Source of the DNA: Phycisphaerales bacterium
Lineage (GTDB): Bacteria; Planctomycetota; Phycisphaerae; Phycisphaerales; UBA1924
Assembly: GCA_016741915.1 (NCBI GenBank)
Contig: JACVCS010000008.1
Span: 1 to 64,000, forward strand
Reading direction: 5' to 3'
DNA: 64,000 nucleotides
A program made the position numbers and the translations under genes. The notes under the pieces are model-generated. The model ran no database searches. It saw only the letters and a program-made list of their open reading frames with translations, and was not told the origin of the DNA. Below are positions 1-64,000 of this stretch, piece by piece (the first letter of the stretch is position 1; each line of letters begins with the position of its first letter).

Positions 1-90
1 ACATACGACGAAGCGAGCGCGAACGCCTCGCCGATCAAGCTCGACGAAGGGCACGAGTTGATGGCGTACTTCCTTGCTCGTGGTGCTTGA
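1..90 (+). CDS. 3' end of an unidentified gene (partial)
   Basis: An open frame runs from the first base to a TGA at 88-90 and gives 29 residues ending in ELMAYFLARGA. Its base composition matches the coding DNA around it, and it stops just before a non-coding repeat-rich stretch, so it is probably the C-terminus of a gene starting upstream of the window. Too little is visible to name a family. Confidence 0.4.
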   Translation, partial: TYDEASANASPIKLDEGHELMAYFLARGA

Positions 91-95
91 GTTGA

Positions 96-123
96 TTGAC
101 AAAGAGACGCAGAGAACGCGGAG
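96..123 (+). repeat. Degenerate CAGAG-type interspersed repeat (relic)
   Basis: The string GACAAAGAGACGCAGAGAAC at 98-117, with flanking bases, resembles the 29-bp inverted repeat at 36062-36090 and 36615-36643 but carries gaps and substitutions. It lies in the non-coding gap after the partial gene. The rest of 124-342 holds only a small hairpin (GCTTGC/GCAAGC, 307-323) and the ribosome binding site AAAGGAG (331-337) of the next gene. Confidence 0.5.
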
Positions 124-342
124 GAGGACCGAGGAAGACGGAGTGCTTTGGGAGTGAAGAGTGAAGGGAACTGGCACGTAGACGCGAAGGCGCGAAGTTA
201 GAGTAGTTCGGTACGGGTAAACCCTTGCAACACTCCACATATGCACACATACATAGGGGTGGTTGTTGAAGTCAATCGAATTGTGATAGCGTCTTTTCGA
301 ATATCTGCTTGCTTGTCGCAAGCATGAACGAAAGGAGCTGGC

Positions 343-1431
343 ATGAAGCGATGGAAAAACAGGGTGGCATCAGCTTGTGCGGTGATCGTCGGCGCGTTGG
401 TGGCGGTTTGCCCGGCTGAATGCGGGGAGACTGTCGCGGGTTCGTCCTTGAAGATCGGTGATTGGAACTTCGCGGTGTTGATCGATACCAACAGCGCGAC
501 ACCGAGAGTCACGGGGTTGGTCGGGTTGCGGGATCATTCAACGTCGGTCAGCGGCAACCTGCAATCGGTGTGGTACTCGCGACCGGCCGCGGGGAGCGGC
601 GATCCGTGGGTATGCAAAACGTGGATGAATGCCAACCATTGGACCGCGATCGCCACCGTCAAGGGGAACCTGAACATCCCCAGCGATCTGGACAACCTCT
701 GGCCGACCGACGATGTCAACTCGCCGGAAGTTCAGACCGAAGAACCACAGCCGTACAAGGACGGTTTCCTCGTCGATGATCCGTGGGGACAATGGCTGGC
801 GGGCGAGCCGGGGCGTGAATGGGTGATCGACTGGCTCAAAAACACGGGGTATCCGGTTGCGGACGTGCCATTTGATATCGCCGGTCCCGGTGATTGTTCG
901 CCCGGCACATGGTTAGACGCAATGGCGGCATCCGCTGAGTTGATGCTGGGTGCCAACGGGGGAACGCAAGAGTCCGCGACCGCGTTCCTCGGCATGCATG
1001 CCGAGATGTGCTCAACGTTTGCAGCCGCGCCACCGGCGGTTATCACGATTGGACCTTACACCGGATGGACGTGTGGAACACCATCCTCATGGTCCTCGCC
1101 CTCGCACGACACGGCTACAGGTATCTGCACATACACTCGAACCAAAACCTGCCAGAACTGCCGTACAATCACGACCGCGGGACCGAATGGCACACAGGTG
1201 GCCACGACGCAGTGTGTCTATTACTACGTAAACCAGACATCGAGTTGTCCGCAGACCAACGCTACGACTTGCCCACCCGTAGATATCGCGCAAGGGGTAT
1301 GTTTGCCAAGAGGCACGCCTTGGGTGCCAGATGCTCCGTTGCCACCGGACGCCTTCGGCCCTGATCCAACTATTCCTGGTGTTCCGCAGACTCAACCCAC
1401 TCCGCGTGTGCCACCTCCCGCTATCATTTGA
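343..1431 (+). CDS. Secreted Cys-rich protein of unknown function
   Basis: The product has 362 residues. The N-terminus has a basic start, a hydrophobic stretch (about 8-24) and a likely signal peptidase site near residue 26, so export is expected. Residues 40-230 are Trp- and Asp-rich without a recognised fold. Residues 244-320 hold about eight cysteines in spacings (CTYTRTKTC, CQNC) that loosely recall a thrombospondin type 1 module, and a Pro-rich tail (330-360) follows. The start is set by AAAGGAG six bases before the ATG. The next gene's ATG abuts the TGA, so the two are probably cotranslated. I do not recognise the family. Confidence 0.75.
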   Translation: MKRWKNRVASACAVIVGALVAVCPAECGETVAGSSLKIGDWNFAVLIDTNSATPRVTGLVGLRDHSTSVSGNLQSVWYSRPAAGSGDPWVCKTWMNANHWTAIATVKGNLNIPSDLDNLWPTDDVNSPEVQTEEPQPYKDGFLVDDPWGQWLAGEPGREWVIDWLKNTGYPVADVPFDIAGPGDCSPGTWLDAMAASAELMLGANGGTQESATAFLGMHAEMCSTFAAAPPAVITIGPYTGWTCGTPSSWSSPSHDTATGICTYTRTKTCQNCRTITTAGPNGTQVATTQCVYYYVNQTSSCPQTNATTCPPVDIAQGVCLPRGTPWVPDAPLPPDAFGPDPTIPGVPQTQPTPRVPPPAII

Positions 1432-2430
1432 ATGTCTCCACCGTCTTTGAAAGAAGGCGGTGGAGCTTTGCGCCGCAAATCTGCCTTGATGTCGTGCATA
1501 GTCGGTGCGACCATGTTCGTACTCGTTGGCTCTGCGCTCCCGTGGCTGTGGCTATGGCCTTACAGTGTTGCGTACCCGGGCACGTGGGGCCAACGAGTAA
1601 CCGCAGACGTGAGTTCTTGGGCGTCGATGTCGGACGTAGTTAGAGTCTTTGCCGTGCGAGGTATAGGTCGCGTACGAGTTTTCACACGGTATGACCCATG
1701 GCTCCACGAGTTGAACATCGCGGCGATTAAGAGCATGAACGCACCGACCGAAGTACTCGACCAACTCGAGTATTCTCGATCATTGAATCTGTATCTTTAC
1801 GAACGTGAATCGTACGATCAGATTGTCCGGATGTCTCCGTTCGTTTCCTCTTTGTATCCTAACCCTGAATCCTGGATCGCGCTGACTCGCAGATGCCGTT
1901 CCGCGCAGATCGACGAGGTCGGGTGGCCGATGAAGTGGGTGTGCGTGGTGCGTACAGCTGGACCTCTTTCGACGAACTTAGCCAACTCGGGTACAGTCGC
2001 AGATTCCACCGCGATCAAGTCCGCGTTGAAGGCGCCAGAAGTTGCACCGATGACCGATACGCAGTGGGAAGCGATGCTGTATATGTACAACGAAGCCGTG
2101 ATCGTAAGCGGTCTTCGTGACGGCGGAACAGTCATCGCCTGGCGGATCGGTTGGGAAGCCCTGATCGTCAATGTTCTTTTCTGGATGACGTGCGGCGCTG
2201 TTCTTTCCTGGTTTTTCCGTGAGACATTTCGGAGCGTGGGATGGCGTTTCTTCGCTCAGCGTCGGCTGAAGCAAGGCCGGTGCGCTCGGTGCGGATACCC
2301 GGCTTTAAAGAGCGTGATGGAACCCAACGGCACCGAGGTTGAACCACAGAAATGCCCTGAATGCGGACTCCCTGTCGGGGCTTTGCCCGGTGGTTTGCTG
2401 GGTAGACGACCGATCATGGTTCATCGTTAA
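1432..2430 (+). CDS. Membrane protein with C-terminal zinc ribbon
   Basis: The 332-residue product has one hydrophobic segment near the N-terminus (about 21-42), an extracytoplasmic-looking region of about 190 residues, a second membrane segment (about 242-262) and a cytoplasmic tail. The tail holds four cysteines (284, 287, 308, 311) in CARCGYPAL and CPECGLPVG, which is the zinc-ribbon style common in Planctomycetes membrane proteins. The ATG follows the previous TGA with no gap, indicating translational coupling. An internal Met at residue 20 (1489) is an alternative start. Two other proteins in the window (7349-8344, 8373-9188) carry the same ribbon at the N-terminus. The function is unknown. 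Confidence 0.75.
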   Translation: MSPPSLKEGGGALRRKSALMSCIVGATMFVLVGSALPWLWLWPYSVAYPGTWGQRVTADVSSWASMSDVVRVFAVRGIGRVRVFTRYDPWLHELNIAAIKSMNAPTEVLDQLEYSRSLNLYLYERESYDQIVRMSPFVSSLYPNPESWIALTRRCRSAQIDEVGWPMKWVCVVRTAGPLSTNLANSGTVADSTAIKSALKAPEVAPMTDTQWEAMLYMYNEAVIVSGLRDGGTVIAWRIGWEALIVNVLFWMTCGAVLSWFFRETFRSVGWRFFAQRRLKQGRCARCGYPALKSVMEPNGTEVEPQKCPECGLPVGALPGGLLGRRPIMVHR

Positions 2431-2433
2431 AGA

Positions 2434-2751
2434 GTGGTCAAAATCGCTGTGTTTGAATCGAGAGGCGATGGTGTATCATTCTTGAACAACGCGGCGCTTT
2501 TCGCGATTCGGCTCGTGTCTTTCGCGAAGGGCCTTGTTTCGTTCGCGAAAGAAGCCGTGTCTTTCGCGATTGGTGCTCTGTCCTTCGCGAAGAACGGCGC
2601 ATCGATCGCGAAAGACCTGATGTCATTCACGAAATACGTGATGTCCTTCACGAAAGACGCGGCGTCCTTCGCGAAAGAAGATGCACCTATCGGGTTATCG
2701 TTCGGGAAAGAGTCGGATTTTCCCGGATGGACTCGGCCAACCTGCGCATAA
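2434..2751 (+). CDS. Heptad-repeat ORF made of 21-bp tandem repeats (possible protein)
   Basis: A 105-codon frame opens with GTG three bases after the previous stop. Residues 17-85 are repeats of the heptad xxSFAKx, encoded by the 21-bp array at 2501-2695. If made, the protein would be small and largely amphipathic helix with one Lys per heptad, with no signal peptide or membrane segment. The opposite strand (2427-2651) is also open and reads FAKD repeats because the repeat core is palindromic, so openness alone is weak evidence for coding. Coupling to the zinc-ribbon gene favours the plus-strand reading. The function is unknown. Confidence 0.4.
   Translation: MVKIAVFESRGDGVSFLNNAALFAIRLVSFAKGLVSFAKEAVSFAIGALSFAKNGASIAKDLMSFTKYVMSFTKDAASFAKEDAPIGLSFGKESDFPGWTRPTCA
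2501..2695 (+). repeat. 21-bp tandem repeat with TCGCGA palindromic core
   Basis: Successive copies place TCGCGA (or TCACGA) at 2501, 2522, 2543, 2564, 2585, 2606, 2627, 2648 and 2669, exactly 21 bases apart, with a degenerate copy at 2690. The extended core is TTTCGCGAAAG. Copies differ at the edges but keep length and phase, so all stay in one reading frame. Confidence 0.95.
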
Positions 2752-2891
2752 GAAAAGGTTGAGAACGCCCCCGTACATGCCGGGATCGTTGTTGATCGTG
2801 GCGTCTTGTGGGAACCAACGGATCATGTGGTTTACGGGAACGTGTCTGAGAACTCGGCTTGGTCTTCCCGATCGCTGGGCCGGGCGAGCAA

Positions 2892-3719
2892 TCAATACTT
2901 GCCGTCAAACCATGGGAAGGTGAAGACCGTGACATCAAGATGCCCGCGATTATCGCCGACAAGGGTGTCGTTGATCTGCAAAACGACTTCACCGCTTCGA
3001 TCCGCCGAAAAGTGGCTCAAAGCCGCATTCAGTTTGTCGGAGCCTTTGATCGCACACAAGAGGGCACCGTTGCCAAGGGCTGAGACGAGTCGATAACCCG
3101 CTGAGCCCGCTTCACCACGACCGTCAACCCAGCCCCCAAGGCTTACGCCCCATCGCCACTGCCCCTTAGCCGTGCAGATCACCACATCGTCTTTCACCGC
3201 GTTCAGGCCGCTGCCCTGCCATATCTCATCCGCAATGATCTTCACCCTTGCAGATTTGATACGAGCTTTTCGATCAGCCATATTCTGCTTGCGAATGCGA
3301 ATGTCCGCTGAAAGTCCTGCCATGGTCTTTAGGAACTGCGCATAATCTGCCCGAGATTTCTCATCAGTATCACCCAAGGCGGCCGCTACGACTTTATCTG
3401 AATCGCTGATGTTTTCAAGCAAAGCATCGAGACTTTTGATGATGGCGTCGTAATCGGATTCAAGATTCTTGAACGATTTTTCATCCGGCGTGTCCAGAAA
3501 ATACCGTTGCGTCACCATCAGCCTGGATTCCGCGGCACTCAGCTCAGACAGCATGGATTTGAACTGTTCACCAGAAAACTTCACGGCTTCGTTCTTGAGA
3601 ATTTGTTTGTTCGTCTCATCTTTCACATCAGATAGCCGTTTCATCACCAATGCGGTGCTTATTGCAGCAAGAACCACACCGGCACCAAGAATGATCAGAA
3701 GAGTTTTACGAGTTGCCAT
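2892..3719 (-). CDS. Membrane-anchored protein with PA-IL (LecA)-like lectin domain
   Basis: From the ATG at 3719 the product has 275 residues: a membrane anchor (about 5-25), a long charged helical or coiled-coil region (28-155), and a C-terminal beta domain (about 158-270). That domain has the layout of PA-IL/LecA-like lectins: a WQGSGL start, KGQWRWG, GALLCAIKG, and INDTLVGDNRGHLDV near 249-263, where LecA-type domains bind Ca2+ and galactose. The open frame extends 67 codons further upstream, but that part looks non-coding, and GGGAG lies before the chosen ATG. The domain probably faces the periplasm or surface. It is transcribed away from the Fn3 gene at 3989. Sugar binding is an inference. 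Confidence 0.7.
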   Translation of the reverse strand: MATRKTLLIILGAGVVLAAISTALVMKRLSDVKDETNKQILKNEAVKFSGEQFKSMLSELSAAESRLMVTQRYFLDTPDEKSFKNLESDYDAIIKSLDALLENISDSDKVVAAALGDTDEKSRADYAQFLKTMAGLSADIRIRKQNMADRKARIKSARVKIIADEIWQGSGLNAVKDDVVICTAKGQWRWGVSLGGWVDGRGEAGSAGYRLVSALGNGALLCAIKGSDKLNAALSHFSADRSGEVVLQINDTLVGDNRGHLDVTVFTFPWFDGKY

Positions 3720-3988
3720 CTGTGCATATCTCCCAAAGTCGAGAACGTCCAAGAACTCGATTGAGTTCGTAGCGGCCAGTATACCGGATTCACTCCAGAA
3801 AAGCAGCCATTGCCCTTTGAATAACCGGTTTACAGACTTCCGGAACAGGACTGAGGCAGCCCGGAATCTCAACCATTCTTGCCAGTTCTGTTCAATACTC
3901 GCAACTTCCACGACGACCATTGCTGAGTCGCCGAACAGACCGATTCATGTTGGATCAGCGCCTGTTTGGTCTACATGGAGACACGTTT

Positions 3989-4696
3989 ATGGCCATCGTC
4001 CCGACGAAGATCAACGACCTGCTCGAGTTCGCGTCGATCCATTCATCGCTCTGGGCCCAGACGCCAACCGCCTACGGGCTGACGGCGGCGCAGTGCACGG
4101 CCCTGACCAACGCCGTCAACGCCGCAACGGGGGCGTACTCCGACGCCCTCGACGCCAACCAGGCCAAGATCAAGGCCACCGGCACCAGCAACCAGAAGAT
4201 CTCGGCCCTCCGCACCAGCCTCGCCGAGACGATCAGCTTCATCAAGGCCTACGCCGAGACCCAGGCCGACCCCGCCCAGATCTTCATCAACGCCCAGCTT
4301 CCCCCTCCTGCACCGCCCGCCCCGGCACCCGCACCCGCCACGCCCACCGACGTGAAAGTCGGCGTACGCCTGACCGACGGCGCCGTCGAACTGAAGTGGA
4401 AAGCCAGCAACCCGCAGGCAACCGGCGGCGTCACGTACGTCATCCGCCGCCGCTTCGGCAGCGTCGGGCCCTTTGAGTACGCCGGGCTTGCCGGCAGCGA
4501 GAAGACCTTCGTCGACGAAACCCTCCCCCGCGGCGTGGACTTCGTGAACTACACCATCACCGGCACACGCTCGGGCGTCAGCGGCCAGCCCTGCGAAATC
4601 GCCGTCCGCTTCGGCACCGTCGGCCCCGGCGGAGCCCTCAACGTCGTCAGCGTCACCGAGAAGACGGGCGAATCAACCCCCAAACTCGCGGCGTAA
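3989..4696 (+). CDS. Fibronectin type III domain protein
   Basis: The 235-residue product starts at MAIVPTK (ATG 3989), with GGAG about ten bases upstream. The longer frame from 3920 overlaps the divergent upstream region and is not needed. Residues 1-100 form a helical, Ala/Thr-rich domain (AQTPTAYGLTAAQ) seen in small planctomycete Fn3 proteins. Residues 104-118 are a Pro/Ala linker, and about 119-215 form an Fn3-like sandwich with ELKWKAS, YVIRRR and VNYTITGTRSG. No signal peptide is visible, so location is unclear. It ends at a strong terminator. The role is unknown, possibly binding or structural. Confidence 0.75.
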   Translation: MAIVPTKINDLLEFASIHSSLWAQTPTAYGLTAAQCTALTNAVNAATGAYSDALDANQAKIKATGTSNQKISALRTSLAETISFIKAYAETQADPAQIFINAQLPPPAPPAPAPAPATPTDVKVGVRLTDGAVELKWKASNPQATGGVTYVIRRRFGSVGPFEYAGLAGSEKTFVDETLPRGVDFVNYTITGTRSGVSGQPCEIAVRFGTVGPGGALNVVSVTEKTGESTPKLAA

Positions 4697-4774
4697 GTCG
4701 CCCGAAAGGGCCGAAGTGACGGCGAGAAGGGCCGAGGGAAGAGGCCCGAGGTTTGGGTCAAGACCAACACACAC

Positions 4775-4799
4775 GCCCCGGAATCCTCCGGGGCTTTTT
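4775..4799 (+). terminator. Rho-independent terminator after the Fn3 gene
   Basis: GCCCCGGA (4775-4782) pairs with TCCGGGGC (4787-4794) across a four-base loop and is followed by TTTTT. It lies 78 bases after the Fn3 stop and points away from the convergent speA end. Confidence 0.85.
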
Positions 4800-4978
4800 C
4801 ATTGGAACACCGGGGTAGAAGGTTCGTCTTCCTGCACTGCTTCTGAATCCTGCTCCGTCCGGCTCGGTCTTCCTCCGCGAACTCGGCGTCTCTTCTGGTT
4901 TACGTGATCGCACATCCCGGCCGCAAACCTCGGCCATCGCCGTTCGCCCCAACTCTGCACGCGGCCCCTGCGGTGTGA

Positions 4979-6982
4979 TCACTCTTCGAGGTACGTGTAC
5001 CCCTCGAGCCCGTCGTCGTAGTACTTCAAGAGGCTCTTGCCCTCGCCGACGGTCAGTCGGCCCTGACGGCACGCGGCCTCGATGTCCAGGCGCATCGCAC
5101 GCTTCAGGTCCGCCACGTCGTACTGCACGTAGCTGAGCACCTCTTCGACCGTGTCACCCTCGATGACCTCTTCGATGGCCCACTGGCCGGCGTCGTTGAT
5201 GCTCAGGTGCACCGCGTGCGTGTCGCCCAGCAGGTTGTGCAGATCGCCCAGGATCTCCTGGTACGCCCCGAGCAGGAAGACGCCCAGGTAGTACGGCTCG
5301 ATCCCGACCTCGTTCTCCGGACGCTCGCGGACCTCGTGCAGTTCGAGGGTCTTTTTGTCGATGCGCTTGTCGACGAAGTGATCGACCTTGCCGTCGGAGT
5401 CGCAGGTGATATCGGCGAGGATGCCGCGGCGGGTCGGCTCTTCGTTCAGGCGGTGGATGGGGACGATCGGGAAGAGCTGATCGATGGCCCACGAGTCGGG
5501 CATCGATTGGAAGAGCGAGAAGTTGCAGAAGTAGATATCGCTGAGCAGTTCGGGGAGCGCGTCGAACTCGTCGGGCAGTTCGCCGCGCTTGTTGGCTTTC
5601 TCAAGGAGTTTGTGCCCGATCGCCCAGAAGAGCTGCTCCGCCACCGCCCGCATCGGCAGCGACATGTAGCCAAGGCTGAAGAGGCTCATCGCCTCGTCGC
5701 GGGCCTGCGTCGCGTCGTGATAGGTCTCCAGCAGGTTGCGGTCGGTGATGTTCTGGTAGGCGTCGAGCAGATCGAGCACGGGCTGGGGGACTTCCCCGCC
5801 GCGGGCTTTCTCGTCGTTCATTGCCTTGTCGATCGCCGCAAGGTCCGGGTTCGCCTCGAATCGTGAAGCGCCCACAACGTCGAGCACCAGCACGCTGCCA
5901 TAGGCAACCATCGCGCGGCCTGACTCAGAGATGATCTGCGGGTGCGGGACCTTCGCGTCGTCGCAGACGGCCTTGATGCGGTACACAACGTCGGCGGCAT
6001 ACTCCTGCACCGAGTAGTTGATGCTGCTGGACCATGCGGATTGGGAGCCGTCGTAGTCCACGCCCATGCCGCCGCCGATGTCGAGCATCGTCACGCCCGC
6101 GCCCATACGGTGCAGTTCGCAATAGATATGCGAGAGCTCGTTGACGGCGTTCTTCAGCACGCGGATATCGAAAAGCTGGCTGCCCACGTGGCAGTGCACC
6201 AGCTTCAGACAATCGAGCATGTCGTGCTTCTTGAGGTAATCGACGGCCTTGAGGACTTCGCTGACGAACAGGCCGAACTTGCTGCGCACGCCGGCGGAGG
6301 ATTCCCAGCGGCCCGCGCCCTTGCTGGAGAGCTTCACGCGGATGCCGATGCGCGGGCGGACGTTGTACGTCTTCGCGTGCTTGACGACGAGTTCCAGTTC
6401 GTCGAACTTCTCAACCACGGGGATGATGTTGCGCCCGAGCTTGGTGGCGAGGATGCAGGTCTCGATGAACTCGGAATCTTTGAACCCGTTGCAGATGATG
6501 GGCATGCCGTTGACGCCCGGGCCGCCGGCGGTTGCGGAGAGTCCGAGCACGGCGAGCAGTTCGGGCTTGCTGCCGGCCTCGAGACCGAAGTTCAGGTTGA
6601 CCGCCAGGGAGGCGATCTGCTCGCAGACGTGGCGTTGCTGGTTGACCTTGATTGGGTAGACGCAGCAGTAACCGCCGGTGTAGGCCTGCTCGCTCATGGC
6701 GGTGTCGAAGGCCTTGCGGATCTCGCGGAGGCGGTGTTCGAGGATGTCGTTGAAGCGGAGGAGGACGGGCGTGTGGATGCCGCGTTCCTTCAGGCCTTGA
6801 ACGACCTCGTGCAGGTCGATCGGGCGTGCGGGGTCTTTGGTGGGGTTGACGGTGACGTGCCCGAGGGTGTTGACCCCGACGTAGCCCTTGCCCCAGTCGT
6901 GGATGCCGTAGAGCCGGGCGGCGTCGTCGGGAGTCCAGAGACCTTGGATGAACGCGTTCTTGTTCGAGGAGATGGTGGCCAT
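4979..6982 (-). CDS. speA: Biosynthetic arginine decarboxylase
   Basis: SpeA decarboxylates arginine to agmatine with pyridoxal phosphate, the first step from arginine to putrescine and higher polyamines. The 667-residue length fits the family (about 630-660). The PLP lysine is visible at K112 in YPIKVNQQR, in the alpha/beta-barrel that follows a short N-terminal region. Other family blocks are ISESGRAMVAYGS and GGGMGVDYDGS, and the long C-terminal part ends LEGYTYLEE. It is transcribed alone from a promoter about 300 bases upstream (7292-7319), giving an unusually long 5' leader. No polyamine genes are next to it. Assignment is secure from motifs and length. Confidence 0.95.
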   Translation of the reverse strand: MATISSNKNAFIQGLWTPDDAARLYGIHDWGKGYVGVNTLGHVTVNPTKDPARPIDLHEVVQGLKERGIHTPVLLRFNDILEHRLREIRKAFDTAMSEQAYTGGYCCVYPIKVNQQRHVCEQIASLAVNLNFGLEAGSKPELLAVLGLSATAGGPGVNGMPIICNGFKDSEFIETCILATKLGRNIIPVVEKFDELELVVKHAKTYNVRPRIGIRVKLSSKGAGRWESSAGVRSKFGLFVSEVLKAVDYLKKHDMLDCLKLVHCHVGSQLFDIRVLKNAVNELSHIYCELHRMGAGVTMLDIGGGMGVDYDGSQSAWSSSINYSVQEYAADVVYRIKAVCDDAKVPHPQIISESGRAMVAYGSVLVLDVVGASRFEANPDLAAIDKAMNDEKARGGEVPQPVLDLLDAYQNITDRNLLETYHDATQARDEAMSLFSLGYMSLPMRAVAEQLFWAIGHKLLEKANKRGELPDEFDALPELLSDIYFCNFSLFQSMPDSWAIDQLFPIVPIHRLNEEPTRRGILADITCDSDGKVDHFVDKRIDKKTLELHEVRERPENEVGIEPYYLGVFLLGAYQEILGDLHNLLGDTHAVHLSINDAGQWAIEEVIEGDTVEEVLSYVQYDVADLKRAMRLDIEAACRQGRLTVGEGKSLLKYYDDGLEGYTYLEE

Positions 6983-7348
6983 GGTGTGAAGCAGGAAAGG
7001 GCGTGCGGCGGTGGGGAGGTGGTGGCTTGATCGGGTGAGAGCGGACGGTCAGCGAAGAGACAACGGGTGCGGGTCGCCCGGTGCTGCCGATCGTGCCGAG
7101 GGTTCGCGAGGCCGGTGAGGCGGTTTGTGCGCGTGCCGGCGGGCGTGAACGAATCGGAACGGATCGGAGGCAAAGAGGCGGAAGAGCAACGTCGTCGCGA
7201 TGGCGGGGGCGAACCGTGTGCCGGGCCCGAATCTTCGCTGGGGCAAGGCCGCGCGTCGAGGGCGCGCCCGAAACGTGTGCGCGTCCGGAAAAGTGTAGAG
7301 GGTGTCGGGCGTGGTGCAAGTGGGGAGGGGCGGAGAAGCGCCGGAACT
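6983..7348 (-). promoter_or_regulatory. Long speA leader with upstream promoter
   Basis: On the minus strand, TTGCAC (7314-7319) and TACACT (7292-7297) are separated by 16 bases, a good sigma70-like promoter. Transcription would begin near 7285 and leave about 300 untranslated bases before the speA ATG at 6982. The stretch is GC-rich, has no convincing gene, and I could not identify a known riboswitch. A leader-based control of polyamine synthesis is possible but unproven. Confidence 0.5.
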
Positions 7349-8344
7349 TCAAAGCCGCTGAACAAGGGTTGGCAGCGTGCGGAGGGTGCCCGCGCACGAA
7401 CTGGCGACGTTCCGGATCCAAAGGAAGGGAAAGAATGAAAGCAAGACCAGGCACACGGTGATCACGTAACCCGCTTCGGATTCGCCCGCGATCATGAACG
7501 CGGCGGCGAGGAACCAGCCGGTCGTGAACAGCGCACACTGAAAAATGCCCAGCAGCTGGCTCTGTTTGAACGACCGTGCGATGCCGATGCCGTGAAGGGT
7601 GAATGCCATCATGAACAGGGCCTGCGCCACCGAAACGAGCACCAAGGCGACGAGGGTGGTCTTGCCGCGAAGGGACTCGAACACGAAAGCCGACAGGACG
7701 ATGACGTTGATGACCGCCGAGAGGATCGCGGTGCCGCAGAGGAGGCTCGAGTAGTTTGCGGCGGAGTTCGCCGCAGGGTTCTCCAACGAGAAGGAGCGGA
7801 TCGGCTTTCGCGCCGCTTTGAAAGAGCCGACGACGAAGAGCCCGCCGTGCAGCAGCACCGCACCAAAGGCCCCAAAGACCACCAAACCGGAGCTTCGAGA
7901 GCCTCCGATTGCTGCGAATACGGAAATGAAACTGACCGCGAGCACAAACGCGATGGGGATCAGGATGCTCAAGACCAGGTACATCGAACCGCGAGAAACC
8001 ACTTTCAGCGATTCAACGGAGCCGCTCTGGACGAGATGTTCGAGGGTTCTGAGTATCGGGGTAGCGCACTCTGGGCAGAGCGAATCCCGCGACAGGCCGA
8101 CGAGTTCGTACTGACAACTCGCGCACGCGATGCCGCGTGGCATGACGTCCCATTTCTCGGTCTGATGCATCGCCTGCGTCAGCGATTCGGAAAAGACCTT
8201 CGGAAACGGACGGCCGGTGACGGTCTGAAGCACCGCCGTTCCACACTTCGGACATCCACCGGCCAACGGAAGATTCAGCAGCGAAGTGCCGCATTCGGCG
8301 CAGGGTGTGTCCTCGGTCAGGGTGTGGGTTGAGGGGGTGTTCAC
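7349..8344 (-). CDS. Polytopic membrane protein with two N-terminal zinc ribbons
   Basis: The 331-residue product starts with two Cys4 zinc ribbons, one at C15/C18/C31/C34 (PCAECG, CPKCG) and one at C74/C77/C90/C93 (ACASCQYELVGL, LCPEC). About six hydrophobic segments from residue 120 to the end follow. The second ribbon keeps the YxLxGL signature shared with the neighbour at 8373. The cytoplasmic ribbons could bind protein or nucleic acid, with the rest in the inner membrane. It lies 28 bases downstream of its paralogue and is probably cotranscribed. No enzyme motif was recognised. Confidence 0.8.
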   Translation of the reverse strand: MNTPSTHTLTEDTPCAECGTSLLNLPLAGGCPKCGTAVLQTVTGRPFPKVFSESLTQAMHQTEKWDVMPRGIACASCQYELVGLSRDSLCPECATPILRTLEHLVQSGSVESLKVVSRGSMYLVLSILIPIAFVLAVSFISVFAAIGGSRSSGLVVFGAFGAVLLHGGLFVVGSFKAARKPIRSFSLENPAANSAANYSSLLCGTAILSAVINVIVLSAFVFESLRGKTTLVALVLVSVAQALFMMAFTLHGIGIARSFKQSQLLGIFQCALFTTGWFLAAAFMIAGESEAGYVITVCLVLLSFFPFLWIRNVASSCAGTLRTLPTLVQRL

Positions 8345-8372
8345 AGCGAGTCACGAAAGAAACAGAGCCTGC

Positions 8373-9188
8373 TCACGCCGCGGCGACCGTCTTCACATGC
8401 TTCCGCAGCTTGTCCAGCAGGTTCCAGTACATCACCAGCGCGATCAGCGGCCCAAGCCCCAAAGCGATCATCCCAACCACATAGATCAGCGGGAGCAGCC
8501 AAACGTACATCTTCGCCTTCTTCGCCAGATCGGCATCTGGCACGCGTGAGAACATCCACGCGGTGTACCGCATCGTGCCCACAAACTGCGCGATATACGC
8601 AACCAGGTTCAGCACGAGGAATGCGATGGTGAACAGCCCAACAACAGCCATTGCCGCACCGCCCGGAGAGGCCGCCGAGCCGCCACCGCCGCCCCCGGAA
8701 CCGGTAAATCCAATGATCACCACGGCGGTGCTCATCAGCAGGGCCACCGCCTGGATGCACACCGCGATTCGAACAATCTGCCGAGCGGAGTTGGGCTTCT
8801 CGATCCCCGTATACCCCGGATCGGGTTCGGTGTACCACCAGTACCCCGCCAGCCCGGTCGCGGTGGTCAAGATCTGTGCAAACTGAAGGAGAAGTACCAA
8901 CTCGGACTGCCTGCCCGCCGTCGCGATGGTCACGGCGATCGTCAGCACCGTGATGATCACGATCGCCAGGATCGAGTTCAGAACGAACGACAACCCGCGG
9001 TTGACTTTCGCCAGATACTCCGGCGCTGCAAAGCGAAGGTTGAAACCCCGCAGCGAGTCGGAGACCAGCGATCCGCACTCCGGGCAAGTACCGGCGATCG
9101 GCAGGCCGCGCAGGTTGTACGAACACTTAATGCACGGCTGGTCATTCTGAAGTGCAATCGACATTCCGGGTGTATTCACGGTGGTCAT
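8373..9188 (-). CDS. Polytopic membrane protein with N-terminal zinc ribbon
   Basis: The 271-residue product has a Cys4 ribbon at residues 19-38 (PCIKCSYNLRGLP then TCPECGS) and then about five membrane segments (roughly 70-250). A Gly-rich loop (SGGGGGGS) interrupts them near residue 165. The start at 9188 is favoured because a good promoter ends only eight bases upstream, which implies a leaderless message. The longer frame from a GTG at 9284 would start upstream of that promoter. It is a paralogue in architecture of the downstream gene at 7349. The function is unknown. Confidence 0.8.
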   Translation of the reverse strand: MTTVNTPGMSIALQNDQPCIKCSYNLRGLPIAGTCPECGSLVSDSLRGFNLRFAAPEYLAKVNRGLSFVLNSILAIVIITVLTIAVTIATAGRQSELVLLLQFAQILTTATGLAGYWWYTEPDPGYTGIEKPNSARQIVRIAVCIQAVALLMSTAVVIIGFTGSGGGGGGSAASPGGAAMAVVGLFTIAFLVLNLVAYIAQFVGTMRYTAWMFSRVPDADLAKKAKMYVWLLPLIYVVGMIALGLGPLIALVMYWNLLDKLRKHVKTVAAA

Positions 9189-9196
9189 AGCCGCGT

Positions 9197-9224
9197 AGTG
9201 TACAAAGAGCGCGGTGGATTGCAA
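9197..9224 (-). promoter_or_regulatory. Leaderless sigma70-like promoter for the zinc-ribbon pair
   Basis: On the minus strand TTGCAA (9219-9224), a 16-base spacer and TACACT (9197-9202) are followed by only eight bases before the ATG at 9188. The start of transcription would fall at or within a base or two of the start codon. Confidence 0.6.
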
Positions 9225-9269
9225 GTGCCTGTTTTTTCGCAGAACAACGCACTTTGGATCATATGGAAA

Positions 9270-9290
9270 ACCCGCGCTCCTCACGCGGGT
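9270..9290 (-). terminator. Putative terminator of the RND operon
   Basis: ACCCGCG (9270-9276) and CGCGGGT (9284-9290) form a 7-bp stem with a seven-base loop. Read on the minus strand the stem is followed by TTTT. It lies about 80 bases after the RND pump stop at 9372. Confidence 0.55.
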
Positions 9291-9371
9291 ACATTCGGAA
9301 CCTGCGTTGTATGCCGCGGTGTTCCGGAACTCGGCAACTGTCGAGATTGCTCAACTCCGAAACCCGCGTCC

Positions 9372-12300
9372 TTACACGCCCGAAGCAACCGGCTCGGTCA
9401 TCGGGCGTTTGGTCTGCTTTGAGTCAACGCCGTTGCTTTCGGCAACATGCTCGCTGTGGTCGGCACGCTTCGCACCCTCTGCATCCCCGTTATGCTCCGA
9501 CTTCTTGAGTTTGTGCGCCCCAGCCAGCAGCAGATAAATGCTCGGCACGAACAGCAGCGTGAACGCCGTGGAGATCAGCATCCCGCTGACGAGCACCTTG
9601 CCGATGGACTTGCGGGCCTCCGCGCCTGCGCCGCTGACGAACACCAGCGGCATGTGCCCCGCCACCGTCGCGATGCTCGTCATCAGCACCGGGCGCAAGC
9701 GCGTCATGCTCGCTTCCTTGATCGCCTGGAACTTCTCCATCCCCTGCTCGCGCAGGTGGTTGGCGAACTCCACGATCAGGATGCCGTTCTTCGCCACCAA
9801 GCCCACCAGCGTGATCAACCCGACCTGCGAATAGATGTTCAGTGTCGTCCACTTTGTGAACGTGAAGAGCAGCGCGCCCGTCACCGCCAGCGGCACGCTG
9901 CCCAGCAGCACGATGAGCGGATCGCGGAAGCTGCTGAACTGCGCCGCCAGCACCAGGTAGATCAGCAGGATCGCGAAGCCCAGCGTCACCATCAGCGATG
10001 AGCCCTCCTGCTTGATCTGACGAGATTCACCCGCGAAGTCGATCGCGTACCCCGCAGGCAGCACCGACCGCGCCGCCTGTTCGATCGCCGCCAACGCCTC
10101 GGCCTTCGTCGTGCCGGGCTTCGCGATGGCGTTGATGCGGAAGCTGTTGCGCTGCTGGAAGCGATTCAACGTCCGCGGGGCGGCGATGGTCTCGAGTCGA
10201 ACGAACGACGAGACGCTCACCAGCCCGCCATCCCTCGCACGGACCTTGAGGTTCAGAAGCTGCTCCGGGCGCGATCGGCTGCTATCGGCAACCTGCGGGA
10301 TGACCTTGTAACTCCGCCCTTCGTAGTTGAAGCGATTCACATACCCGCCCGACAGCAGCACCGCCAGGTCGCGCCCCACCGTCGCCAGGTCCAGCCCCAT
10401 GTCCGCAACCTTCTCGCGATCGATGATGATCCGCGTCTGCGGCAGGTCGATCTTCAGATCCGTGTCGGCATAAATCACCTTGCCACTGCCATACGACATC
10501 CCCACAAGCTGCCCCGCAAGCTCGGCCATCTTGTCCGGCTCGTCCGTGCTCGTCACCACCAGCTCAACGTCAAAGTTCCCCGCGCCGGGCAACGGCGGCG
10601 GCAGCACCGGGATCGCCTGAATCCCGCCCACCGGCGTCACCAGCATGAACGCTTCATCTCTCAGCGCCTTTGTGTTCCTCTCCTTCGGTCTCTCGTTCCA
10701 CTTCACCGTCTGAATCCCGCCGAAGCCGGTCGAGGGCGTCATGATCACGCGCCAGACAAACTTCGTCTCGGGGATCGACTTCAGGTTCGCCGTCACCTCG
10801 CTGGCGCCCTTCACCGTCGCGGCGAGTGTCGAATCCGGCGCCGCGTTCAGGATGAAGAACACGCCGCCCTCATCCTCCGTCGGTGCGAGTTCCTGAGGCG
10901 AGTACATGTACAGCGGCACCGCGCCCGCGGTGATGCACACCGCCGCCGCCGCCATCGTCCAACGCAGCCGCAGCGTCACATCGAGCGTCCGCCCGTACGC
11001 CTCGCGCACGCGTCCGAAGATCGAGTTGACCACGCGTGTGAGGTACCCCTCCTTGCCGTGCGCGGGGACCATGAAGGCGCTCATCACCGGCGAGAGCGTC
11101 AACGCCGTGATCCCGGAGACAACCACCGCCGCCGCGAGGGTGAAGGCGAACTCTTTGAAGAGCACGCCGGTGAGCCCGCCCTGGAAGCCGATCGGCGCAT
11201 AAACCGCCGCCAGCGTTATGGTCATGGAGATCACCGGCGCGACAAGCTCGCGCGCGCCGATGAGCGCCGCCTCGATTTTGCCCTTGCCCTCGCGGATGTG
11301 CCGCTCGACGTTCTCGACCATCACGATCGCGTCGTCGACCACCAGACCCACCGAGAGCACGATCGCCAGGATCGTCAGCAGGTTCAGCGAGAACCCGAAG
11401 AGCACCATGAAAATGCACGCGCCCACCAGCGAGACCGGCATCGCCACCAGCGGCACCAGCACCGTTCGCAGCGACCCCATGAACAGGAAGACCACCACCG
11501 CCACGATCCCGATGGTCTCCAGCAGCGTCGTCCGAATCTCATTCAGCGCGTTGGCCATGTAGAACGTGCCGTCGTAGGCGAGCTTCATGTCCACGCCCGC
11601 GGGCAGGATCTTCTCGATCCCCTTCAGCCGCTCCTTCAACCGCTCCGCCACCTCGAGTTCGTTGGCGCGAGGAAGAGGCCAGACGCTCAGATACATCGCC
11701 GGCTTCTCGTTGAACCCCGCCTCGCCCGTCGGCTCTTCGCTGCCCAGTTCGACCTTCGCCACGTCGCGCAGACGCACGATCGTGCCGTCACGCTGACGAA
11801 CGATGAGCTGTTCAAACTCCGCAACCGTGCGCAGGTCCGTGTCCGTCAGCAGGTCCACCTGCACCTGGTCGCTCTTCGTCTTGCCCACGGCCGCCACAAA
11901 GTTGTTGTTCTGCAGCGACGCATACACCTCGCTTGGCGTCACGTCGAGCGCGGTGAGTTTGCTCTGATCAAGCCAGATCCGCATCGCCAGCGGGCGTGCA
12001 CCCTCAACGCCGCAGCGCTGCACACCCTCGATGGTCGCCAGCTCGGGCTGCACCTGCCGCGCAAGAAACTCGTTGAGCCTTGTCAGGTCGAGCGTCTCGC
12101 TGGTGAAACTCACGTAGAACGTCGCGTAAGGTCTGTCCGCACGCTGGATCTCAATGCTCGGTGATTCCGCCTGTGCGGGGAGCTCGGATCGCACCTGGTT
12201 CAACCGTGCGCTGATCTCCGCGAGCGCGTCGTTCGCGTCGTGGTTCAATCGCAGCCGCACCGTGATGGTGCTGATCCCCGCGGTGGACGAGCTTTCGACA

Positions 12301-12539
12301 TAGTCGATGCCGTCGATCGCGGAGACCGCACGCTCGATGGGCGTGGTGAGGAACCCGCGCACGGTCTCGGCGCTGGCGCCGATGTACGCGGTGCTGATCA
12401 CGATCGAGGTCGATTCGATCCGCGGATACTGCCGCACCGGCAGCGAACCGATAGCGCGGATACCGATGGCGATGATGATCAGGTTGATCACCAGCGCGAC
12501 CACGGGCTTGCGAATAAAAAGATCGGTCAGGGCTTTCAT
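9372..12539 (-). CDS. RND efflux pump, inner-membrane transporter (AcrB/MexB type)
   Basis: This proton-driven inner-membrane pump exports drugs or other small hydrophobic molecules together with a periplasmic adaptor and a TolC-like channel. The 1055 residues match the HAE1 family. Visible marks are the N-terminal helix MKALTDLFIRKPVVALVIN, the paired aspartates in SVGLVVDDAIVMVENVE on TM4, the TM10 lysine in LVGLVAKNGILIVEFA, and the duplicated 12-TM plan with two large periplasmic loops. It is the third gene of a tetR-adaptor-pump operon, 116 bases after the adaptor. No outer-membrane channel gene is present, so TolC must come from elsewhere. The C-tail is charged and variable. Substrate unknown. 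Confidence 0.93.
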   Translation of the reverse strand: MKALTDLFIRKPVVALVINLIIIAIGIRAIGSLPVRQYPRIESTSIVISTAYIGASAETVRGFLTTPIERAVSAIDGIDYVESSSTAGISTITVRLRLNHDANDALAEISARLNQVRSELPAQAESPSIEIQRADRPYATFYVSFTSETLDLTRLNEFLARQVQPELATIEGVQRCGVEGARPLAMRIWLDQSKLTALDVTPSEVYASLQNNNFVAAVGKTKSDQVQVDLLTDTDLRTVAEFEQLIVRQRDGTIVRLRDVAKVELGSEEPTGEAGFNEKPAMYLSVWPLPRANELEVAERLKERLKGIEKILPAGVDMKLAYDGTFYMANALNEIRTTLLETIGIVAVVVFLFMGSLRTVLVPLVAMPVSLVGACIFMVLFGFSLNLLTILAIVLSVGLVVDDAIVMVENVERHIREGKGKIEAALIGARELVAPVISMTITLAAVYAPIGFQGGLTGVLFKEFAFTLAAAVVVSGITALTLSPVMSAFMVPAHGKEGYLTRVVNSIFGRVREAYGRTLDVTLRLRWTMAAAAVCITAGAVPLYMYSPQELAPTEDEGGVFFILNAAPDSTLAATVKGASEVTANLKSIPETKFVWRVIMTPSTGFGGIQTVKWNERPKERNTKALRDEAFMLVTPVGGIQAIPVLPPPLPGAGNFDVELVVTSTDEPDKMAELAGQLVGMSYGSGKVIYADTDLKIDLPQTRIIIDREKVADMGLDLATVGRDLAVLLSGGYVNRFNYEGRSYKVIPQVADSSRSRPEQLLNLKVRARDGGLVSVSSFVRLETIAAPRTLNRFQQRNSFRINAIAKPGTTKAEALAAIEQAARSVLPAGYAIDFAGESRQIKQEGSSLMVTLGFAILLIYLVLAAQFSSFRDPLIVLLGSVPLAVTGALLFTFTKWTTLNIYSQVGLITLVGLVAKNGILIVEFANHLREQGMEKFQAIKEASMTRLRPVLMTSIATVAGHMPLVFVSGAGAEARKSIGKVLVSGMLISTAFTLLFVPSIYLLLAGAHKLKKSEHNGDAEGAKRADHSEHVAESNGVDSKQTKRPMTEPVASGV

Positions 12540-12655
12540 GGTGTGCCTGTTCTGCTCTGGGCTGATCGCTGCGTGTAATGCCTATCCACCCGTCCAACGT
12601 GCCGTTGCTGCTCTGTGTGCCGGTGTCGATTCACGTGCGAGTTCGCGGGATGTCT

Positions 12656-13987
12656 TTACACCGCCTTCGCGTGCTCGCCGGCTTTGCCGCCGCTCGGTGC
12701 GGGTGCGACACCGGGGCCCGCGGGCGTGCCAGCACCACCCGGCCCACCCGGCCCGGGCTGGCCCGCGTCCGCCGCCGGAATCACCAGCGCACCCTCGCGC
12801 AGTTTGAACGACCCGTTCGAGGCGATCATCTCCCCCTCGCTGACGCCCTTGAGCACGATGACATCAGAGCCGATCACCGGGCCCAGGGTCACAAACTTCT
12901 GCACCGCCCGCATCACGTCGGTCATCTTCCCGTCCGGTCCCGGCTGGCTCACCGTCTTCACCGTGTACACCTGGTCCGCGTACGTCGCCTTCCGCACGGC
13001 CGTCACCGGGATCACCACGAACGGCTTCGGCGCTTCCACCGGCACCCGCACCTTCACGAACATCCCCGCACGCAGCTTCCCCTCACGGTTGTCCACCACC
13101 GCCCGCACGCGCACGTTCCGCGTCTCGTTGTTCACCGTCGCGTCGATCGCTGCGACTTCGAGCTGAACCTCCGACGCCCCGCTGCCCATCGAGCCCGTCG
13201 CGTCGAGCTGCCCGACGACCTTTGTCCCGTTGCCCACGCGCGAAAGGAACTCCTGCGGGATCGCAAAGTCAATATAGATCGTGTCGGCCACTTCCTGCAG
13301 CGTCACGATCGCGTCATTGCCGCCCATCCCCATCTGCTGAGGCAGGAACTGCCCCTCATGCACGGTGCGGATCCCCGCGCGCGCACGGAACGGCGCCCGG
13401 ATCGTGTGCTTCTCAAGCCTCGTCTGCACGCGCTGGATCCGCGCCTTCGCCTCGTCCACCGAAGCCTTGTTCCGCGCACGCTCCGCGGTTGCTTTTTCAA
13501 GCTCCGCACGTGCGCGGTCAACCTCGATGGCCGACGTGGCCCGCGAGGCGAGCGCCGCTTCCTGCCGCTTGAACTCCGCTTCCGCAAGGCGGATCCGCGC
13601 CTCGACCACCGCAACGTCCGCCTCCGCCACGCGCAGCGTCGCCTCGGCGCTCTGAAGCTCCGCCCGATCGGTCGAGTCGTCAAGCTGAACCAAAACCTGC
13701 CCCTGCTCAACAATCGCCCCCGAATCGAACCCCACCTTCCGCACCACGCCCTCCACCTCGTTCTTCACCGTCACGCTGCGCAGCGCCACCACCGTCCCCA
13801 CCAGATCGCTCGACGGCGCCCACATCGTCGTCCGCGCAGGCTCGAGCTTCACCGCCGTCGGCGGCTCAAACTGCGGCGCGTTGGCGGCCTCGGCGATGTC
13901 CTTCTTCTTCCACAACCACAACCCGCCCGCGCCCAGACCCAGCACGCCGAACAACGCAACGCCCGCAACGATCGAACTCGTCTTCAC
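12656..13987 (-). CDS. RND periplasmic adaptor (HlyD/membrane fusion family)
   Basis: The 443-residue product begins with a membrane anchor (VAGVALFGVLGLGAGGLWLW), followed by a lipoyl-like half (SVTVKNEVEGVVRKV), a long alpha-helical hairpin rich in Ala, Glu and Arg (about 105-190), the second lipoyl half (HTIRAPFRARAGI) and beta-barrel domains with IPQEFLSRVGNGTKV and GKLRAGMFVKVRVP. The C-terminus is a Pro/Gly-rich low-complexity tail. It bridges the RND pump and an outer-membrane channel. It overlaps the tetR stop by four bases (13984-13987), so regulator and adaptor are cotranslated. Confidence 0.92.
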   Translation of the reverse strand: MKTSSIVAGVALFGVLGLGAGGLWLWKKKDIAEAANAPQFEPPTAVKLEPARTTMWAPSSDLVGTVVALRSVTVKNEVEGVVRKVGFDSGAIVEQGQVLVQLDDSTDRAELQSAEATLRVAEADVAVVEARIRLAEAEFKRQEAALASRATSAIEVDRARAELEKATAERARNKASVDEAKARIQRVQTRLEKHTIRAPFRARAGIRTVHEGQFLPQQMGMGGNDAIVTLQEVADTIYIDFAIPQEFLSRVGNGTKVVGQLDATGSMGSGASEVQLEVAAIDATVNNETRNVRVRAVVDNREGKLRAGMFVKVRVPVEAPKPFVVIPVTAVRKATYADQVYTVKTVSQPGPDGKMTDVMRAVQKFVTLGPVIGSDVIVLKGVSEGEMIASNGSFKLREGALVIPAADAGQPGPGGPGGAGTPAGPGVAPAPSGGKAGEHAKAV

Positions 13988-14748
13988 TTCACACCTCGCT
14001 TGCCCGCCCGCCCTGTGACTTTCTTCTTTGCCGAACGTGAACCCCGCGCCGCCAGCCCGCTCCCGGGTACCGATCTCGCCGCGTATGTGACAGGCTCGAC
14101 CGGTTTCTTCGCCGTCCCACCGCGCCCGCGATCATCCTCGATCAGCCTCTGCAACACCTCGCGAACCTTCGAAAGCCTCGACTCGTTGGGCGTTTGAAAG
14201 CCGAAAATCATCCCCAGCCACAGCCCGTGCACCGCCAGGTGAACCAGTTCCCCCGCCCCGGGCTGGAGGGAATCCCCGTTGACCAGATCCACCACCTCGT
14301 CGTGCAACTTCCGCAGCGGCTCGATGTGCTTCTCATCGTGCACGAGCGCCGCGATCAGCACGCGGTTGCCCGTTCGCTCGTCCTCGTCGTTGACGCACTG
14401 CCCGCTCATGCACAGGCCCATCATCGCCCGGGTGGTGGGGGAGGTATGCCCCTCACTGCGCAGCCGCTCGCGAAGCGCCATGAACTCCGAACGCCATCGG
14501 TCCACGTGCCTGGTCACCATCGCCAGAACCAGCGCGTCCTTGCTCGGAAAATGGTGCAGCAGCCCCGCCTTGCTCAGCCCGGCAACCTTCGCCACCGCTT
14601 CAATGGTCAGCCGCCCCATTCCCTCGCGCAGCACAACCTCGTGCGCCGCGTCGAGCATCTTCGCCAGATGCTCGGCCCGCGCGCCCTCCGCCCCCGAAGC
14701 GCCCGCCGGTGCGTTCGCCCTGCCCGCTTTGGACTCGCCGCGTGTCAC
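13984..14748 (-). CDS. TetR/AcrR-family repressor of the efflux operon
   Basis: The 254-residue product has a TetR helix-turn-helix in residues about 27-75 (LTIEAVAKVAGLSKAGLLHHFPSKDAL) and a helical ligand-binding domain. Basic low-complexity tails lie at both ends, the C-terminal one ending in Arg/Lys-rich sequence. It probably represses its own operon: a perfect 7-bp inverted repeat lies between the -35 and -10 boxes just upstream. The start is GTG at 14748, six bases after the -10 box, so the mRNA is likely leaderless. It is the first gene of the operon with the adaptor and pump. The inducer is unknown. Confidence 0.9.
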   Translation of the reverse strand: MTRGESKAGRANAPAGASGAEGARAEHLAKMLDAAHEVVLREGMGRLTIEAVAKVAGLSKAGLLHHFPSKDALVLAMVTRHVDRWRSEFMALRERLRSEGHTSPTTRAMMGLCMSGQCVNDEDERTGNRVLIAALVHDEKHIEPLRKLHDEVVDLVNGDSLQPGAGELVHLAVHGLWLGMIFGFQTPNESRLSKVREVLQRLIEDDRGRGGTAKKPVEPVTYAARSVPGSGLAARGSRSAKKKVTGRAGKRGVK

Positions 14749-14754
14749 GGATGA

Positions 14755-14783
14755 ACTTTACCGACCGTCTGGTCGGTCGGCAA
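14755..14783 (-). promoter_or_regulatory. tetR promoter with operator inside the spacer
   Basis: On the minus strand TTGCCG (14778-14783), a 17-base spacer and TAAAGT (14755-14760) form a promoter. The inverted repeat ACCGACC (14760-14766) / GGTCGGT (14771-14777) with a four-base centre fills the spacer and touches the -10 box. A bound TetR dimer would block RNA polymerase, which implies autorepression of the whole efflux operon. Confidence 0.75.
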
Positions 14784-14960
14784 CCGCCGACGCTTGGGCA
14801 TGCTGCAAATACCCCCTAAAAAGGGTGGTCTTCAATGCAAAACAAGGAAAAATCCGGACACGATCGGTGCCAGTTTCACACGCGATCAGCCCCCAACTGC
14901 GAAACGACAGAACAACCGCACGAGTTCACACAAGCGCGATCACACGTTCCCGTTTCCGCT

Positions 14961-15938
14961 TCAGACCCCCGCCGCCGCCAAGCCCGACTTGCCCAGCACC
15001 CGCTCCGCATACTCGTTCATCGCGTCACGCAACTGCTCAAAGCTCTCCAGCACGTAGTAGATCGGCTGGTAGTGATCGATCTCAAACGGCGTCGAACACA
15101 CCCGCTCCAGATCAAACGGCCGCCACTCCGGGACCGGCCTCGTCGAGCACGGCTTCGCACTCTCAGGCCCGTCCACCTTCTTCTCCCACTGCCCCGTCAG
15201 CGAGTATGCGCTCTCCGCGTGGCTGCTCACCAGCCCGCTGCCATACACCTTCACCTGCCCGTCCTCGCGGATCAGCCCGAACTCCACCGTGAACCAGAAC
15301 AGCCGCCCCAGCCGCTCGATGTGCTCCGGGTCCTCGCACATCAACGCCGCCTTGCCGTACGTCTGCAAAAAGTCCGCAAAGACCTTCAGCGTGTGCAGCG
15401 GCACGTGCCCGAACACGTCATGGAAAATGTCCGGCTCGGGCAAATAGTCCATCACCTCTCGCGGGCGGATCAGGATCGTCGTCGGAAACTCCCGCTGCGC
15501 CAGACACGCGAAGAACGCCTTCGCCGGCAGATACCCGGGCACCCCATAACTCGCCCAGTTGCTCTGCGCTTGCAAGAACTTGTTCACCCCGTCCAGCTTC
15601 TCCCCCTTCTTCTTCACCACCCCGTTCGCAACCGTGATGTCCTTCGTCAGCACCAGGTCATCCAGCAGCGGGATCCGATCCCCCGACAACCGAAGCACCT
15701 TCATCCCTTCAATAAACTGCCGGCTGACCTGCTTCTCCAGCACGCTCCACCGCCGCGTGAACAGATCGTGCCAAACGTCGTGGTTCTCGGGGGTGTACTT
15801 CTCATACCCCTGCGTGATGTAGAACTTGTCCGCGTCAACATCTTCGCACCGCATGTCCGGCGCCGCGTCCGCCGCCGCCTGCGCCTTGCGGGCCTCGTCG
15901 CTGTCGATGATGTTGTTGTAGTTGATGTCCTTGCGCAT
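14961..15938 (-). CDS. phhA: Phenylalanine 4-monooxygenase (aromatic amino acid hydroxylase)
   Basis: The enzyme hydroxylates phenylalanine to tyrosine with O2, tetrahydropterin and non-heme iron. From the ATG at 15938 it has 325 residues. The iron ligands are clear: H173 and H178 in IFHDVFGHVPLH and E219 in LFWFTVEFGL. The block SHAESAYSL and the C-terminal FEIDHYQPIYYVLESFEQL are also typical. It lacks a long regulatory domain, as bacterial forms do. The upstream 37 codons in the same frame look non-coding. A 16-base palindrome (16048-16063) lies in the divergent gap to the lipoprotein gene. No pterin-recycling gene is adjacent. Tryptophan hydroxylase activity is not excluded by motifs alone. 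Confidence 0.9.
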   Translation of the reverse strand: MRKDINYNNIIDSDEARKAQAAADAAPDMRCEDVDADKFYITQGYEKYTPENHDVWHDLFTRRWSVLEKQVSRQFIEGMKVLRLSGDRIPLLDDLVLTKDITVANGVVKKKGEKLDGVNKFLQAQSNWASYGVPGYLPAKAFFACLAQREFPTTILIRPREVMDYLPEPDIFHDVFGHVPLHTLKVFADFLQTYGKAALMCEDPEHIERLGRLFWFTVEFGLIREDGQVKVYGSGLVSSHAESAYSLTGQWEKKVDGPESAKPCSTRPVPEWRPFDLERVCSTPFEIDHYQPIYYVLESFEQLRDAMNEYAERVLGKSGLAAAGV

Positions 15939-16047
15939 AAACCACGCTCCGCTGCGGTGTGCTGGTTCACCTTGAAGAATCCGGGCACTTCGAACCGAGA
16001 ACCGATCCCAGATCCCGACCTCTCGCCCAAACAAACACCCCGGAATC

Positions 16048-16063
16048 ACTCCCCTAAGGGAGT
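16048..16063. promoter_or_regulatory. Palindrome ACTCCC-CTAA-GGGAGT (possible operator)
   Basis: A perfect 6-bp inverted repeat with a four-base centre sits in the divergent region between phhA (start 15938) and the lipoprotein gene (16206). It has no T tract, so it is not a terminator. A related, poorer sequence (ACCCCCTAAAAAGGGT, about 14811-14825) lies on the other side of phhA. Operator function is a guess from symmetry and position. Confidence 0.35.
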
Positions 16064-16205
16064 ATACATCGTCCTCCGCAACCGTGTGGGTTCAGTCGAC
16101 GAAGGGTGTACCATCTGCCGAATCGCCGAACGCCCTGGAATGCCCATGACCATCCCCCGCTTCACACACCGCACCACCTCGACAAGCACCTCAGGTCTTT
16201 CACCA

Positions 16206-16568
16206 ATGCTCACCCCCCGGCATCGATTGCTCACGGTCGCGCCGCTCGTCCTTGCTTCCACACTCCTCCTTCTGGGCTGTCAGAAGGGCGACGAAGTTCA
16301 GTCCCCCGTGGCCCTTCAGCCCATCCAAGCCCCGGGCAACGTCACCATCCTCGCCCCGACGGTCCAGCCGATCGTCAAGCCCAGCCCGGTCAGAGAGGCC
16401 CGCCGCGATCCGAACATCATCCGCCAGCAGACCCAGATAATCGTCTCCGACCTTTCCACCCGCAAGCGCACCTACGCGCAGCTCACCGCCTATGAGCGCG
16501 AACTGCTCGACATGCTGATCGCCACCGGCAAGGTCCCGGGGCTCGAGAAAGCCAAAGACGTCAAGTAA
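16206..16568 (+). CDS. Small lipoprotein of unknown function
   Basis: From the ATG at 16206 the product has 120 residues. The N-terminus is a lipoprotein signal: basic start, hydrophobic core (VAPLVLASTLLLL) and lipobox LLGC, with the lipidated cysteine near residue 24. The mature part is Pro/Val-rich and then helical (about 70-115, NIIRQQTQIIVSDL and YERELLDMLIATG), so it may be a periplasmic helical protein. Upstream in-frame ATGs at 16140 and 16146 would place extra sequence before the signal and are less likely. It converges with the MlaF-like gene, 26 bases away. No family recognised. Confidence 0.65.
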   Translation: MLTPRHRLLTVAPLVLASTLLLLGCQKGDEVQSPVALQPIQAPGNVTILAPTVQPIVKPSPVREARRDPNIIRQQTQIIVSDLSTRKRTYAQLTAYERELLDMLIATGKVPGLEKAKDVK

Positions 16569-16594
16569 CCGCCCCTCCTCACACCACCCGCAAC

Positions 16595-17455
16595 CTACGC
16601 CTCGCGCCCGTGCAGTTCGGGCATCTTCCGCAGGTATTCCACCGCCGCGGGGTGCGTGCTGTGCTGGAACTGTTCATACGCCCCGTCATACACCACCCGC
16701 CCCTGATCCAGCATCACCACCCGCGGCCCGAGCCTCCGCAGCAAGTCCTTATCGTGCGTGACGACAATGCTCGTGCGTTTGGCCTTCCCCGCCGCGTGCG
16801 TTTCTCCCTGCCTGGCGCGGTGGTGCACGTTCCAGATCAGTTCGTGAATCTGCGCCGAGATCACCGGGTCCAGCCCCGTCGTCGGCTCGTCATAAAACAG
16901 CACCAGCGGGTCCGCCGCGATCGCCCGCGCAATCGCCACACGCTTCGCCATCCCCCCCGAAAGACTGTCGCGGTCCTTGCCGATGACATCGTCAACGTCC
17001 AGCGCCGCCGCCGAGATGCTCTCTCGCACGCGCCGGGCGATTTGTTCCTCGCTCATCCCCGCGTGCTCGCGCAGCCACAGGGCGATGTTGTCAAAGACCG
17101 TCCCGCTGAACAGCGCGTTGCGTTGGAAAACAATCGACCACGCCAGCCTCACTTCATCCAACCGATCGTCGTCGATCTCGTTCAGATCGACCATGGGCGT
17201 ATCGGGCTTTGTGTGGTCAACGACGTTGACCGTCCCCTCGCTGGGAACCATCAGCCCCGTGAGGTGATCCAGCAGCACGGTCTTGCCCCCGCCGCTGGCC
17301 CCGACAATCGCCACCAGTTCACCCGCGTTGATGCTGAAGTCGATCCCGCGCAGCACTTCACGCTCACCGAAGCGCTTGGTGAGCGCCCGCACCACGATCT
17401 CGGGTGCGCCGATATCCAACGGGTACAGCGTCATGTCCGCACGCCGACGTTTCAC
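16595..17455 (-). CDS. ABC transporter ATPase, MlaF/Ttg2A type
   Basis: The 286-residue ATPase has Walker A GASGGGKT, signature LSGGMAKRVAIARA, Walker B LVLFYDEPTTGLD and the switch histidine in IVVTHD. The GMAKR signature and overall layout match MlaF/Ttg2A, the ATPase of lipid-trafficking Mce systems. The usual partners (MlaE permease, MlaD/Mce protein) are not adjacent, so they are encoded elsewhere or this is an orphan. GTG 17455 is favoured as start because TATGCT (17464-17469) ends eight bases upstream. An ATG at 17434 is the alternative. A loop insert (GETHAAGKAKR, about 215-225) lies before the H-switch. Substrate assignment is by similarity only. Confidence 0.8.
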   Translation of the reverse strand: MKRRRADMTLYPLDIGAPEIVVRALTKRFGEREVLRGIDFSINAGELVAIVGASGGGKTVLLDHLTGLMVPSEGTVNVVDHTKPDTPMVDLNEIDDDRLDEVRLAWSIVFQRNALFSGTVFDNIALWLREHAGMSEEQIARRVRESISAAALDVDDVIGKDRDSLSGGMAKRVAIARAIAADPLVLFYDEPTTGLDPVISAQIHELIWNVHHRARQGETHAAGKAKRTSIVVTHDKDLLRRLGPRVVMLDQGRVVYDGAYEQFQHSTHPAAVEYLRKMPELHGREA

Positions 17456-17487
17456 GATCCTTCAGCATAGCCCGCGCACACTCTTCC

Positions 17488-17549
17488 ACCGTGCCCCAAT
17501 CACCGTGCCCCGATTACCGTGCCACCGATCACGCGCAGCGCGATCGGTG
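17488..17549 (+). repeat. Three 14-bp tandem units plus hairpin
   Basis: ACCGTGCC recurs at 17488, 17502 and 17516, giving three 14-base units. The last runs into CACCGATC (17523-17530), which pairs with GATCGGTG (17542-17549). Three further GC pairs inside extend the stem, with one mismatch. The structure sits in the divergent gap between the MlaF-like gene and the cysteine desulfurase. Confidence 0.7.
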
Positions 17550-17586
17550 CCTTCCGCCCCGAATCGACCACATACACTTCCCCGTC

Positions 17587-18786
17587 GTGATCAACCTCGA
17601 CAACAACGCCACCACGCAGCCCACGCCGCAGGTCGTGCACGCCGTACACCGCGCCCTGACCGAGCACTGGCACAACCCCAGCTCGGTCCACCGCGCCGGA
17701 CAGGCCGCCCGCCGAGAGGTCGAACTCGCCCGCGAATCCCTCGCGCAGCTCGTCAACGTCCGCCCGAAGCTCCTCACCTTCACCTCCACAGGCACCGAGG
17801 CGATCGACCTCGCCATCCGCGGCTCACTCTCAAGCCTCCCAAGCGACCGACGACTCTTCGCCACAACGCCCGTCGAGCACAGCGCCGTCCGCGAGATCGC
17901 CGACCAACTCCGCTCGCGCAACGACAATGCCGTCGTCACCCTCCCCGTCGATCACACCGGTCGCGTCGATCTGCAGCGCGCCGATTCACTCCTCACCCAC
18001 CACGTCGGCCTGCTCAGCATCCAGTGGGTCAACAACGAGACCGGCATCATCCAGCCCCTCCACGCCCTCGCCCACCTCTGCGAATCCCGCGGCATCCTCC
18101 TCCACATCGACGCCACCCAATGGGTCGGCAAAATGCCCACCAACCTCTCGCCGACCGACGACGAACTCCTCGCCGCCCAAGCCAACCCGTACAGCGGCTG
18201 CATCCGCTGCGATTTCCTCACCTTCTCGCCGCACAAGTTCCACGGGCCCAAAGGCGTCGGTGTCCTCGTCACCCCCGCCGCCGCCCGTCCACGCCCCCAG
18301 ATCCTCGGCACCCAAGAATCCGGGCGTCGCGGCGGCACCGAGAACGTCCCCGGCATCGCCGGCGCGGGCGTTGCCGCTCAGCAAGCCCTCGACTGGCTGA
18401 GCGACGAATCCCACCTCCGCGCCCAACAAGCCCTTCGCGACGAGTTCGAGCAAGCCGTTCTTCAAGCCTGCCCGGGCAGTGTGGTGAACTCCGCCGACGC
18501 GCCGCGCATCTGGAACACCACGAACATCGCCTTCCCAAGACTCGAAGCCGAGGCGATCCTCCTCGCCCTCAGCGAGCGCGGGCTGTGCGCTTCCGCCGGC
18601 GCCGCCTGTTCATCCGGTTCGCTCGAGCCTTCCCCGGTCCTGCTGGCGATGGGCATCGACCCGAAACTCGCCCACGGCTCCGTCCGCTTCTCGCTTTCTC
18701 GCTTCACCACCAAAGCCGAGATCGCCGCCGCCGCAAAGATCGTCATCGACGCCGTCGCGGCCCTCTCGCGCATCCTGCCGGGCTGA
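17587..18786 (+). CDS. Cysteine desulfurase (NifS/IscS family)
   Basis: The PLP enzyme removes sulfur from cysteine for Fe-S cluster or thio-cofactor assembly. From the GTG at 17587 it has 399 residues, starting MINLDNNATT as the family does. The 61 codons further upstream in the same frame overlap the opposite gene's promoter and are rejected. Visible motifs: TSTGTEAIDLAI, HSAV, WVNNETG, HIDATQ, the PLP lysine in SPHKFHGPKGVG and the catalytic-loop cysteine in ASAGAACSSGS. The loop resembles the NifS/IscS (type I) group. No iscU, sufB or nifU partner is nearby, so its specific sulfur acceptor is unknown. Confidence 0.9.
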   Translation: MINLDNNATTQPTPQVVHAVHRALTEHWHNPSSVHRAGQAARREVELARESLAQLVNVRPKLLTFTSTGTEAIDLAIRGSLSSLPSDRRLFATTPVEHSAVREIADQLRSRNDNAVVTLPVDHTGRVDLQRADSLLTHHVGLLSIQWVNNETGIIQPLHALAHLCESRGILLHIDATQWVGKMPTNLSPTDDELLAAQANPYSGCIRCDFLTFSPHKFHGPKGVGVLVTPAAARPRPQILGTQESGRRGGTENVPGIAGAGVAAQQALDWLSDESHLRAQQALRDEFEQAVLQACPGSVVNSADAPRIWNTTNIAFPRLEAEAILLALSERGLCASAGAACSSGSLEPSPVLLAMGIDPKLAHGSVRFSLSRFTTKAEIAAAAKIVIDAVAALSRILPG

Positions 18787-18840
18787 TCCACCGAGCGTGT
18801 GTTGAAACCGCCGAGCCCATCATCCCTACGATGGTGAGCC

Positions 18841-19764
18841 ATGAGCAAGAACCCTTACGACCCAAACGCGTTTTCACAGCCCAGCGCCTACGGCACCCCC
18901 GCCCAGGCACCCATCCGCCCCATGACCCCGGGCTATTCCGACGACGTCCTCCTCCCGCCACCGACCCGCACAAGCTTCCTCGCCATCACCTCGCTGGTGC
19001 TGTCGCTGATCTGCTTCATCCCCACCTTCAGCGTCCTCGCCGTGCTCCTCGGCGCACTCTCCCTCATCTTCATCCTCAACTCCAACGGCCGCCTCTCCGG
19101 GCGTGGCTTCGCCATCGGCGGCATCGTTCTGGGCCTCATCGTGACCGCCTTCCAGGTCGCCCTGCTGCTCGGTGCGTCGTCGATACTCGGTTCCATGCTT
19201 CGCGCCGCTTCCGCGCCCTACGCCACCCTTGAAACGGGTGATGTCAAACAGTTCCGCACCTACCTCAACACCACCGCCTCCTCAACCATCACCGACGATC
19301 AGATCAAGTCCTTCGCCGCCTCGGTCAAACAAGCCGGCGGCAAGGTCGTGCCCTTTAACGGCAACATCATCACCGCGTTCACCATGATCCGCGACGTCTC
19401 CAACCGCTTCACCCCCAACGTCCAGAACCGCCTGAACAGCGCCCAGAGTCAGAAAGCCTCCACCGGACGCGACTTCTTCCCCCTCTTCGTTGAGTTCGAG
19501 AAGGGCTCCGCCATCGTGCTCTTTGAGTTCGACGCCCGCAGCCAGCCCCAGCCCACCGGCGTGACATTCTCCGACTTCCTCCGCGGCAACATCACCAACA
19601 TGGGCCTCATCGCTCCCGACGGCCGCGAAATCTGGCTCGTCCCCGACGCCGCCCCGGGTACCAACCCGTTGCTCCCACCGAGCACCACGCCCGCAACACC
19701 GACGAGCCCCGACCAGCCCGCCCTCCCCGAGAAACCCGTCAAGGCCCCGGCTGGCTCGGTCTAA
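18841..19764 (+). CDS. DUF4190-like membrane protein with large C-terminal domain
   Basis: The 307-residue product has a Pro-rich N-terminus (residues 1-40), two membrane segments (about 44-70 and 80-105) flanking SNGRLSGRGFAIGGI, which is the DUF4190 hairpin, then a soluble domain (about 120-270) and a Pro/Thr tail. The soluble part has no recognised enzyme motif. TACGAT (18827-18832) ends eight bases before the ATG, suggesting leaderless transcription. It ends at a shared bidirectional terminator with the convergent yceI-like gene. Function unknown. Confidence 0.75.
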   Translation: MSKNPYDPNAFSQPSAYGTPAQAPIRPMTPGYSDDVLLPPPTRTSFLAITSLVLSLICFIPTFSVLAVLLGALSLIFILNSNGRLSGRGFAIGGIVLGLIVTAFQVALLLGASSILGSMLRAASAPYATLETGDVKQFRTYLNTTASSTITDDQIKSFAASVKQAGGKVVPFNGNIITAFTMIRDVSNRFTPNVQNRLNSAQSQKASTGRDFFPLFVEFEKGSAIVLFEFDARSQPQPTGVTFSDFLRGNITNMGLIAPDGREIWLVPDAAPGTNPLLPPSTTPATPTSPDQPALPEKPVKAPAGSV

Positions 19765-19793
19765 TCGAACACGATCAAGCCGAAAAAAAAACA

Positions 19794-19836
19794 CAGGGCG
19801 GGCCAGATGCATCGGGCCCGCCCTGGTTATTTTTTG
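19794..19836. terminator. Bidirectional terminator
   Basis: CAGGGCGGGCC (19794-19804) pairs with GGCCCGCCCTG (19815-19825), an 11-bp GC-rich stem. It is followed by TTATTTTTT on the plus strand and preceded by nine A residues, so it also serves the minus strand. It separates the convergent genes ending at 19764 and 19881. Confidence 0.9.
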
Positions 19837-19880
19837 AACTCATCACCCACCGCGGTCAGCCGCGGTGAAAGGACTCAAAA

Positions 19881-20522
19881 TCACCGACCGCCCTCGATCG
19901 CCACGATCAGCGACACCTCGTCAGACAGCACACCCTCCGCGACGTACTTGTTCATGCCGAAGTCCGACCGCTTGAAGGTGAACCGCGTTTCGAAACCCGC
20001 GACCGTCACGCCGGGGGCCATGCCCGGGCCCTCGCCGGTCTTCTCAACCTTCACCGTCAGCGGCTTGGTCTGCCCGCGAACGGTCAGCTCGCCCACGACG
20101 TCAAAGGTGTTCTCGCCGGTCTTCTTCACCGAGGTGCTCTTGAACGAGAAGGTGGGGAACTCCTTCGCAGAGAAGAAGTCCTGGCTGCGGATATGGTCGT
20201 CGCGCTTGCTGTTGTCCGTATCGACCGAGGCCGTCTTCACCGAGATATCGATCATCGACTTGTCGCTGCCGTCGAGCAGGAACGAGCCTGAGATGTCGTT
20301 GAAGCGCCCGTAGAAGTTCGAGGCCTTCAGGTGCTTGATGGAAAAGATGACCGAAGCGTGCACGGGGTCGACCTTGAAGGCCCCGCCCGCCGCCGCCGCC
20401 TGTGTCTTGGCGCTCTCTTGCGCCGCGTTGACGCCGTTGACAACGGTCAAAGCCGCCCCGCCGACCACCGCCGCCGAGAGTGCAAACGCCGAGAACGCCC
20501 GAACCGTCTTGTTCTTCTGCAT
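19881..20522 (-). CDS. YceI-family secreted protein
   Basis: The 213-residue product has a signal peptide (about 1-32, ending near NAAQ) and then a YceI lipocalin-like beta-barrel: FKVDPVHASVIFSIKHL, FYGRFNDISGSFLLDG, DDHIRSQDFFSAKEFPTFSF and LTVRGQTKPLTV are all family blocks. YceI proteins are periplasmic and bind polyisoprenoid-type lipids in studied members. A polyisoprenoid or quinone ligand is therefore a reasonable guess, and the carotenoid cluster 3 kb away is a possible but unproven link. GGAGG lies before the ATG, with TATGAC (about 20549-20554) as a likely -10 box. Confidence 0.9.
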   Translation of the reverse strand: MQKNKTVRAFSAFALSAAVVGGAALTVVNGVNAAQESAKTQAAAAGGAFKVDPVHASVIFSIKHLKASNFYGRFNDISGSFLLDGSDKSMIDISVKTASVDTDNSKRDDHIRSQDFFSAKEFPTFSFKSTSVKKTGENTFDVVGELTVRGQTKPLTVKVEKTGEGPGMAPGVTVAGFETRFTFKRSDFGMNKYVAEGVLSDEVSLIVAIEGGR

Positions 20523-20829
20523 ACGTGAACCTCCGAACGAAGCACCGGGTCATAGATGCCGCACGGCACACCCGCACGCGCACGCCCGATCCCCGAACTG
20601 CGAAGGACCATAGACGAACACCAAACCCCGCAGGTTCAGTCTCCGAAGGTACGGAGATCCAGAAATCTCCCTTTCACGATCCTAAATCACGAGGGGAAAC
20701 CCTCACTCATCTGAAACTTCGTTCATTCTCGATCGAATCGGGCTCGCTTTTCTCGGTCTGTGGATTACTCTTTCCTCGTCGTGTTTCCACGCCAGCGCCA
20801 TGGCGTGGCTTGTGAGAAGGAGATCATTC
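20523..20829. other. Non-coding gap between yceI and the DNRLRE gene
   Basis: This divergent gap holds the yceI promoter and ribosome binding site at its left end, a short inverted repeat GGAGAT/ATCTCC (20653-20670) and the AAGGAG site (20817-20822) of the next gene at its right end. I see no gene in it. Confidence 0.6.
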
Positions 20830-21567
20830 GTGAAAATGAGTATGTTCGGAAGCACCGCGGCGTTGGCTGCGGGCGTTGTGGCTGTTGTGTCGAGCGCCGC
20901 GAGCGCCCAGACCGCCAGCATCGTCGCCTCGCGCGACAACACCATTTACCAAACCACCGCGGGAGCCACCTCCAACGGTGCGGGCGACGGGATTTTCTCC
21001 GGTCGCAACCGCGGCGGCACCATCCGGCGCGGGCTGGTCTACTTCGACCTCTCCGTCATCCCCGCCGGCGCCACCATCACCGGCGCCACCCTGCAACTGA
21101 GCATCTCGCAAGGACAGGGCACCGCGACCGCCAGCTTCCACCGCGCTCTCTCCAACTGGGGCGAGGGCACCAGCAGCGGCTCCGGTCAGGGCGCAGCCGC
21201 CACCCCCGGCGACGCCACCTGGCTCTTCAGCTTCTTCAACACCACCCCCTGGGCAACCCCAGGCGGTGACTTCGTTCCCACCCCCTCCGCCACCGGCGGC
21301 ACCGCCAACGGCATCTTCGTGCAGTGGAGCTCCGCCGGCCTGCTCTCCGACGTGCAGGGCTGGTATTCCGGTGCCCTCAGCAACTTCGGCTGGTTCATCA
21401 TCGGCGACGAATCGGGCAACCAGACGGCCGACCGCTGGGGCTCGCGCGAAATCGGTGGCGGTCCGGAGTTTGCCCCCACCCTCTTCGTGAACTATGTCAT
21501 CCCAACCCCCTCCGCAGGGGTCGGGCTGGCGATGCTGGGCCTGACGCTGGCCCGTCGCCGCCGATAA
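20830..21567 (+). CDS. Secreted DNRLRE-type protein with C-terminal sorting tail
   Basis: The 245-residue product starts at GTG 20830, which lies seven bases after AAGGAG; the in-frame ATG at 20800 precedes that site. A signal peptide (about 1-28, ending SSAASAQ) is followed by a beta-rich DNRLRE-like domain: ASRDNTIYQ, RRGLVYFDLSVIPAGATI, LSNWGEGTSS and TPSATGGTANG. The end is TPSAGVGLAMLGLTLARRRR, a short Pro motif, hydrophobic helix and Arg cluster like PEP-CTERM-type sorting signals. The protein is probably processed and anchored or exported at the cell surface. A strong terminator follows. The sorting enzyme is not in the window. Confidence 0.85.
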   Translation: MKMSMFGSTAALAAGVVAVVSSAASAQTASIVASRDNTIYQTTAGATSNGAGDGIFSGRNRGGTIRRGLVYFDLSVIPAGATITGATLQLSISQGQGTATASFHRALSNWGEGTSSGSGQGAAATPGDATWLFSFFNTTPWATPGGDFVPTPSATGGTANGIFVQWSSAGLLSDVQGWYSGALSNFGWFIIGDESGNQTADRWGSREIGGGPEFAPTLFVNYVIPTPSAGVGLAMLGLTLARRRR

Positions 21568-21599
21568 TCAGTGACAGATCGTTCAATACTGAACCAAAG

Positions 21600-21621
21600 G
21601 CCCGGCCCCGCCGGGCTTTTT
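21600..21621 (+). terminator. Rho-independent terminator after the DNRLRE gene
   Basis: GCCCGGC (21600-21606), loop CCC, GCCGGGC (21610-21616), then TTTTT. Confidence 0.9.
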
Positions 21622-21672
21622 CAATAGATTCTGAAAACATGCTGGATCATTTCAATGATTTCAACGTAGAAT
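21618..21672 (+). promoter_or_regulatory. Promoter and possible operator of the GbsR-like gene
   Basis: TTTTCA (21618-21623) and TGAAAA (21632-21637) form an inverted repeat with an eight-base centre, and TTTCAA recurs downstream near 21650-21664. TAGAAT (21667-21672) ends six bases before the ATG at 21679 and would give a leaderless mRNA. Autoregulation is an inference from position. Confidence 0.4.
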
Positions 21673-21678
21673 GAAAGT

Positions 21679-22302
21679 ATGAGCACTCATCGGCGCAGCT
21701 CGGGTTTGGCGGAGTCGCAGGACCGGCTGATTGCCGCGTGGGGGCAGATGGGCTCGACGTGGGGGATTAGTCGGACGATGGCCGAGGTGCACGCGCTGCT
21801 GTACATCACCGGGCAAGCGCTCTGCACCGACGACGTGATGGCCCGCCTGTCGATCAGCCGGGGGAACGCGAGCATGAGTCTGCGGGCGCTGGTGGACTGG
21901 GGGGTGGTGCAGCGCGAGCACCGGCGCGGGGATCGCAAGGAGTACTTCGTCGCCACCAGCGACGTGTGGGTGATGCTCCAGTCGATCCTGCGTGAGCGGA
22001 TGAAGCGTGAGATCCACCCGGTCTTGGCGAACCTCTGCGAGATCCGCGACGAGTCCGGAGCGATCATCGAGCCGCGCGGGCGCGGGGCCGGCGCCGGACC
22101 GATCGACGACGAAGAGGCGGTCGAGGAGCACCACCGCCGACTCGACGATCTGATCGCCCTCGTCCGCGTCATCGACGAGATGGGCACCAAGCTCTTGGCC
22201 CTCGACCCGCAGTTGATGAAGCAGACGGCCATGGCCCTCGCCGGCGGTTTCGGCGGCGGCGCGGATGATTCACCGTCGCGCGGCGCGGGGAGGGGGTCGT
22301 GA
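21679..22302 (+). CDS. GbsR/MarR-family transcriptional regulator
   Basis: The 207-residue product has a winged helix-turn-helix (about 25-95): AEVHALLYITGQALCTDDVMARLSI then SRGNASMSLRALVDWGVVQ and a basic wing EHRRGDRKEYFVA. These blocks are typical of the GbsR branch of MarR regulators, many of which control osmoprotectant or transport genes. The C-terminal half is helical and acidic (DDEEAVEEHHRRLDDL), then ends in a Gly-rich tail. Its stop overlaps the next gene's GTG, so it controls or is controlled with that unknown protein. The target is not known. Confidence 0.85.
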   Translation: MSTHRRSSGLAESQDRLIAAWGQMGSTWGISRTMAEVHALLYITGQALCTDDVMARLSISRGNASMSLRALVDWGVVQREHRRGDRKEYFVATSDVWVMLQSILRERMKREIHPVLANLCEIRDESGAIIEPRGRGAGAGPIDDEEAVEEHHRRLDDLIALVRVIDEMGTKLLALDPQLMKQTAMALAGGFGGGADDSPSRGAGRGS

Positions 22303-22718
22303 TGTCCCAGACACTGCGTGAAACAACCTTGAACACCCAGTCGCCCGCGTGCGCGTGCTCGGGCCTTGCGACACTCACCCTGCGCTGGGCGCTGGCGCGG
22401 AGCGATCAGGGCGCCGGAGAACTGGAGATCCGCGTCACCGGCAGTTCGCCCGAGGGTGAGGGGCATGAGCTTGGCTTCTGGTGCACAGCACTGATCAACG
22501 GTCGGGTGCTGCGCGAAGGGCCCGCGGCGTGTACGCATGATCCGGCGAACCGTCAGGTGCATATCGACGCGCCGGGCCTCGTCTCGGCCAGCGTCCGCAT
22601 CAGCGAAGGCCAATCCGCCGCACCGGTTCTGCTGTACGCACGCACGGCGATGATGCGCGAAGTGGGCGTGCAGGGCGGACAGGCCGACGCACCGCGGATG
22701 ACGCACTGCTCGGCGTGA
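22299..22718 (+). CDS. Hypothetical protein coupled to the GbsR-like regulator
   Basis: The 139-residue product starts at GTG 22299 (or the adjacent ATG 22302), overlapping the regulator's stop. Residues 20-115 alternate hydrophobic and polar residues (ATLTLRWALAR, ELEIRVTGSS, VHIDAPGLVSASVRI), which suggests a single beta-sandwich or barrel domain. There is no signal peptide, membrane segment or catalytic motif. Coupling to a regulator suggests a small ligand-binding or accessory role, but no family is recognised. Confidence 0.6.
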   Translation: MMSQTLRETTLNTQSPACACSGLATLTLRWALARSDQGAGELEIRVTGSSPEGEGHELGFWCTALINGRVLREGPAACTHDPANRQVHIDAPGLVSASVRISEGQSAAPVLLYARTAMMREVGVQGGQADAPRMTHCSA

Positions 22719-22792
22719 GTGACTCGCCGGCGCTGTCAACGCGAGCGAGCGGCGAGAAGAGTGGGGGTGTGGGTAGTTCGGAGCAAAACGAC

Positions 22793-22821
22793 ACAAGCCC
22801 CGGCGATGAACCGGGGCTTGT
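22793..22821. terminator. Bidirectional hairpin between convergent genes
   Basis: ACAAGCCCCGG (22793-22803) pairs with CCGGGGCTTGT (22811-22821) around a seven-base loop. On the minus strand a TTTT run follows four bases later, so it can terminate the RRM gene. It also lies 75 bases after the plus-strand hypothetical gene. Confidence 0.75.
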
Positions 22822-22874
22822 GCTTCATTTACGACTTCTGTTGTTGAGACAGAGCTGTTCGACAGCCTGGTGGA

Positions 22875-23222
22875 TTACCAGCTGCCGCGGCCACCGCCGC
22901 CGCCGCCGAAGCCGCCGCGACCGCCACGGCCGCCGCCGCCACCACCGAAGCCACCACGACCGCCGCCGCCGCCACCGGCCTCGCGCGGACGAGCCTCGTT
23001 GACCGTGAGGTCACGGCCGTCGATGTTCTTGCCGTTGAGGCCGTCGATCGCGGCCTTCGCCTGGCCGTCATCGTTGAACTCGACGAAGCCGAAGCCACGG
23101 GGGCGGCCGGTCTCGCGGTCCATCACGAGCGACGCCGAAGCGACCTCGCCGTACGCCGAGAAGATCTCGCGCAAACGGGCCTCGGAAGTCTGAAACGAAA
23201 GGTTGCCAACATAGAGCTTCAT
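22875..23222 (-). CDS. Gly-rich RNA-binding protein (RRM)
   Basis: The 115-residue product begins MKLYVGNLSF (RNP2) and contains RGFGFVEF (RNP1) at about residues 41-48, the two RNA-contacting motifs of a single RRM domain (about 1-78). The tail (about 84-115) is RGG-like: Gly runs broken by Arg and Phe. Small RRM-Gly proteins in bacteria are RNA chaperones, often cold-induced. The longer frame upstream of 23222 is Ser/Pro-rich and lacks conserved sequence, so the ATG at 23222 is chosen. A bidirectional terminator follows. Confidence 0.92.
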   Translation of the reverse strand: MKLYVGNLSFQTSEARLREIFSAYGEVASASLVMDRETGRPRGFGFVEFNDDGQAKAAIDGLNGKNIDGRDLTVNEARPREAGGGGGGRGGFGGGGGGRGGRGGFGGGGGGRGSW

Positions 23223-23340
23223 ACACAATCCTGCATTGCCCGAAACCTGAAAACCGCTGCTTGAACTCGGGCAAGAGGAAGCGTCGGCGATCCCAGAAAC
23301 GCCGCCCAAGGCTGGGAGGCTCCGAATCAGAATCCCTTGA

Positions 23341-24990
23341 TTATACCCCGCCCGACGACCCGGCACCGGCCAAGACCCCCGACCCCCCCGTTCCGCCCGA
23401 CCTCCCCTGACCGGCCGCCGCGTCCTCCAGCCCCGCGCCCATCACCCGCTCGTGCACGCTGCGGGGTCTGGGCATCGCCAGCCCCGACTCCTCGCACAGC
23501 AGCCGCGCGGTGATCTGCGACGAAAGGAAGATCACCGGCAGGCCCGAGCCCGGGTGCGTACCGCCGCCGACGAGCCAGAGGTTCTTCGTGTCGGGCAGGT
23601 GGTGCTGTGGCCTGAAGCAGAGCATCTGCGTGAGGTTGTGCGCCAGGTTGAACGTCGCCCCGAAGGCGATGTTGTCCGCCGCCCACCCCGCGGGGGTGAT
23701 GGCGCTCTCGCGCACGATCCGCGGGCGGATGTCCTCGCCGATGAGCGCGCTGATCCGGTCCAGGGCCCGCTCACGCGTCAGCGCCGCCGCACCCTTCGGG
23801 CTCGTGTCGTTCCAATCGATCCCCGACTTCTGGTTCGGCGTCGGCACCAGCACGTACAACGCGCTATCGCCCTTGGGCGCCAGCGTCTCGTCCGTCCGCG
23901 TGGGGTTGCAGACGTACACGCTCGGGTCGTCGCTGAGCTCCATCGTCACCGCGATCTGATCGATGTTCTTCTTGTAGTCCGCCGCGATGCGGATGGTGTG
24001 GTGGGCCAGGTCCACCTTGCCCTTGATCCCCAGGTACAGCATCGCCGTGCTGCACGAGTAGCCCATCTTGTCGAGCTTCGCGTTCGACCAGCTGGCGCGG
24101 TTGCTCGCGGGGACAAGGTTCTTCAGCGCCCACGCCGCGTCGGCGTTCATTACCACATGGTCCGCACGCCGCTCCACCCCGCCCACCACCACCCCGCGAA
24201 CCCGTGGCCCATCAAACGTCAGACGCTGCACCGGCGCCCCGGTGTGGATCTTCACCCCCATCTCCACGCACGCCTCCGCCATCGCCGTCATCAACGCGTT
24301 GCACCCGCCCCGCGGATGCCACACCCCGTACTCATACTCGATATACGGCAGGATCGTGAACAAACTCGGACACGAGAAAGGCGACATTCCCAGGTACTTC
24401 GTCTGGAAGCTCATCGCCAGCTTCGTGTACGGACTGCTGAAGTACTTCCCCAGCATCGCGTGCACGCTCTTGCCCGGCGAAAGGTGCGGCCCCGCCTTCA
24501 CCAGCTTCGGATCGATCAGGTCCGCCATCGAGCGGTACGGGCTCCGCAGCACGGGCTCAAAGGCCCGCAGCTTGGCGCGGTTGTCACCCAGAAACTTCGC
24601 AAACGCCGCCCCGTCACGCGGGTCGATCGCCGCGAGCCGCTTGGACATCTCCGCCACGTCCTGCGTGCAGTCGATGGTCAGATCGCTCTGCCCTTCGCGC
24701 GCCATCACCAGGCGGTACATCGGGTCCAGCCGCGTCAGCTCCGCATAGTCGCTGAGCCGCCGACCCGTCGCCGCGAAGATCTCATCCAGCACGTACGGCA
24801 TCAAAAAGAACGTCGGCCCGCGGTCAAAGTGGTACTCGCCCAGCGAGATGCGCGCCGTGCGCCCGCCGATGCGTTCGTGCGCTTCATAGACCTCCACCCG
24901 TGCGCCGGAGGAAGCGAGCAGCATCGCCGCCGCCAGCCCTCCGGGACCTGCGCCGACGATCGCAACGGAAACAGATTGTGCATTGCCCAT
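23341..24990 (-). CDS. Carotenoid desaturase, CrtI/CrtN family (copy 1)
   Basis: The FAD-dependent oxidoreductase of 549 residues has the N-terminal dinucleotide fold AIVGAGPGGLAAAMLL and the C-terminal family block LVGGGTHPGSGLPVIFLSSQ. It belongs to the CrtI/CrtN/CrtP group, which introduces or oxidises double bonds in C30/C40 carotenoid backbones. With the divergent genes at 25140-31338 it forms a pigment cluster. The last 30 residues are a Gly/Ser low-complexity tail. Whether it desaturates squalene or dehydrosqualene (CrtN role) or oxidises the terminal methyl (CrtP role) cannot be told from motifs; its divergent position may mean separate regulation. Confidence 0.88.
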   Translation of the reverse strand: MGNAQSVSVAIVGAGPGGLAAAMLLASSGARVEVYEAHERIGGRTARISLGEYHFDRGPTFFLMPYVLDEIFAATGRRLSDYAELTRLDPMYRLVMAREGQSDLTIDCTQDVAEMSKRLAAIDPRDGAAFAKFLGDNRAKLRAFEPVLRSPYRSMADLIDPKLVKAGPHLSPGKSVHAMLGKYFSSPYTKLAMSFQTKYLGMSPFSCPSLFTILPYIEYEYGVWHPRGGCNALMTAMAEACVEMGVKIHTGAPVQRLTFDGPRVRGVVVGGVERRADHVVMNADAAWALKNLVPASNRASWSNAKLDKMGYSCSTAMLYLGIKGKVDLAHHTIRIAADYKKNIDQIAVTMELSDDPSVYVCNPTRTDETLAPKGDSALYVLVPTPNQKSGIDWNDTSPKGAAALTRERALDRISALIGEDIRPRIVRESAITPAGWAADNIAFGATFNLAHNLTQMLCFRPQHHLPDTKNLWLVGGGTHPGSGLPVIFLSSQITARLLCEESGLAMPRPRSVHERVMGAGLEDAAAGQGRSGGTGGSGVLAGAGSSGGV

Positions 24991-25096
24991 AATGAGTGTG
25001 CTTGGACCCGAAAGTGGTTCACGACCGAGCCCGTGTCGAGGTTGATGCCGGGTGGTGGGGTGAGGCGGGTGGGGGGGTGATCGGCATCGACCCGCC

Positions 25097-25131
25097 TATA
25101 TTACCGTCACCTTACCGTCAGGATTCGGGAG
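25097..25131 (+). promoter_or_regulatory. Promoter and ribosome binding site of the carotenoid operon
   Basis: TATATT (25097-25102) is the only clear -10-like box in the divergent gap. GGGAG (25127-25131) then precedes TTG 25140 by eight bases. A start at GTG 25077 or 24996 would lie upstream of this promoter. Confidence 0.4.
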
Positions 25132-25139
25132 CCCCTGCT

Positions 25140-26651
25140 TTGACCGTTCCGCCATCCTGGGCTTTGTCTGATCGCCTTGCGTGGTGCAAACGCTTCAGGC
25201 ATCTGCTCGCCTCAGCCGCCCCGAAGCTCGCCAAACTCGCCTCCGACGAGATCGGCAAGCCCGAGCCCCAGGCACTCGCCTCCGAGATCATGCCCCTGCT
25301 GGCCTCATGCCGCTGGCACGAGCGTCACTCCAAGCGCCTGCTGGCCGACACGTCCCTCCGCTCACGCCCATTCTGGCTCATGGGTCAGCGCCACCGCACC
25401 CGCCGGGCTCCGCTGGGCACCGTCGCCATCATCGCCACATGGAACTACCCGATCAACCTGCTGGGCGTTCAGCTCATCCAAGCCCTGATCGCCGGCAACC
25501 GCGTCATCGTCAAACCCTCTGAACGCTCACCACGCACGCAGGCGTACCTACTCAAGCTCGCCCGCCACGCCGGGGTTGACGAAGCCACGCTCCGCTGGAC
25601 CGAGCCCACCCGCGAGGCCGGGCCTCGTCTGCTCGCGACCGAACATCTCGACCACGTCGTCTTCACCGGCTCCACCGAGGTCGGCCGGCTGGTCGCCCGT
25701 GTCGCCGCCGAGCGACTCATCCCCACCACCCTCGAACTCTCCGGCTGCGACAGCGCGTTGGTCCTCAGCGACGCCGACACGACCCTCGCCGCCCGCAGTG
25801 TCTGGTACGCCCTGACGCTCAACAGCGGGCAGACCTGCATGGCCCCGCGCCGCGTCATCGTCAGCGACGAGGCGTACCCGTCCTTCGTCGCGGCACTCTC
25901 CTTCCTGGCCGCGGGCGCCAAGCCCCTGCCGCTGATCGACCACGCCGCCCGCGAGCGTGTGTTCACCCTCGTCAATCAAGCCCTGAGCGCCGGGGCACGT
26001 TCGCTGCTCGGGGTGATCGAGTCGCCGCTGAATACCGATCCGGCCGCCCGCCCGCTCATGCGTCCGCTGGTACTGGTCGACTGCACAATCGACATGCCGC
26101 TCACCCAGGGCGAGCACTTCGCCCCCGCCCTCGCGGTCATCCGCGCCACCGGTGACGCCGCCGCGATCAACCTCCATCGCGGCTACGACAAAAAGCTCGC
26201 CACCTCCCTCTACACGCGCAACACCGCTCGCGCCCGCACGCTCGCCAACGAGCTTTCCAGCGGCGTGGTCACCATCAACGACACCATCCTGCCCACCGCC
26301 CACCCCGCCGCCTGCATCGCGGGGATCGGTCCCTCGGGCTGGGGCGTCTCGCGGGGTGTCGAAGGCTTGCTCGCCATGACCCGCCCCGTGACGCTCAGCG
26401 TCACCTCGTCGCGCGTGCGCATCCCCGCTGAAGACCCCGATCCCACCGCCGCGAAGATGCTCGCCCGCCTGACGCGCTGGCTGTATGCCAAGTCGTCGGT
26501 GGTCGCCCCTCCCCCAGACGAACTCGCAACCGAGCCCACAACCGAAACCCGCGCCGACCATACACCGAGCGGGCCAACAGCCACTCCGCAGAACAACGAA
26601 ATCAAGCCGAACGTCAAGCCTCACCACGCCGCACAGGACCACGCATCATGA
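25140..26651 (+). CDS. Aldehyde dehydrogenase of the carotenoid cluster (CrtNc/diapolycopenal type)
   Basis: The roughly 503-residue product is an NAD(P)-dependent aldehyde dehydrogenase: ATWNYPINLLGVQLIQALIAGN (cofactor and wall motif), VFTGSTEVGRLVA (nucleotide site), catalytic Glu in TLELSGCDSALVL and catalytic Cys in NSGQTCMAPRR. In C30 carotenoid pathways such an enzyme oxidises 4,4'-diapolycopenal to the acid before glycosylation, and its neighbours fit that role. The family's usual LELGGK is here LELSGC. The start is uncertain: TTG 25140 fits the promoter and GGGAG, while GTG 25077 and 24996 are in frame. It overlaps the next desaturase by four bases. A Pro/Thr-rich tail of about 50 residues ends it. 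Confidence 0.82.
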   Translation: MTVPPSWALSDRLAWCKRFRHLLASAAPKLAKLASDEIGKPEPQALASEIMPLLASCRWHERHSKRLLADTSLRSRPFWLMGQRHRTRRAPLGTVAIIATWNYPINLLGVQLIQALIAGNRVIVKPSERSPRTQAYLLKLARHAGVDEATLRWTEPTREAGPRLLATEHLDHVVFTGSTEVGRLVARVAAERLIPTTLELSGCDSALVLSDADTTLAARSVWYALTLNSGQTCMAPRRVIVSDEAYPSFVAALSFLAAGAKPLPLIDHAARERVFTLVNQALSAGARSLLGVIESPLNTDPAARPLMRPLVLVDCTIDMPLTQGEHFAPALAVIRATGDAAAINLHRGYDKKLATSLYTRNTARARTLANELSSGVVTINDTILPTAHPAACIAGIGPSGWGVSRGVEGLLAMTRPVTLSVTSSRVRIPAEDPDPTAAKMLARLTRWLYAKSSVVAPPPDELATEPTTETRADHTPSGPTATPQNNEIKPNVKPHHAAQDHAS

Positions 26652-28291
26652 CCACCAGCACCTCCGCCGCGATCCTTCCCACCATCGCCCCCGCACGCCG
26701 CGATTCCCAGCAGACCGCCTTTAAAGCCGTCGTCGTCGGTGGCGGCCTCGCCGGTCTCGCCGCCGCGGTTGAGCTCGCCAGCAACCTCGGGCCCAACGCC
26801 GTCGCCATCGTCGAGAAGAACCTCCACCTCGGCGGCAAGATGAACATCCTCTCCGACCGGGGCTTCACCTTCGACATGGGCCCCACCATCATCACCCTGC
26901 CCCAGGTCCTCAAGGGCATCATCACCCGCACCGGTCGCAAGACCTCCGACTACATCGACCTCCGCAACCTCGACCCGCAGTGGCGCTGCTTCTACGACGA
27001 CGGCACCGTGCTCAACCTCCGCCGAACCCTCGACGACATGCTCGCCGAGCTCCGCACCACCTTCCCCAACTCAGGTGCCGACGCCGGTTTCCGCTCCTTC
27101 GTCGAGTACTCACGCCGGATGTTCTCGCTCAGCGAAAAGGTCTTCTTCTACAAAGATCTCGGCTCCGTCGGCGACATGATGCGCCTCTCCCCGCTGGGCG
27201 ACCCGCGCCTGCTCCGCGACGTGCTCGCGATGCGCATGCACTCGACCGTCGGCGCCACCGTCGCCAACCACATCAAAGAGCCGCACCTCCGTCAGCTCTG
27301 CGAGCACTTCCTGCAGTATGTCGGCTCCTCACCCTTCCTCTCGCCCGCGATTCTCTCGCTCATCGCCGCCGCGCAGGTCGACCACGGCTGCTGGTACCCC
27401 ATGGGCGGCACCCGCAAAGTAGCGCAATCCCTCGAACGCCTCGCCTCCGAGCTCGGCGTCGTCGCCTTCACCGGGGTGGGCGTCAAACGCATCACCACGC
27501 AGGGCACCAAAGCCACCGGCGTCGAACTTGAAGACGGCCGAACCCTCACCGCCAACAGCGTCGTCAGCAACTGCGACGTGCAGCGCACGATGCGCACCCT
27601 CCTCGATACGCCTCGGGCCCGCACGCGCCAGTCGAAGATCGCCAAGGACTACACCCCCGCCTGCTCGGGCGTGGTGCTTTACCTGGGCCTCAACCGCCAG
27701 TACGACCACCTCGCCCACCACGACTTCCTCTTCAGCCGCGACTCGCACGAAGAGTTCGACGACATCTACACCAAGGGCATCCCGGCGCGCGATCCGTCGA
27801 TCTACCTTGCCGTCCCCTCACGCACCGACCCCGCGCAGGCTCCCCAAGGCTGCGAGGCCCTCTACGTCCTCATCCACACCCCCTACCTCCGCCCCGGTCA
27901 ACGCTGGACCGGCCCCGGCGGGCTCATGGAGCAGTACCGCCCCGTCGTCCTCAACAAACTCAAAACCTGTGGCCGGATGCCCGACATCGAAAACCACATC
28001 GTCGTCGAGCACCACCTGCACCCCAACCTCATCGACACCATGTACAACGCCGAGGGCGGTGCGATCTACGGCCTCGCCTCCCACGGTCGCCTCAAAGGCG
28101 GCTTCAAGCCCCGCAACCGCTCGATGGTCCTCAGCAACCTCTACCTCGCCGGTGGCTCCGCCAACCCCGGGCCCGGTGTGCCGATGGTCCTCATGTCGGG
28201 TGTCACCGCCGCCCGCTCACTCATCGAAGACCTCGGCGCCAAGCCCAAGGGCGAACTCGAAATGAAGCCCCTGCAAATGCCCGTCGCGTGA
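26648..28291 (+). CDS. Carotenoid desaturase/oxidase, CrtI/CrtP family (copy 2)
   Basis: This 547-residue FAD enzyme has VVVGGGLAGLAAAVELASN, DMGPTIITLPQVL and LYLAGGSANPGPGVPMVLMSG, the blocks of the CrtI/CrtN/CrtP family. Clustering of two CrtI-type enzymes with an aldehyde dehydrogenase, glycosyltransferase and acyltransferase is typical of C30 (staphyloxanthin-like) pathways, where one copy desaturates and the other (CrtP/CrtNb) oxidises the chain end. It is translationally coupled to the aldehyde dehydrogenase (ATGA, 26648-26651), which favours the end-oxidising role for this copy, but this is inference. The order of action needs biochemical data. Confidence 0.88.
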   Translation: MTTSTSAAILPTIAPARRDSQQTAFKAVVVGGGLAGLAAAVELASNLGPNAVAIVEKNLHLGGKMNILSDRGFTFDMGPTIITLPQVLKGIITRTGRKTSDYIDLRNLDPQWRCFYDDGTVLNLRRTLDDMLAELRTTFPNSGADAGFRSFVEYSRRMFSLSEKVFFYKDLGSVGDMMRLSPLGDPRLLRDVLAMRMHSTVGATVANHIKEPHLRQLCEHFLQYVGSSPFLSPAILSLIAAAQVDHGCWYPMGGTRKVAQSLERLASELGVVAFTGVGVKRITTQGTKATGVELEDGRTLTANSVVSNCDVQRTMRTLLDTPRARTRQSKIAKDYTPACSGVVLYLGLNRQYDHLAHHDFLFSRDSHEEFDDIYTKGIPARDPSIYLAVPSRTDPAQAPQGCEALYVLIHTPYLRPGQRWTGPGGLMEQYRPVVLNKLKTCGRMPDIENHIVVEHHLHPNLIDTMYNAEGGAIYGLASHGRLKGGFKPRNRSMVLSNLYLAGGSANPGPGVPMVLMSGVTAARSLIEDLGAKPKGELEMKPLQMPVA

Positions 28292-28313
28292 AGCGCGTTG
28301 TTCACTCTTCGGA

Positions 28314-28350
28314 CTCTTCTCTGTGCCCTCCGTGACTCCGTGGTGATTCC
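28314..28350 (-). repeat. CAGAG-type interspersed repeat relic inside the carotenoid operon
   Basis: Read on the minus strand, it contains CACGGAG, CACGGAGGGCACAGAGAAG-like sequence in the same style as the 29-bp repeats at 36062 and 36615. It occupies most of the 71-base gap between the second desaturase and the acyltransferase and is non-coding. Confidence 0.55.
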
Positions 28351-28362
28351 GTTTCCGAAATC

Positions 28363-29265
28363 GTGAATACCCAGAAGCCCAACCCGGACCTCCTCTGGCC
28401 CAGCGCCACCTCACCCCACGTGGTGCGGTTCTTCCAATGGTGGATGGGCAAGATGTTCCGCAAGGACTTCAACACCATTCGCGCGATGAAGGGCACGACG
28501 GACATCCTCAGCGACCTCGATCAGCACCAAGGCCCCGTGCTGGTGCTCATGAACCACCAGTGCTGGTGGGACCCGCTCATCGGCATGTACATTGCCCGCC
28601 ACCTCACCCCGGCCCGCGCCATGCTCGCGCCGATGGAACTGGCGATGCTCCGCAAGTTCCCGATTCTGCGCAAACTCGGGGTCTTCGGGCTCAACCCCGA
28701 CGCCCCGCAGAGCCTCGAAATCATGATCGAGCACGTGGCCCAAGTCTTTCAGAAGACTCCGCGAACGAGCTTCTGGATCACCCCGCAGGGCCAGTTCGCG
28801 GATGTCCGCACGCCGGTGCGCCTGCGTCCGGGCGCCGCCGCGGTCGCCGCCCGGACGCCGGGGGTGAAGGTGGTCTGCCTGGCGGTGGAAATGGCCTTCT
28901 GGCTCGACCGCAAGCCCGAGATTTTGCTGCGATTCGAGCCCTGCGAGCCCCCGCCCGCCCCGACGACGGCGGGCTGGAACCGTGTGATGACCCAGGCGAT
29001 GCAGCGGAACGCGGACGAGCTGAGCAAGGCCGTGATTGCGCGCGCGGAAGCGGACTTTGCCCCCATCGCCCGCGTCCACGCCGGTCGCGCCGTGCGCGTG
29101 AACCCGCTCTACGACCTCTGGCTGAGGCTCCGGGGTCGCTCGGCCGAGCTTCGCGCCACCGACCGAGAGCAGGCCCGCGTGGCCCGGCCGCGTGCGCACG
29201 AACCTGCCCACGACAGTGAAAAACCCGCTGACTTGCACGCAACCACCGCGGAGCGAACCGCATGA
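28363..29265 (+). CDS. PlsC-type acyltransferase of the carotenoid cluster
   Basis: The 300-residue product has the acyltransferase motif NHQCWWDP (HxxxxD, about residues 63-70), followed by FGLNPDAP and ITPQGQF in the positions of PlsC blocks II and III. It probably transfers a fatty acyl group to a lipid or sugar. In C30 glyco-carotenoid pathways an acyltransferase esterifies the sugar, so a CrtO-like role is likely in this context. It starts at GTG 28363 without a clear ribosome site. ATG 28444 is an alternative but would lose conserved-looking sequence. Its stop overlaps the glycosyltransferase start (ATGA, 29262-29265). The Arg/Glu-rich C-terminus is variable. Confidence 0.82.
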   Translation: MNTQKPNPDLLWPSATSPHVVRFFQWWMGKMFRKDFNTIRAMKGTTDILSDLDQHQGPVLVLMNHQCWWDPLIGMYIARHLTPARAMLAPMELAMLRKFPILRKLGVFGLNPDAPQSLEIMIEHVAQVFQKTPRTSFWITPQGQFADVRTPVRLRPGAAAVAARTPGVKVVCLAVEMAFWLDRKPEILLRFEPCEPPPAPTTAGWNRVMTQAMQRNADELSKAVIARAEADFAPIARVHAGRAVRVNPLYDLWLRLRGRSAELRATDREQARVARPRAHEPAHDSEKPADLHATTAERTA

Positions 29266-30479
29266 CCACGTTGATGATCCTCATGGCGGTGGCGTGCGCC
29301 CTGTGCCTGATGGCGCTGGCGATGACGCTGTGGAACCTGAAGTTCTATAACCAACCCACCGAGGAAGAAGTCAACCGCCCCTTCGCCGCCCTTCAGCCCG
29401 GCGAGCCCTTGGTTTCCGTCTGCATCCCCGCCCGCAACGAGGAATCGAACATTGAGGCCTGCGTCCGCAGCGCGCTTTCGAGCACGGTTTCGGACATCGA
29501 GGTCCTGATCTATAACGATCACTCCACCGACCGGACGGGGGAGATTGTCCAGCGTCTGGCGCGCGAGGACGCCCGCGTGCGCACGCCAGCGGTCGTGGAT
29601 CTGCCCGCCGGCTGGAACGGCAAGCAGTTCGCCTGTCAGCAGATGGGCCTGAGCGCCCGTGGGCGGTGGCTGCTCTTTACCGACGCGGACGTTCGTCTGG
29701 AGCCCAAGGCGATCGCGGCGACGCTGGCGCGGGCGTCTGCGCTGCGCGCTGACCTGCTCTCGGGGATTCCCCTGGAGCGCACGCACACGCTGGGCGAGGC
29801 GCTCGTGATCCCGCTGATCCACTTTATTTTGCTGAGCTATCTGCCCATGGTGCGGATGCGGACCACGCCGGACCCGGCGGCCTCCGCGGGCTGCGGGCAG
29901 TACCTCTTCGTGCGGCGCGAGGCGTACGAGAAGGCGGGCCGTCACGAAGCGTTCAAGGCTTCGATGCACGACGGGATCATGATGCCGCGGACGTTGCGGC
30001 GTGCGGGGTTCCGGACGGACCTGTTCGATCCGACGGCGCTGGTGAGCTGCCGGATGTACCGCGGGTTTGCGCAGACGTGGCGCGGGTTCGCGAAGAACGC
30101 CTATGAAGGGCTCGGGTCGATCGTGCTGCTGGTGTTTGTCACGGTTGTGCATCTGCTGGGGCATGTGCTGCCTTGGATTGTTCTCGCGCTCGCGGCCCTT
30201 GGGTTTATCGGCGACGTGCCGGGCGTCGGGCTTGCCGCGTTTGCGTGTGTGATTGCCCTTTCGCACCGGTTTTTCATGGCGCTGCGATTCCAGCAGCGGT
30301 TCATCGGTGCGGCGCTGCACCCGCTGGGGATCGTGCTCATGACCGCGATCCAGTGGCACAGCTTTGTGCTGCACATGCTGGGCAAGCGGACGTGGAAGGG
30401 GCGGGACACGAACGGGCGCGAGGTGGTTGTTCCTTCGATGGCACCGGCGGGTGCGGCGGAGCAGGCCGCCCATGGCTGA
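29262..30479 (+). CDS. Family 2 glycosyltransferase of the carotenoid cluster (CrtQ/CruC-like)
   Basis: The 405-residue membrane glycosyltransferase has an N-terminal membrane helix, a GT-A domain (VSVCIPARNEESNIEACVRS, YNDHSTDRTGE, the DxD-type FTDADVRL) and two or more C-terminal membrane segments (about 290-350). The acceptor-side pattern GRHEAFKASMHDG and RMYRGFAQTWRGFAKN matches carotenoid glycosyltransferases of the CrtQ/CruC type. It probably adds a hexose to a carboxylated C30 carotenoid at the inner membrane. Its start overlaps the acyltransferase, and its stop overlaps the hydrolase gene by eight bases, so the three are cotranslated. Confidence 0.85.
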   Translation: MTTLMILMAVACALCLMALAMTLWNLKFYNQPTEEEVNRPFAALQPGEPLVSVCIPARNEESNIEACVRSALSSTVSDIEVLIYNDHSTDRTGEIVQRLAREDARVRTPAVVDLPAGWNGKQFACQQMGLSARGRWLLFTDADVRLEPKAIAATLARASALRADLLSGIPLERTHTLGEALVIPLIHFILLSYLPMVRMRTTPDPAASAGCGQYLFVRREAYEKAGRHEAFKASMHDGIMMPRTLRRAGFRTDLFDPTALVSCRMYRGFAQTWRGFAKNAYEGLGSIVLLVFVTVVHLLGHVLPWIVLALAALGFIGDVPGVGLAAFACVIALSHRFFMALRFQQRFIGAALHPLGIVLMTAIQWHSFVLHMLGKRTWKGRDTNGREVVVPSMAPAGAAEQAAHG

Positions 30480-31338
30480 GAAGCGCGATCCGTCGTCCGC
30501 GTCGGGAGCGTCGGCGGAGTCGCTCCTGGCGAAACTGCCCGAATCACTGCGCACGCGGTGCAGGCTCGCTCGCCTGGGTTCGCAAGCTCAGGTCCCGGCG
30601 CTGCTGAGTCATCCGGACTGGTCAACCTCTCGGCCCATGCTTCTCTGGATGCACGGGCGCACGGCGGACAAGTTCCTGGATTCCGGACGCTATCTGCGAT
30701 TGATCCGCGCGGGCGTCGCGGTGGTGGCGCTCGATCTGCCCGCGCACGGCGAGCGGCTTGATCAGCCCCGGCAAGAGCCGCAGCACACGCCCGATGTGCT
30801 GGCGCAGATGGTCGGGGAGATCGACGGCGTGCTCGAATCGCTCGCGGGTGAGGGGTTTGTGGGCGAGGGTGGCGTTGAGCTTTTCGACCTCGATCGGGCG
30901 GCGATCGGCGGGATGTCCGCAGGCGGCATGGCCTCGCTGCGACGGTTGTGCGACACGCACCCGTTCCGCTGCGCCGCGGTGGAGAGCACCGCGGGCGATC
31001 TGGGGATGCTGTGGGACCCGAGCAGCGGCTGGCCTGTGGCGCACCGCGAAGAGGTCGTGGCGGCCCTCGATCCGATGCGGCGCATCGCGAGCTTCAGGCC
31101 TGTGCCGCTGCTGGCGTTGCACTCGGAGATCGATCAGGTTGTGCCGATACGCTGCGCGCGGAGTTTTCTGGACGCGCTGCGTGAGCAGTATGCACGGCGC
31201 GGGTTCCCGAGTGATTGGGTCCGCCTGCACACGTGGCCCGCGACGGGCGCGCCGGGGGAGCACAACGGCTTCGGCCGCGTCGCGGCGGAGGCGAAGACGC
31301 TGCACGTGGAGTTTCTCGTCAAGCATCTTGAGGCATAG
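30472..31338 (+). CDS. Alpha/beta hydrolase at the end of the carotenoid operon
   Basis: The 288-residue product starts at ATG 30472, inside the glycosyltransferase's last codons. It has LLWMHGRTADKFL (oxyanion region), a nucleophile elbow GGMSAGGMAS with the serine near residue 148, an acid in SEIDQVVP and a histidine in PGEHNGFGR, which complete a catalytic triad. DLPAHGERLD is also typical of esterase/dienelactone-type hydrolases. Its place in the operon suggests it acts on the pigment, its acyl or sugar groups, or a precursor, but the substrate is unknown. There is no signal peptide, so it is likely cytoplasmic. Confidence 0.82.
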   Translation: MAEKRDPSSASGASAESLLAKLPESLRTRCRLARLGSQAQVPALLSHPDWSTSRPMLLWMHGRTADKFLDSGRYLRLIRAGVAVVALDLPAHGERLDQPRQEPQHTPDVLAQMVGEIDGVLESLAGEGFVGEGGVELFDLDRAAIGGMSAGGMASLRRLCDTHPFRCAAVESTAGDLGMLWDPSSGWPVAHREEVVAALDPMRRIASFRPVPLLALHSEIDQVVPIRCARSFLDALREQYARRGFPSDWVRLHTWPATGAPGEHNGFGRVAAEAKTLHVEFLVKHLEA

Positions 31339-31348
31339 GGGAAGTCGT

Positions 31349-31376
31349 GAGACGCGAGATGCGAGACGCGAGTCGC
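31349..31376 (+). repeat. 7-bp tandem array GAG[A/T][C/T]GC (four units)
   Basis: Units GAGACGC, GAGATGC, GAGACGC and GAGTCGC run without gaps in the intergenic space after the hydrolase. The same unit in the opposite orientation forms the array at 59674-59701. Confidence 0.85.
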
Positions 31377-31443
31377 AAGTTAAAGATGAGCGTTGTTGGG
31401 TTTGATGCGCGTGATCGACGCGGTGTTGTTGTTTGTACTTGGC

Positions 31444-31465
31444 GCACGGCTCTGGAGAGCCGTGC
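31444..31465. repeat. Interspersed hairpin GCACGGCTCT/AGAGCCGTGC
   Basis: A perfect 10-bp inverted repeat with a two-base centre, 14 bases after the stop of the phosphatase gene on the minus strand. Three further copies lie at 62171-62192, 62209-62230 and 62249-62270, and the copy at 62209 shares extra flanking bases (GGTGG before, GCC after) with this one in opposite orientation. No T tract follows, so it is an interspersed repeat rather than a typical terminator. Confidence 0.85.
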
Positions 31466-31478
31466 CACCTGAAACACT

Positions 31479-32999
31479 TTACGGCTTGGTCGAGTCGATC
31501 GAGACTTCGACCACGACGGTGTCGTCGCTGGGTGCGCCGACGCGGAAGGCGTCGACTTCGCTGAGCAGGCCTTGGCACCAGCCGCCGACGGGGGGTTGCT
31601 CGCGTTGCAGGAACTGTTGCACGCGGCGATCGGAGAAGAGCGCCCCGGCGTCGTTGCGTGTCTCGACTGCGCCGTCGGTCAGGGCGATGAGTGTTTCGCC
31701 TTCGCGGATGGTCAGGACGGTTTCGTCGACGGTGAAGTCGTCGGGCCCGAGCACGCCGAGCATGGGGGCGGTGGATTCGATGATGCGGACGTTGACCGAT
31801 TGGGCGCCGGTTTGATCCGGGGATTTGGGTGTGCGGAGGAATGCGGGCGGGTGGCCGCCGGAGGCGACACGGAGGACGCCTGATTTGGACGTTCGCTCGG
31901 TGTTGTGATTCGCCTCTGCACCCGTGACGGACGCGGGGGTGTTTTCGTACGGATCGAGCCTGATGCACATCGCGGTGCAGTACAGCGCGTGGTTGGCGAG
32001 TGTGAGATAGACGTACTTGTTCAGGGCGCACAGGACTTTGCTGGGTGATGCGTCTGGGTCTTCGGCGTAGAGACGTTCAAGCTCTCCCGCGAGACGGTTG
32101 ACGGTCAGTGCGCTGGAGATCCCGTGTCCGGTGACGTCGAGCAGCACGAGGTTGAGGCGGGGCTTGTCTTCGCCTTGCGAGGTGTCCCAGCGTGCGAGGA
32201 GGAAGTCGCCGCCGATCTGGCGCATGGGTTCGTAGCGGTAATCGAAGCGGGCGAGGCCGCGGTGTTGGGGCGTGGGCGTGGGGAAGAGTGCCTCGTGGAG
32301 TTTGCGTGCGTCGACGAGTTCGCGGCGCATCTGGCCGTAGCGGGCCTCGAAGAAGCGTGTGCGGAAGAGTTCGGTCCGCCAGCGGTCTTTGACGAAGGCG
32401 ATGAGCGCGCCGGGGGCGAGGATGAACGGCGAGATGATCGCCGCGAGCACCGCGTCGCGGATTGAGGCGAAGGTGATCCCGCCCCAGAAGCTCACCAGCG
32501 CGATGATCGCGACGTTCAGCGCCAGCAGCGGGTAGATCGGCCGCAGGGCGTCTTTGAGATTCCAGGGCAGGCAGGCGCACGCGGCGACGTGCATGATGAA
32601 GACCCGCTCGATGGGCAGCAGGTTGTCCTTCTGATAGATCGGGTAGAGGACCATCGCGAAGCCGGCGGCGATCTGGATCATCGCGCGGGCCATGCGTTGC
32701 AGGTCGACCTTTTCGAGCTTGCCGACCCAGGCCCGCCAGCCCAGATAGCCGAAGAGCGTGATGGTGAGCGTGTCCGGCAGTGCGCCGACGAGCTTGCCCC
32801 AGTGCCAGCCTGTCGCGTCGAGCCCGCGGATGACGCGGGTGACGGGGATGAGGATCTCTTGCCAGAGGCTTTGCAGGGAGAAGATGAGGGTGAAACCGGC
32901 GGTGACGACGGCGAACCAGACGAAGCGATCACGGATGAGGCGCGACGTCTCGGCCTGGTATTCCTCGTGAAAGTCCGTGGTGTAGACGGCCGCTGACAT
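31479..32999 (-). CDS. Membrane-bound PP2C/SpoIIE-type serine phosphatase
   Basis: The 506-residue product has about six N-terminal membrane segments (35-205), a short helical linker (KDRWRTELFRTRFFEARYGQ) and a C-terminal SpoIIE/PP2C phosphatase domain (about 235-500). Metal-binding motifs are visible: GGDFLLAR, LDVTGHGISSALTVNRLA, ALTDGAVETRN and the final APSDDTVVVEV. Such proteins dephosphorylate anti-sigma-factor antagonists, usually in partner-switching stress responses; no such partner gene is next to it. The integral membrane domain may sense envelope signals. It is transcribed alone. Confidence 0.88.
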   Translation of the reverse strand: MSAAVYTTDFHEEYQAETSRLIRDRFVWFAVVTAGFTLIFSLQSLWQEILIPVTRVIRGLDATGWHWGKLVGALPDTLTITLFGYLGWRAWVGKLEKVDLQRMARAMIQIAAGFAMVLYPIYQKDNLLPIERVFIMHVAACACLPWNLKDALRPIYPLLALNVAIIALVSFWGGITFASIRDAVLAAIISPFILAPGALIAFVKDRWRTELFRTRFFEARYGQMRRELVDARKLHEALFPTPTPQHRGLARFDYRYEPMRQIGGDFLLARWDTSQGEDKPRLNLVLLDVTGHGISSALTVNRLAGELERLYAEDPDASPSKVLCALNKYVYLTLANHALYCTAMCIRLDPYENTPASVTGAEANHNTERTSKSGVLRVASGGHPPAFLRTPKSPDQTGAQSVNVRIIESTAPMLGVLGPDDFTVDETVLTIREGETLIALTDGAVETRNDAGALFSDRRVQQFLQREQPPVGGWCQGLLSEVDAFRVGAPSDDTVVVEVSIDSTKP

Positions 33000-33071
33000 G
33001 CTCGCGAGCGAGCGTAGGAGGGTTTGGTCGCTCGGGCGAGAAGGGCGGATGGAGGGCGGGCGAGAGAGCGA

Positions 33072-34061
33072 TCACTCGGAGAACATGGCCTCGACGAACG
33101 AATCGGGATCGAAGGGCTGCAGGTCGTCGGGGGTTTCGCCCGTGCCGACGAACTTGACGGGGATGCTGGCGACGGCGCGGATGGCGATGATGATGCCGCC
33201 CTTGGCGGTGCCGTCGAGTTTGCTGAGCACGATGCCGGTGACGGGGGCGCTCTTGGAGAACTCCTGGGCCTGGCGGAGGGCGTTTTGGCCGGTGGTGGCG
33301 TCGAGGACGAGGAGGGTTTCGTGCGGCGCGCCGGGGATCTGCTTGCCGAGAACCTTGTAGATTTTTTCGAGCTGGCGCATCAGCGGGTCCTGGGTTTGCA
33401 GGCGGCCGGCGGTGTCGACGATGAGCACGTCGACGGCGCGTGCGGCGGCGGCTTTGGCGGCGTCGAAGGCCACGGCGGCCGGGTCGCCGCCTTGTTGACC
33501 CTTGATGACCTCAACGCCCAGGCGCTCGCCCCAGATTTCAAGCTGACGCACGGCGCCGGCGCGGAAGGTGTCGCACGCGGCGAGGAGGACCTTCTTTTCC
33601 TGCCTGCGGAAATAGGCCGCGAGCTTGGCGATGCTGGTGGTTTTGCCCGCACCATTGATGCCGGTGACGAGGATGACGGTGGGGGGCTTGATGCCGGTGG
33701 CGGGGTCGGGCTTTGCGACGAGGAGTTCGGTGGAGAGCGGGCGCGGCTCGGGCTCGCCCGGGATGCCCGCTTGCTTCGGGCCTTGCTGCAGCAGTTCGCG
33801 CACGTGGCGCTTGAGGTGTTCGAGCAGGTCCTTGGATTCCTTGAGCTTCCCGGCGTTGAAGTCGTCCTTTGCGGAATCGATCAGCCGGGTGGTGGCCTCG
33901 ACGCCGACGTCGGCTTCGAGGAGCATCCGCCGAACGTCCTCGATGAGCGCATCGTCGAGCGTGCGGCCGAGGATGAGGGATTTCAGCCCGCGGACGAGCG
34001 TCTCGCGCGTCTTGCTGAGCCCGTCCTTCAGCTTCGAGATGATGTTGGAGAAGAAACCCAT
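33072..34061 (-). CDS. ftsY: Signal recognition particle receptor
   Basis: FtsY is the membrane-associated GTPase that docks SRP-ribosome complexes to the translocon. The 329-residue product contains the NG domain: an N-terminal helical bundle (about 20-100), P-loop GINGAGKTTS, the insertion box with ACDTFRAGAVRQLEIW, DTAGRLQTQ, LVLDATTGQNAL, SKLDGTAKGG and GTGETPDDLQPF near the end. The acidic A domain of E. coli FtsY is absent; the N-terminus is a short basic helix (NIISKLKDGLSKTRE). An 8-bp tandem array lies immediately upstream. Confidence 0.95.
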   Translation of the reverse strand: MGFFSNIISKLKDGLSKTRETLVRGLKSLILGRTLDDALIEDVRRMLLEADVGVEATTRLIDSAKDDFNAGKLKESKDLLEHLKRHVRELLQQGPKQAGIPGEPEPRPLSTELLVAKPDPATGIKPPTVILVTGINGAGKTTSIAKLAAYFRRQEKKVLLAACDTFRAGAVRQLEIWGERLGVEVIKGQQGGDPAAVAFDAAKAAAARAVDVLIVDTAGRLQTQDPLMRQLEKIYKVLGKQIPGAPHETLLVLDATTGQNALRQAQEFSKSAPVTGIVLSKLDGTAKGGIIIAIRAVASIPVKFVGTGETPDDLQPFDPDSFVEAMFSE

Positions 34062-34069
34062 GGGGAAGG

Positions 34070-34140
34070 GATCGGGGGATCAAGGGATCGAGGGATCGAG
34101 GGAACGAGGGATCAAGGGATCAAGAGATCGGGGATCAAAG
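34070..34140 (-). repeat. 8-bp tandem array GATC[A/G]AGG (about nine units)
   Basis: GATC or a close variant recurs at 34070, 34078, 34086, 34094, 34102 (GAAC), 34110, 34118, 34126 and 34133. It lies between nusB and the ftsY start codon. The same unit in the opposite orientation occurs at 44461-44484. Confidence 0.9.
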
Positions 34141-34190
34141 GTCGTTTACCGGCGGTCTTTCACTTGTGCCCAGTGCCCAGTGCCTTCTGC

Positions 34191-34637
34191 TTACTGCGTT
34201 TCTTCACTTCCCGCCACGGCACCCAACACCTGTTTCAGCACTTTGTCGAGCAGGGCGTTGACGAAGCCCGGGGATTTTTCGGTTGAGAACTCTTTGGCGA
34301 ACTCCACGCTGTCGTTGACCACGACCTTGGGCTTCGACTTGCCCGGGCCTTTGGTCATGTCGAAGTGCGCCAGGCGCAGGATCGCGCGATCGACGGCCGC
34401 CTGACGGTGCGCGGGCCAGGTTGGGGCGAGCTCGGCCATGATCTTGTCGGCTTCAAAGCGGTTCGCCCAGGCTTCCTGCGCGAGCTTCATTGCCAGGGCG
34501 CGGTCGTTGGCGGGCACGGTTGGGTGTTCTTCATCGAGCCCGCGTGCGATAAGGTCGAGCCCTTGCCCGTTGTGGGCTTCGAGTTGGAAGAGGGCCTGGA
34601 AGGCCATGCGTCGTACGCCGCGGGTGATGCTGCTCAT
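34191..34637 (-). CDS. nusB: Transcription antitermination protein NusB
   Basis: The 148-residue product is the all-helical NusB that joins NusE, NusA and NusG in rRNA antitermination. Visible family blocks are RRMAFQALFQLEAH at the N-terminus, DRAILRLAHFDM in the middle, and VVNDSVEFAKEFSTEKSPGFVNALLDKVL at the C-terminus. The start overlaps the ribH stop by four bases (34634-34637), giving the common ribH-nusB arrangement. The in-frame sequence upstream of 34637 is the shadow of ribH. Confidence 0.95.
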   Translation of the reverse strand: MSSITRGVRRMAFQALFQLEAHNGQGLDLIARGLDEEHPTVPANDRALAMKLAQEAWANRFEADKIMAELAPTWPAHRQAAVDRAILRLAHFDMTKGPGKSKPKVVVNDSVEFAKEFSTEKSPGFVNALLDKVLKQVLGAVAGSEETQ

Positions 34638-35302
34638 GATCGTTTCCCCCGGTGCGAACTGGCGTGGGCCTTGTCGGGCGACTCGCTGAGCGGCAGTTGC
34701 ACCTGCCCGCTGAAGAAGTCGTGCACGGGCACGCCGCCGGCCTTGGTCAGGATGTTCATTTGCTGTAGCACGACCAGGACCGAGCGCATGGCTTCGGCGC
34801 CCTTGTTGCTCACGCCCGGACCGGAACCGAAACCGGCGCGGGCCCGTGCTTGCGCCACGCTGTTGACGGTGAGGACGCCGAGGCCCACGGGGCAGGCCGT
34901 CCAACTGCTCAGGTCCGCCAGCGCGGTGGTCACGGCGTTGCCGAGCACTTGGTCGTGGATCGTCTCACCCTTGATGATGCACCCCAGCGCGACCACGCCC
35001 GCGACACCGCCACCTTTGAGCATGAGGCTGCTGAGCGTGACGACCTCGAAAGCGCCGGGGGCGAAGACGAGGCTGAGGTTGTCCGGATCGCCGCCCGCGT
35101 CGAAGTAGGCCTCGACCGCGCCGTTGAGCAGGGCTTGGGTGATGGTCCAGTTGTAGCGGCTGACGACGATCCCGATCGGCGGGAGCGACGGTGCTTCGCG
35201 ATGTGAGGCGGGTTTACCGTGTGAACCGGGGTTGTTCGAAGGGGCGGAAACCCCCCGTGTTCGTGGTGCGCGGGCTTTGCGGGATGGTGTGCGTTCGGGC
35301 AT
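34634..35302 (-). CDS. ribH: 6,7-dimethyl-8-ribityllumazine synthase with basic N-terminal extension
   Basis: RibH condenses 3,4-dihydroxy-2-butanone 4-phosphate with the ribityl-aminopyrimidine to make lumazine, the penultimate step of riboflavin synthesis. The core (about 42-195) shows VVSRYNWTITQALLNGA, PGAFEVV, ALGCIIKGETIHDQVLGNAV and PVGLGVLTVNS. The total of 222 residues exceeds the usual 150-160 because of a basic, Ser/Pro-rich N-terminal extension (1-41) and a longer C-terminus (SESPDKAHASSHRGKRS). TATCAT (35312-35317) lies nine bases before the ATG. It is divergent from the dioxygenase gene with 51 bases between starts. Confidence 0.93.
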   Translation of the reverse strand: MPERTPSRKARAPRTRGVSAPSNNPGSHGKPASHREAPSLPPIGIVVSRYNWTITQALLNGAVEAYFDAGGDPDNLSLVFAPGAFEVVTLSSLMLKGGGVAGVVALGCIIKGETIHDQVLGNAVTTALADLSSWTACPVGLGVLTVNSVAQARARAGFGSGPGVSNKGAEAMRSVLVVLQQMNILTKAGGVPVHDFFSGQVQLPLSESPDKAHASSHRGKRS

Positions 35303-35353
35303 GAGGGCGGGATGATAGACCGCGCGGGCGGGGGCTTCGGTATGCTGGGAAGC
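35303..35353. promoter_or_regulatory. Compact divergent promoter (ribH / 3-hydroxyanthranilate dioxygenase)
   Basis: Only 51 bases separate the two start codons. TATGCT (35341-35346) ends seven bases before the plus-strand ATG, and TATCAT (minus strand, 35317-35312) ends nine bases before the ribH ATG. Both would give messages with almost no leader. Confidence 0.5.
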
Positions 35354-36094
35354 ATGAAATCTGCCAGTTCCAAACGCCGCGCGTCGAAACCCGCCAAGAG
35401 GACCGCCAAGCCCGCCTCCAAGCGTTCGTCCAGTCGTTCGGACAGGCCAGGCAAGACCGCCGGCGTCGGTGCGCTGGTCAAAGGTTTGGGCGATCAGCCC
35501 GCCCTGCTGCACCTGAAGACGTGGATCAGCGCCAACCAGAAGGACTTCATCCCGCCCGTCACCAACAAGCAGCTTTTCAACCACGCGCAGGACGCCATCC
35601 TCTTTGTCTCCGGCGGTCCGAACACCCGCAACGACTACCACGTCAACCCGACCGAAGAGCTCTTCTATCAGCTCAAGGGGGATATCGCGGTGCGGATCAG
35701 ACCGCTGGATGGAACGCCGCCGCACGATGTGATTGTTCGTGAGGGTGAGCTGTTCATGCTGCCGCGATGGGTTCCGCACCGCCCGCAGCGCCCCAAGGGC
35801 ACGCTGGGCCTGATCGTCGAGTTCCCCCGCCCCGAGGGCCAACTCGACGGCCTGCGCTGGTACTGTCCCGCGTGCGATACGCTGGTCTACGAAGCGACCT
35901 TCCGCCTGAAGAAGATCGACGAAGACCTGCACCGCGTGATGAACGACTTCTGGGACGGCCCCCGCGAAAGGCGAACCTGCCGGGCGTGCGAACACACCAT
36001 CGAACGCGCCGGGGCGATCGAGGTCGCGGGCGGGAAGGTCAAGGCGGCGAGGGGGAAGAAGTTCACAAAGAGGTCGCAGAGGACGCAGAGTTAA
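35354..36094 (+). CDS. 3-hydroxyanthranilate 3,4-dioxygenase
   Basis: This iron-dependent cupin dioxygenase opens 3-hydroxyanthranilate to 2-amino-3-carboxymuconate semialdehyde in the kynurenine pathway. Fe ligands are visible in NDYHVNPTEELFYQLKG (His, Glu) and PRWVPHRPQRP (His). A rubredoxin-like pair of Cys-x-x-Cys motifs (YCPACD, CRACEH) follows, as in bacterial enzymes. The 246 residues exceed the usual 175-180. The first 35 or so form a Lys/Ala/Ser-rich histone-like tail, and the last ten (FTKRSQRTQS) are encoded by the inserted repeat at 36062-36090, so the native C-terminus was probably replaced. It heads the kynurenine cluster. Confidence 0.92.
   Translation: MKSASSKRRASKPAKRTAKPASKRSSSRSDRPGKTAGVGALVKGLGDQPALLHLKTWISANQKDFIPPVTNKQLFNHAQDAILFVSGGPNTRNDYHVNPTEELFYQLKGDIAVRIRPLDGTPPHDVIVREGELFMLPRWVPHRPQRPKGTLGLIVEFPRPEGQLDGLRWYCPACDTLVYEATFRLKKIDEDLHRVMNDFWDGPRERRTCRACEHTIERAGAIEVAGGKVKAARGKKFTKRSQRTQS
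36062..36090 (+). repeat. Left 29-bp inverted repeat of the GxxExxY unit
   Basis: It begins TTCACAAAGAGGTCG and ends GACGCAGAG. It is identical to the reverse complement of 36615-36643. The copy reads through the 3' end of the dioxygenase gene, whose TAA (36092-36094) follows it directly. Confidence 0.95.
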
Positions 36095-36100
36095 AGACCA

Positions 36101-36526
36101 ATGCAGGAGACAGAAGTTCCGAATCACGAGACCGATCCGCTTTCAGGCCGAGTCATCGGTCTGGCGATCACCATTCACAAAGCCCTTGGCCCGGAACTGC
36201 TCGAGAGCGTGTACGAGGCCTGCCTGATCCACGAACTGACAACCGCGGGGCTTTCCTTCGCGGCTCAGGTACCCGTCCCGGTGCGTTATGGCCCGATTAC
36301 GCTCGAGTGCGGTTATCGCCTCGATCTCGTCGTGGAAAACAGGCTCATTATCGAAGTGAAATCCGTTGAAGCCCTCGCGCCGATCCACGATGCGCAGCTC
36401 ATCACCTACCTCCGCCTCACCGGCATTCCCGTCGGATTGATCATCAACTTCAACGTTCCGAGACTCATCGACGGCGTCCGCAGACGCGTTATCACGCTGC
36501 CCAGAATCACGCATACTCGACCCTGA
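36101..36526 (+). CDS. GxxExxY protein (PD-(D/E)XK nuclease-like)
   Basis: The 141-residue product belongs to the GxxExxY family (Pfam group of PD-(D/E)XK nuclease-like folds). Its N-terminal block is LGPELLESVYEACLIHEL, where the first Gly of the usual GLLESVY is replaced by Glu. The nuclease-type core is RLDLVVENRLIIEVKSVE, with Asp followed by E-x-K at about residues 74-87. No toxin, transposase or DNA-binding domain is fused. It starts seven bases after the dioxygenase stop and is enclosed, almost without spare sequence, by the 29-bp inverted repeats. The family has no settled function; a selfish or mobile unit is my inference. Confidence 0.85.
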   Translation: MQETEVPNHETDPLSGRVIGLAITIHKALGPELLESVYEACLIHELTTAGLSFAAQVPVPVRYGPITLECGYRLDLVVENRLIIEVKSVEALAPIHDAQLITYLRLTGIPVGLIINFNVPRLIDGVRRRVITLPRITHTRP

Positions 36527-36614
36527 GCTCAACTCTTCACGAGAAGCCACCACGAGCGACAAACACACGAAACTTCACTTCAGCACGCTTGGTCTTCTCT
36601 GCTCCCTTCTTCTT

Positions 36615-36643
36615 CTCTGCGTCCTCTGCGACCTCTTTGTGAA
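36615..36643 (-). repeat. Right 29-bp inverted repeat of the GxxExxY unit
   Basis: Exact reverse complement of 36062-36090, ending 22 bases before the next gene's ATG. Flanking bases show no direct target-site duplication. Confidence 0.95.
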
Positions 36644-36665
36644 TCCCCTCCCCGTTGATCTCCCC

Positions 36666-37709
36666 ATGCACATCGACCTCCACACCCACATCCTCCCCCG
36701 CACCTGGCCTGATTGGACCGCCCGCTCGGGGTACGCCGGTTGGATCAGCCTTGCACACGATGCGCCCGGCTGTGCCAAGGGCTGCGCCCGCATGGTGCAG
36801 TCCCTCCCCGGCGGCGGCTTCAAGGACTTCCGCGATGTCGAGCCCAACCTCTGGGACATCCCCACGCGCCTGCACGAGATGGACCGTACCAACGTCACGG
36901 TGCAAGCCCTCTCCACCGTGCCTGTCATGTTCGCCTCGTGGGCGAGTGCGCAGCATGCGTACGACCTGCACCGCCTGCTGAACGATCACCTCGCTCAAGT
37001 CGTCCGGTCGCACCCCGACCGCTTCGTCGCCCTCGCGTGCGTGCCGATGCAAGACTCCGACCTTGCCTGCGCCGAGCTCGACCGCGTTGCCACCATCTCC
37101 GGCTTCCGTGGCGTGCAGATCGGCACCCACGTCAACGGGCTCAACCTCGACGCCCCGCCTGTGCGGAGCATCATCGCGCATGCCGCCAAGCGCAACCTCG
37201 CCGTCTTCGTTCACCCGTGGGACATGCTCGGCGGCGACCGCCTCAAGAACTTCTGGATGCCCTGGCTCGTCGCCATGCCCACTGAAACCACCATCGCCAT
37301 CATGTCCACCCTCTTCGGCGGCATCCTCGACGAATCGCCCAACCTCCGCATCTGCTTCGCCCACGGCGGCGGTTCATTCCCCGGCACGCTCGGACGCATC
37401 CGCCACGGCCTCGCCGCCCGCCCCGACCTTTTCCCACCCAACGCCCGCGATCCGATCCTCGACCTCGCCAGCGAAACCACCAATACGCCCGCACGCTTCT
37501 GGGTCGATTCCCTCACCCACGACCCGCACGCGCTCCGCACGCTCCTCCGCCTCTTCCACAGCTCACGCGTCGCCCTCGGCTCAGACTACCCCTTCCCCCT
37601 GGGCGAACTAAAGCCCGGCGAGATGATCCAGCAGATGCCCGACCTGACCCCAACCCAGCGGACCGACCTGCTCTGCAACGCGGCTAAGGCCTTCTTGGGC
37701 ATGCCCTGA
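36666..37709 (+). CDS. 2-amino-3-carboxymuconate-6-semialdehyde decarboxylase (ACMSD)
   Basis: The 347-residue amidohydrolase decarboxylates 2-amino-3-carboxymuconate semialdehyde, diverting kynurenine carbon away from quinolinate/NAD and towards full degradation. The zinc-binding HxH is in IDLHTHILP at the N-terminus, and further motifs are FVALACVPMQD, GVQIGTHVNGLNLD, VFVHPWDMLGGDRL, FAHGGGSFPGTLGR and LGSDYPFPLGE, all typical of ACMSD. The start is ATG 36666; a GTG at 36639 lies inside the inserted repeat. It follows the GxxExxY unit and precedes kynU by 67 bases. Confidence 0.93.
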   Translation: MHIDLHTHILPRTWPDWTARSGYAGWISLAHDAPGCAKGCARMVQSLPGGGFKDFRDVEPNLWDIPTRLHEMDRTNVTVQALSTVPVMFASWASAQHAYDLHRLLNDHLAQVVRSHPDRFVALACVPMQDSDLACAELDRVATISGFRGVQIGTHVNGLNLDAPPVRSIIAHAAKRNLAVFVHPWDMLGGDRLKNFWMPWLVAMPTETTIAIMSTLFGGILDESPNLRICFAHGGGSFPGTLGRIRHGLAARPDLFPPNARDPILDLASETTNTPARFWVDSLTHDPHALRTLLRLFHSSRVALGSDYPFPLGELKPGEMIQQMPDLTPTQRTDLLCNAAKAFLGMP

Positions 37710-37776
37710 TCTCTTCGCGCAGCCGCCGTCTCGTTCAACGACCCGTATCGCCCCCGCGCAGGTACACTCTGCGGAC

Positions 37777-39144
37777 ATGACCGCACGCACCGCGACAACC
37801 CTCGACACATCCGAAGCCTTCGCCCTCTCGCTCGATCGCGCGGATCCGCTCTCGGGCGCTCGCTCGCTCTTTCATATCCCACCCGCCGTCGCGGCCCACG
37901 ATCCCGCCGCTGCTTCAAAGGCCACCGTCGACGCGCCCCGCGCCGTCTATCTCACCGGCAACTCGCTGGGTCTTCAGCCCAAGTCTGTCCGTGCCGCTCT
38001 TGAGCAAGAGCTTGCCGACTGGGCGAACATGGGTGTGGAGGGGCATCTGCACGCCGCGCATCCGTGGCTGCCGTATCACGAGGAGCTGCGCGAAGGAGCG
38101 GCGCACATCGCCGGTGCTTCGACGCGTGAAGTCGTCGTGATGAACTCGCTGACGGTCAATCTGCACATCCTCCTGACGGCGTTCTATCGCCCCAGCGGCA
38201 AGCGCACGCAGATCATGATCGAGGACTCCTGCTTCCCCAGCGACTCGCACGCGGTAATCTCGCAAACCCGCCTGCACGGGCTAGACCCCGCCACCGCCCT
38301 CATCCGCCTGAAGCCCCGCGCGGGCGAGCACACCCTGCGCTCCAGCGACATCCTCGATCAGATCCACGCCCACCGCGACACGCTCGCGCTCGTCATGCTG
38401 GGCGGGGTGAACTACCTCACCGGTCAATGGTTCGACATGCCCGCAATCACCGCCGCGGCGCACAACGCCGGCGCGATCGCGGGTTGGGATCTGGCGCACG
38501 CCGCGGGCAACGTGCCTTTGAAACTCCACGAGTGGGGGGCCGACTTCGCCTGCTGGTGCAGTTACAAATACCTCAACAGCGGCCCGGGCGCCATCGCCGG
38601 CGCGTTCGTGCATGAACGCCACCTCGCCCGCGCCGACCTGCTGCATTTCGCCGGCTGGTGGGGCAACGACCCGAAGACCCGCTTCCGCATGGGGCCCGAG
38701 TTTGTCCCCGTGCAGAGCGCTGACCGTTTTCAACTCTCCAACCCGCCGATCTTCTCGATGACCCCCGTCCGCGAATCGCTGGCGATCTTTCAGCGCTTCA
38801 CACTTCCGGCCCTCCGTGAGAAGTCGCTGAAACTCACCGCCTATCTTCGATCTCTCATCGAAGCGAACAACCACGCCAAGGGGCGTGAGGCCGTGCAGAT
38901 CATCACCCCGAGCGACGACAACGCCCACGGCTGCCAACTCTCGCTCATCGTCAAGCCCAAGAACTCTGGTGCGGACGAAGCCTCAGAGCCCGCCGTGCGA
39001 GTGGCTCACCAGTCACTGGCGAAGCAGGGCATGATCGTCGATTTCCGCTCGCCCAACGTCATCCGCGCCGCGCCGGTGCCGCTGTACAACACTTTCCACG
39101 ACGCCTGGCGATTCGCGCAGGCCCTCAGCTCTGCCGTTGGCTGA
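37777..39144 (+). CDS. kynU: Kynureninase
   Basis: The PLP enzyme splits kynurenine or 3-hydroxykynurenine to anthranilate or 3-hydroxyanthranilate plus alanine. The 455-residue length is normal. Visible blocks: AVYLTGNSLGLQPKSV, WLPYHEEL, VVVMNSLTVNLH, MIEDSCFPSDSHAV, GWDLAHAAGNVPL and the PLP lysine in WCSYKYLNSGPG. Because KMO and 3-hydroxyanthranilate dioxygenase are in the cluster, 3-hydroxykynurenine is the likely substrate. TACACT (37763-37768) ends eight bases before the ATG, so it may have its own leaderless promoter. Confidence 0.95.
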   Translation: MTARTATTLDTSEAFALSLDRADPLSGARSLFHIPPAVAAHDPAAASKATVDAPRAVYLTGNSLGLQPKSVRAALEQELADWANMGVEGHLHAAHPWLPYHEELREGAAHIAGASTREVVVMNSLTVNLHILLTAFYRPSGKRTQIMIEDSCFPSDSHAVISQTRLHGLDPATALIRLKPRAGEHTLRSSDILDQIHAHRDTLALVMLGGVNYLTGQWFDMPAITAAAHNAGAIAGWDLAHAAGNVPLKLHEWGADFACWCSYKYLNSGPGAIAGAFVHERHLARADLLHFAGWWGNDPKTRFRMGPEFVPVQSADRFQLSNPPIFSMTPVRESLAIFQRFTLPALREKSLKLTAYLRSLIEANNHAKGREAVQIITPSDDNAHGCQLSLIVKPKNSGADEASEPAVRVAHQSLAKQGMIVDFRSPNVIRAAPVPLYNTFHDAWRFAQALSSAVG

Positions 39145-39204
39145 AAGCCAGTTCGACAAGCACACGTCGATTCCCTCACGCTCTCACGCCGCAGCATCAA
39201 ACCC

Positions 39205-40749
39205 ATGACCACCCAACCCGCGGCCAGTTCGTCATCCACCTCACGCTCACGCAAGCGCACCATCATCGTCGGCGCGGGCCTCGCCGGCTCGCTGCTGGCG
39301 GTGTATCTCTCACGCCGGGGGCACGAGGTCCATGTCTTCGAGCGTCGGCCTGATCCGCGTGCCAAGGGCTATCAGGGCGGGCGTTCGATCAACCTGGCGC
39401 TCTCGATCCGCGGGCTTGATGCGCTCGCGGGTGTCGGGCTCGACGCGCCGGTCATGGCCCACGACGCCATCCCGCTCCGCGGACGCATGCTGCACGCGGT
39501 CTCGGGCGAAACCGCTTTTCAGCCTTACAGCGCCGACCCGCGCGACGCGATCAACTCCGTTTCACGAGGCGGGCTGAACCTCTCGCTGATCAACGCCGCT
39601 GCGAGCGAGCCTAATGTCACGTTCCACTTCAACCATCCGTGTACTGATTGCGACCTTTCCGCCCCCGCCGCGACCTTCACCACACCGGAAGGGCGATCGG
39701 TCCGTGTCGAGGCCGACCTCATCGCCAGCGCCGACGGCGCCTTCTCCGCGGTGCGGTTGGTCATGATGAAGACCGATCGCTACGAGTATTCGCAGAGCTA
39801 CCTCGCGCACGGGTACAAAGAGCTCACGATCCACCCTGCAGCCGATCTCCGCTCGCAAAGCGTGATGGTCGCGGACTGGTCGAGCGACGCCACCAGCGCC
39901 GCGATCGCTCGACATTCGCCGCCGCACGATCCGCGCGTGGCTCCGGTTGATCCTTCGCTCTTCGCGCTCAACCCGCACGCCCTGCACATTTGGCCCCGCG
40001 GCGGCGCGATGATGATCGCCCTGCCCAACCGCGACGGCTCGTTCACCTGCACACTCTTCTGGCCCTTCGAGGGCGATCACAGCTTCGCGCAGCTTGCGGC
40101 CAGCGATCGCGCCGGCGTCGATCGTTTCTTCCGCGATCAGTACGCCAGCGCCCAGCGCCTGATGCCGGGCTTGAGCGACGAGTACCTCCGCAACCCCGCC
40201 AGTTCGCTGGTGACGGTCCGGTCGTCGCCCTGGCAGCGTGAAGGAAAAGTCGTGCTGCTGGGCGATGCCGCCCATGCGATTGTGCCGTTTTACGGTCAGG
40301 GCATGAACGCCGCGTTCGAGGACGTCAAGTGCCTGGCGAAGTGTCTCGACGAGCACCCCAGCGACCAACGCTCGGCCCTCGAACTCTACCAAACTCTCCG
40401 CAAACCTAACGCCGACGCCATCGCCCAGATGGCCCTCGACAACTTCATCGAAATGCGCGACAAGGTCGGGCAGCCTTCCTTCCTCTACCGCAAGCGCGTC
40501 GAGCAAACCCTTCAACGCGCCCTGCCCGACGAGATCGCCTCGCAGTACCACCTCGTCAGCTTCACGCTCACGCCCTACGCCGAGGCGTACGCACGCGGGC
40601 AGGCTCTTGATCGAATCATCGACCGCGTCGTGGAAGAGGTGCCCATGCACGCCGCACCGCCGAGCAGCGAGCCCGCCGATTCGCCCGTGTTCATCGCGTG
40701 GTGTCAGCGCGTTCTTTCCGCGTACGAGAACGCCAAGTCCCGCGCGTGA
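39205..40749 (+). CDS. kmo: Kynurenine 3-monooxygenase
   Basis: This FAD/NADPH monooxygenase hydroxylates kynurenine to 3-hydroxykynurenine. The 514-residue protein has the FAD fold IIVGAGLAGSLLAVYLSRRG, RSINLALSIRGLDAL (KMO active-site block), the second FAD motif LLGDAAHAIVPFYGQGMNAAFED and a C-terminal helical region (about 420-500) that is less hydrophobic than in eukaryotic KMO. It lies 60 bases after kynU and just before kynB, completing a kynurenine to 3-hydroxyanthranilate route. A short Ser-rich N-terminal extension (residues 1-16) precedes the fold. Confidence 0.94.
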   Translation: MTTQPAASSSSTSRSRKRTIIVGAGLAGSLLAVYLSRRGHEVHVFERRPDPRAKGYQGGRSINLALSIRGLDALAGVGLDAPVMAHDAIPLRGRMLHAVSGETAFQPYSADPRDAINSVSRGGLNLSLINAAASEPNVTFHFNHPCTDCDLSAPAATFTTPEGRSVRVEADLIASADGAFSAVRLVMMKTDRYEYSQSYLAHGYKELTIHPAADLRSQSVMVADWSSDATSAAIARHSPPHDPRVAPVDPSLFALNPHALHIWPRGGAMMIALPNRDGSFTCTLFWPFEGDHSFAQLAASDRAGVDRFFRDQYASAQRLMPGLSDEYLRNPASSLVTVRSSPWQREGKVVLLGDAAHAIVPFYGQGMNAAFEDVKCLAKCLDEHPSDQRSALELYQTLRKPNADAIAQMALDNFIEMRDKVGQPSFLYRKRVEQTLQRALPDEIASQYHLVSFTLTPYAEAYARGQALDRIIDRVVEEVPMHAAPPSSEPADSPVFIAWCQRVLSAYENAKSRA

Positions 40750-40769
40750 CCGTTCGCCGCGAGCCCGCC

Positions 40770-41564
40770 ATGAACCACCAAGACCCCGCCAACCAGACCG
40801 ACCCGCGAATCCCCTCACCGATGGAACCGCCCGGCCTGCGCCAAGACCGTCAACACGCAACCGACGAGCTCTGGGACATCTCGCCGCGAATATGTGTTGG
40901 CCAAACCCAAGTCTGGCCCGGCGATACGCCCCTTTCGCGTGAGATCGTCTGCCGCCGAGAAGACGGCGCGCCCGTCACCCTCTCCGCGATCCGCACAACC
41001 GTCCACCTCGCCTCGCACGCCGATGGGGAGAACCACTACGCCGTCGAAGCCGAATCGCCCCGCCGCATCGCCGATCTCTCGCTGCGTCACTACCTCGGGC
41101 TGTGCTTCGTCTTCGATGTTCAACAACACTTCCTCGACGCATCGGCCTCACAACCGAGCATCCCCACGCTCATTGAGCCAGCCCACCTCATCCCCAACCC
41201 CTCGTCCGTCGCGAACCTCCCGCGCCGCGTCCTCATCCGCACGGGCACCTTCCCCACCTTCGACACCTGGAACCCGCACTTCGCGGCCCTCTCCCCCGAC
41301 CTCGTCCACACGCTCGCCAAGCTGGGCGTCATCACCATCGCTGTCGACACGCCGAGCGTCGACCCGCAGAACAGCAAAGACCTTCAAGCCCACCGCGCGA
41401 TCTTCGCCCACCGCATCGCCATCATCGAGGGCGTGAACCTGCGTGCCCTCAGCGACCAAGGCCGACCGATCGAGCCGGGCGTGTACGAACTTATCGCTCC
41501 GCCGCTGAAGCTCGAAGGCTTCGACGCCAGCCCGTTGAGAGCGATTCTGCGCCGTCCGCGCTGA
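40770..41564 (+). CDS. Kynurenine formamidase-like cyclase-family protein
   Basis: The product has 264 residues from ATG 40770. GTG 40746, overlapping the kmo stop, is an alternative. It belongs to the cyclase/KynB metal-hydrolase family, with the metal-binding motif HLASHADGENHY, where the family has HxxxHxDxPxH, and the conserved IAVDTPSVDP followed by HRIAIIEGVNLRAL. KynB hydrolyses N-formylkynurenine, the product of tryptophan dioxygenase, which fits its place in this cluster. ENH replaces the usual D-x-P in the motif, so metal binding or activity could differ. It converges with the RidA gene, 13 bases apart. Confidence 0.82.
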   Translation: MNHQDPANQTDPRIPSPMEPPGLRQDRQHATDELWDISPRICVGQTQVWPGDTPLSREIVCRREDGAPVTLSAIRTTVHLASHADGENHYAVEAESPRRIADLSLRHYLGLCFVFDVQQHFLDASASQPSIPTLIEPAHLIPNPSSVANLPRRVLIRTGTFPTFDTWNPHFAALSPDLVHTLAKLGVITIAVDTPSVDPQNSKDLQAHRAIFAHRIAIIEGVNLRALSDQGRPIEPGVYELIAPPLKLEGFDASPLRAILRRPR

Positions 41565-41577
41565 GCGTCACTTCGCC

Positions 41578-42030
41578 TCAAGCACGCCGTGTGGCGATCA
41601 CCTTCACCTCAAAGTTGATCGGTGCATCCCCCGCCTTGGGCAGCCCGCTCACCTCCACCGTCGTTCGGCAAGGCCTCGTCCGTTCGTCCGCAAAGTACTC
41701 CGCCCACAGCGCGTTGACCTTCGCAAAGTCGCGCCCCAGATCTGTCATAAAGACCGTCACATCGACGATCCGCTCCCACGAGCTGCCGTGCTGCGAAAGC
41801 GCCTCGCGCACGTTCGCAAAGCACTGCCGTACCTGCGCCTCGATGTCATAGTCGAGCACGTTCCCCGCCTGATCGAGCCGAACACCCGGGATCGCCCTGC
41901 TACCGGGCTTCCGCGGGCCGATCCCCGCAAGAAAGACCAGCTCACCCACGCACCGCGCGTACGCATACGCACCCACGGGCGAGGGTAAGCCTTTCGCCTC
42001 ATTCCCACTCTTCAACGCATTCTCGTTCAT
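41578..42030 (-). CDS. RidA-family protein, candidate 2-aminomuconate deaminase
   Basis: The 150-residue product has the RidA/YjgF fold: PVGAYAYARCVGELVFLAGIGP, QVRQCFANVREAL, DVTVFMTDLGRDFAKVN and RTTVEVSGLPKAGDAPINFEVKVIA. Some family members, like the aminomuconate deaminase of 3-hydroxyanthranilate catabolism, remove ammonia from 2-aminomuconate. Its convergent place at the end of a kynurenine cluster containing ACMSD makes that role plausible. The classic RidA arginine (in the CxExR-type C-terminal region) is seen only as RTTVEVS, so a generic imine deaminase role is the alternative. The start is ATG 42030, with GGAG upstream. Confidence 0.78.
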   Translation of the reverse strand: MNENALKSGNEAKGLPSPVGAYAYARCVGELVFLAGIGPRKPGSRAIPGVRLDQAGNVLDYDIEAQVRQCFANVREALSQHGSSWERIVDVTVFMTDLGRDFAKVNALWAEYFADERTRPCRTTVEVSGLPKAGDAPINFEVKVIATRRA

Positions 42031-42150
42031 GCAACGCTCCTTCCGCACGTGCCGCATTTCATCGCTCAGAAGATCCAGTGTACCGCTCCCGCCGATCCAC
42101 CCGTTTACGCGACACGCTTTCGCCGAATGATCGCACTATCCTTTACGTTC

Positions 42151-43152
42151 ATGCCCATCGCCCGAGAGCGCCTCACCATCGGAGTCTGCACCTACAACCG
42201 CGGGCCGCAGTTGCTCGACACCCTGCGCTCGATCCTCGCCATCCGCAGCCCGATCGACCCCGAGACGAACCAGCGCCGCATCGCCGAAGTCCTCGTCATC
42301 GACAACAACTGCACCGACGGCACCGCCCAACTCGTCGACTCCCTCATCGCCTCCCGCGCCGCCTCCGCAGCCGCCTCATCCCCAGCCTTCATCCCCCTCC
42401 GCCGCGTCGTTGAACAGCGCCAAGGTCTCGCGCAAGCCCGCCGCCGGGTCTTCGCCGAGGCAACCACCGAACTGATCGCCTTCCTCGACGACGACGTCAT
42501 CGCCGACCAAGCCTGGGGCGAGTCGATCCTCGCCCGCTTTGATGCCGCCCCGCGCGCCGGCGTCGTCGGCTCACGCGTCCGCCTGAGTTTCCAATCAGGC
42601 CCAACACCCCTCGCCCTGCGTTACCGCTCGTTCCTCGCCGAACAGGAAATGGGCACGCAGCCGCTGAACGTCACCGACGCCACCAAGGCCCTTGTCGGTG
42701 CCGCCATGGCCCTGCGCCGAAAAGCCGTCGAAGACTCCGGCTGGCTCGGCCGCCAACTCATGCCCGACCGGCAAGGCCTCGCCCTCTCCAGCGGCGGCGA
42801 CAACGAGCTCTGCATCCGCGTCCGCCGCTCTGGTTGGGAAACCTGGTACGAGCCCGCCGCCATCGTCGATCACCTCATCCCCGCATCACGACAGACCCGC
42901 GAATACCTCGCCCGCCTCGCCGCGGGCATCGGTCTGAGCATCCCGCACATCAAGCTCCTCGCCAACCCCGACGCCAACGCGTACTGGGCAACCTGCCAGC
43001 TCCGCGCCGCACAGACGCGCTACGTCCGCACGCTGCTGCTGGAATGGCGCTCGCAACTCCGCCCGATCCGCCTCGCGGAGCACGAAGGCCGCGTAGAGGG
43101 CTGGCGCAGCGTGATCGAAACCCTCGGCACCACCCCGCCCGCAACAACCTGA
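42151..43152 (+). CDS. Family 2 glycosyltransferase
   Basis: From ATG 42151 the 333-residue product has a GT-A fold: RLTIGVCTYNRGPQLLDTLRS, EVLVIDNNCTDGTAQLV, GLAQARRRVFAEATTELIAFLDDDVIAD (DxD), VGAAMALRRKAVEDSGWL and GGDNELCIRVRRSGWE. It is soluble or peripheral, without clear membrane helices. ATG 42127 is an alternative start, but TATCCT (42137-42142) ends eight bases before 42151 and suggests leaderless transcription. It faces another glycosyltransferase across a repeat-rich gap, so both may serve surface polysaccharide synthesis. Donor and acceptor unknown. Confidence 0.85.
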   Translation: MPIARERLTIGVCTYNRGPQLLDTLRSILAIRSPIDPETNQRRIAEVLVIDNNCTDGTAQLVDSLIASRAASAAASSPAFIPLRRVVEQRQGLAQARRRVFAEATTELIAFLDDDVIADQAWGESILARFDAAPRAGVVGSRVRLSFQSGPTPLALRYRSFLAEQEMGTQPLNVTDATKALVGAAMALRRKAVEDSGWLGRQLMPDRQGLALSSGGDNELCIRVRRSGWETWYEPAAIVDHLIPASRQTREYLARLAAGIGLSIPHIKLLANPDANAYWATCQLRAAQTRYVRTLLLEWRSQLRPIRLAEHEGRVEGWRSVIETLGTTPPATT

Positions 43153-43198
43153 ACCACAACCAGCCGCGGCGACGAAGCCCCATCGCACACGCTCGCAT

Positions 43199-43230
43199 CA
43201 CTGAGCCACTGAGCCACTCAGCCACTTCTG
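43199..43230 (+). repeat. 8-bp tandem array CACTGAGC (three to four units)
   Basis: CACTGAGC at 43199 and 43207, CACTCAGC at 43215 and a decayed unit at 43223, followed by a repeated CTGCTTTGCC. It fills part of the gap between convergent glycosyltransferase genes. Confidence 0.8.
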
Positions 43231-43285
43231 CTTTGCCTCTCTGCTGCTTTGCCATGTGCTGCTTTCACCCCACCGCGTCGGCGGA

Positions 43286-44347
43286 TCAAGTTCTGCGCCG
43301 CTCCCGCCGCACCTCCAAAACCCGCCGGGCAAACTCGTCAACATCTTCGACCACCGGGTGCGGGCTCAGCACGCGGATGTGCCCTTGCACGTCGCGCCCG
43401 AGGTGGTTGATCACCCCGCCGCCGACATACGAAGCCCACATGCTGAACGTGCTGGGCGGGCCGATGATCCCGGGCAGCTCGGCCATGCGGTACAGATCAT
43501 CCAGCGCACTCGCCCGCGAGAAAACCACGTCGAGCCCCGCCCGCTCAAACTCCGCCGCCGCGAGCGACTCGTCGGAAAAAACCACAAAGCGCACGTTCGT
43601 TCTCGTGTCGTCACCCGCGCCGCCGCCATTCGTCGAACTCGCCCGCACAACCGCATCGCGCACGCTCACCATCCGCTGCACGTACGCGCTCACCTCATGG
43701 TGCCACGCCCCGCCCAAGTGACCGGCGTAATCCGTCCGCCGGATGTGCGCCGCGATCACCACAACCCCCGCCTGATCAACCCCGCACGAAGCCGCGAACG
43801 CCCGCGCCCGCTCACGCACACCCGCCCGCGGCTGCAACACCCGCAGAATCTCTCCACGATACTTCGTCAGCCCCGCCGGATTCCGCACATACCAACCCAT
43901 CACGAGCACATCACTCGCGCCAGTACCGCCGCCGATCAATCCGCTCGGCTCCGCATCAACAGTGGGGGGCAGTTCCACCAGCCGCTCGATGGTGTCACCT
44001 TTCACCAACGCAAGCGCCCCACCATCCTGAACCCGAGCCCGCAGCGCACGCAGCCGCCGCTTGATCAGCCGCTGTCCCAGACCATCCGCCGTGCGTGCCA
44101 ACCACCCTTCACCACCGCTGCCGGCCTTCGCCAACCAAGCCGCGGCCATCCCCGACAGCCCCGTCAGCCCCGCACGCGCAAACGCCTCCGCACGCGGGAA
44201 ATCCCCGCAATACGCATAAAAGCTCGGGTTCTCGAGCACGTGCCCGCGCTCCAGGCACCACGCGTACACCGCCGCAAAGTTCAGCAGCTTGTTCCCCAGC
44301 CGCCCACCGGAATCCAGAATGATCACGCGTCGCCCGCTCACAGGCAC
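43286..44347 (-). CDS. Glycosyltransferase family 11-like (fucosyltransferase-type) protein
   Basis: The roughly 353-residue product has the GT11-like N-terminal block VIILDSGGRLGNKLLNFAAV, the donor-binding HIRRTDYAGHLGG in the middle and VVFSDES with GPPSTFSMWASYVGGG near the C-terminus. These match alpha-1,2-fucosyltransferase-type enzymes that use GDP-fucose, though donor and acceptor are unverified. GTG 44347 is preferred as start because the frame upstream runs back through the hppA terminator; GTG 44371 is the alternative. Insertions (GSGGEGWLARTADGLG, TNGGGAGDDTR) look low-complexity. It converges with the other glycosyltransferase. Confidence 0.75.
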   Translation of the reverse strand: MPVSGRRVIILDSGGRLGNKLLNFAAVYAWCLERGHVLENPSFYAYCGDFPRAEAFARAGLTGLSGMAAAWLAKAGSGGEGWLARTADGLGQRLIKRRLRALRARVQDGGALALVKGDTIERLVELPPTVDAEPSGLIGGGTGASDVLVMGWYVRNPAGLTKYRGEILRVLQPRAGVRERARAFAASCGVDQAGVVVIAAHIRRTDYAGHLGGAWHHEVSAYVQRMVSVRDAVVRASSTNGGGAGDDTRTNVRFVVFSDESLAAAEFERAGLDVVFSRASALDDLYRMAELPGIIGPPSTFSMWASYVGGGVINHLGRDVQGHIRVLSPHPVVEDVDEFARRVLEVRRERRRT

Positions 44348-44386
44348 AGAGGATAGCTCAATCGCACGCACAACCAACCAACGAAA

Positions 44387-44414
44387 AAGGCCCCGGCAAT
44401 CACGCCGGGGCCTT
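44387..44414 (-). terminator. Terminator downstream of the pyrophosphatase gene
   Basis: AAGGCCCCGGC (44387-44397) and GCCGGGGCCTT (44404-44414) form an 11-bp stem with a six-base loop. On the minus strand it is followed by TTTTTCGTT. It lies about 75 bases after the hppA stop. Confidence 0.9.
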
Positions 44415-44444
44415 GAACTTCCAATCACTTCTCGCAAGGTCCGC

Positions 44445-44484
44445 GGTCCCAAGGTCCCAAGGTCCCTCGATCCCTCGATCCCTT
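44445..44484 (+). repeat. 8-bp tandem array (GGTCCCAA / GATCCCTC units)
   Basis: Five ungapped 8-base units, the first three GGTCCC-type and the last two GATCCCTC and GATCCCTT. They end a few bases before the hppA stop codon region. The GATCCCTC unit is the inverted form of the array next to ftsY. Confidence 0.85.
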
Positions 44485-44488
44485 CCCC

Positions 44489-47362
44489 TCAATGCTTCGC
44501 CGAACCGCCCTTATCGATCATCATCCCGTAGAAGCTGCGGTACACGAAGAACATCGAGATCAGCAGGAAGACCGCCGACAGCACATACGTCAGCGTCGTG
44601 TGCTTAAAGCCCGGCTCCTTCACGTGGATCGCCAGCTCAACCGCCAGCAGGCCGAAGAGCGTGGTGAACTTGATCACCGGGTTCAGCGCCACGCTGGAGG
44701 TGTCCTTGAACGGGTCGCCCACCGTATCGCCCACCACGCACGCCGCGTGCAGATCGCTGCCCTTTCCGCGGCCCGTACCCTTGAACTCCGGATCCGTCTC
44801 GACGATCTTCTTGGCGTTGTCCCACGCGCCGCCCGCGTTGGCCATGAACATCGCCTGGTACAACCCGAAGAGCGCAATGGCGATCAGGTACCCGATGAAG
44901 AAGAACGGCTCAATAAACGCGAAGGCCAGCGTGCCGAAGAAGACACCCAGGAAGATGTTGAACATGCCCTTCTGCGCGTACTCCGTGCAGATGGTCACGA
45001 CCTTCTTGCTGTCCTCCACGCTCGCCTTGGTCGAACCCTCGAGCTTGATATTCGCCTTGATGAACTCCACCGCGCGGTACGCACCGGTGGTCACCGCCTG
45101 CGTGCTGGCGCCCGTGAACCAGTAGATCACCGCACCGCCGGTGATCAGACCGAGCAGGAACGGCGCGTGCAGCAGGCTCAGCTTGTCGAGGTTCGTCTGC
45201 AAACCGCCGGTGAGCACCACGATGATCGAGAAGATCATCGTCGTCGCACCGACCACCGCGGTACCGATCAGCACGGGCTTGGCCGTCGCTTTGAAGGTGT
45301 TGCCCGCGCCGTCGTTCTCTTCCAGATACTCCTTGCCCTTCTCAAAGTCGGGCTCGAAGCCGAAGTCACGCTTGATCTCCTCCTTGATCCCGGGCGTGGT
45401 CTCGATCGTCGAAAGCTCAAAGACGCTCTGGGCGTTGTCGGTCACGGGGCCATAGCTGTCCACCGCGATGGTCACCGGGCCCATGCTCAGGAACCCGAAG
45501 GCCACCAGACCGAAGGCAAAGACCGCCGGCGCCAGCATGATCCGCTCAAGCCCCAGCGTGCTGATGGCGTACGCACCGCCCATCAGGGCGATGATCGCCA
45601 TGCCCAGCCAGTACGCGCTGAAGTTACCCGCAACCAAACCCGACAGGATGTTCAGCGAGGGGCCGCCCTGCTCGGAGCTCTTCACCACCTCGCGAACGTG
45701 CCGGCTCTCAACGCTCGTGAACGCCTTCACTAGCTCGGGGATGATCGCGCCCGCGGCCGTGCCGCACGAGATAATCGCCGCGAGCATCCACCACAAGCTG
45801 GGATCAAGGTCGTACTTCGTCGCCGCCTCACCGCCGAGCATCAGGTAGCTCGCCGCAAAGGTCAGTGCGATCGACACGAAGCTCGTGATGAACACCAGGT
45901 TCGTCAGCGGCTTCTCGAAGTTCATCTTCCCGGCGTTGCCATAGCTCGCCTTCGCGATCCCCTCGTTGACGAAGTACGAAACCGCGCTGGCGATGACCAT
46001 CAAAATACGCATCACGAAGAGCCAGACCAGCATCTTGATCTGGATCGTCTGGGTCTTCTCAACCGCCGGTTTTACCGCCGCCTCAGCAGCAGCCACCACC
46101 GCGGGGTTCTTCACGTCCGCCGCGAGGGTCTGCAACTTCGCCTTCTCGACGTTGTTCTTCGAAAGCTCCGCACGCTTGGTCAGCGCCGCCTCAAAGGCCG
46201 GGTTCACCTTCGACCCGTCCGTGTTCTTCGCCGTGATGTCGTAGATGCTCGTCGCGTACGCATACGACACCATCCGCGGCGTCTCCTGCGTCCCAAGGTT
46301 CACTTCCTTCGGCGCAAACAGGCTGGGCGTCACCGCGATCATCGTGAAGACGATCAGCGCCACCCCCGTCACGCCGTAGGTCTCAAAGCCGTCCGCCGAG
46401 GGACCGACACTGTCGCCGGCGTTGTCACCGACACAGTCCGCGATCACGCCCGGGTTCCGCGCGTCGTCTTCCTTGATCTTGAAGACGATCTTCATCAGGT
46501 CGCTGCCGATGTCGGCGATCTTCGTAAAGATGCCGCCCGCGATACGCAGCGCCGCCGCACCCAGCGACTCGCCGATGGCAAAGCCGATGAGGCACGCCCC
46601 CGCCAGATCGCTGGGCAGGAGCAGCAGAATCGCCAGCATGATCAGCAGTTCAACGGAGATGAGCATCATGCCGATAGACATACCCGCCTTCAGCGGGATG
46701 GCATAGCACGGGAAGGGCTTGCCCTTGAGGCTGGCAAACGCCGTGCGCGAGTTGGCGAAGGTGTTCACGCGGATGCCGTACCACGCAACCGCGTACGAGC
46801 CCAGCACGCCGATGACCGCGAAGAGCAGGATCAGCGCCACGCGATCGATCGGGAAGCCCACGCGGAACTCGCCCGTGTCGGCGTTGATGATCGAGGTCGG
46901 CGCAAACATGCCGAAGTACACCGCGGCAATCGCCCCGATGAAGATGAAGAGCTGCGCCAGGAACTTGCCCTGCTGGATCATGTACGCCTTGCAGGTCGTA
47001 TAGATCAGCTCGCTGACCTCCAGCATGCTCTTGTGCACCGGCAGCTTCTTCAGCTGCATGAAGATCACCGCGCCGAAGAGCAGGCCCAACGCACTGACGC
47101 CGAAGCCCACCAGCAGCAGGTCGTGCCCGCCGACGCCGAAGAACTTCACGTTGTTCAGATCGGGGATGACCAGGTTGGCCTCGCCGCCCGGCTTCTGAAA
47201 GACCGGTGCCTCCACCCCTCCGGTCGGTCCGCTCGCCAACGCCGACCCGGGGCTGATGAGCCCCAGAACAGCCGCCAGCACCGCCAGAAGCATCCAACGC
47301 CCAAGAGCGAGGCGTTGCATCCCCGCCAGCGCTCCGCCGCTCCGTTGCACGAGTTTCGTCAT
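44489..47362 (-). CDS. hppA: Membrane proton-translocating pyrophosphatase
   Basis: The enzyme hydrolyses pyrophosphate and pumps H+ (or Na+) across the membrane. From ATG 47362 it has 957 residues with about 16 membrane segments. The catalytic signature is VIADCVGDNAGDSVGPSADGFETYG, where the family usually shows DNVGDNVGDCAGMAADLFE, so this is a divergent version. GNTFKATAK corresponds to the K+-dependence site; the Lys there is typical of K+-independent enzymes, but the second position is Ala rather than Thr. A cleavable-looking leader (residues 1-45) and an insert near 330-390 make it longer than common 670-800-residue forms. A terminator follows. Confidence 0.92.
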   Translation of the reverse strand: MTKLVQRSGGALAGMQRLALGRWMLLAVLAAVLGLISPGSALASGPTGGVEAPVFQKPGGEANLVIPDLNNVKFFGVGGHDLLLVGFGVSALGLLFGAVIFMQLKKLPVHKSMLEVSELIYTTCKAYMIQQGKFLAQLFIFIGAIAAVYFGMFAPTSIINADTGEFRVGFPIDRVALILLFAVIGVLGSYAVAWYGIRVNTFANSRTAFASLKGKPFPCYAIPLKAGMSIGMMLISVELLIMLAILLLLPSDLAGACLIGFAIGESLGAAALRIAGGIFTKIADIGSDLMKIVFKIKEDDARNPGVIADCVGDNAGDSVGPSADGFETYGVTGVALIVFTMIAVTPSLFAPKEVNLGTQETPRMVSYAYATSIYDITAKNTDGSKVNPAFEAALTKRAELSKNNVEKAKLQTLAADVKNPAVVAAAEAAVKPAVEKTQTIQIKMLVWLFVMRILMVIASAVSYFVNEGIAKASYGNAGKMNFEKPLTNLVFITSFVSIALTFAASYLMLGGEAATKYDLDPSLWWMLAAIISCGTAAGAIIPELVKAFTSVESRHVREVVKSSEQGGPSLNILSGLVAGNFSAYWLGMAIIALMGGAYAISTLGLERIMLAPAVFAFGLVAFGFLSMGPVTIAVDSYGPVTDNAQSVFELSTIETTPGIKEEIKRDFGFEPDFEKGKEYLEENDGAGNTFKATAKPVLIGTAVVGATTMIFSIIVVLTGGLQTNLDKLSLLHAPFLLGLITGGAVIYWFTGASTQAVTTGAYRAVEFIKANIKLEGSTKASVEDSKKVVTICTEYAQKGMFNIFLGVFFGTLAFAFIEPFFFIGYLIAIALFGLYQAMFMANAGGAWDNAKKIVETDPEFKGTGRGKGSDLHAACVVGDTVGDPFKDTSSVALNPVIKFTTLFGLLAVELAIHVKEPGFKHTTLTYVLSAVFLLISMFFVYRSFYGMMIDKGGSAKH

Positions 47363-47837
47363 GAGAGACAAGATCAGCCTCCGTCCTTGTCGTTGTCTAT
47401 TCGCCGAGCCGACCGACAACCGGCCTCATCCCGGCACACGGATAGTCCTAAGCCACGATCCCCACAGCCGAGCACGCAAGCCCTAGGGCCCCCGAACGGG
47501 GACCACAACCATAACAAGCTCCCCCCGATTTGGAAAGTACCCCCAGCCATCCACGCCTCGCAAATCCCCCATACAGAGCCCCCAACCCCGTCCCTGTCGC
47601 CTCAGCCAGACCCCGCTCTACCACGCAGCCCAAACCCTTCCTTCGCCCACAGCCGCACTCCGCTGAGTCACCACTCTCCCAGCACAAAGAAAAAACCCGC
47701 GGCACATCGCCGCGGGTTCGCTCAAATCATCGTTCACGCTCAGACGAACCCAGCCACAAGCCGCCCGCAAGCACGTCAACCACCCGCGCAGCCACAGCCG
47801 CGAAGGCGATCGTCGAGCAGCGGACCTGCCTGAGAAA
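47363..47837. other. Non-coding region between hppA and rpsU
   Basis: It holds the ribosome binding site and probable promoter of hppA at its left end and the rpsU terminator at 47694-47718. Between them (about 47470-47690) the sequence is C-rich and I see no gene, repeat or RNA. Confidence 0.5.
47694..47718 (-). terminator. Terminator after rpsU
   Basis: AACCCGCGG (47694-47702) and CCGCGGGTT (47710-47718) pair around seven bases. On the minus strand TTTTTTCTTT follows. Confidence 0.9.
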
Positions 47838-48065
47838 TCAGCCCTTGCTGATACGGCTGGGCTTCTCGCCCGCCAGTTCCATCGCCTCGCGGATCCGCCG
47901 GCCGATGGCCTTCCGCATGTCCCGACGACGACGCTCCGAGGGCTTCTCGTAGTATTCCTTCCGCTTGATGTCCTTCGTGAGCCCTTCCTTTTCACAGAGC
48001 TTCTTGAAACGACGGAGCATCTGGTCGGTGGATTCGCCGCTGCGGGCCTTGACACGGATCGCCAT
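47838..48065 (-). CDS. rpsU: 30S ribosomal protein S21
   Basis: The 75-residue basic protein starts MAIRVKARSGESTDQML and contains RRFKKLCEKEGLTKDIKRKEYYEKPSERRRRD, the bS21 core, with a longer Arg/Lys-rich C-terminus (KAIGRRIREAMELAGEKPSRI). It binds the small subunit near the anti-Shine-Dalgarno region and promotes initiation. The ATG at 48065 is chosen over one four codons earlier because bS21 starts there and GAGG is correctly spaced. It is transcribed alone, divergent from a lipoprotein gene. Confidence 0.95.
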   Translation of the reverse strand: MAIRVKARSGESTDQMLRRFKKLCEKEGLTKDIKRKEYYEKPSERRRRDMRKAIGRRIREAMELAGEKPSRISKG

Positions 48066-48245
48066 AGAAATCCTCAATCCAATCTTGTGCGGTCACATTT
48101 CCGCGCAGGCCATGCCCGCACGCCCGCCGAGACGGGCCCCAATCAAAGGGCCCATCCCTCCCCGGGTCAAGCCCCCTTCCCTCCGACCCTTTCAAAACCC
48201 CGACCTTCTCCAGCCAGCCCCGCCCTTCAACCGATTCATTCCCCT

Positions 48246-48698
48246 GTGTTCAACCTCCCTCCCAACCCTCGGTCCCGCCGGCTCGCCCGACTGGCCCGCC
48301 GTCTCGCGGCCTACGGGTTTTCCCTCGCCTTCACACTTTCCCTTCTCCCGGGCTGTCAATCCCGTGTCGTCCCCGTTGGTGCCGACGGCCAGCCCGCCTC
48401 CTTCGTCCTCGGCACCCTCACCACCGACCTCGGCCCCGAGTACGACGTCCTGACCATCCAAGCCGCCGCGGAACAGGCCCTCCTCCGCCGCGGATACGTC
48501 ATCACCCGCCGAACCAGCACGCAGCGCGAAGCCCGCCTGACGGGCGAATACGCCGGCGGGCGCGACGGCGCCGCCTGCGACATCACCGTCTTCAACCTCC
48601 ACACCGGTAGCCGCGTCCAGATCACCGTCCGCCCGCTGGGCGACCTTGCCGAGAGCCAATCCGTCATGGATGCAACGCTCACGATCTTGGGCAAATAG
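48246..48698 (+). CDS. DUF3568-like lipoprotein
   Basis: From GTG 48246 the product has 150 residues. A basic start (RSRRLARLARR), hydrophobic core (AAYGFSLAFTLSL) and lipobox LPGC mark a lipoprotein. The mature domain (about 50-150) has GTLTTDLGPEYDVLTIQAAAEQALLRRGYVI and VQITVRPLGDLAESQSVMDATL, a pattern seen in DUF3568-type small envelope proteins. Upstream in-frame sequence (48087-48245) is Pro-rich and non-coding in style. It is followed closely by the sorted protein gene, with a possible shared message. Function unknown. Confidence 0.7.
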   Translation: MFNLPPNPRSRRLARLARRLAAYGFSLAFTLSLLPGCQSRVVPVGADGQPASFVLGTLTTDLGPEYDVLTIQAAAEQALLRRGYVITRRTSTQREARLTGEYAGGRDGAACDITVFNLHTGSRVQITVRPLGDLAESQSVMDATLTILGK

Positions 48699-48828
48699 GC
48701 TCAGAATCACCCTTGATTCTGCGGGCTGTCCCACGAACTCCAGAAATCCGCTGGCGAAGCCTGTTTCACGGGTTAACTTCTCATCGTCGTGTCGTGAGGA
48801 GTTCTTTTCTCATTTGGGAGGTTCCCCT

Positions 48829-49470
48829 ATGTCCCTGTCTGTGCGCGCGCTCGTGTCCCTTTCCATCGTGGGGGCTTTCGCCTCCGTCGCTTCCGCCCAA
48901 ATCACCAACGGCGGCTTCGAACAGCCCAACACCGGGTTCCAATCCGTCGCCAGCGGCCAAACCTTCGGCGGCTGGACCAACCTTGGCCCCGGCAACATCG
49001 AGTTCGTTCAGGCGGTTGCGAACCCCAACCTTCCCAACCTGCAGTTCTCCGCTTTCGAAGGCCAGTACTGGATCGACCTCGTGGGCACCCAGCAGCCCAG
49101 CGCCATCAGCCAGACGCTGACCAACCTCGAGTCCGGCAGCTTCTACCGCATCAGTTGGGCACAAGCCGGCAACGTCTGGGGCGGCAACTTCGCCTTCACC
49201 ATGCAGGTGCTCTGGAACGGCACCGTCGTCGCCGAGAACACGCAGATCCACGGCGGCAACAACGGGCAGTTCATGAACTGGGTCGAACGCTCCGTCATCG
49301 TGCAGGCCAACCTGGAAAACGATCTCAACGTACTGACCTTCCGCGCCATCACGGGCGGCAGCGCCCGCGGTCCGGCCCTCGATGCCGTCAGCATCACGCT
49401 CGTCCCCGCCCCCGGCGCCGCCGCGATGCTGGGCCTGGGCACGCTGCTGGTCGCCCGTCGCCGTCGGTGA
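48829..49470 (+). CDS. Secreted choice-of-anchor C-type protein with sorting tail
   Basis: The 213-residue product starts at ATG 48829 after GGGAGG. A signal peptide (about 1-22, ASVASAQ) is followed by a DUF642/choice-of-anchor C-like beta domain: ITNGGFEQPN, FGGWTNLGPGNIEFV, GQYWIDLVGTQQPSAISQTL and YRISWAQAGN. The end is VPAPGAAAMLGLGTLLVARRRR in style, with a Pro motif, a hydrophobic helix and Arg4, the same tail type as the protein at 20830. It is probably sorted and anchored or released at the envelope; carbohydrate binding is suggested by the domain family only. Confidence 0.85.
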   Translation: MSLSVRALVSLSIVGAFASVASAQITNGGFEQPNTGFQSVASGQTFGGWTNLGPGNIEFVQAVANPNLPNLQFSAFEGQYWIDLVGTQQPSAISQTLTNLESGSFYRISWAQAGNVWGGNFAFTMQVLWNGTVVAENTQIHGGNNGQFMNWVERSVIVQANLENDLNVLTFRAITGGSARGPALDAVSITLVPAPGAAAMLGLGTLLVARRRR

Positions 49471-49505
49471 ACGAAACAACAGCCGTCAACCCGTTGCCTT
49501 CAACT

Positions 49506-49550
49506 CAACACCAACGCAAAGGCCCGGAGTGCTCGTTGCTCCGGGCCTTT
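49506..49550 (+). repeat. Left 45-bp direct repeat, with terminator hairpin
   Basis: Begins CAACACCAACGCAAAGG and matches 51998-52042 at 44 of 45 positions. It contains the perfect stem AAAGGCCCGGAG (49518-49529) / CTCCGGGCCTTT (49539-49550) followed by TT, so here it acts as the terminator of the sorted protein gene. Confidence 0.9.
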
Positions 49551-49552
49551 TT
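49518..49552 (+). terminator. Terminator of the choice-of-anchor gene
   Basis: A 12-bp stem with a nine-base loop, then a T run (49548-49552), 47 bases after the stop. Confidence 0.88.
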
Positions 49553-49689
49553 CTGTCTTCAACGAGCGGTGACAGACCCGCGATGCTGATCGCCGCTCGG
49601 AGCGAAGGTGGACGGAGCGTTTTGGAAAAAAGTGCAGACCGCGACTCTGGCGCGCCAGCGCGATTGCATCAACGAGGCTGGAACGAGAA

Positions 49690-49717
49690 AGCCCCCATCC
49701 AACGTCGGCTGGGGGCT
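49690..49717 (-). terminator. Terminator of the HAF-repeat gene
   Basis: AGCCCCCA (49690-49697) and TGGGGGCT (49710-49717) form an 8-bp stem; minus-strand CTTTCTCG follows. It lies 78 bases beyond the HAF stop. The rest of 49553-49794 shows no gene. Confidence 0.7.
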
Positions 49718-49794
49718 CGTTTGCAACTTGCACAATCAAGCACGTTTACGACGTCAGAGCTTCGTCGTCAACACGTTGGCGTTTCTTTCGGACT

Positions 49795-51510
49795 TCAAAC
49801 GCACGGGAGGAACAGGTTGTTGAAGAAGCAGTTGTAATCGCCTTCGTTCACGCCGTTGTTGGTACATCCCGGCGATTCGCTCAACGCCGAACCATTGTCG
49901 CAAGCAATATCGCAAGAGCCACCCACCGCCGCGATCCCCAAGCCGGCTTGGAAGAAGAATCCGTCGGCGGCGAAGAAGGCGTTGTAGTCCCCTTCGTTCG
50001 GTCCGGCGCTGGAGTTTGTGCAGCCCGGCGCGATACTCAGCGGCGTGCCGTTATCACACGCCAGGTCCGCAGGATTGCAGCCACCGGTTAGCTCGGGCAA
50101 CTGGATCAGGAAAACCCGGTTGTAAGCCGTCAAACCGCCCGCGCCGTCGGGGTCGAAGGTTCCGTAGCCGGTCACCCAACCCGTGTCGCTGATGCCGCGG
50201 GCCTCGATGAGTGTCCAGAGCGGTTGGTCGGCGGCGGAGAGCAGCGTGTTCAGGTCGATCGCCTCGCCGTTGACGCCCCACGCAACCGCGCGATTACCGA
50301 GATTCGCGCCGCCACTCCGCTTCTCCGCATACCCGACGGCCGTTCCGGCCGAGTTCACCGCGTACGCCCGGCTGAACGTGGTGCCGCTGTCGTCGGTGCC
50401 AAGATTCCCCAACTCGATCGCGTCGGTGCCCGACGCGTCCCAACGCACCGCCCGTGAACCGACCGACGTGCCGTCGATGTACTTCAACGCGTACCCGACG
50501 CACGTGCCGGCGGTGTTCACCGCGTACGCCTCGTTGAATGTGTTGCCGGCGTTGTTCGTTCCGAGGTTCCCCAACTCGGTCGCGTCGGTGCCCATCGCGG
50601 CCCATCGCACGGCGCGGGTACCGAGGTATGTGCCGTCGATGTACTTGCTCGAGTATCCGACCGCTGTGCCGTCGGTGTTCACGGCATAGGCATAACTGCT
50701 CGCGAAGCCGTTGATGTCGGTGCCCAGAATGTTGTCCAGTTCGGTCGCGGCGGTGCCCGAGGCATCCCACCTGACCGCACGCTCGCCAACGTACGTGCCG
50801 TCGGAGTATTTCCAGGCGTAACCGACGGCCGTACCGCTGGAGTTCAGCGCGAAGGCGCGGCTGTTTGTGTTGCCGCTGGCGCTGGTGCCGAGGTTGCCCA
50901 GTTCGGTTGCGACCGTGTCCGAGGCGGTCCACCGCACGGCGCGGTCGCCCTGGATTGCGCCGCCGACGTACTTTCTCGCGTACCCGACGATCGTGCCCGC
51001 GTCGTTGATCGCGTGGGCGGCGGTGCTCGAGACCCCGGTACCGCTGGTACCGAGGTTGCCCAGTTCAGTCGCGGCAGTCCCGGAGGCGTTCCAACGAACT
51101 GCGCGGGAACCCAGGGACGTGTTCCCATTGAACTTGTTCGCGAAACCCACCGCGGTGCCGTCGGCGTTCAAGGCGTACGCGATGCTGCTCGTGCTGCCAC
51201 TCGCGTTGGTGCCGAGGTTGCCCAACTCGGTCGCGTTATTGCTGAAGGCGTTCAGACGCACGGCTCGGGTGCCGAGGGACGTGTTGCCGTTGAACTTGGT
51301 CGTTGAACCGACACCGATGCCGCTGCCCGCGGTGATGCCCGGCACGAAGCTTGGCAGGAACGGCGACTGAAAACCCGTGCCGGTGGTGCTGTCGTACGTC
51401 AGCCCGCCGAAGATCGGAGCGCCTTGCGCACCCGCAGCGGCCGCCAGAAGTGTCATCCCCGCGACGCAGGTCAGAAACTCAATGTGATACCTCGCTGATT
51501 TCGCAGCCAT
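49795..51510 (-). CDS. Secreted HAF-repeat protein with two C-terminal GDYNxFF modules
   Basis: From ATG 51510 (AAAGGA upstream) the product has 571 residues: a signal peptide (about 1-30), then about eight repeats of some 50 residues with the pattern RAVRWxASGTxATELGNLGT and AYAVNxxGTAVGYAxKY, the HAF family of extracellular repeats expected to form a beta-propeller-like or solenoid structure. The C-terminal 95 residues hold two copies of a Cys module: CDNG, PGCTN and NEGDYNAFF or NEGDYNCFF. That module is a recurrent C-terminal element of planctomycete secreted proteins and may anchor them. Its DNA shows strong internal repetition. Bracketed by 45-bp direct repeats. Adhesion or surface role is inferred. 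Confidence 0.85.
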   Translation of the reverse strand: MAAKSARYHIEFLTCVAGMTLLAAAAGAQGAPIFGGLTYDSTTGTGFQSPFLPSFVPGITAGSGIGVGSTTKFNGNTSLGTRAVRLNAFSNNATELGNLGTNASGSTSSIAYALNADGTAVGFANKFNGNTSLGSRAVRWNASGTAATELGNLGTSGTGVSSTAAHAINDAGTIVGYARKYVGGAIQGDRAVRWTASDTVATELGNLGTSASGNTNSRAFALNSSGTAVGYAWKYSDGTYVGERAVRWDASGTAATELDNILGTDINGFASSYAYAVNTDGTAVGYSSKYIDGTYLGTRAVRWAAMGTDATELGNLGTNNAGNTFNEAYAVNTAGTCVGYALKYIDGTSVGSRAVRWDASGTDAIELGNLGTDDSGTTFSRAYAVNSAGTAVGYAEKRSGGANLGNRAVAWGVNGEAIDLNTLLSAADQPLWTLIEARGISDTGWVTGYGTFDPDGAGGLTAYNRVFLIQLPELTGGCNPADLACDNGTPLSIAPGCTNSSAGPNEGDYNAFFAADGFFFQAGLGIAAVGGSCDIACDNGSALSESPGCTNNGVNEGDYNCFFNNLFLPCV

Positions 51511-52072
51511 GAACACTGTCCTTTCTTGTGGCTCGCGTTCGGTTGAGAACGGGGCCCGTGATAAGAGATGACCGAGACCGGTCCGCTGAGGATGGTCAAC
51601 CAACGACGGTTGGTGCCGTGACAAACTCGACGGCCTGCTCGGAGTGGCGAAGGTGGTTCCCGGTCAACCTGCGCCACGAGCGAGCGCCGGATTCCGACCT
51701 TCCCGTTGAGATGAGAGAAGTGTACGATTGTTTCAGTAATGAACAACGTAAATCACTTTGTTTTCAGGTCAGAACTTACCCGCTCAAACGTTGCTCATTC
51801 GCTGAGTTCTTTAGGTGTTGTCCCGCGTGATATGAATGAAAACCCATGACTCATCGAGAAAACCGGGAGTCTCCGAGATGGAAGTCATCCACTCCGCGCC
51901 GACTTCGTCGACATCATCGGAGTTTTTCAACCGTTGGCAGATTCGCGTTCATGTCGTCGTCGCCGCTGCGCTGAGCGCTGACCCGCTCGCATCCGCACAA
52001 CACCAACGCAAAGGCGCGGAGTGCTCGTTGCTCCGGGCCTTTGCGGCTTACCCAATGACGATTTGAGGCTGG
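51511..52072. other. AT-richer non-coding region upstream of the HAF gene
   Basis: The 562 bases hold the HAF promoter region at the left, a visibly AT-richer stretch (about 51700-51850) unlike its neighbours, and the right 45-bp direct repeat (51998-52042). Short open frames here lack coding character. I see no RNA gene. Confidence 0.5.
51998..52042 (+). repeat. Right 45-bp direct repeat
   Basis: Matches 49506-49550 with one change (G at 52016 for C at 49524), which puts a mismatch in the hairpin stem. It lacks a T tract on the plus strand. On the minus strand it lies 30 bases past the stop of the gene at 52073. Confidence 0.9.
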
Positions 52073-52750
52073 TCAGCCCAGGTGCTTCGGATCCGCGTTC
52101 ACGCGGGCGATCAGCTCGGCAAAGGCGGCTTCGCGCGTCGGTTCATCCGCGAAGCGCTGCCAGTGCTCGCGTTGGCTCAGGTCGCTGGTGCTCTCGCACA
52201 GGCCAAAGGCCACCCACGCGAGCGAGGCGAGGTGGAATGCGTACGACTCTTTCGCATGACGAAGCAGCTTGAGCACCCCCAGCTTCAACTTCTCGCTCGC
52301 GGGCAGGTTCCACTCCACGTGGTCCATCGCCCGGCTCAGCGTCGCCATGTCCTCTCGGCCGGCTTTCAGCATCGCCAGGACCAAGTCGGTCAGGTCCAAC
52401 TCATGCCCGAGTTCTTTCAACTCTTCACCCGCTTGGAGCCGGGTGTTCAGCGGCAGCGCACCATCGTTGAGCATGCGTCGGAGCGCGTTGAACGATCCGT
52501 CGTCGTTCACTTCTCGCGGCGATGCCGACCCGTCGACCGCGGCGCGTTGTTGCTCGATGAAGGCGATGGCCGCGAGCGCTTCCGCATCGCGCCAGTCGTT
52601 TCGCCCCTGAAGTATCGCCCGCACGGACTTCAACTCCTCCGCGTTCATCTCGCGAAGTGCGGCCAGGTCGTACCCCGTCCCGTCGCGCCAGGCATCGAGC
52701 CCGATGGTCATGCTGTCGCGGAAGCGTTCGAAAGCCGACGGCATGCTCAT
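52073..52750 (-). CDS. Hypothetical helical protein
   Basis: The 225-residue product starts at MSMPSAFERFRD (ATG 52750), which overlaps the upstream gene's stop by four bases. It is predicted all-helical and soluble, with helical pairs such as DALRREMNAEELKSVRAIL-like and DLTDLVLAMLKAGREDMATLSRAM, resembling HEAT- or TPR-like packing. There is no signal peptide, metal motif or catalytic residue pattern. It is the second gene of a two-gene unit with a membrane protein, so it may be a cytoplasmic partner. No family recognised. Confidence 0.7.
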   Translation of the reverse strand: MSMPSAFERFRDSMTIGLDAWRDGTGYDLAALREMNAEELKSVRAILQGRNDWRDAEALAAIAFIEQQRAAVDGSASPREVNDDGSFNALRRMLNDGALPLNTRLQAGEELKELGHELDLTDLVLAMLKAGREDMATLSRAMDHVEWNLPASEKLKLGVLKLLRHAKESYAFHLASLAWVAFGLCESTSDLSQREHWQRFADEPTREAAFAELIARVNADPKHLG

Positions 52751-53853
52751 ATCGGCTCCTTGAAGACGATCGTCTCGCCGCGTTCGTACGCGCCGAGCAC
52801 TTCCAGGGCCTTCGCACGCCGGGGCGTGTCGGGCTTGGCCTCGATGGCTTTCCGCAGCGCCGGCGCAAGTTCTTTCAGGCGGGGCGAATCGAACCGCTGC
52901 GCCGCCATGAGTTGACTTTGCATCATGCCGCCGAGGCTCAACTGTGTCGGCTGGTCGTACATCTCCGGCGCCGCTTCGATGTTCTCGATCAGCCGCCGGC
53001 ACGAGATCACCAGCCCCTCAACCCACGCGTGGTCCGGCTTGGGCGATTCGCTGATGAACCCGGTTGCGTAGATGCGTTTCCACGGGTCGGTATCGCTGAG
53101 CACTTCTTCGAGCCTGCGAGTCAGACCGGGCAGCGCCGAGATGCGCTCATACGCCCGCACGCGGTGCGCATCGCTGCGCACGATGCTCGTGTGGTCAAAG
53201 AACGCTGCCAGCGGCGAATCGTCGGGCAACGCCTCCAGTTCCTTCGCCGCCTTCTCGTGAAACTCGCGCTGCTCGCGATCAAACCGCTGCTGCATCTCGC
53301 GGTCGCGTTCAACCGTCAGCCGCTCGTTCTCCAGCGTGCGGTGCATGTACCGAAACCCGTGGTACACCGCCGCCGCGAATCCAACCCCGCCGAAGAGCGC
53401 CAGCACAGCGCCCACACCCCGCAGCCCGGCGGCATGCTCGATGCTCCCCGATTCGCGCCACAGCGCACTGAGCACCACCACCATCAAAACCCCCGGCACA
53501 ACCGTCGCGCCGAAGTTCGCAACCATCGGCACCCACTTCGCCCCGCGATCGGCCCAGTACGCCCAGCACGCCATCCCAAGCACGCCCAGCCCGATGATCA
53601 CCACCGCCGCGATGAGCATCGCCAGCCCGATTGAGCCGTGGACCCACGCCATCCCGCCGCGCAGAGCACCGATCACCCCCGCCAGCAGTGCGCAGACCCA
53701 CCCGGCGATCCCTACAAAGAAGACCAACGCCAGACCCATCGCATCCGCACCGCTGGGCGGTCGCTTGAAGTACCAGCCGCACGACAGCCCCAGCGCCAGC
53801 ACGCTGAGCCCGAACCCGCACAACAGCAACGAACCAAAGAACGAGATGATCAT
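52747..53853 (-). CDS. Membrane protein with cytoplasmic helical domain
   Basis: From ATG 53853 the product has 368 residues: about five membrane segments (2-165), a charged coiled-coil-like stretch (HRTLENERLTVERDREMQQRFDRE, about 180-215) and a helical cytoplasmic domain (220-368) with WKRIYATGFISESPKPDHAWVEGL. The cytoplasmic domain has similarity in style to the partner at 52073, so the two may interact or share an origin. The start near 53883 in the same frame is less likely because the hydrophobic segment begins at MIISFF. Function unknown. Confidence 0.7.
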   Translation of the reverse strand: MIISFFGSLLLCGFGLSVLALGLSCGWYFKRPPSGADAMGLALVFFVGIAGWVCALLAGVIGALRGGMAWVHGSIGLAMLIAAVVIIGLGVLGMACWAYWADRGAKWVPMVANFGATVVPGVLMVVVLSALWRESGSIEHAAGLRGVGAVLALFGGVGFAAAVYHGFRYMHRTLENERLTVERDREMQQRFDREQREFHEKAAKELEALPDDSPLAAFFDHTSIVRSDAHRVRAYERISALPGLTRRLEEVLSDTDPWKRIYATGFISESPKPDHAWVEGLVISCRRLIENIEAAPEMYDQPTQLSLGGMMQSQLMAAQRFDSPRLKELAPALRKAIEAKPDTPRRAKALEVLGAYERGETIVFKEPI

Positions 53854-53958
53854 GGCACGCTCGCAACATCGCCCGCCTACCACTTGCGGCCATCACGACA
53901 CCCGTATCGGCGCCTTGAACGCAGACAATGCTGTATCCGAGCCGCTCGGTGAGCTCTT

Positions 53959-54348
53959 TCATGATGTGGTCTTGCGACCCGACCGCGACGCTTTGCGGGG
54001 CAACGACACGGCTTTCTTCGTGTCACTCTCCGCGAGTCGGAACTCCACCGCAGCTTTCAGCAGCTTCAAGCCCGTTGCTCGCGGCAATGATGAAAGTCTC
54101 AAGTGCGTGCAGCCCGCCGCTCCCCATGCGCCGTTCGCGGCCCGAGCGGCTAACGAATCATCACGAAGCACACGCTCCTGCTCCTTCTGCGGAAGGCGCA
54201 GCATGACCCACCCCTCATCCGGAGATTCAAGCGAGGCGAAGATCTTGCCCGCACCGGCACCAACTCGAAAGTCAGCCCGCCCCATGTGCGAGCCCTCTCG
54301 CACGCCCGCAAATGAGAGCGCCAAGCTGCGGAAAATCTCGTCTGTCAT
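53959..54348 (-). CDS. MmcQ/YjbR-family protein
   Basis: The 129-residue product has the MmcQ/YjbR fold blocks: FAGVREGSHMGRADFRVG near the N-terminus, KIFASLESPDEGWVMLRLP and a C-terminal helix TGLKLLKAAVEFRLA. Members adopt a double-winged-helix CyaY-like fold and are suspected to bind DNA, but no clear function is established. The basic tail (KKAVSLPRKASRSGRKTTS) would suit nucleic-acid binding. It follows the citrate synthase gene by 63 bases on the same strand and may share its transcript. Confidence 0.8.
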   Translation of the reverse strand: MTDEIFRSLALSFAGVREGSHMGRADFRVGAGAGKIFASLESPDEGWVMLRLPQKEQERVLRDDSLAARAANGAWGAAGCTHLRLSSLPRATGLKLLKAAVEFRLAESDTKKAVSLPRKASRSGRKTTS

Positions 54349-54411
54349 GCAGCACGCTTCGACCTTTGATCGGGCTGGAACCGCTGCCGACTCAAACGCG
54401 ACTTTGTGCGA

Positions 54412-55569
54412 TCAGCGCTTCTCGATCGGCGCGTACGCAACCGCGTGCGGGCCGATGTACGCCGCCGCCGGGCGGAAGAGCCGGTTATCCGCGAGCTGTT
54501 CCAGACAGTGCGCCGCCCACCCGCTGACCCGGCTCATCGCGAACATGGGCGTGAAGAGGTCCAGCTTCAGCCCGATGGAGTGGTACGTCGTCGCGGAATA
54601 GAAGTCGACGTTGGGGTAGATCCCCTTGCTGCCCACTTCGCGAGCCATGATCTGCTCGATCTTGCTCGACATCTCGTAGAGCTTCAGGTTCCCCGTGTCC
54701 GCCGCGATCTGCTTGCTGAAGGTCTTCAGGAACGTCGCCCGCGGGTCGATGGTCTTGTACACCCGGTGCCCGAAGCCCATGATCCGCTCTTTCCGCTTCA
54801 AGCGATCCATGATGTACGGCTCGATCACCTCCATCGCGTCCTTGCCCTGCTCCTTCGCCAGCTTCTCGATCTCCCCCAGCATCTCCATCACTTCCTCGTT
54901 CGCCCCGCCGTGCAAGGGCCCACGCAGCGAGCCGATCGCCCCCGTAATCGCCGAGTACATGTCGCTCAGCGTGCTGATGATCACCCGCGCGGTGAACGTC
55001 GAGTTGTTCAGCCCGTGGTCCGCGTGCAAAATCATGCAGATGTCAAACGCCCGCACCATCGCCGGCGTCGGCTCCTTGCCGTTCAGCATGTACAAAAAGT
55101 TCGCCGCGAACGAAAGATCCTTCCGCGGGTGAACCAGCGGCAACCCGCGCCGGTACCGATCAAAGTACGCAATCAACGTCGGCACGTGCCCCAGAATGTT
55201 CAGCGCCTTCCGCCGCGCCGAGGGCAAATCCACCTTGTTCGGCTCAAGATCGTGCATCGACAGCGCGCTGACCATCGTCCGCAAAACGTGCATCGGCTGC
55301 GCACTCGTCGGCAGCGCCACCAGCCGCTGCTCCATCCCCGGCGGCAGCTCGTACCGATCCCTCAACATCCCCGTGAACTCGTCCAGTTCCGCCTTGTTGG
55401 GCAACCGGTTGTTCCACAGCAAAAACACCGTCTCTTCAAACGTGCTGTTCCGCGCCAGGTCGTCGATGGCAATCCCGACGTACTCAAGAATGCCCTTTTC
55501 CCCGTCAATGAACGAGGACTTGGTTTCCGCCGCGACGATCCCTTCAAGACCTTTAACAGCAAGCGCCAT
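54412..55569 (-). CDS. gltA: Citrate synthase
   Basis: Condenses acetyl-CoA and oxaloacetate to citrate, the entry step of the TCA cycle. The 385-residue length is that of the short dimeric (Gram-positive/archaeal-type) citrate synthases. Visible blocks: catalytic His in LHADHGLNNSTFTARV, RGPLHGGANEEVMEML, IMGFGHRVYKTIDPRA and VDFYSATTYHSIGL (catalytic Asp). AAGGA precedes the ATG, and a TATACT box (near 55692) suggests a leader of about 110 bases. Confidence 0.95.
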   Translation of the reverse strand: MALAVKGLEGIVAAETKSSFIDGEKGILEYVGIAIDDLARNSTFEETVFLLWNNRLPNKAELDEFTGMLRDRYELPPGMEQRLVALPTSAQPMHVLRTMVSALSMHDLEPNKVDLPSARRKALNILGHVPTLIAYFDRYRRGLPLVHPRKDLSFAANFLYMLNGKEPTPAMVRAFDICMILHADHGLNNSTFTARVIISTLSDMYSAITGAIGSLRGPLHGGANEEVMEMLGEIEKLAKEQGKDAMEVIEPYIMDRLKRKERIMGFGHRVYKTIDPRATFLKTFSKQIAADTGNLKLYEMSSKIEQIMAREVGSKGIYPNVDFYSATTYHSIGLKLDLFTPMFAMSRVSGWAAHCLEQLADNRLFRPAAAYIGPHAVAYAPIEKR

Positions 55570-55828
55570 GGCAACTGAATCCTTCGACGATGGTGTGGGT
55601 GGTGGTGGGTGAAAAGTGGGGGGCAGTGGGGGGGTATTGCGTTCGCGATCGTCAGAAAATCAACCATCACGCGGGCAGACCCGCATGAAGCGGCAGTATA
55701 GCGCACGCCCCACGCCGCGGATACCCGCCGCACCAAGCCCCGCCATCCCGCCCGCCATCGATCAACCCGCGATCCCGCTCCATTCCCCACCCGCTCCCGC
55801 CATTGACGCCAATCGATAAACTCCCGCC

Positions 55829-57037
55829 GTGATCCCCCTGGGAACCGACCAAGTCCGCAGCCGATTTCCGTTCGTCACGCTGACGATCCTGCTCGCCTGC
55901 GCCGCCCTCTACCTCTACGACTCCACGTCCCAGCTCAACAACCCCGACGCCAAGCCCTGGTCCTTTGACTTCTGGGTGAGCCAAACCTCCCCCTGGTACA
56001 CCTTCCTCACCACCGCCTTCTTCCACGCCGACCTGCTCCACCTCGCCTCGAACATGGTCATCCTCATCGCCCTCGGCTCAGCCCTTGAAAGCCGCCTGGG
56101 TCACATTTCCTACTCCGTCCTCTACCTCCTCGGCGCCGTCGCCGCCAGCTTCGCCCACATCCTCACCACCTCCGACCCCGCCCTCGGCGCCTCCGGCGCG
56201 GTTGCCGCCGTGTGCGCCTGCTTCATGGTCATCATGCCCCGCACCCGCATCCGCACCCTCATGTTCTACGGGCTCATCTCCATCATCGAACTCCCTGCAT
56301 GGTTCTACGTCGGCCTCTTCATCATCCTCGACATCCTCCACGCCACCACCGGCTGGGGCGGCAACATCGCCTACACCGCTCACCTCGGCGGCGCCGCCCT
56401 CGGCATCCTCTTCGGCTTCATCGGCATCGCCACAGGTCTCATCACCCGCGACCACACCGACCTGCTCTCCGCCATCCACCGCGCCCGCCGCCGGGCCGAG
56501 TTCAAAGCCCTCACGCGTGACGTCGAGCGCCAAACCGCCCAGCGCGCCGCCCTCGCGTCGTCAACCCCCATCGCCGATCCGCAGCTTGCCGAGCTCCGCT
56601 CCAGCATCTCCGCCCTCGTCGCGCAGGACAAACTCGACCAAGCCGCCGAGAGCTACATCGAGCTGCTGAAGCGCTACCCCGAACCCTCGCGCACGCGGGT
56701 TCTTTCCGCGAAAGCCCAGCTCGCCGTCGCGAACCAGCTCTACCTCACGCAGCGTTACGCCCACGCTATCGACGCGTACGAGGGCTACGCCGAGCTCTAC
56801 ACCACCGAGCCCGACGAGCCGCGTGTCCGCGTGCTGATCGCCACCATCGCGATGCGCCAGCTCAACGACCCCTCCCGCGCCCAGCGCGCCCTCAAGGCCA
56901 TCCGCCGCGAGCTCAGCGATCCGCAGCAGCACGCCCTCGCCGCCCAACTCGCCGAGGAAGTCCGCACCGCCCTCGCCGCCACCAAAGCCGCAGCCGAAGC
57001 CGCTCCTTCACCAACACCCCCGCAAAGCCCGCGCTGA
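55829..57037 (+). CDS. Rhomboid intramembrane serine protease with TPR-like tail
   Basis: The 402-residue product has six membrane segments (about 10-215). The rhomboid dyad is visible: Ser in LGASGAVAAVCACF and His in YTAHLGGAALGILFG; the W/R-type loop (FFHADLLHLASNM) is also present. Residues 245-385 form a cytoplasmic helical, TPR-like domain (YIELLKRYPEP, LYLTQRYAHAIDAYEGYAELY) that may bind partners. It cleaves membrane-anchored substrates within the bilayer; the substrate is unknown. GTG 55829 lies six bases after TAAACT (55817-55822), suggesting a leaderless mRNA. Convergent with aroK. Confidence 0.9.
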   Translation: MIPLGTDQVRSRFPFVTLTILLACAALYLYDSTSQLNNPDAKPWSFDFWVSQTSPWYTFLTTAFFHADLLHLASNMVILIALGSALESRLGHISYSVLYLLGAVAASFAHILTTSDPALGASGAVAAVCACFMVIMPRTRIRTLMFYGLISIIELPAWFYVGLFIILDILHATTGWGGNIAYTAHLGGAALGILFGFIGIATGLITRDHTDLLSAIHRARRRAEFKALTRDVERQTAQRAALASSTPIADPQLAELRSSISALVAQDKLDQAAESYIELLKRYPEPSRTRVLSAKAQLAVANQLYLTQRYAHAIDAYEGYAELYTTEPDEPRVRVLIATIAMRQLNDPSRAQRALKAIRRELSDPQQHALAAQLAEEVRTALAATKAAAEAAPSPTPPQSPR

Positions 57038-57044
57038 TCAACGC

Positions 57045-57650
57045 TCATCGAACCGACAGCTTCAGCGCCGCCGCGATCCGCTCAACGACCTGAGCGGGTG
57101 TGAGCCCCTCAACCTCCACCACCGCGCCCCACCGCGTCGCCATGCTGCGATACACCGGATCGCGCGCCGCGTACAACCGCTCCACCTCGTCCACCACCCC
57201 CGCGCCCGTCAAGCTCGGCCGCGTCGTCAAATCCGTCATCATCAGCCGTTCTTTCAGCACCGCCGGGCGAGCGTGCAGATACACCAATCTCAATGTCCCC
57301 TGTGCCGCATATTCCTCAAGAAGAGCCCGAGCCGCCTGGAACATCGCCGTCCCACCGCCGAGCGCCACCACACCCGCACCGTCCTTCATCTCCTCCAGCA
57401 CCGCCCGCAGCGCCTCCGCCTCGCCCGTGCGAAACGCCGCCTCACCGAGCGTCCGCAGCGCCTCGCCGCACGAAGCGAACTTCAGCACCGCCGCCGTGCG
57501 ATCATCGAGATCAACGCACTTCACACCCATCCCCAACTGAGCGCTCAGTTCCGCCGCCAGCAAACCCGCAACCGTGCTCTTCCCGCTGGCCCGAAGGCCC
57601 ATCAGCCCGACGACCACGCCATCGCGCGCCCGTGAACGCTGAGCGCTCAC
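57045..57650 (-). CDS. aroK: Shikimate kinase-family protein
   Basis: The 201-residue P-loop kinase phosphorylates shikimate at O3 in aromatic amino acid synthesis. Visible sites: Walker A GLRASGKST, shikimate-contact Asp in CVDLDDRT, the EAAFRTGEAEAL region, VVALGGGTAM and the lid/ATP site TTRPSLTG. The usual DxD after Walker A is DLDD. It starts at GTG 57650, overlapping the MBL gene's stop by four bases, so it is cotranslated as the third gene of an lpxA-MBL-aroK series. Confidence 0.87.
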   Translation of the reverse strand: MSAQRSRARDGVVVGLMGLRASGKSTVAGLLAAELSAQLGMGVKCVDLDDRTAAVLKFASCGEALRTLGEAAFRTGEAEALRAVLEEMKDGAGVVALGGGTAMFQAARALLEEYAAQGTLRLVYLHARPAVLKERLMMTDLTTRPSLTGAGVVDEVERLYAARDPVYRSMATRWGAVVEVEGLTPAQVVERIAAALKLSVR

Positions 57651-58636
57651 GCCGGCACCTCTTCCCGATCCGCCTCAACGGAACCGCCAGCGGTCACCGT
57701 GATCTTCGCGTCAACCTCAACCGACCGCGGCCGCGCAACCACGTCGCTCTCACCGACGCCCACACCACCCTCGCTCCCGCGCACCGGGATCCACCCTGTC
57801 GGCTCAAACGGTGCACTGACCGTCAACCCATACCCCGCGCCCGCGTGCAACTCCGCCGCGATCTCAGGCCTGTTGCACTCGCGCGAAAGGTGGATCAACA
57901 CCACATGATCGCGAGGCCCAATCGCCCGCACCGCCTGCAGGCACTGCCCGTTGGAGAGGTGCCCCCGCCCACCCATGATCCGCTTCTTGAGAAACTCAGG
58001 CCGCGTGCTGCTCACCTGCATCTTCGGGCAATAGTTCGACTCGATCGCCAGCACACTTACCCCGCGCAGGTGCGCCACCAGCTCCTCAGTCACGCGCCCA
58101 AGGTCCGTCGCGTACCCGATGGTCCCCGCCCCATCCGTCCCCGTCCCCCATCCCGGCAGCGTCAGCCGAAACGCCGCCGCCCCCAGCGCATCGTGAAACT
58201 GCATCGTCGGCTGCACCCCAAGCCCCAGCCGCGTGCGAAAGTACCCGCTGAAAGTGTGAAGCCGCCCGCCCGCCGGCGCACCCACGCCCATCCGCTCCGC
58301 CTGTCTCCCCCAACTCCGCGGCAGGAACACCTCGCACCCCTCGGGCAACGCCGTAGCTCCTTCACCGCACCACCCCGGGTTGCAGTGATCGTTATCCAGG
58401 TGCGTCAGCAGCACCGCCGACACCTCGCTCATCGAGACACCCACCCGCGCCAGCCGCGCCGCCGTCATGCGTGGTGACAGCCCCAGATCGATCAACACCA
58501 CCGACCGCGCCGCCGGGTTCTTTGAACTCGCAAAGCTCACCACCGTGCAGTTGCCCGTCGAGCCCGAGCCCAGCACCGCCAGAGCGCCCGCACCCGCAAC
58601 CTTCAGCCCCGCTCGCGTGCTGTCCTCGATGAGCAT
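57647..58636 (-). CDS. MBL-fold metallohydrolase (YycJ/WalJ-like)
   Basis: From ATG 58636 the product has 329 residues. The metallo-beta-lactamase fold starts AVLGSGSTGNCTVV, as in YycJ/WalJ-type exonucleases. Metal-binding residues are in LLTHLDNDHCNPG (HxxxDH), GTIGYATDLG and VLIHLSRECN (late His). Related enzymes act on nucleic acids, but the substrate here is unknown. ATG 58735, overlapping the lpxA stop, is in frame, yet its extra 33 residues are Cys/Arg/Trp-rich and look like shadow. It overlaps aroK at its end. Confidence 0.82.
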   Translation of the reverse strand: MLIEDSTRAGLKVAGAGALAVLGSGSTGNCTVVSFASSKNPAARSVVLIDLGLSPRMTAARLARVGVSMSEVSAVLLTHLDNDHCNPGWCGEGATALPEGCEVFLPRSWGRQAERMGVGAPAGGRLHTFSGYFRTRLGLGVQPTMQFHDALGAAAFRLTLPGWGTGTDGAGTIGYATDLGRVTEELVAHLRGVSVLAIESNYCPKMQVSSTRPEFLKKRIMGGRGHLSNGQCLQAVRAIGPRDHVVLIHLSRECNRPEIAAELHAGAGYGLTVSAPFEPTGWIPVRGSEGGVGVGESDVVARPRSVEVDAKITVTAGGSVEADREEVPA

Positions 58637-58731
58637 GCTTCGCCCTCGCCGCAACCCGGACCAACCGCACACACCACGCACCACGCCATCCGTCAGCAAC
58701 CACCCACGACAACCCGCGCTGCGACAACCGA

Positions 58732-59568
58732 TCACACCACCACGCCGTCATCATCATCGCCATCACCGCCGCGCTGCGACGAGCGGAACCGCGCCGTCGA
58801 CCGCTTGCACGTGGCATAAAACTCCGCCATCTCCATCACCGCCGGGCTCTTCTCGCCCAGCCTCCTCAAAATCTCGATCGTCTTCGGCAGCGGCAAGTTG
58901 GGCTTGATCGCCTCTCGGAACGCCGCCCTCACCAGCGTGATCTCATCACGCGACATCCCGCTCCGCCTCATCCCCACCAGGTTCAACCCCGCCAGATCAT
59001 TCCGTCCCCACACCACCGTAAACGGCGGCACCTCCGCCGAGATCGGCGTCACCCCCGACACAAACGCCAGCCGCCCCACGCGGCAGAACTGGTGAATCGC
59101 CGCCCCGCCGCCCACCGTGCACCGCTCGTGCAACTCCGCATGCCCGCCGATCGCCGTGTTGTTCACCATCACCACGTGATTCTGCACGATCGCATCGTGC
59201 CCCACGTGCGCGTTCACCATCAAAAAGCAGTTGTCACCTACCGTCGTTGCCCGCGGCTTCCCGTTGCTCGCCGCGTGCACCGTCACATGCTCCCGGATGA
59301 TGCACTTGCTCCCGATCTTCACACCCAGCGTCCCGCCCTTGCTGTCAAACTTCACGTCCTGCGGCTCAAAACCCAGGCACGCAAACGGATACACCACCGT
59401 CCCCGCCCCAATCTCAATCGGCCCACGCAACTGCACGCTCGCGATGAGCTTTACCCCAGCCCCAAGCGAAACCACCCCGCGCGTGCCATCAATCACGCAC
59501 CCGGGCCCAACCTCAACCCCGTCCCCAAACACCACGTCGCCCAGAACAATCGCCGATGGATGAATCAT
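58732..59568 (-). CDS. lpxA: Acyl-[ACP]-UDP-N-acetylglucosamine O-acyltransferase
   Basis: The 278-residue product is a left-handed beta-helix acyltransferase: MIHPSAIVLGDVVFGDGVEVG with hexapeptide repeats through about residue 190, IREHVTVHAAS, the catalytic His in VNAHVGHDAIVQNHV and the C-terminal helical domain (TLVRAAFREAI, LRRLGEKSPAV). LpxA starts lipid A synthesis by adding a 3-hydroxyacyl chain to UDP-GlcNAc, implying a Gram-negative-type outer membrane. An acidic Asp-run tail (GDGDDDD) ends it. lpxD, lpxB and lpxC are not in the window. Confidence 0.92.
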   Translation of the reverse strand: MIHPSAIVLGDVVFGDGVEVGPGCVIDGTRGVVSLGAGVKLIASVQLRGPIEIGAGTVVYPFACLGFEPQDVKFDSKGGTLGVKIGSKCIIREHVTVHAASNGKPRATTVGDNCFLMVNAHVGHDAIVQNHVVMVNNTAIGGHAELHERCTVGGGAAIHQFCRVGRLAFVSGVTPISAEVPPFTVVWGRNDLAGLNLVGMRRSGMSRDEITLVRAAFREAIKPNLPLPKTIEILRRLGEKSPAVMEMAEFYATCKRSTARFRSSQRGGDGDDDDGVVV

Positions 59569-59673
59569 GCCAACCTTCACTCTTTCTCGATTCGCCCCGC
59601 CATGAACGTGCACTCAACCAGGGTCAACACCTCGAAACCACTTCACACGCCCGCATCCCAGCTCTTCCCACTC

Positions 59674-59701
59674 GCGACGCGCGACTCGCAACTCGCGACT
59701 C
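59674..59701 (-). repeat. 7-bp tandem array GCGACTC (four units)
   Basis: GCGACGC, GCGACTC, GCAACTC and GCGACTC run without gaps between lpxA and pgk. The reverse complement is the GAG[A/T][C/T]GC unit of the array at 31349-31376. Confidence 0.85.
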
Positions 59702-59708
59702 TGCCCCC

Positions 59709-60920
59709 TCAAGCCTCATCCAGCAACGCCACCGTCGTGAACGGCTTGCCCGCCAGCATCTCCAGCGAAGCCCCGCCGCCCGTCGACACGTGGCTGAACT
59801 TGCTCGCCAGACCAAACTCTTCCGCCGCCGCCGCACTATCGCCCCCGCCGACGATCGACGTCGCGCCCTTCCCCGTCGCGTCCACAATCGCGTTTGCAAC
59901 CACCTGCGTCCCCGTGCGGAACAGCGGCCACTCAAACACGCCCATCGGCCCGTTCCACACGATCGTCTTCGCCGCACGAAGCACCGCCGCGTAGTTCCCC
60001 TGCGTCTTCGGCCCGATATCCAGCCCCATGAACCCGTCCTTGATCACCTCGCCGAAGATCTCAACCGACCCGCCACTCTCCGTAAACTCCGTCGCGCACA
60101 CGTGATCGACAGGCAGGTGCAGCTCACACTTCAGGTTCGCCGCCTGATCCAGCATCTTCTTCGCGTGCTCAAGATGGCTCTCCTCCACCCGGCTCGAGCC
60201 CACCTTCCGCCCCAGCGCCTTCAAGAACGTATAAGCCATCGCCCCACCCACAATGATCGCGCTCGCCCGCGGCAGCAGATTCTCAATCAGCGAAATCTTG
60301 TCCGAAACCTTCGCCCCGCCCAGCACCACCACAAACGGCTTGCTCGGGGTCCGCAGCGCATCGCCCAGATACTTCAGTTCCTTCTGCAGCAGCAGCCCCG
60401 CCACACAGCTCTTCCCCTGCGCCTTCATCGCCTTCGGCACCGCGAACATGCTCCCGTCCTCACGGTGCGCCGTTCCGAACGCATCGTTGCAGTACATATC
60501 CCCGTACCCCGCGAGCTTCTCGGCATACGCCGCCTCGCCCTTCTTCTCACCCTTCGCAAACCGAACATTCTCCAGCAGCACCACCTCGCCGCCCTTGGCA
60601 CCCTTCGCCGCCGCCTCCGCCGCCGCGTCGGTCAGATCGTTCGACGGGAACTTCACCTCTTTGCCCAGCAGTTCGCCAAGCCGCGCCGCCACGGGCTTCA
60701 GCGTGTACTCAGCCTCAAACCCCTTCCCCTCCGGGCGCCCAAGGTGCGACATCAACACCGCCGCCCCGCCGCGATCGATCACGCTCTTGATCGTCGGCAG
60801 CGCCTCGCGGATCCGCCGATCATCCCCGATCACGCCCCCCTCGATCGGCACGTTGAAGTCCACACGGATCAGAACCCGCTTCCCCGAAACCTCCGCCTGC
60901 GTGATGCTCTTCTTCGCCAT
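59709..60920 (-). CDS. pgk: Phosphoglycerate kinase
   Basis: Transfers phosphate between 1,3-bisphosphoglycerate and ADP in glycolysis. The 403-residue enzyme from ATG 60920 has VLIRVDFNVPIEGG, SHLGRPEG, FVVVLGGAKVSDKISLIENLL, DIGPKTQGNYAAVL, WNGPMGVFEWPLF and the C-terminal nucleotide block GGGDSAAAAEEFG with HVSTGGGASLEMLAG. The residues 1-21 of the longer frame are rejected because the ATG at 60920 starts MAKKSITQAEVSGK. It is separated from the upstream membrane gene by a terminator. Confidence 0.96.
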   Translation of the reverse strand: MAKKSITQAEVSGKRVLIRVDFNVPIEGGVIGDDRRIREALPTIKSVIDRGGAAVLMSHLGRPEGKGFEAEYTLKPVAARLGELLGKEVKFPSNDLTDAAAEAAAKGAKGGEVVLLENVRFAKGEKKGEAAYAEKLAGYGDMYCNDAFGTAHREDGSMFAVPKAMKAQGKSCVAGLLLQKELKYLGDALRTPSKPFVVVLGGAKVSDKISLIENLLPRASAIIVGGAMAYTFLKALGRKVGSSRVEESHLEHAKKMLDQAANLKCELHLPVDHVCATEFTESGGSVEIFGEVIKDGFMGLDIGPKTQGNYAAVLRAAKTIVWNGPMGVFEWPLFRTGTQVVANAIVDATGKGATSIVGGGDSAAAAEEFGLASKFSHVSTGGGASLEMLAGKPFTTVALLDEA

Positions 60921-61045
60921 GATCTTCACCCTCGCGATAAGGCGTGCACGCACGCCGACAAAGTCCAAATCCGCGGCCATCAACCCAGCCCAAGCCCACG
61001 CCCGGACCGATCAACACCGAACTCCGCATCGTAGCCAAAAACAAA

Positions 61046-61070
61046 CCCGCGGGGCACCAAACCCCGCGGG
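61046..61070 (-). terminator. Terminator after the ATP synthase-linked membrane gene
   Basis: CCCGCGGGG (61046-61054) and CCCCGCGGG (61062-61070) pair around seven bases; on the minus strand TTTGTTTTTGG follows. It closes the ATP synthase cluster upstream of pgk. Confidence 0.88.
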
Positions 61071-61130
61071 AGAAAATCGTCTTCATTTGTCCGTCTTGTT
61101 CTCACCGTCGATCACGACCCACGCCCTACA

Positions 61131-61505
61131 TCACTTCGCCGGCATAAACGCAATCGAAATCCCGATGCTGATGGCCATCATGATCCCGCCCGCCGCAACG
61201 CCCGTCAGCAACCCGGGCTTCCAGTCCACCCCGGTCTGCGTCTTGAAAATCACCCCGCACGTCAGCGCCGCCAACGCCCCCGCCAAATACCAGCCGTTCG
61301 AGCCCCATCCCAGAACCATCGAGAACAAAATACTCGAAAGCACGAACACGAGCCAAGTCACGAACATGTACTTCGCGCCCGAGCTCCATTCGATCTGTTC
61401 TTTCGCGATCATCCCCGCGAAGATCACCAGCACAAAGCCGCCGATCCCGCAGATCAGCATCCCGATAAGCACCAGAAAGAACAGCCCAATAAGCCCGCCG
61501 ATCAT
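61131..61505 (-). CDS. Small membrane protein linked to ATP synthase genes
   Basis: The 124-residue product consists almost wholly of four hydrophobic segments (about 4-30, 48-66, 72-88 and 96-120), with SNGWYLAGALAAL and GVDWKPGLLTGVAAGGI between them. It has no known motif. It lies 37 bases after atpH on the same strand and before the terminator, so it is probably the last gene of the atpB-E-F-H transcript. A role in ATP synthase assembly (as AtpI has elsewhere) is only a positional guess; its sequence does not obviously match AtpI. Confidence 0.7.
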   Translation of the reverse strand: MIGGLIGLFFLVLIGMLICGIGGFVLVIFAGMIAKEQIEWSSGAKYMFVTWLVFVLSSILFSMVLGWGSNGWYLAGALAALTCGVIFKTQTGVDWKPGLLTGVAAGGIMMAISIGISIAFMPAK

Positions 61506-61542
61506 GCGTCCCTCCCGTCCGAACAGGTCTCGAAAACTCTAC

Positions 61543-62154
61543 TCACGCCTGCACGATCCGCCCGATCGCCGCACGCACCGTCGGCAGCCCGTTCACCGAC
61601 AACTGCTCGCGCAACTGCCGCAGCTTCGTCTGCACCGACGCGTCGTACAGCTTGTCGCCGACCTGCAGACGAATGCCCCCGATCATCGCCGGGTTCGTGT
61701 ACGCCTTGATCACCGGGTCCCCGCTGACCATCTTCGCCTTCAGCCGCTCGCGAAGGTTCGCGATCTCACCCTCGCTGAGCGCCTTCGCCGTCGTCACGGT
61801 GACGTCCACACGGCCCGCCGCCGCCTCGACGATCTCACGCAACGCCGCCGAAATCCCCGGCAGCCGCGGCAGCCGCTCGTTCTCCGCCAGCACCAGCAGG
61901 AAGTTCAGCGTCATCTCCTGACACTTCCCCGCAAGGACCGTCTTCAGCGACTGCTGCTTCTGCTTCGCCGGGATGATCCGGCTGGAAAGAAACTCGCCGA
62001 ACCGCGCATCACGATGCGCCAGTTCCACCAACGCGTTCACCTCGTCCGTCACTGTCCGGACAAGCTCCGCGCCACCCTTCTTCAGCGCCAGATCGTGCAG
62101 GCTCACCGCGTAAACCTCGCACAAAGCATCCGGCGGCGTATCAATCATCGGCAT
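61543..62154 (-). CDS. atpH: ATP synthase delta subunit (F1)
   Basis: The delta subunit sits on top of F1 and joins it to the b-subunit stator. The 203 residues match the family (about 175-200): CEVYAVSLHDLALKKG at the N-terminus, ALVELAHRDARFGEFLSSRIIPAKQKQQSL in the helical domain, and the C-terminal DPVIKAYTNPAMIGGIRLQVGDKLYDAS, which is the clear OSCP/delta signature. It lies downstream of atpF, separated by 142 bases that contain three copies of the interspersed hairpin. Confidence 0.93.
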   Translation of the reverse strand: MPMIDTPPDALCEVYAVSLHDLALKKGGAELVRTVTDEVNALVELAHRDARFGEFLSSRIIPAKQKQQSLKTVLAGKCQEMTLNFLLVLAENERLPRLPGISAALREIVEAAAGRVDVTVTTAKALSEGEIANLRERLKAKMVSGDPVIKAYTNPAMIGGIRLQVGDKLYDASVQTKLRQLREQLSVNGLPTVRAAIGRIVQA

Positions 62155-62170
62155 CGTTGCTTCCTCGGTC

Positions 62171-62270
62171 GCACGGCTCTGAACAGCCGTGATTCTTGAC
62201 TTCTGGTGGCACGGCTCTCCAGAGCCGTGCGCCTTCCGCCTTCAGAGAGCACGCCTCTCCAGAGCCGTGC
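62171..62270. repeat. Three copies of the GCACGGCTCT hairpin between atpF and atpH
   Basis: Copies at 62171-62192 (imperfect right arm), 62209-62230 (perfect) and 62249-62270 (one arm change), each two 10-base arms around two bases. The copy at 62209 shares extended flanks with the one at 31444. They occupy most of the atpF-atpH gap. Confidence 0.9.
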
Positions 62271-62296
62271 GTCTCCCCCTTCCTCCCGCCTTCAAC

Positions 62297-62881
62297 TCAC
62301 TTGAAGCTCGAAATCGCCTCGAGCGTGAACTTCTCCGCGTCCGCACCGTTCACCTCGCGCTGCAGAATCCGCCCCGCGACCATCGTCGCGATCCCCGAGG
62401 TCTGCGAATAAATCTCCGCCAGCGCCTGCTTCTTCGCCGCGTCGATCTCCCGCATCACCTTGTCCTTCTCCATCGCCATCTGCGCCTCGGCCTTCGCCTT
62501 CATCTCCACAAGCTGCGCCTGCTGCTGCGCCTTCGCTTCCTGGATCATCGCCTGCGCCTTCGCGTTCGCCTCAGCAAGGTTCTTCTGGTACATCTCCAGC
62601 GCCGCCTTCGCCTGCGCCCGAGCATTCTCCGCCGCCTCGATCTCCGAGCGAATCTTCGCCTCACGCTCCGCAAGACCCTTGCTGATCTTCGGCCAGACCA
62701 ACACCGCCAGAACGATGAAGCAGATCAGAAACACGCCAACCGCAGCGAACGCGGTCATCAAACCCTCGTTCAACGTCGGGATCGGCCCCGGCGCAGAATG
62801 CCCTTCGCCGCTGCCAGCCGCCAGCGCCGTCGAAGAAACCATCGCCATCACCAGACCCACAACAGTCGTGCTCATCTTCAT
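62297..62881 (-). CDS. atpF: ATP synthase b subunit with N-terminal signal-like extension
   Basis: The b subunit forms the peripheral stalk of FoF1. The 194-residue product has an unusual N-terminal hydrophobic leader (about 1-22, ending ALAAG), a Pro/Gly-rich linker, then the true membrane helix (about 44-64, AAVGVFLICFIVLAVLVWPKI) and a long Ala/Glu/Lys coiled coil to the end. The leader looks like a cleavable signal peptide, which places the linker outside. It is followed by the hairpin repeats and atpH. Confidence 0.92.
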   Translation of the reverse strand: MKMSTTVVGLVMAMVSSTALAAGSGEGHSAPGPIPTLNEGLMTAFAAVGVFLICFIVLAVLVWPKISKGLAEREAKIRSEIEAAENARAQAKAALEMYQKNLAEANAKAQAMIQEAKAQQQAQLVEMKAKAEAQMAMEKDKVMREIDAAKKQALAEIYSQTSGIATMVAGRILQREVNGADAEKFTLEAISSFK

Positions 62882-63021
62882 CGCTCAACCCTTCTGTTCG
62901 AGGCTCCGTGCCCCGCTTGAATTCTTGACCATCTCTGCCAACCTCGCGGCCAACACCCGCGAGCCGAAAAGCCCGTGCGCCCCATTCAAGGGACGCCGCG
63001 GGTGATCAATCTTCCGAGCGA

Positions 63022-63351
<330 letters not shown>

Positions 63352-63408
63352 TCAACCAGCAGACCCGGGCAAGTCCATGCCGGACAAGCCCGAAGATGAG
63401 GCCCGTCT

Positions 63409-64000
63409 TCACGCGTGCGCGTGCTCGTGGCCGTGATGCTCATCATGCTCGTGGTCATGATGGGCAAGCTGTGAGATGAACACCGTCGTCAGGAACATGA
63501 ACACAAACGCCTGGAGCGTCGCAACAAACACCTCCAGGAAGAAGATCGCAATCGCACCCGCACCGGCGCCCAGCAACGCGACAAGGCTCAGACCGAACGA
63601 ACCTTGCTGAGCCCCCAAAATCGTCGCCAGCGCCGTGCCGATGAACCCCAACAGCGTCGCCAAAAGGATGTGACCCGCCGTCATGTTCGCAAACAAACGA
63701 ATCGCCAGCGCGAAGGGCTTCACAAACGTCCCGACAATCTCCACCGGCACAATGATCGGCCAGATAAACCACGGCGCCCCGCCCGTGAGGTGATGCACAT
63801 ACCCGCCCACACCCAGCTCGCGAATCCCCGCGAAGTTGATCACCAGGAACGAGATCACCGCCAGAACCGCCGTCACAAACAGCGACTGCGTCGCTGTCCC
63901 GCCCACAACCGCAAGGTGATTCTCTTTCAAATAGCCCGACGCGATGTGCTGCAGATCGAGCAGCGGAATCATCCCCAGCAGGTTGTTCACCCAGATAAAG
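63409..64000 (-). CDS. atpB: ATP synthase a subunit (partial, His-rich C-tail)
   Basis: The a subunit carries the proton half-channels beside the c-ring. The visible 197 residues run off the window end (the frame stays open through 64000), so the N-terminus is missing. The essential Arg is in LAIRLFANMTAGHILL, and LQAFVFMFLTTVFI is the last helix. The protein ends in a 17-residue tail of His, Glu and Asp (HHDHEHDEHHGHEHAHA), which could bind metal. It is the first known gene of the atpB-E-F-H group. Confidence 0.94.
   Translation of the reverse strand, partial: FIWVNNLLGMIPLLDLQHIASGYLKENHLAVVGGTATQSLFVTAVLAVISFLVINFAGIRELGVGGYVHHLTGGAPWFIWPIIVPVEIVGTFVKPFALAIRLFANMTAGHILLATLLGFIGTALATILGAQQGSFGLSLVALLGAGAGAIAIFFLEVFVATLQAFVFMFLTTVFISQLAHHDHEHDEHHGHEHAHA

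Follow-up and report, generated by a model that had tools for sequence, protein, structure and literature searches.

An intergenic array of dyad-symmetric 21-bp units in a planctomycete genome as a putative row of protein-binding sites

Introduction

Bacterial genomes contain constant-size tandem repeats (20-21 nt, or 52 nt) whose sequences are variable (Subirana and Messeguer, IJMS 2021, PMC8161180). They occur in many bacterial groups, are in general non-coding and species-specific, and carry a short characteristic sequence (PMC8161180). A repeat of 20-21 nt corresponds to two helical turns, and either protein polymerisation on DNA or a role as small RNAs was proposed; the search was made for units that are alike, and it found no sequence conservation between species (PMC8161180). 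The first survey of these authors took species with more than 19 arrays, and the 2021 paper dropped this threshold (PMC8161180). The 20-21 nt repeats, reported from across the bacteria, still lack an explanation.

Here we analyze an array near the start of a 64,000-nucleotide stretch of DNA from a Phycisphaerales bacterium (contig JACVCS010000008.1; hereafter, the window). The array is best filed among the constant-size 20-21 nt repeats as a new member, and it shares most of their features. Its unit length is constant at 21 nt over 10 units, the same holds for a second array in the genome, and both exceed the four-repeat minimum of the class (10 and ~11 units). Both are intergenic and a coding function is disfavoured, with a synonymous excess remaining in the plus frame. 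The family is also species-specific, with one consensus in two arrays and no 21-bp array in the other planctomycetes searched. In contrast to the species of the first survey, only two arrays are present in a genome that is 92% complete. The units also differ from the described repeats in being only ~60% alike and dyad-symmetric, and in having a TTCGCGAA-type core that recurs with variable spacers in several Bacillaceae. No description of TTCGCGAA arrays was found in the open-access literature searched by core sequence.

Operator-like or iteron-like arrays (parS, Noc sites, plasmid iterons) also consist of repeated sites, dyad or direct, that keep helical phase and are able to nucleate a protein filament. 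We take the array sequence to be different from parS and Noc sites, and no replication or partition gene lies next to either array. CRISPR arrays likewise have a conserved, partly palindromic core, variable stretches and regular spacing, but a core of 8-18 bp and a spacer of 3-13 bp, as seen here, are far too short, and there is no sign of externally acquired spacers.

Results

The features of the locus are listed in Table 1. Its ten units carry TTCGCGAA-like 8-mer cores at positions 2479+21k (cores 2479-2668), embedded in the consensus unit GGCGTCTTTCGCGAAAGACGT. Nine of the cores are clear, starting at 2500, 2521 and so on to 2668, which bears out the exact 21-bp spacing described in a sequence-only reading of this DNA; the tenth, at 2479, has decayed and reads TTCTTGAA. 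When 8-mers with at least 6/8 matches to TTCGCGAA are counted as cores, the longest 21-spaced run in the window is 10. Shuffling the whole window 60 times with a first-order Markov model gave runs of 3 or fewer, and no other period between 15 and 29 exceeds a run of 2 in the window itself. Other parts of the earlier description required revision. The 11-mer TTTCGCGAAAG, which it had quoted as the common core, is exact in no unit, and its matches are 1-2 mismatches off. The range that it gave, 2434-2751, encloses the array but is that of an open reading frame, and the array proper occupies 2479-2688. Similarly, a start 3 bases past the zinc-ribbon gene is correct for the open frame, counted from the upstream stop codon, while the array begins ~50 bases after that gene.

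Table 1. Features at and around the array (positions in the window)
Feature	Position	Strand	Remarks
Tandem array, ten 21-bp units (nine clear, first decayed)	2479..2688	.	core TTCGCGAA at 2479+21k
Single 21-bp unit, dyad-centred register of consensus GGCGTCTTTCGCGAAAGACGT	2493..2513	.	9/10 dyad pairs
Core-like TTCGGGAA, off the 21-bp phase, 3' of array	2701..2708	.	33 bp from last phased core
Open frame enclosing array, probably no gene	2434..2751	+	GTG start, 105 aa, SFAK heptads
Antisense open frame, dyad consequence	2427..2651	-	74 aa, FAKD heptads
Upstream gene, zinc-ribbon-like C-terminus	1432..2430	+	no Pfam match; full-length ortholog in 0/12 relatives
Downstream convergent ORF, real start possibly further in	2892..3920	-	no function assigned

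The consensus of the two arrays, CGTCTTTCGCGAAAGACG, is a dyad with complementary bases in 9/10 pairs (0.0011 for a random consensus). The dyad, together with the coincidence of third codon positions between the two frames, makes the same heptads readable on both strands; the SFAK heptads on the plus strand and FAKD heptads on the minus strand noted earlier are both found in the window array. Unit identity is 0.60 within the window array, 0.62 within the second array, 0.60 between arrays and 0.62 for adjacent units. Although units are only ~60% identical, the 21-bp phase is exact, with ~100 substitutions from the consensus and a unit length that is constant over all 19 steps. Units of both arrays radiate star-like from GGCGTCTTTCGCGAAAGACGT, and neighbours resemble each other no more than units far apart do; there is therefore no sign of recent tandem duplication.

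The window array lies between the upstream plus-strand gene and the convergent minus-strand ORF of Table 1. Positions 343-2430 upstream of it hold two abutting plus-strand genes (the first stops at 1431 and the second starts at 1432), neither of which matches Pfam. This segment looks strain-specific, since 12 relatives yielded no full-length ortholog of the second gene and both genes are missing from beside speA in a genome of the same genus, in which the speA neighbourhood contains different genes.

A genome-wide search for core pairs at a distance of 21 bp (3.59 Mb, 160 contigs, 92% complete) identified one other array, at ~62258-62470 of contig C52, flanked by eno and phoU, which are divergently oriented. 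It has 11 core positions (~11 units) in exact 21-bp phase, with the same consensus as the window array, and Pfam confirms the PhoU domain of the adjacent gene. Both arrays are thus intergenic, one between convergent and the other between divergent genes. As they adjoin unrelated genes, no common regulon is visible. The second array is flanked by two short AAATGGC-type repeats, upstream of eno and just after phoU (4145-4178 and 5437-5469 of stretch L007).

Neither array is present in the same-genus genome, in which the eno-phoU spacer measures 223 bp compared with 569 bp here. Among 100 relatives we detected isolated core pairs only and no array, and a strict-pattern search of 392 planctomycete genomes returned no other 21-bp triple and two genomes with period 17. 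The search for other arrays in planctomycete genomes, which the earlier description had offered as a check, thus gives a count of 1/392 for 21-bp arrays, this genome, and such arrays are not a planctomycete feature.

This distribution would suit a decaying minisatellite, in which slippage or hairpin-prone replication multiplied a dyad 21-mer that came to lie at two places by insertion or copying and has no function, the spacing being a relic of the original duplication. The arrays occur in one species and are missing from its same-genus relative, units at the array edges have decayed, the star-like relationship of the units is that expected after a burst, and bacteria contain scattered 21-nt tandem arrays that differ in sequence. 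Decay should, however, have disturbed the phase: at an assumed ratio of 1 indel per 10-20 substitutions, 5-10 length changes are expected and 0 occurred in 19 steps. Adjacent units are also no more similar than distant ones, and in Bacillaceae, as shown below, cores outlast spacers. We consider this explanation possible but doubtful.

A dyad array also invites a reading at the RNA level, in which hairpins in the transcript would stabilise its 3' end, cause termination or function as a small RNA. Folding of the plus strand is stronger than that of dinucleotide shuffles (z = -5.0), a property that every dyad array is bound to have; the genes flanking the window copy are convergent, and small-RNA roles have been proposed for the constant-size repeat class (PMC8161180). 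Yet the paired positions of the dyad do not covary, with 127 complementary cells compared with 125.1 +/- 4.1 in shuffles, the genes around the second array are divergent, and the Bacillaceae units would form weak A/T stems. Matches to Rfam are far under the gathering cut-off (30 vs 71.4 bits), and an RNA-level element appears very improbable. The candidate in question, Enterococcus-1 RNA (RF02973), was rejected at 30 bits against a gathering score of 71.4, its full-model match being driven by self-pairing repeats.

The sequence-only reading had posed a choice between selection on a protein heptad and selection on regularly spaced DNA sites. If the array codes for protein, 2434-2751 on the plus strand would be the third gene of an operon, specifying an amphipathic helix with V/A at position a and F at position d of each heptad. 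The frame is open, with a GTG 3 bases past the upstream stop codon, and neither array has frame-breaking indels. In the plus frame, 40/101 differences from the consensus are synonymous versus 27.2 expected (p = 0.004 before six-frame correction), and the minus frame also shows a synonymous excess (p = 0.035). The comparison of synonymous and non-synonymous changes between units, which had been offered as a check, therefore does give an excess (40/101 vs 27), but one confounded by the dyad, since the weak positions of the dyad coincide with third codon positions in the plus and minus frames alike. With six frames tried and units that share descent, the excess is weaker than it looks. As a positive control of the coding test, an Anoxybacillus flavithermus array (stretch L052) was flagged as coding (27/51 synonymous vs 12, p = 6e-6). 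This 21-bp array, at 1638-1868 of L052, appears to encode the coiled-coil heptad REEQKAI, and the TTCGCGAA word in it is incidental.

Several observations argue against coding. Ala in the core is encoded by GCG in 14/15 cases compared with 0.36 in neighbouring genes (p = 6e-6, which is optimistic as units share descent), and the Lys codon is AAA in 9/15 compared with 0.30. Third positions within the core vary in 4/40 cases, as little as other core positions, whereas spacers vary in 44/100 (p = 7e-5, optimistic for the same reason). The second array is preceded by an in-frame stop 9 codons upstream and has no start codon before it, and the stretch between this array and the phoU start, which is kept in the same-genus genome, shows no codon bias. 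The array ORFs have no Pfam match and no homolog, and no related coding locus was matched in viruses, phages or plasmids. A coding function would, moreover, leave the palindrome unexplained. DNA sites are favoured over a heptad by the dyad, the conservation of synonymous positions in the core, the lack of a plausible start at the second array and the non-coding nature of the Bacillaceae arrays; the heptad lacks a homolog or independent support. Coding is accordingly disfavoured, and for the window copy it stays a minor rival that we rate as quite unlikely.

In Bacillaceae, arrays with the same core provide a comparison for the DNA-site reading. TTCRYGAA triples, with spacings of 17-25 bp allowed, were present in 9/151 Bacillaceae genomes; one of the nine is the genome chosen as the centre of the sample, and the others were drawn regardless of arrays. 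A reversed-core control gave 0/151, and core spacings are 19-21 bp among the matches listed. Bacillus (Peribacillus) muralis (L071), which has been grouped with the 21-nt species (PMC8161180), is among the TTCRYGAA matches. The arrays of Bacillus massilionigeriensis were intergenic at the 14 places examined, with short, probably spurious ORFs overlapping some of them, and their cores are kept while spacers differ from unit to unit. Across orthologous arrays at five loci, each compared in three species, which proceed in 21-bp steps, cores were kept in 170/176 columns compared with 189/242 for spacers (p = 2e-8); a core column was any column in which at least one sequence has the core, and the definition is thus partly circular. 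The 19-21 bp spacing of the Bacillaceae TTCGCGAA arrays does not respect the reading frame. Judged from these alignments, it is clearly the sites, and not a protein, that are kept in this family.

The planctomycete array resembles the Bacillaceae arrays in core, spacing and intergenic position. Spacer similarity between the planctomycete arrays and 115 other arrays was within the shuffle range, with no homology beyond core and spacing. Carrying the Bacillaceae result over to the planctomycete rests on what the two have in common, core, spacing and position, and not on homology. In some Bacillaceae (L242-L244, L251-L253), a related core, TATGAGCGAAT, continues the ~21-bp periodicity next to the TTCGCGAA arrays, as if the half-site CGAAT were kept and the other half relaxed.

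Outside Bacillaceae the picture is different. A species-genome scan for three cores at 21 bp recovered at least 115 stretches from many phyla. Genomes that were not selected for arrays, counted without the chosen centre, gave 0/295 in Bacteroidota, 1/193 in cyanobacteria and 3/234 in Myxococcota, and in only one of these four genomes do both spacings fall within 19-21 bp (20 and 20). As unselected genomes outside Bacillaceae have almost none, the collection of at least 115 stretches is a mixed bag. In viral contigs the core was found at 21 bp 6 times, other palindromic 8-mers 3 and 10 times, and the same core at 24 bp 5 times. As these figures are of similar size, the spread of the scan matches over many phyla shows little by itself. 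We rejected TTCRYGAA as a universal core of 21-nt arrays, given that outside Bacillaceae it is not demonstrably special. Homology to a Polyangium array of similar appearance (L110, flanked by pyrE and a convergent gene) was also discarded, its spacer similarity being within chance, and extended dyads in the other arrays are not clearly above chance.

Discussion

Our best explanation, to which we would give an even chance, is that the arrays are rows of intergenic dyad-symmetric sites (CGTCTTTCGCGAAAGACG), placed every two helical turns, at which putative dimer binding would seat a cooperative protein. Because the spacing equals two helical turns, all sites lie on the same helix face. A dimeric DNA-binding protein would load cooperatively along the array, and the bound protein would form a short nucleoprotein filament, the role of which may be architectural or local regulatory. 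The planctomycete arrays would work like those of Bacillaceae, and such binding might influence gene expression or nucleoid structure.

A broader proposal is that helically phased TTC-RY-GAA arrays represent one recurring bacterial nucleoprotein site. Such a site, with a phase-kept core and drifting spacers, would be clearest in Bacillaceae, would have arisen independently in, or been transferred into, distant phyla including this planctomycete, and would be served by a common class of binding protein. We regard this as unlikely. In Bacillaceae, the conservation of cores, the drift of spacers and the two-turn spacing held between species make the proposal of a protein polymerising on DNA directly testable.

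Two further repeats were observed in the window. At 34067-34136, about nine copies of an 8-bp AGGGATCG-like repeat lie just upstream of an ftsY-like gene (33072-34061, minus strand), and a 162-bp repeat is present in ~2.2 copies at 50326-50682; its length is divisible by three, and it probably corresponds to protein repeats.
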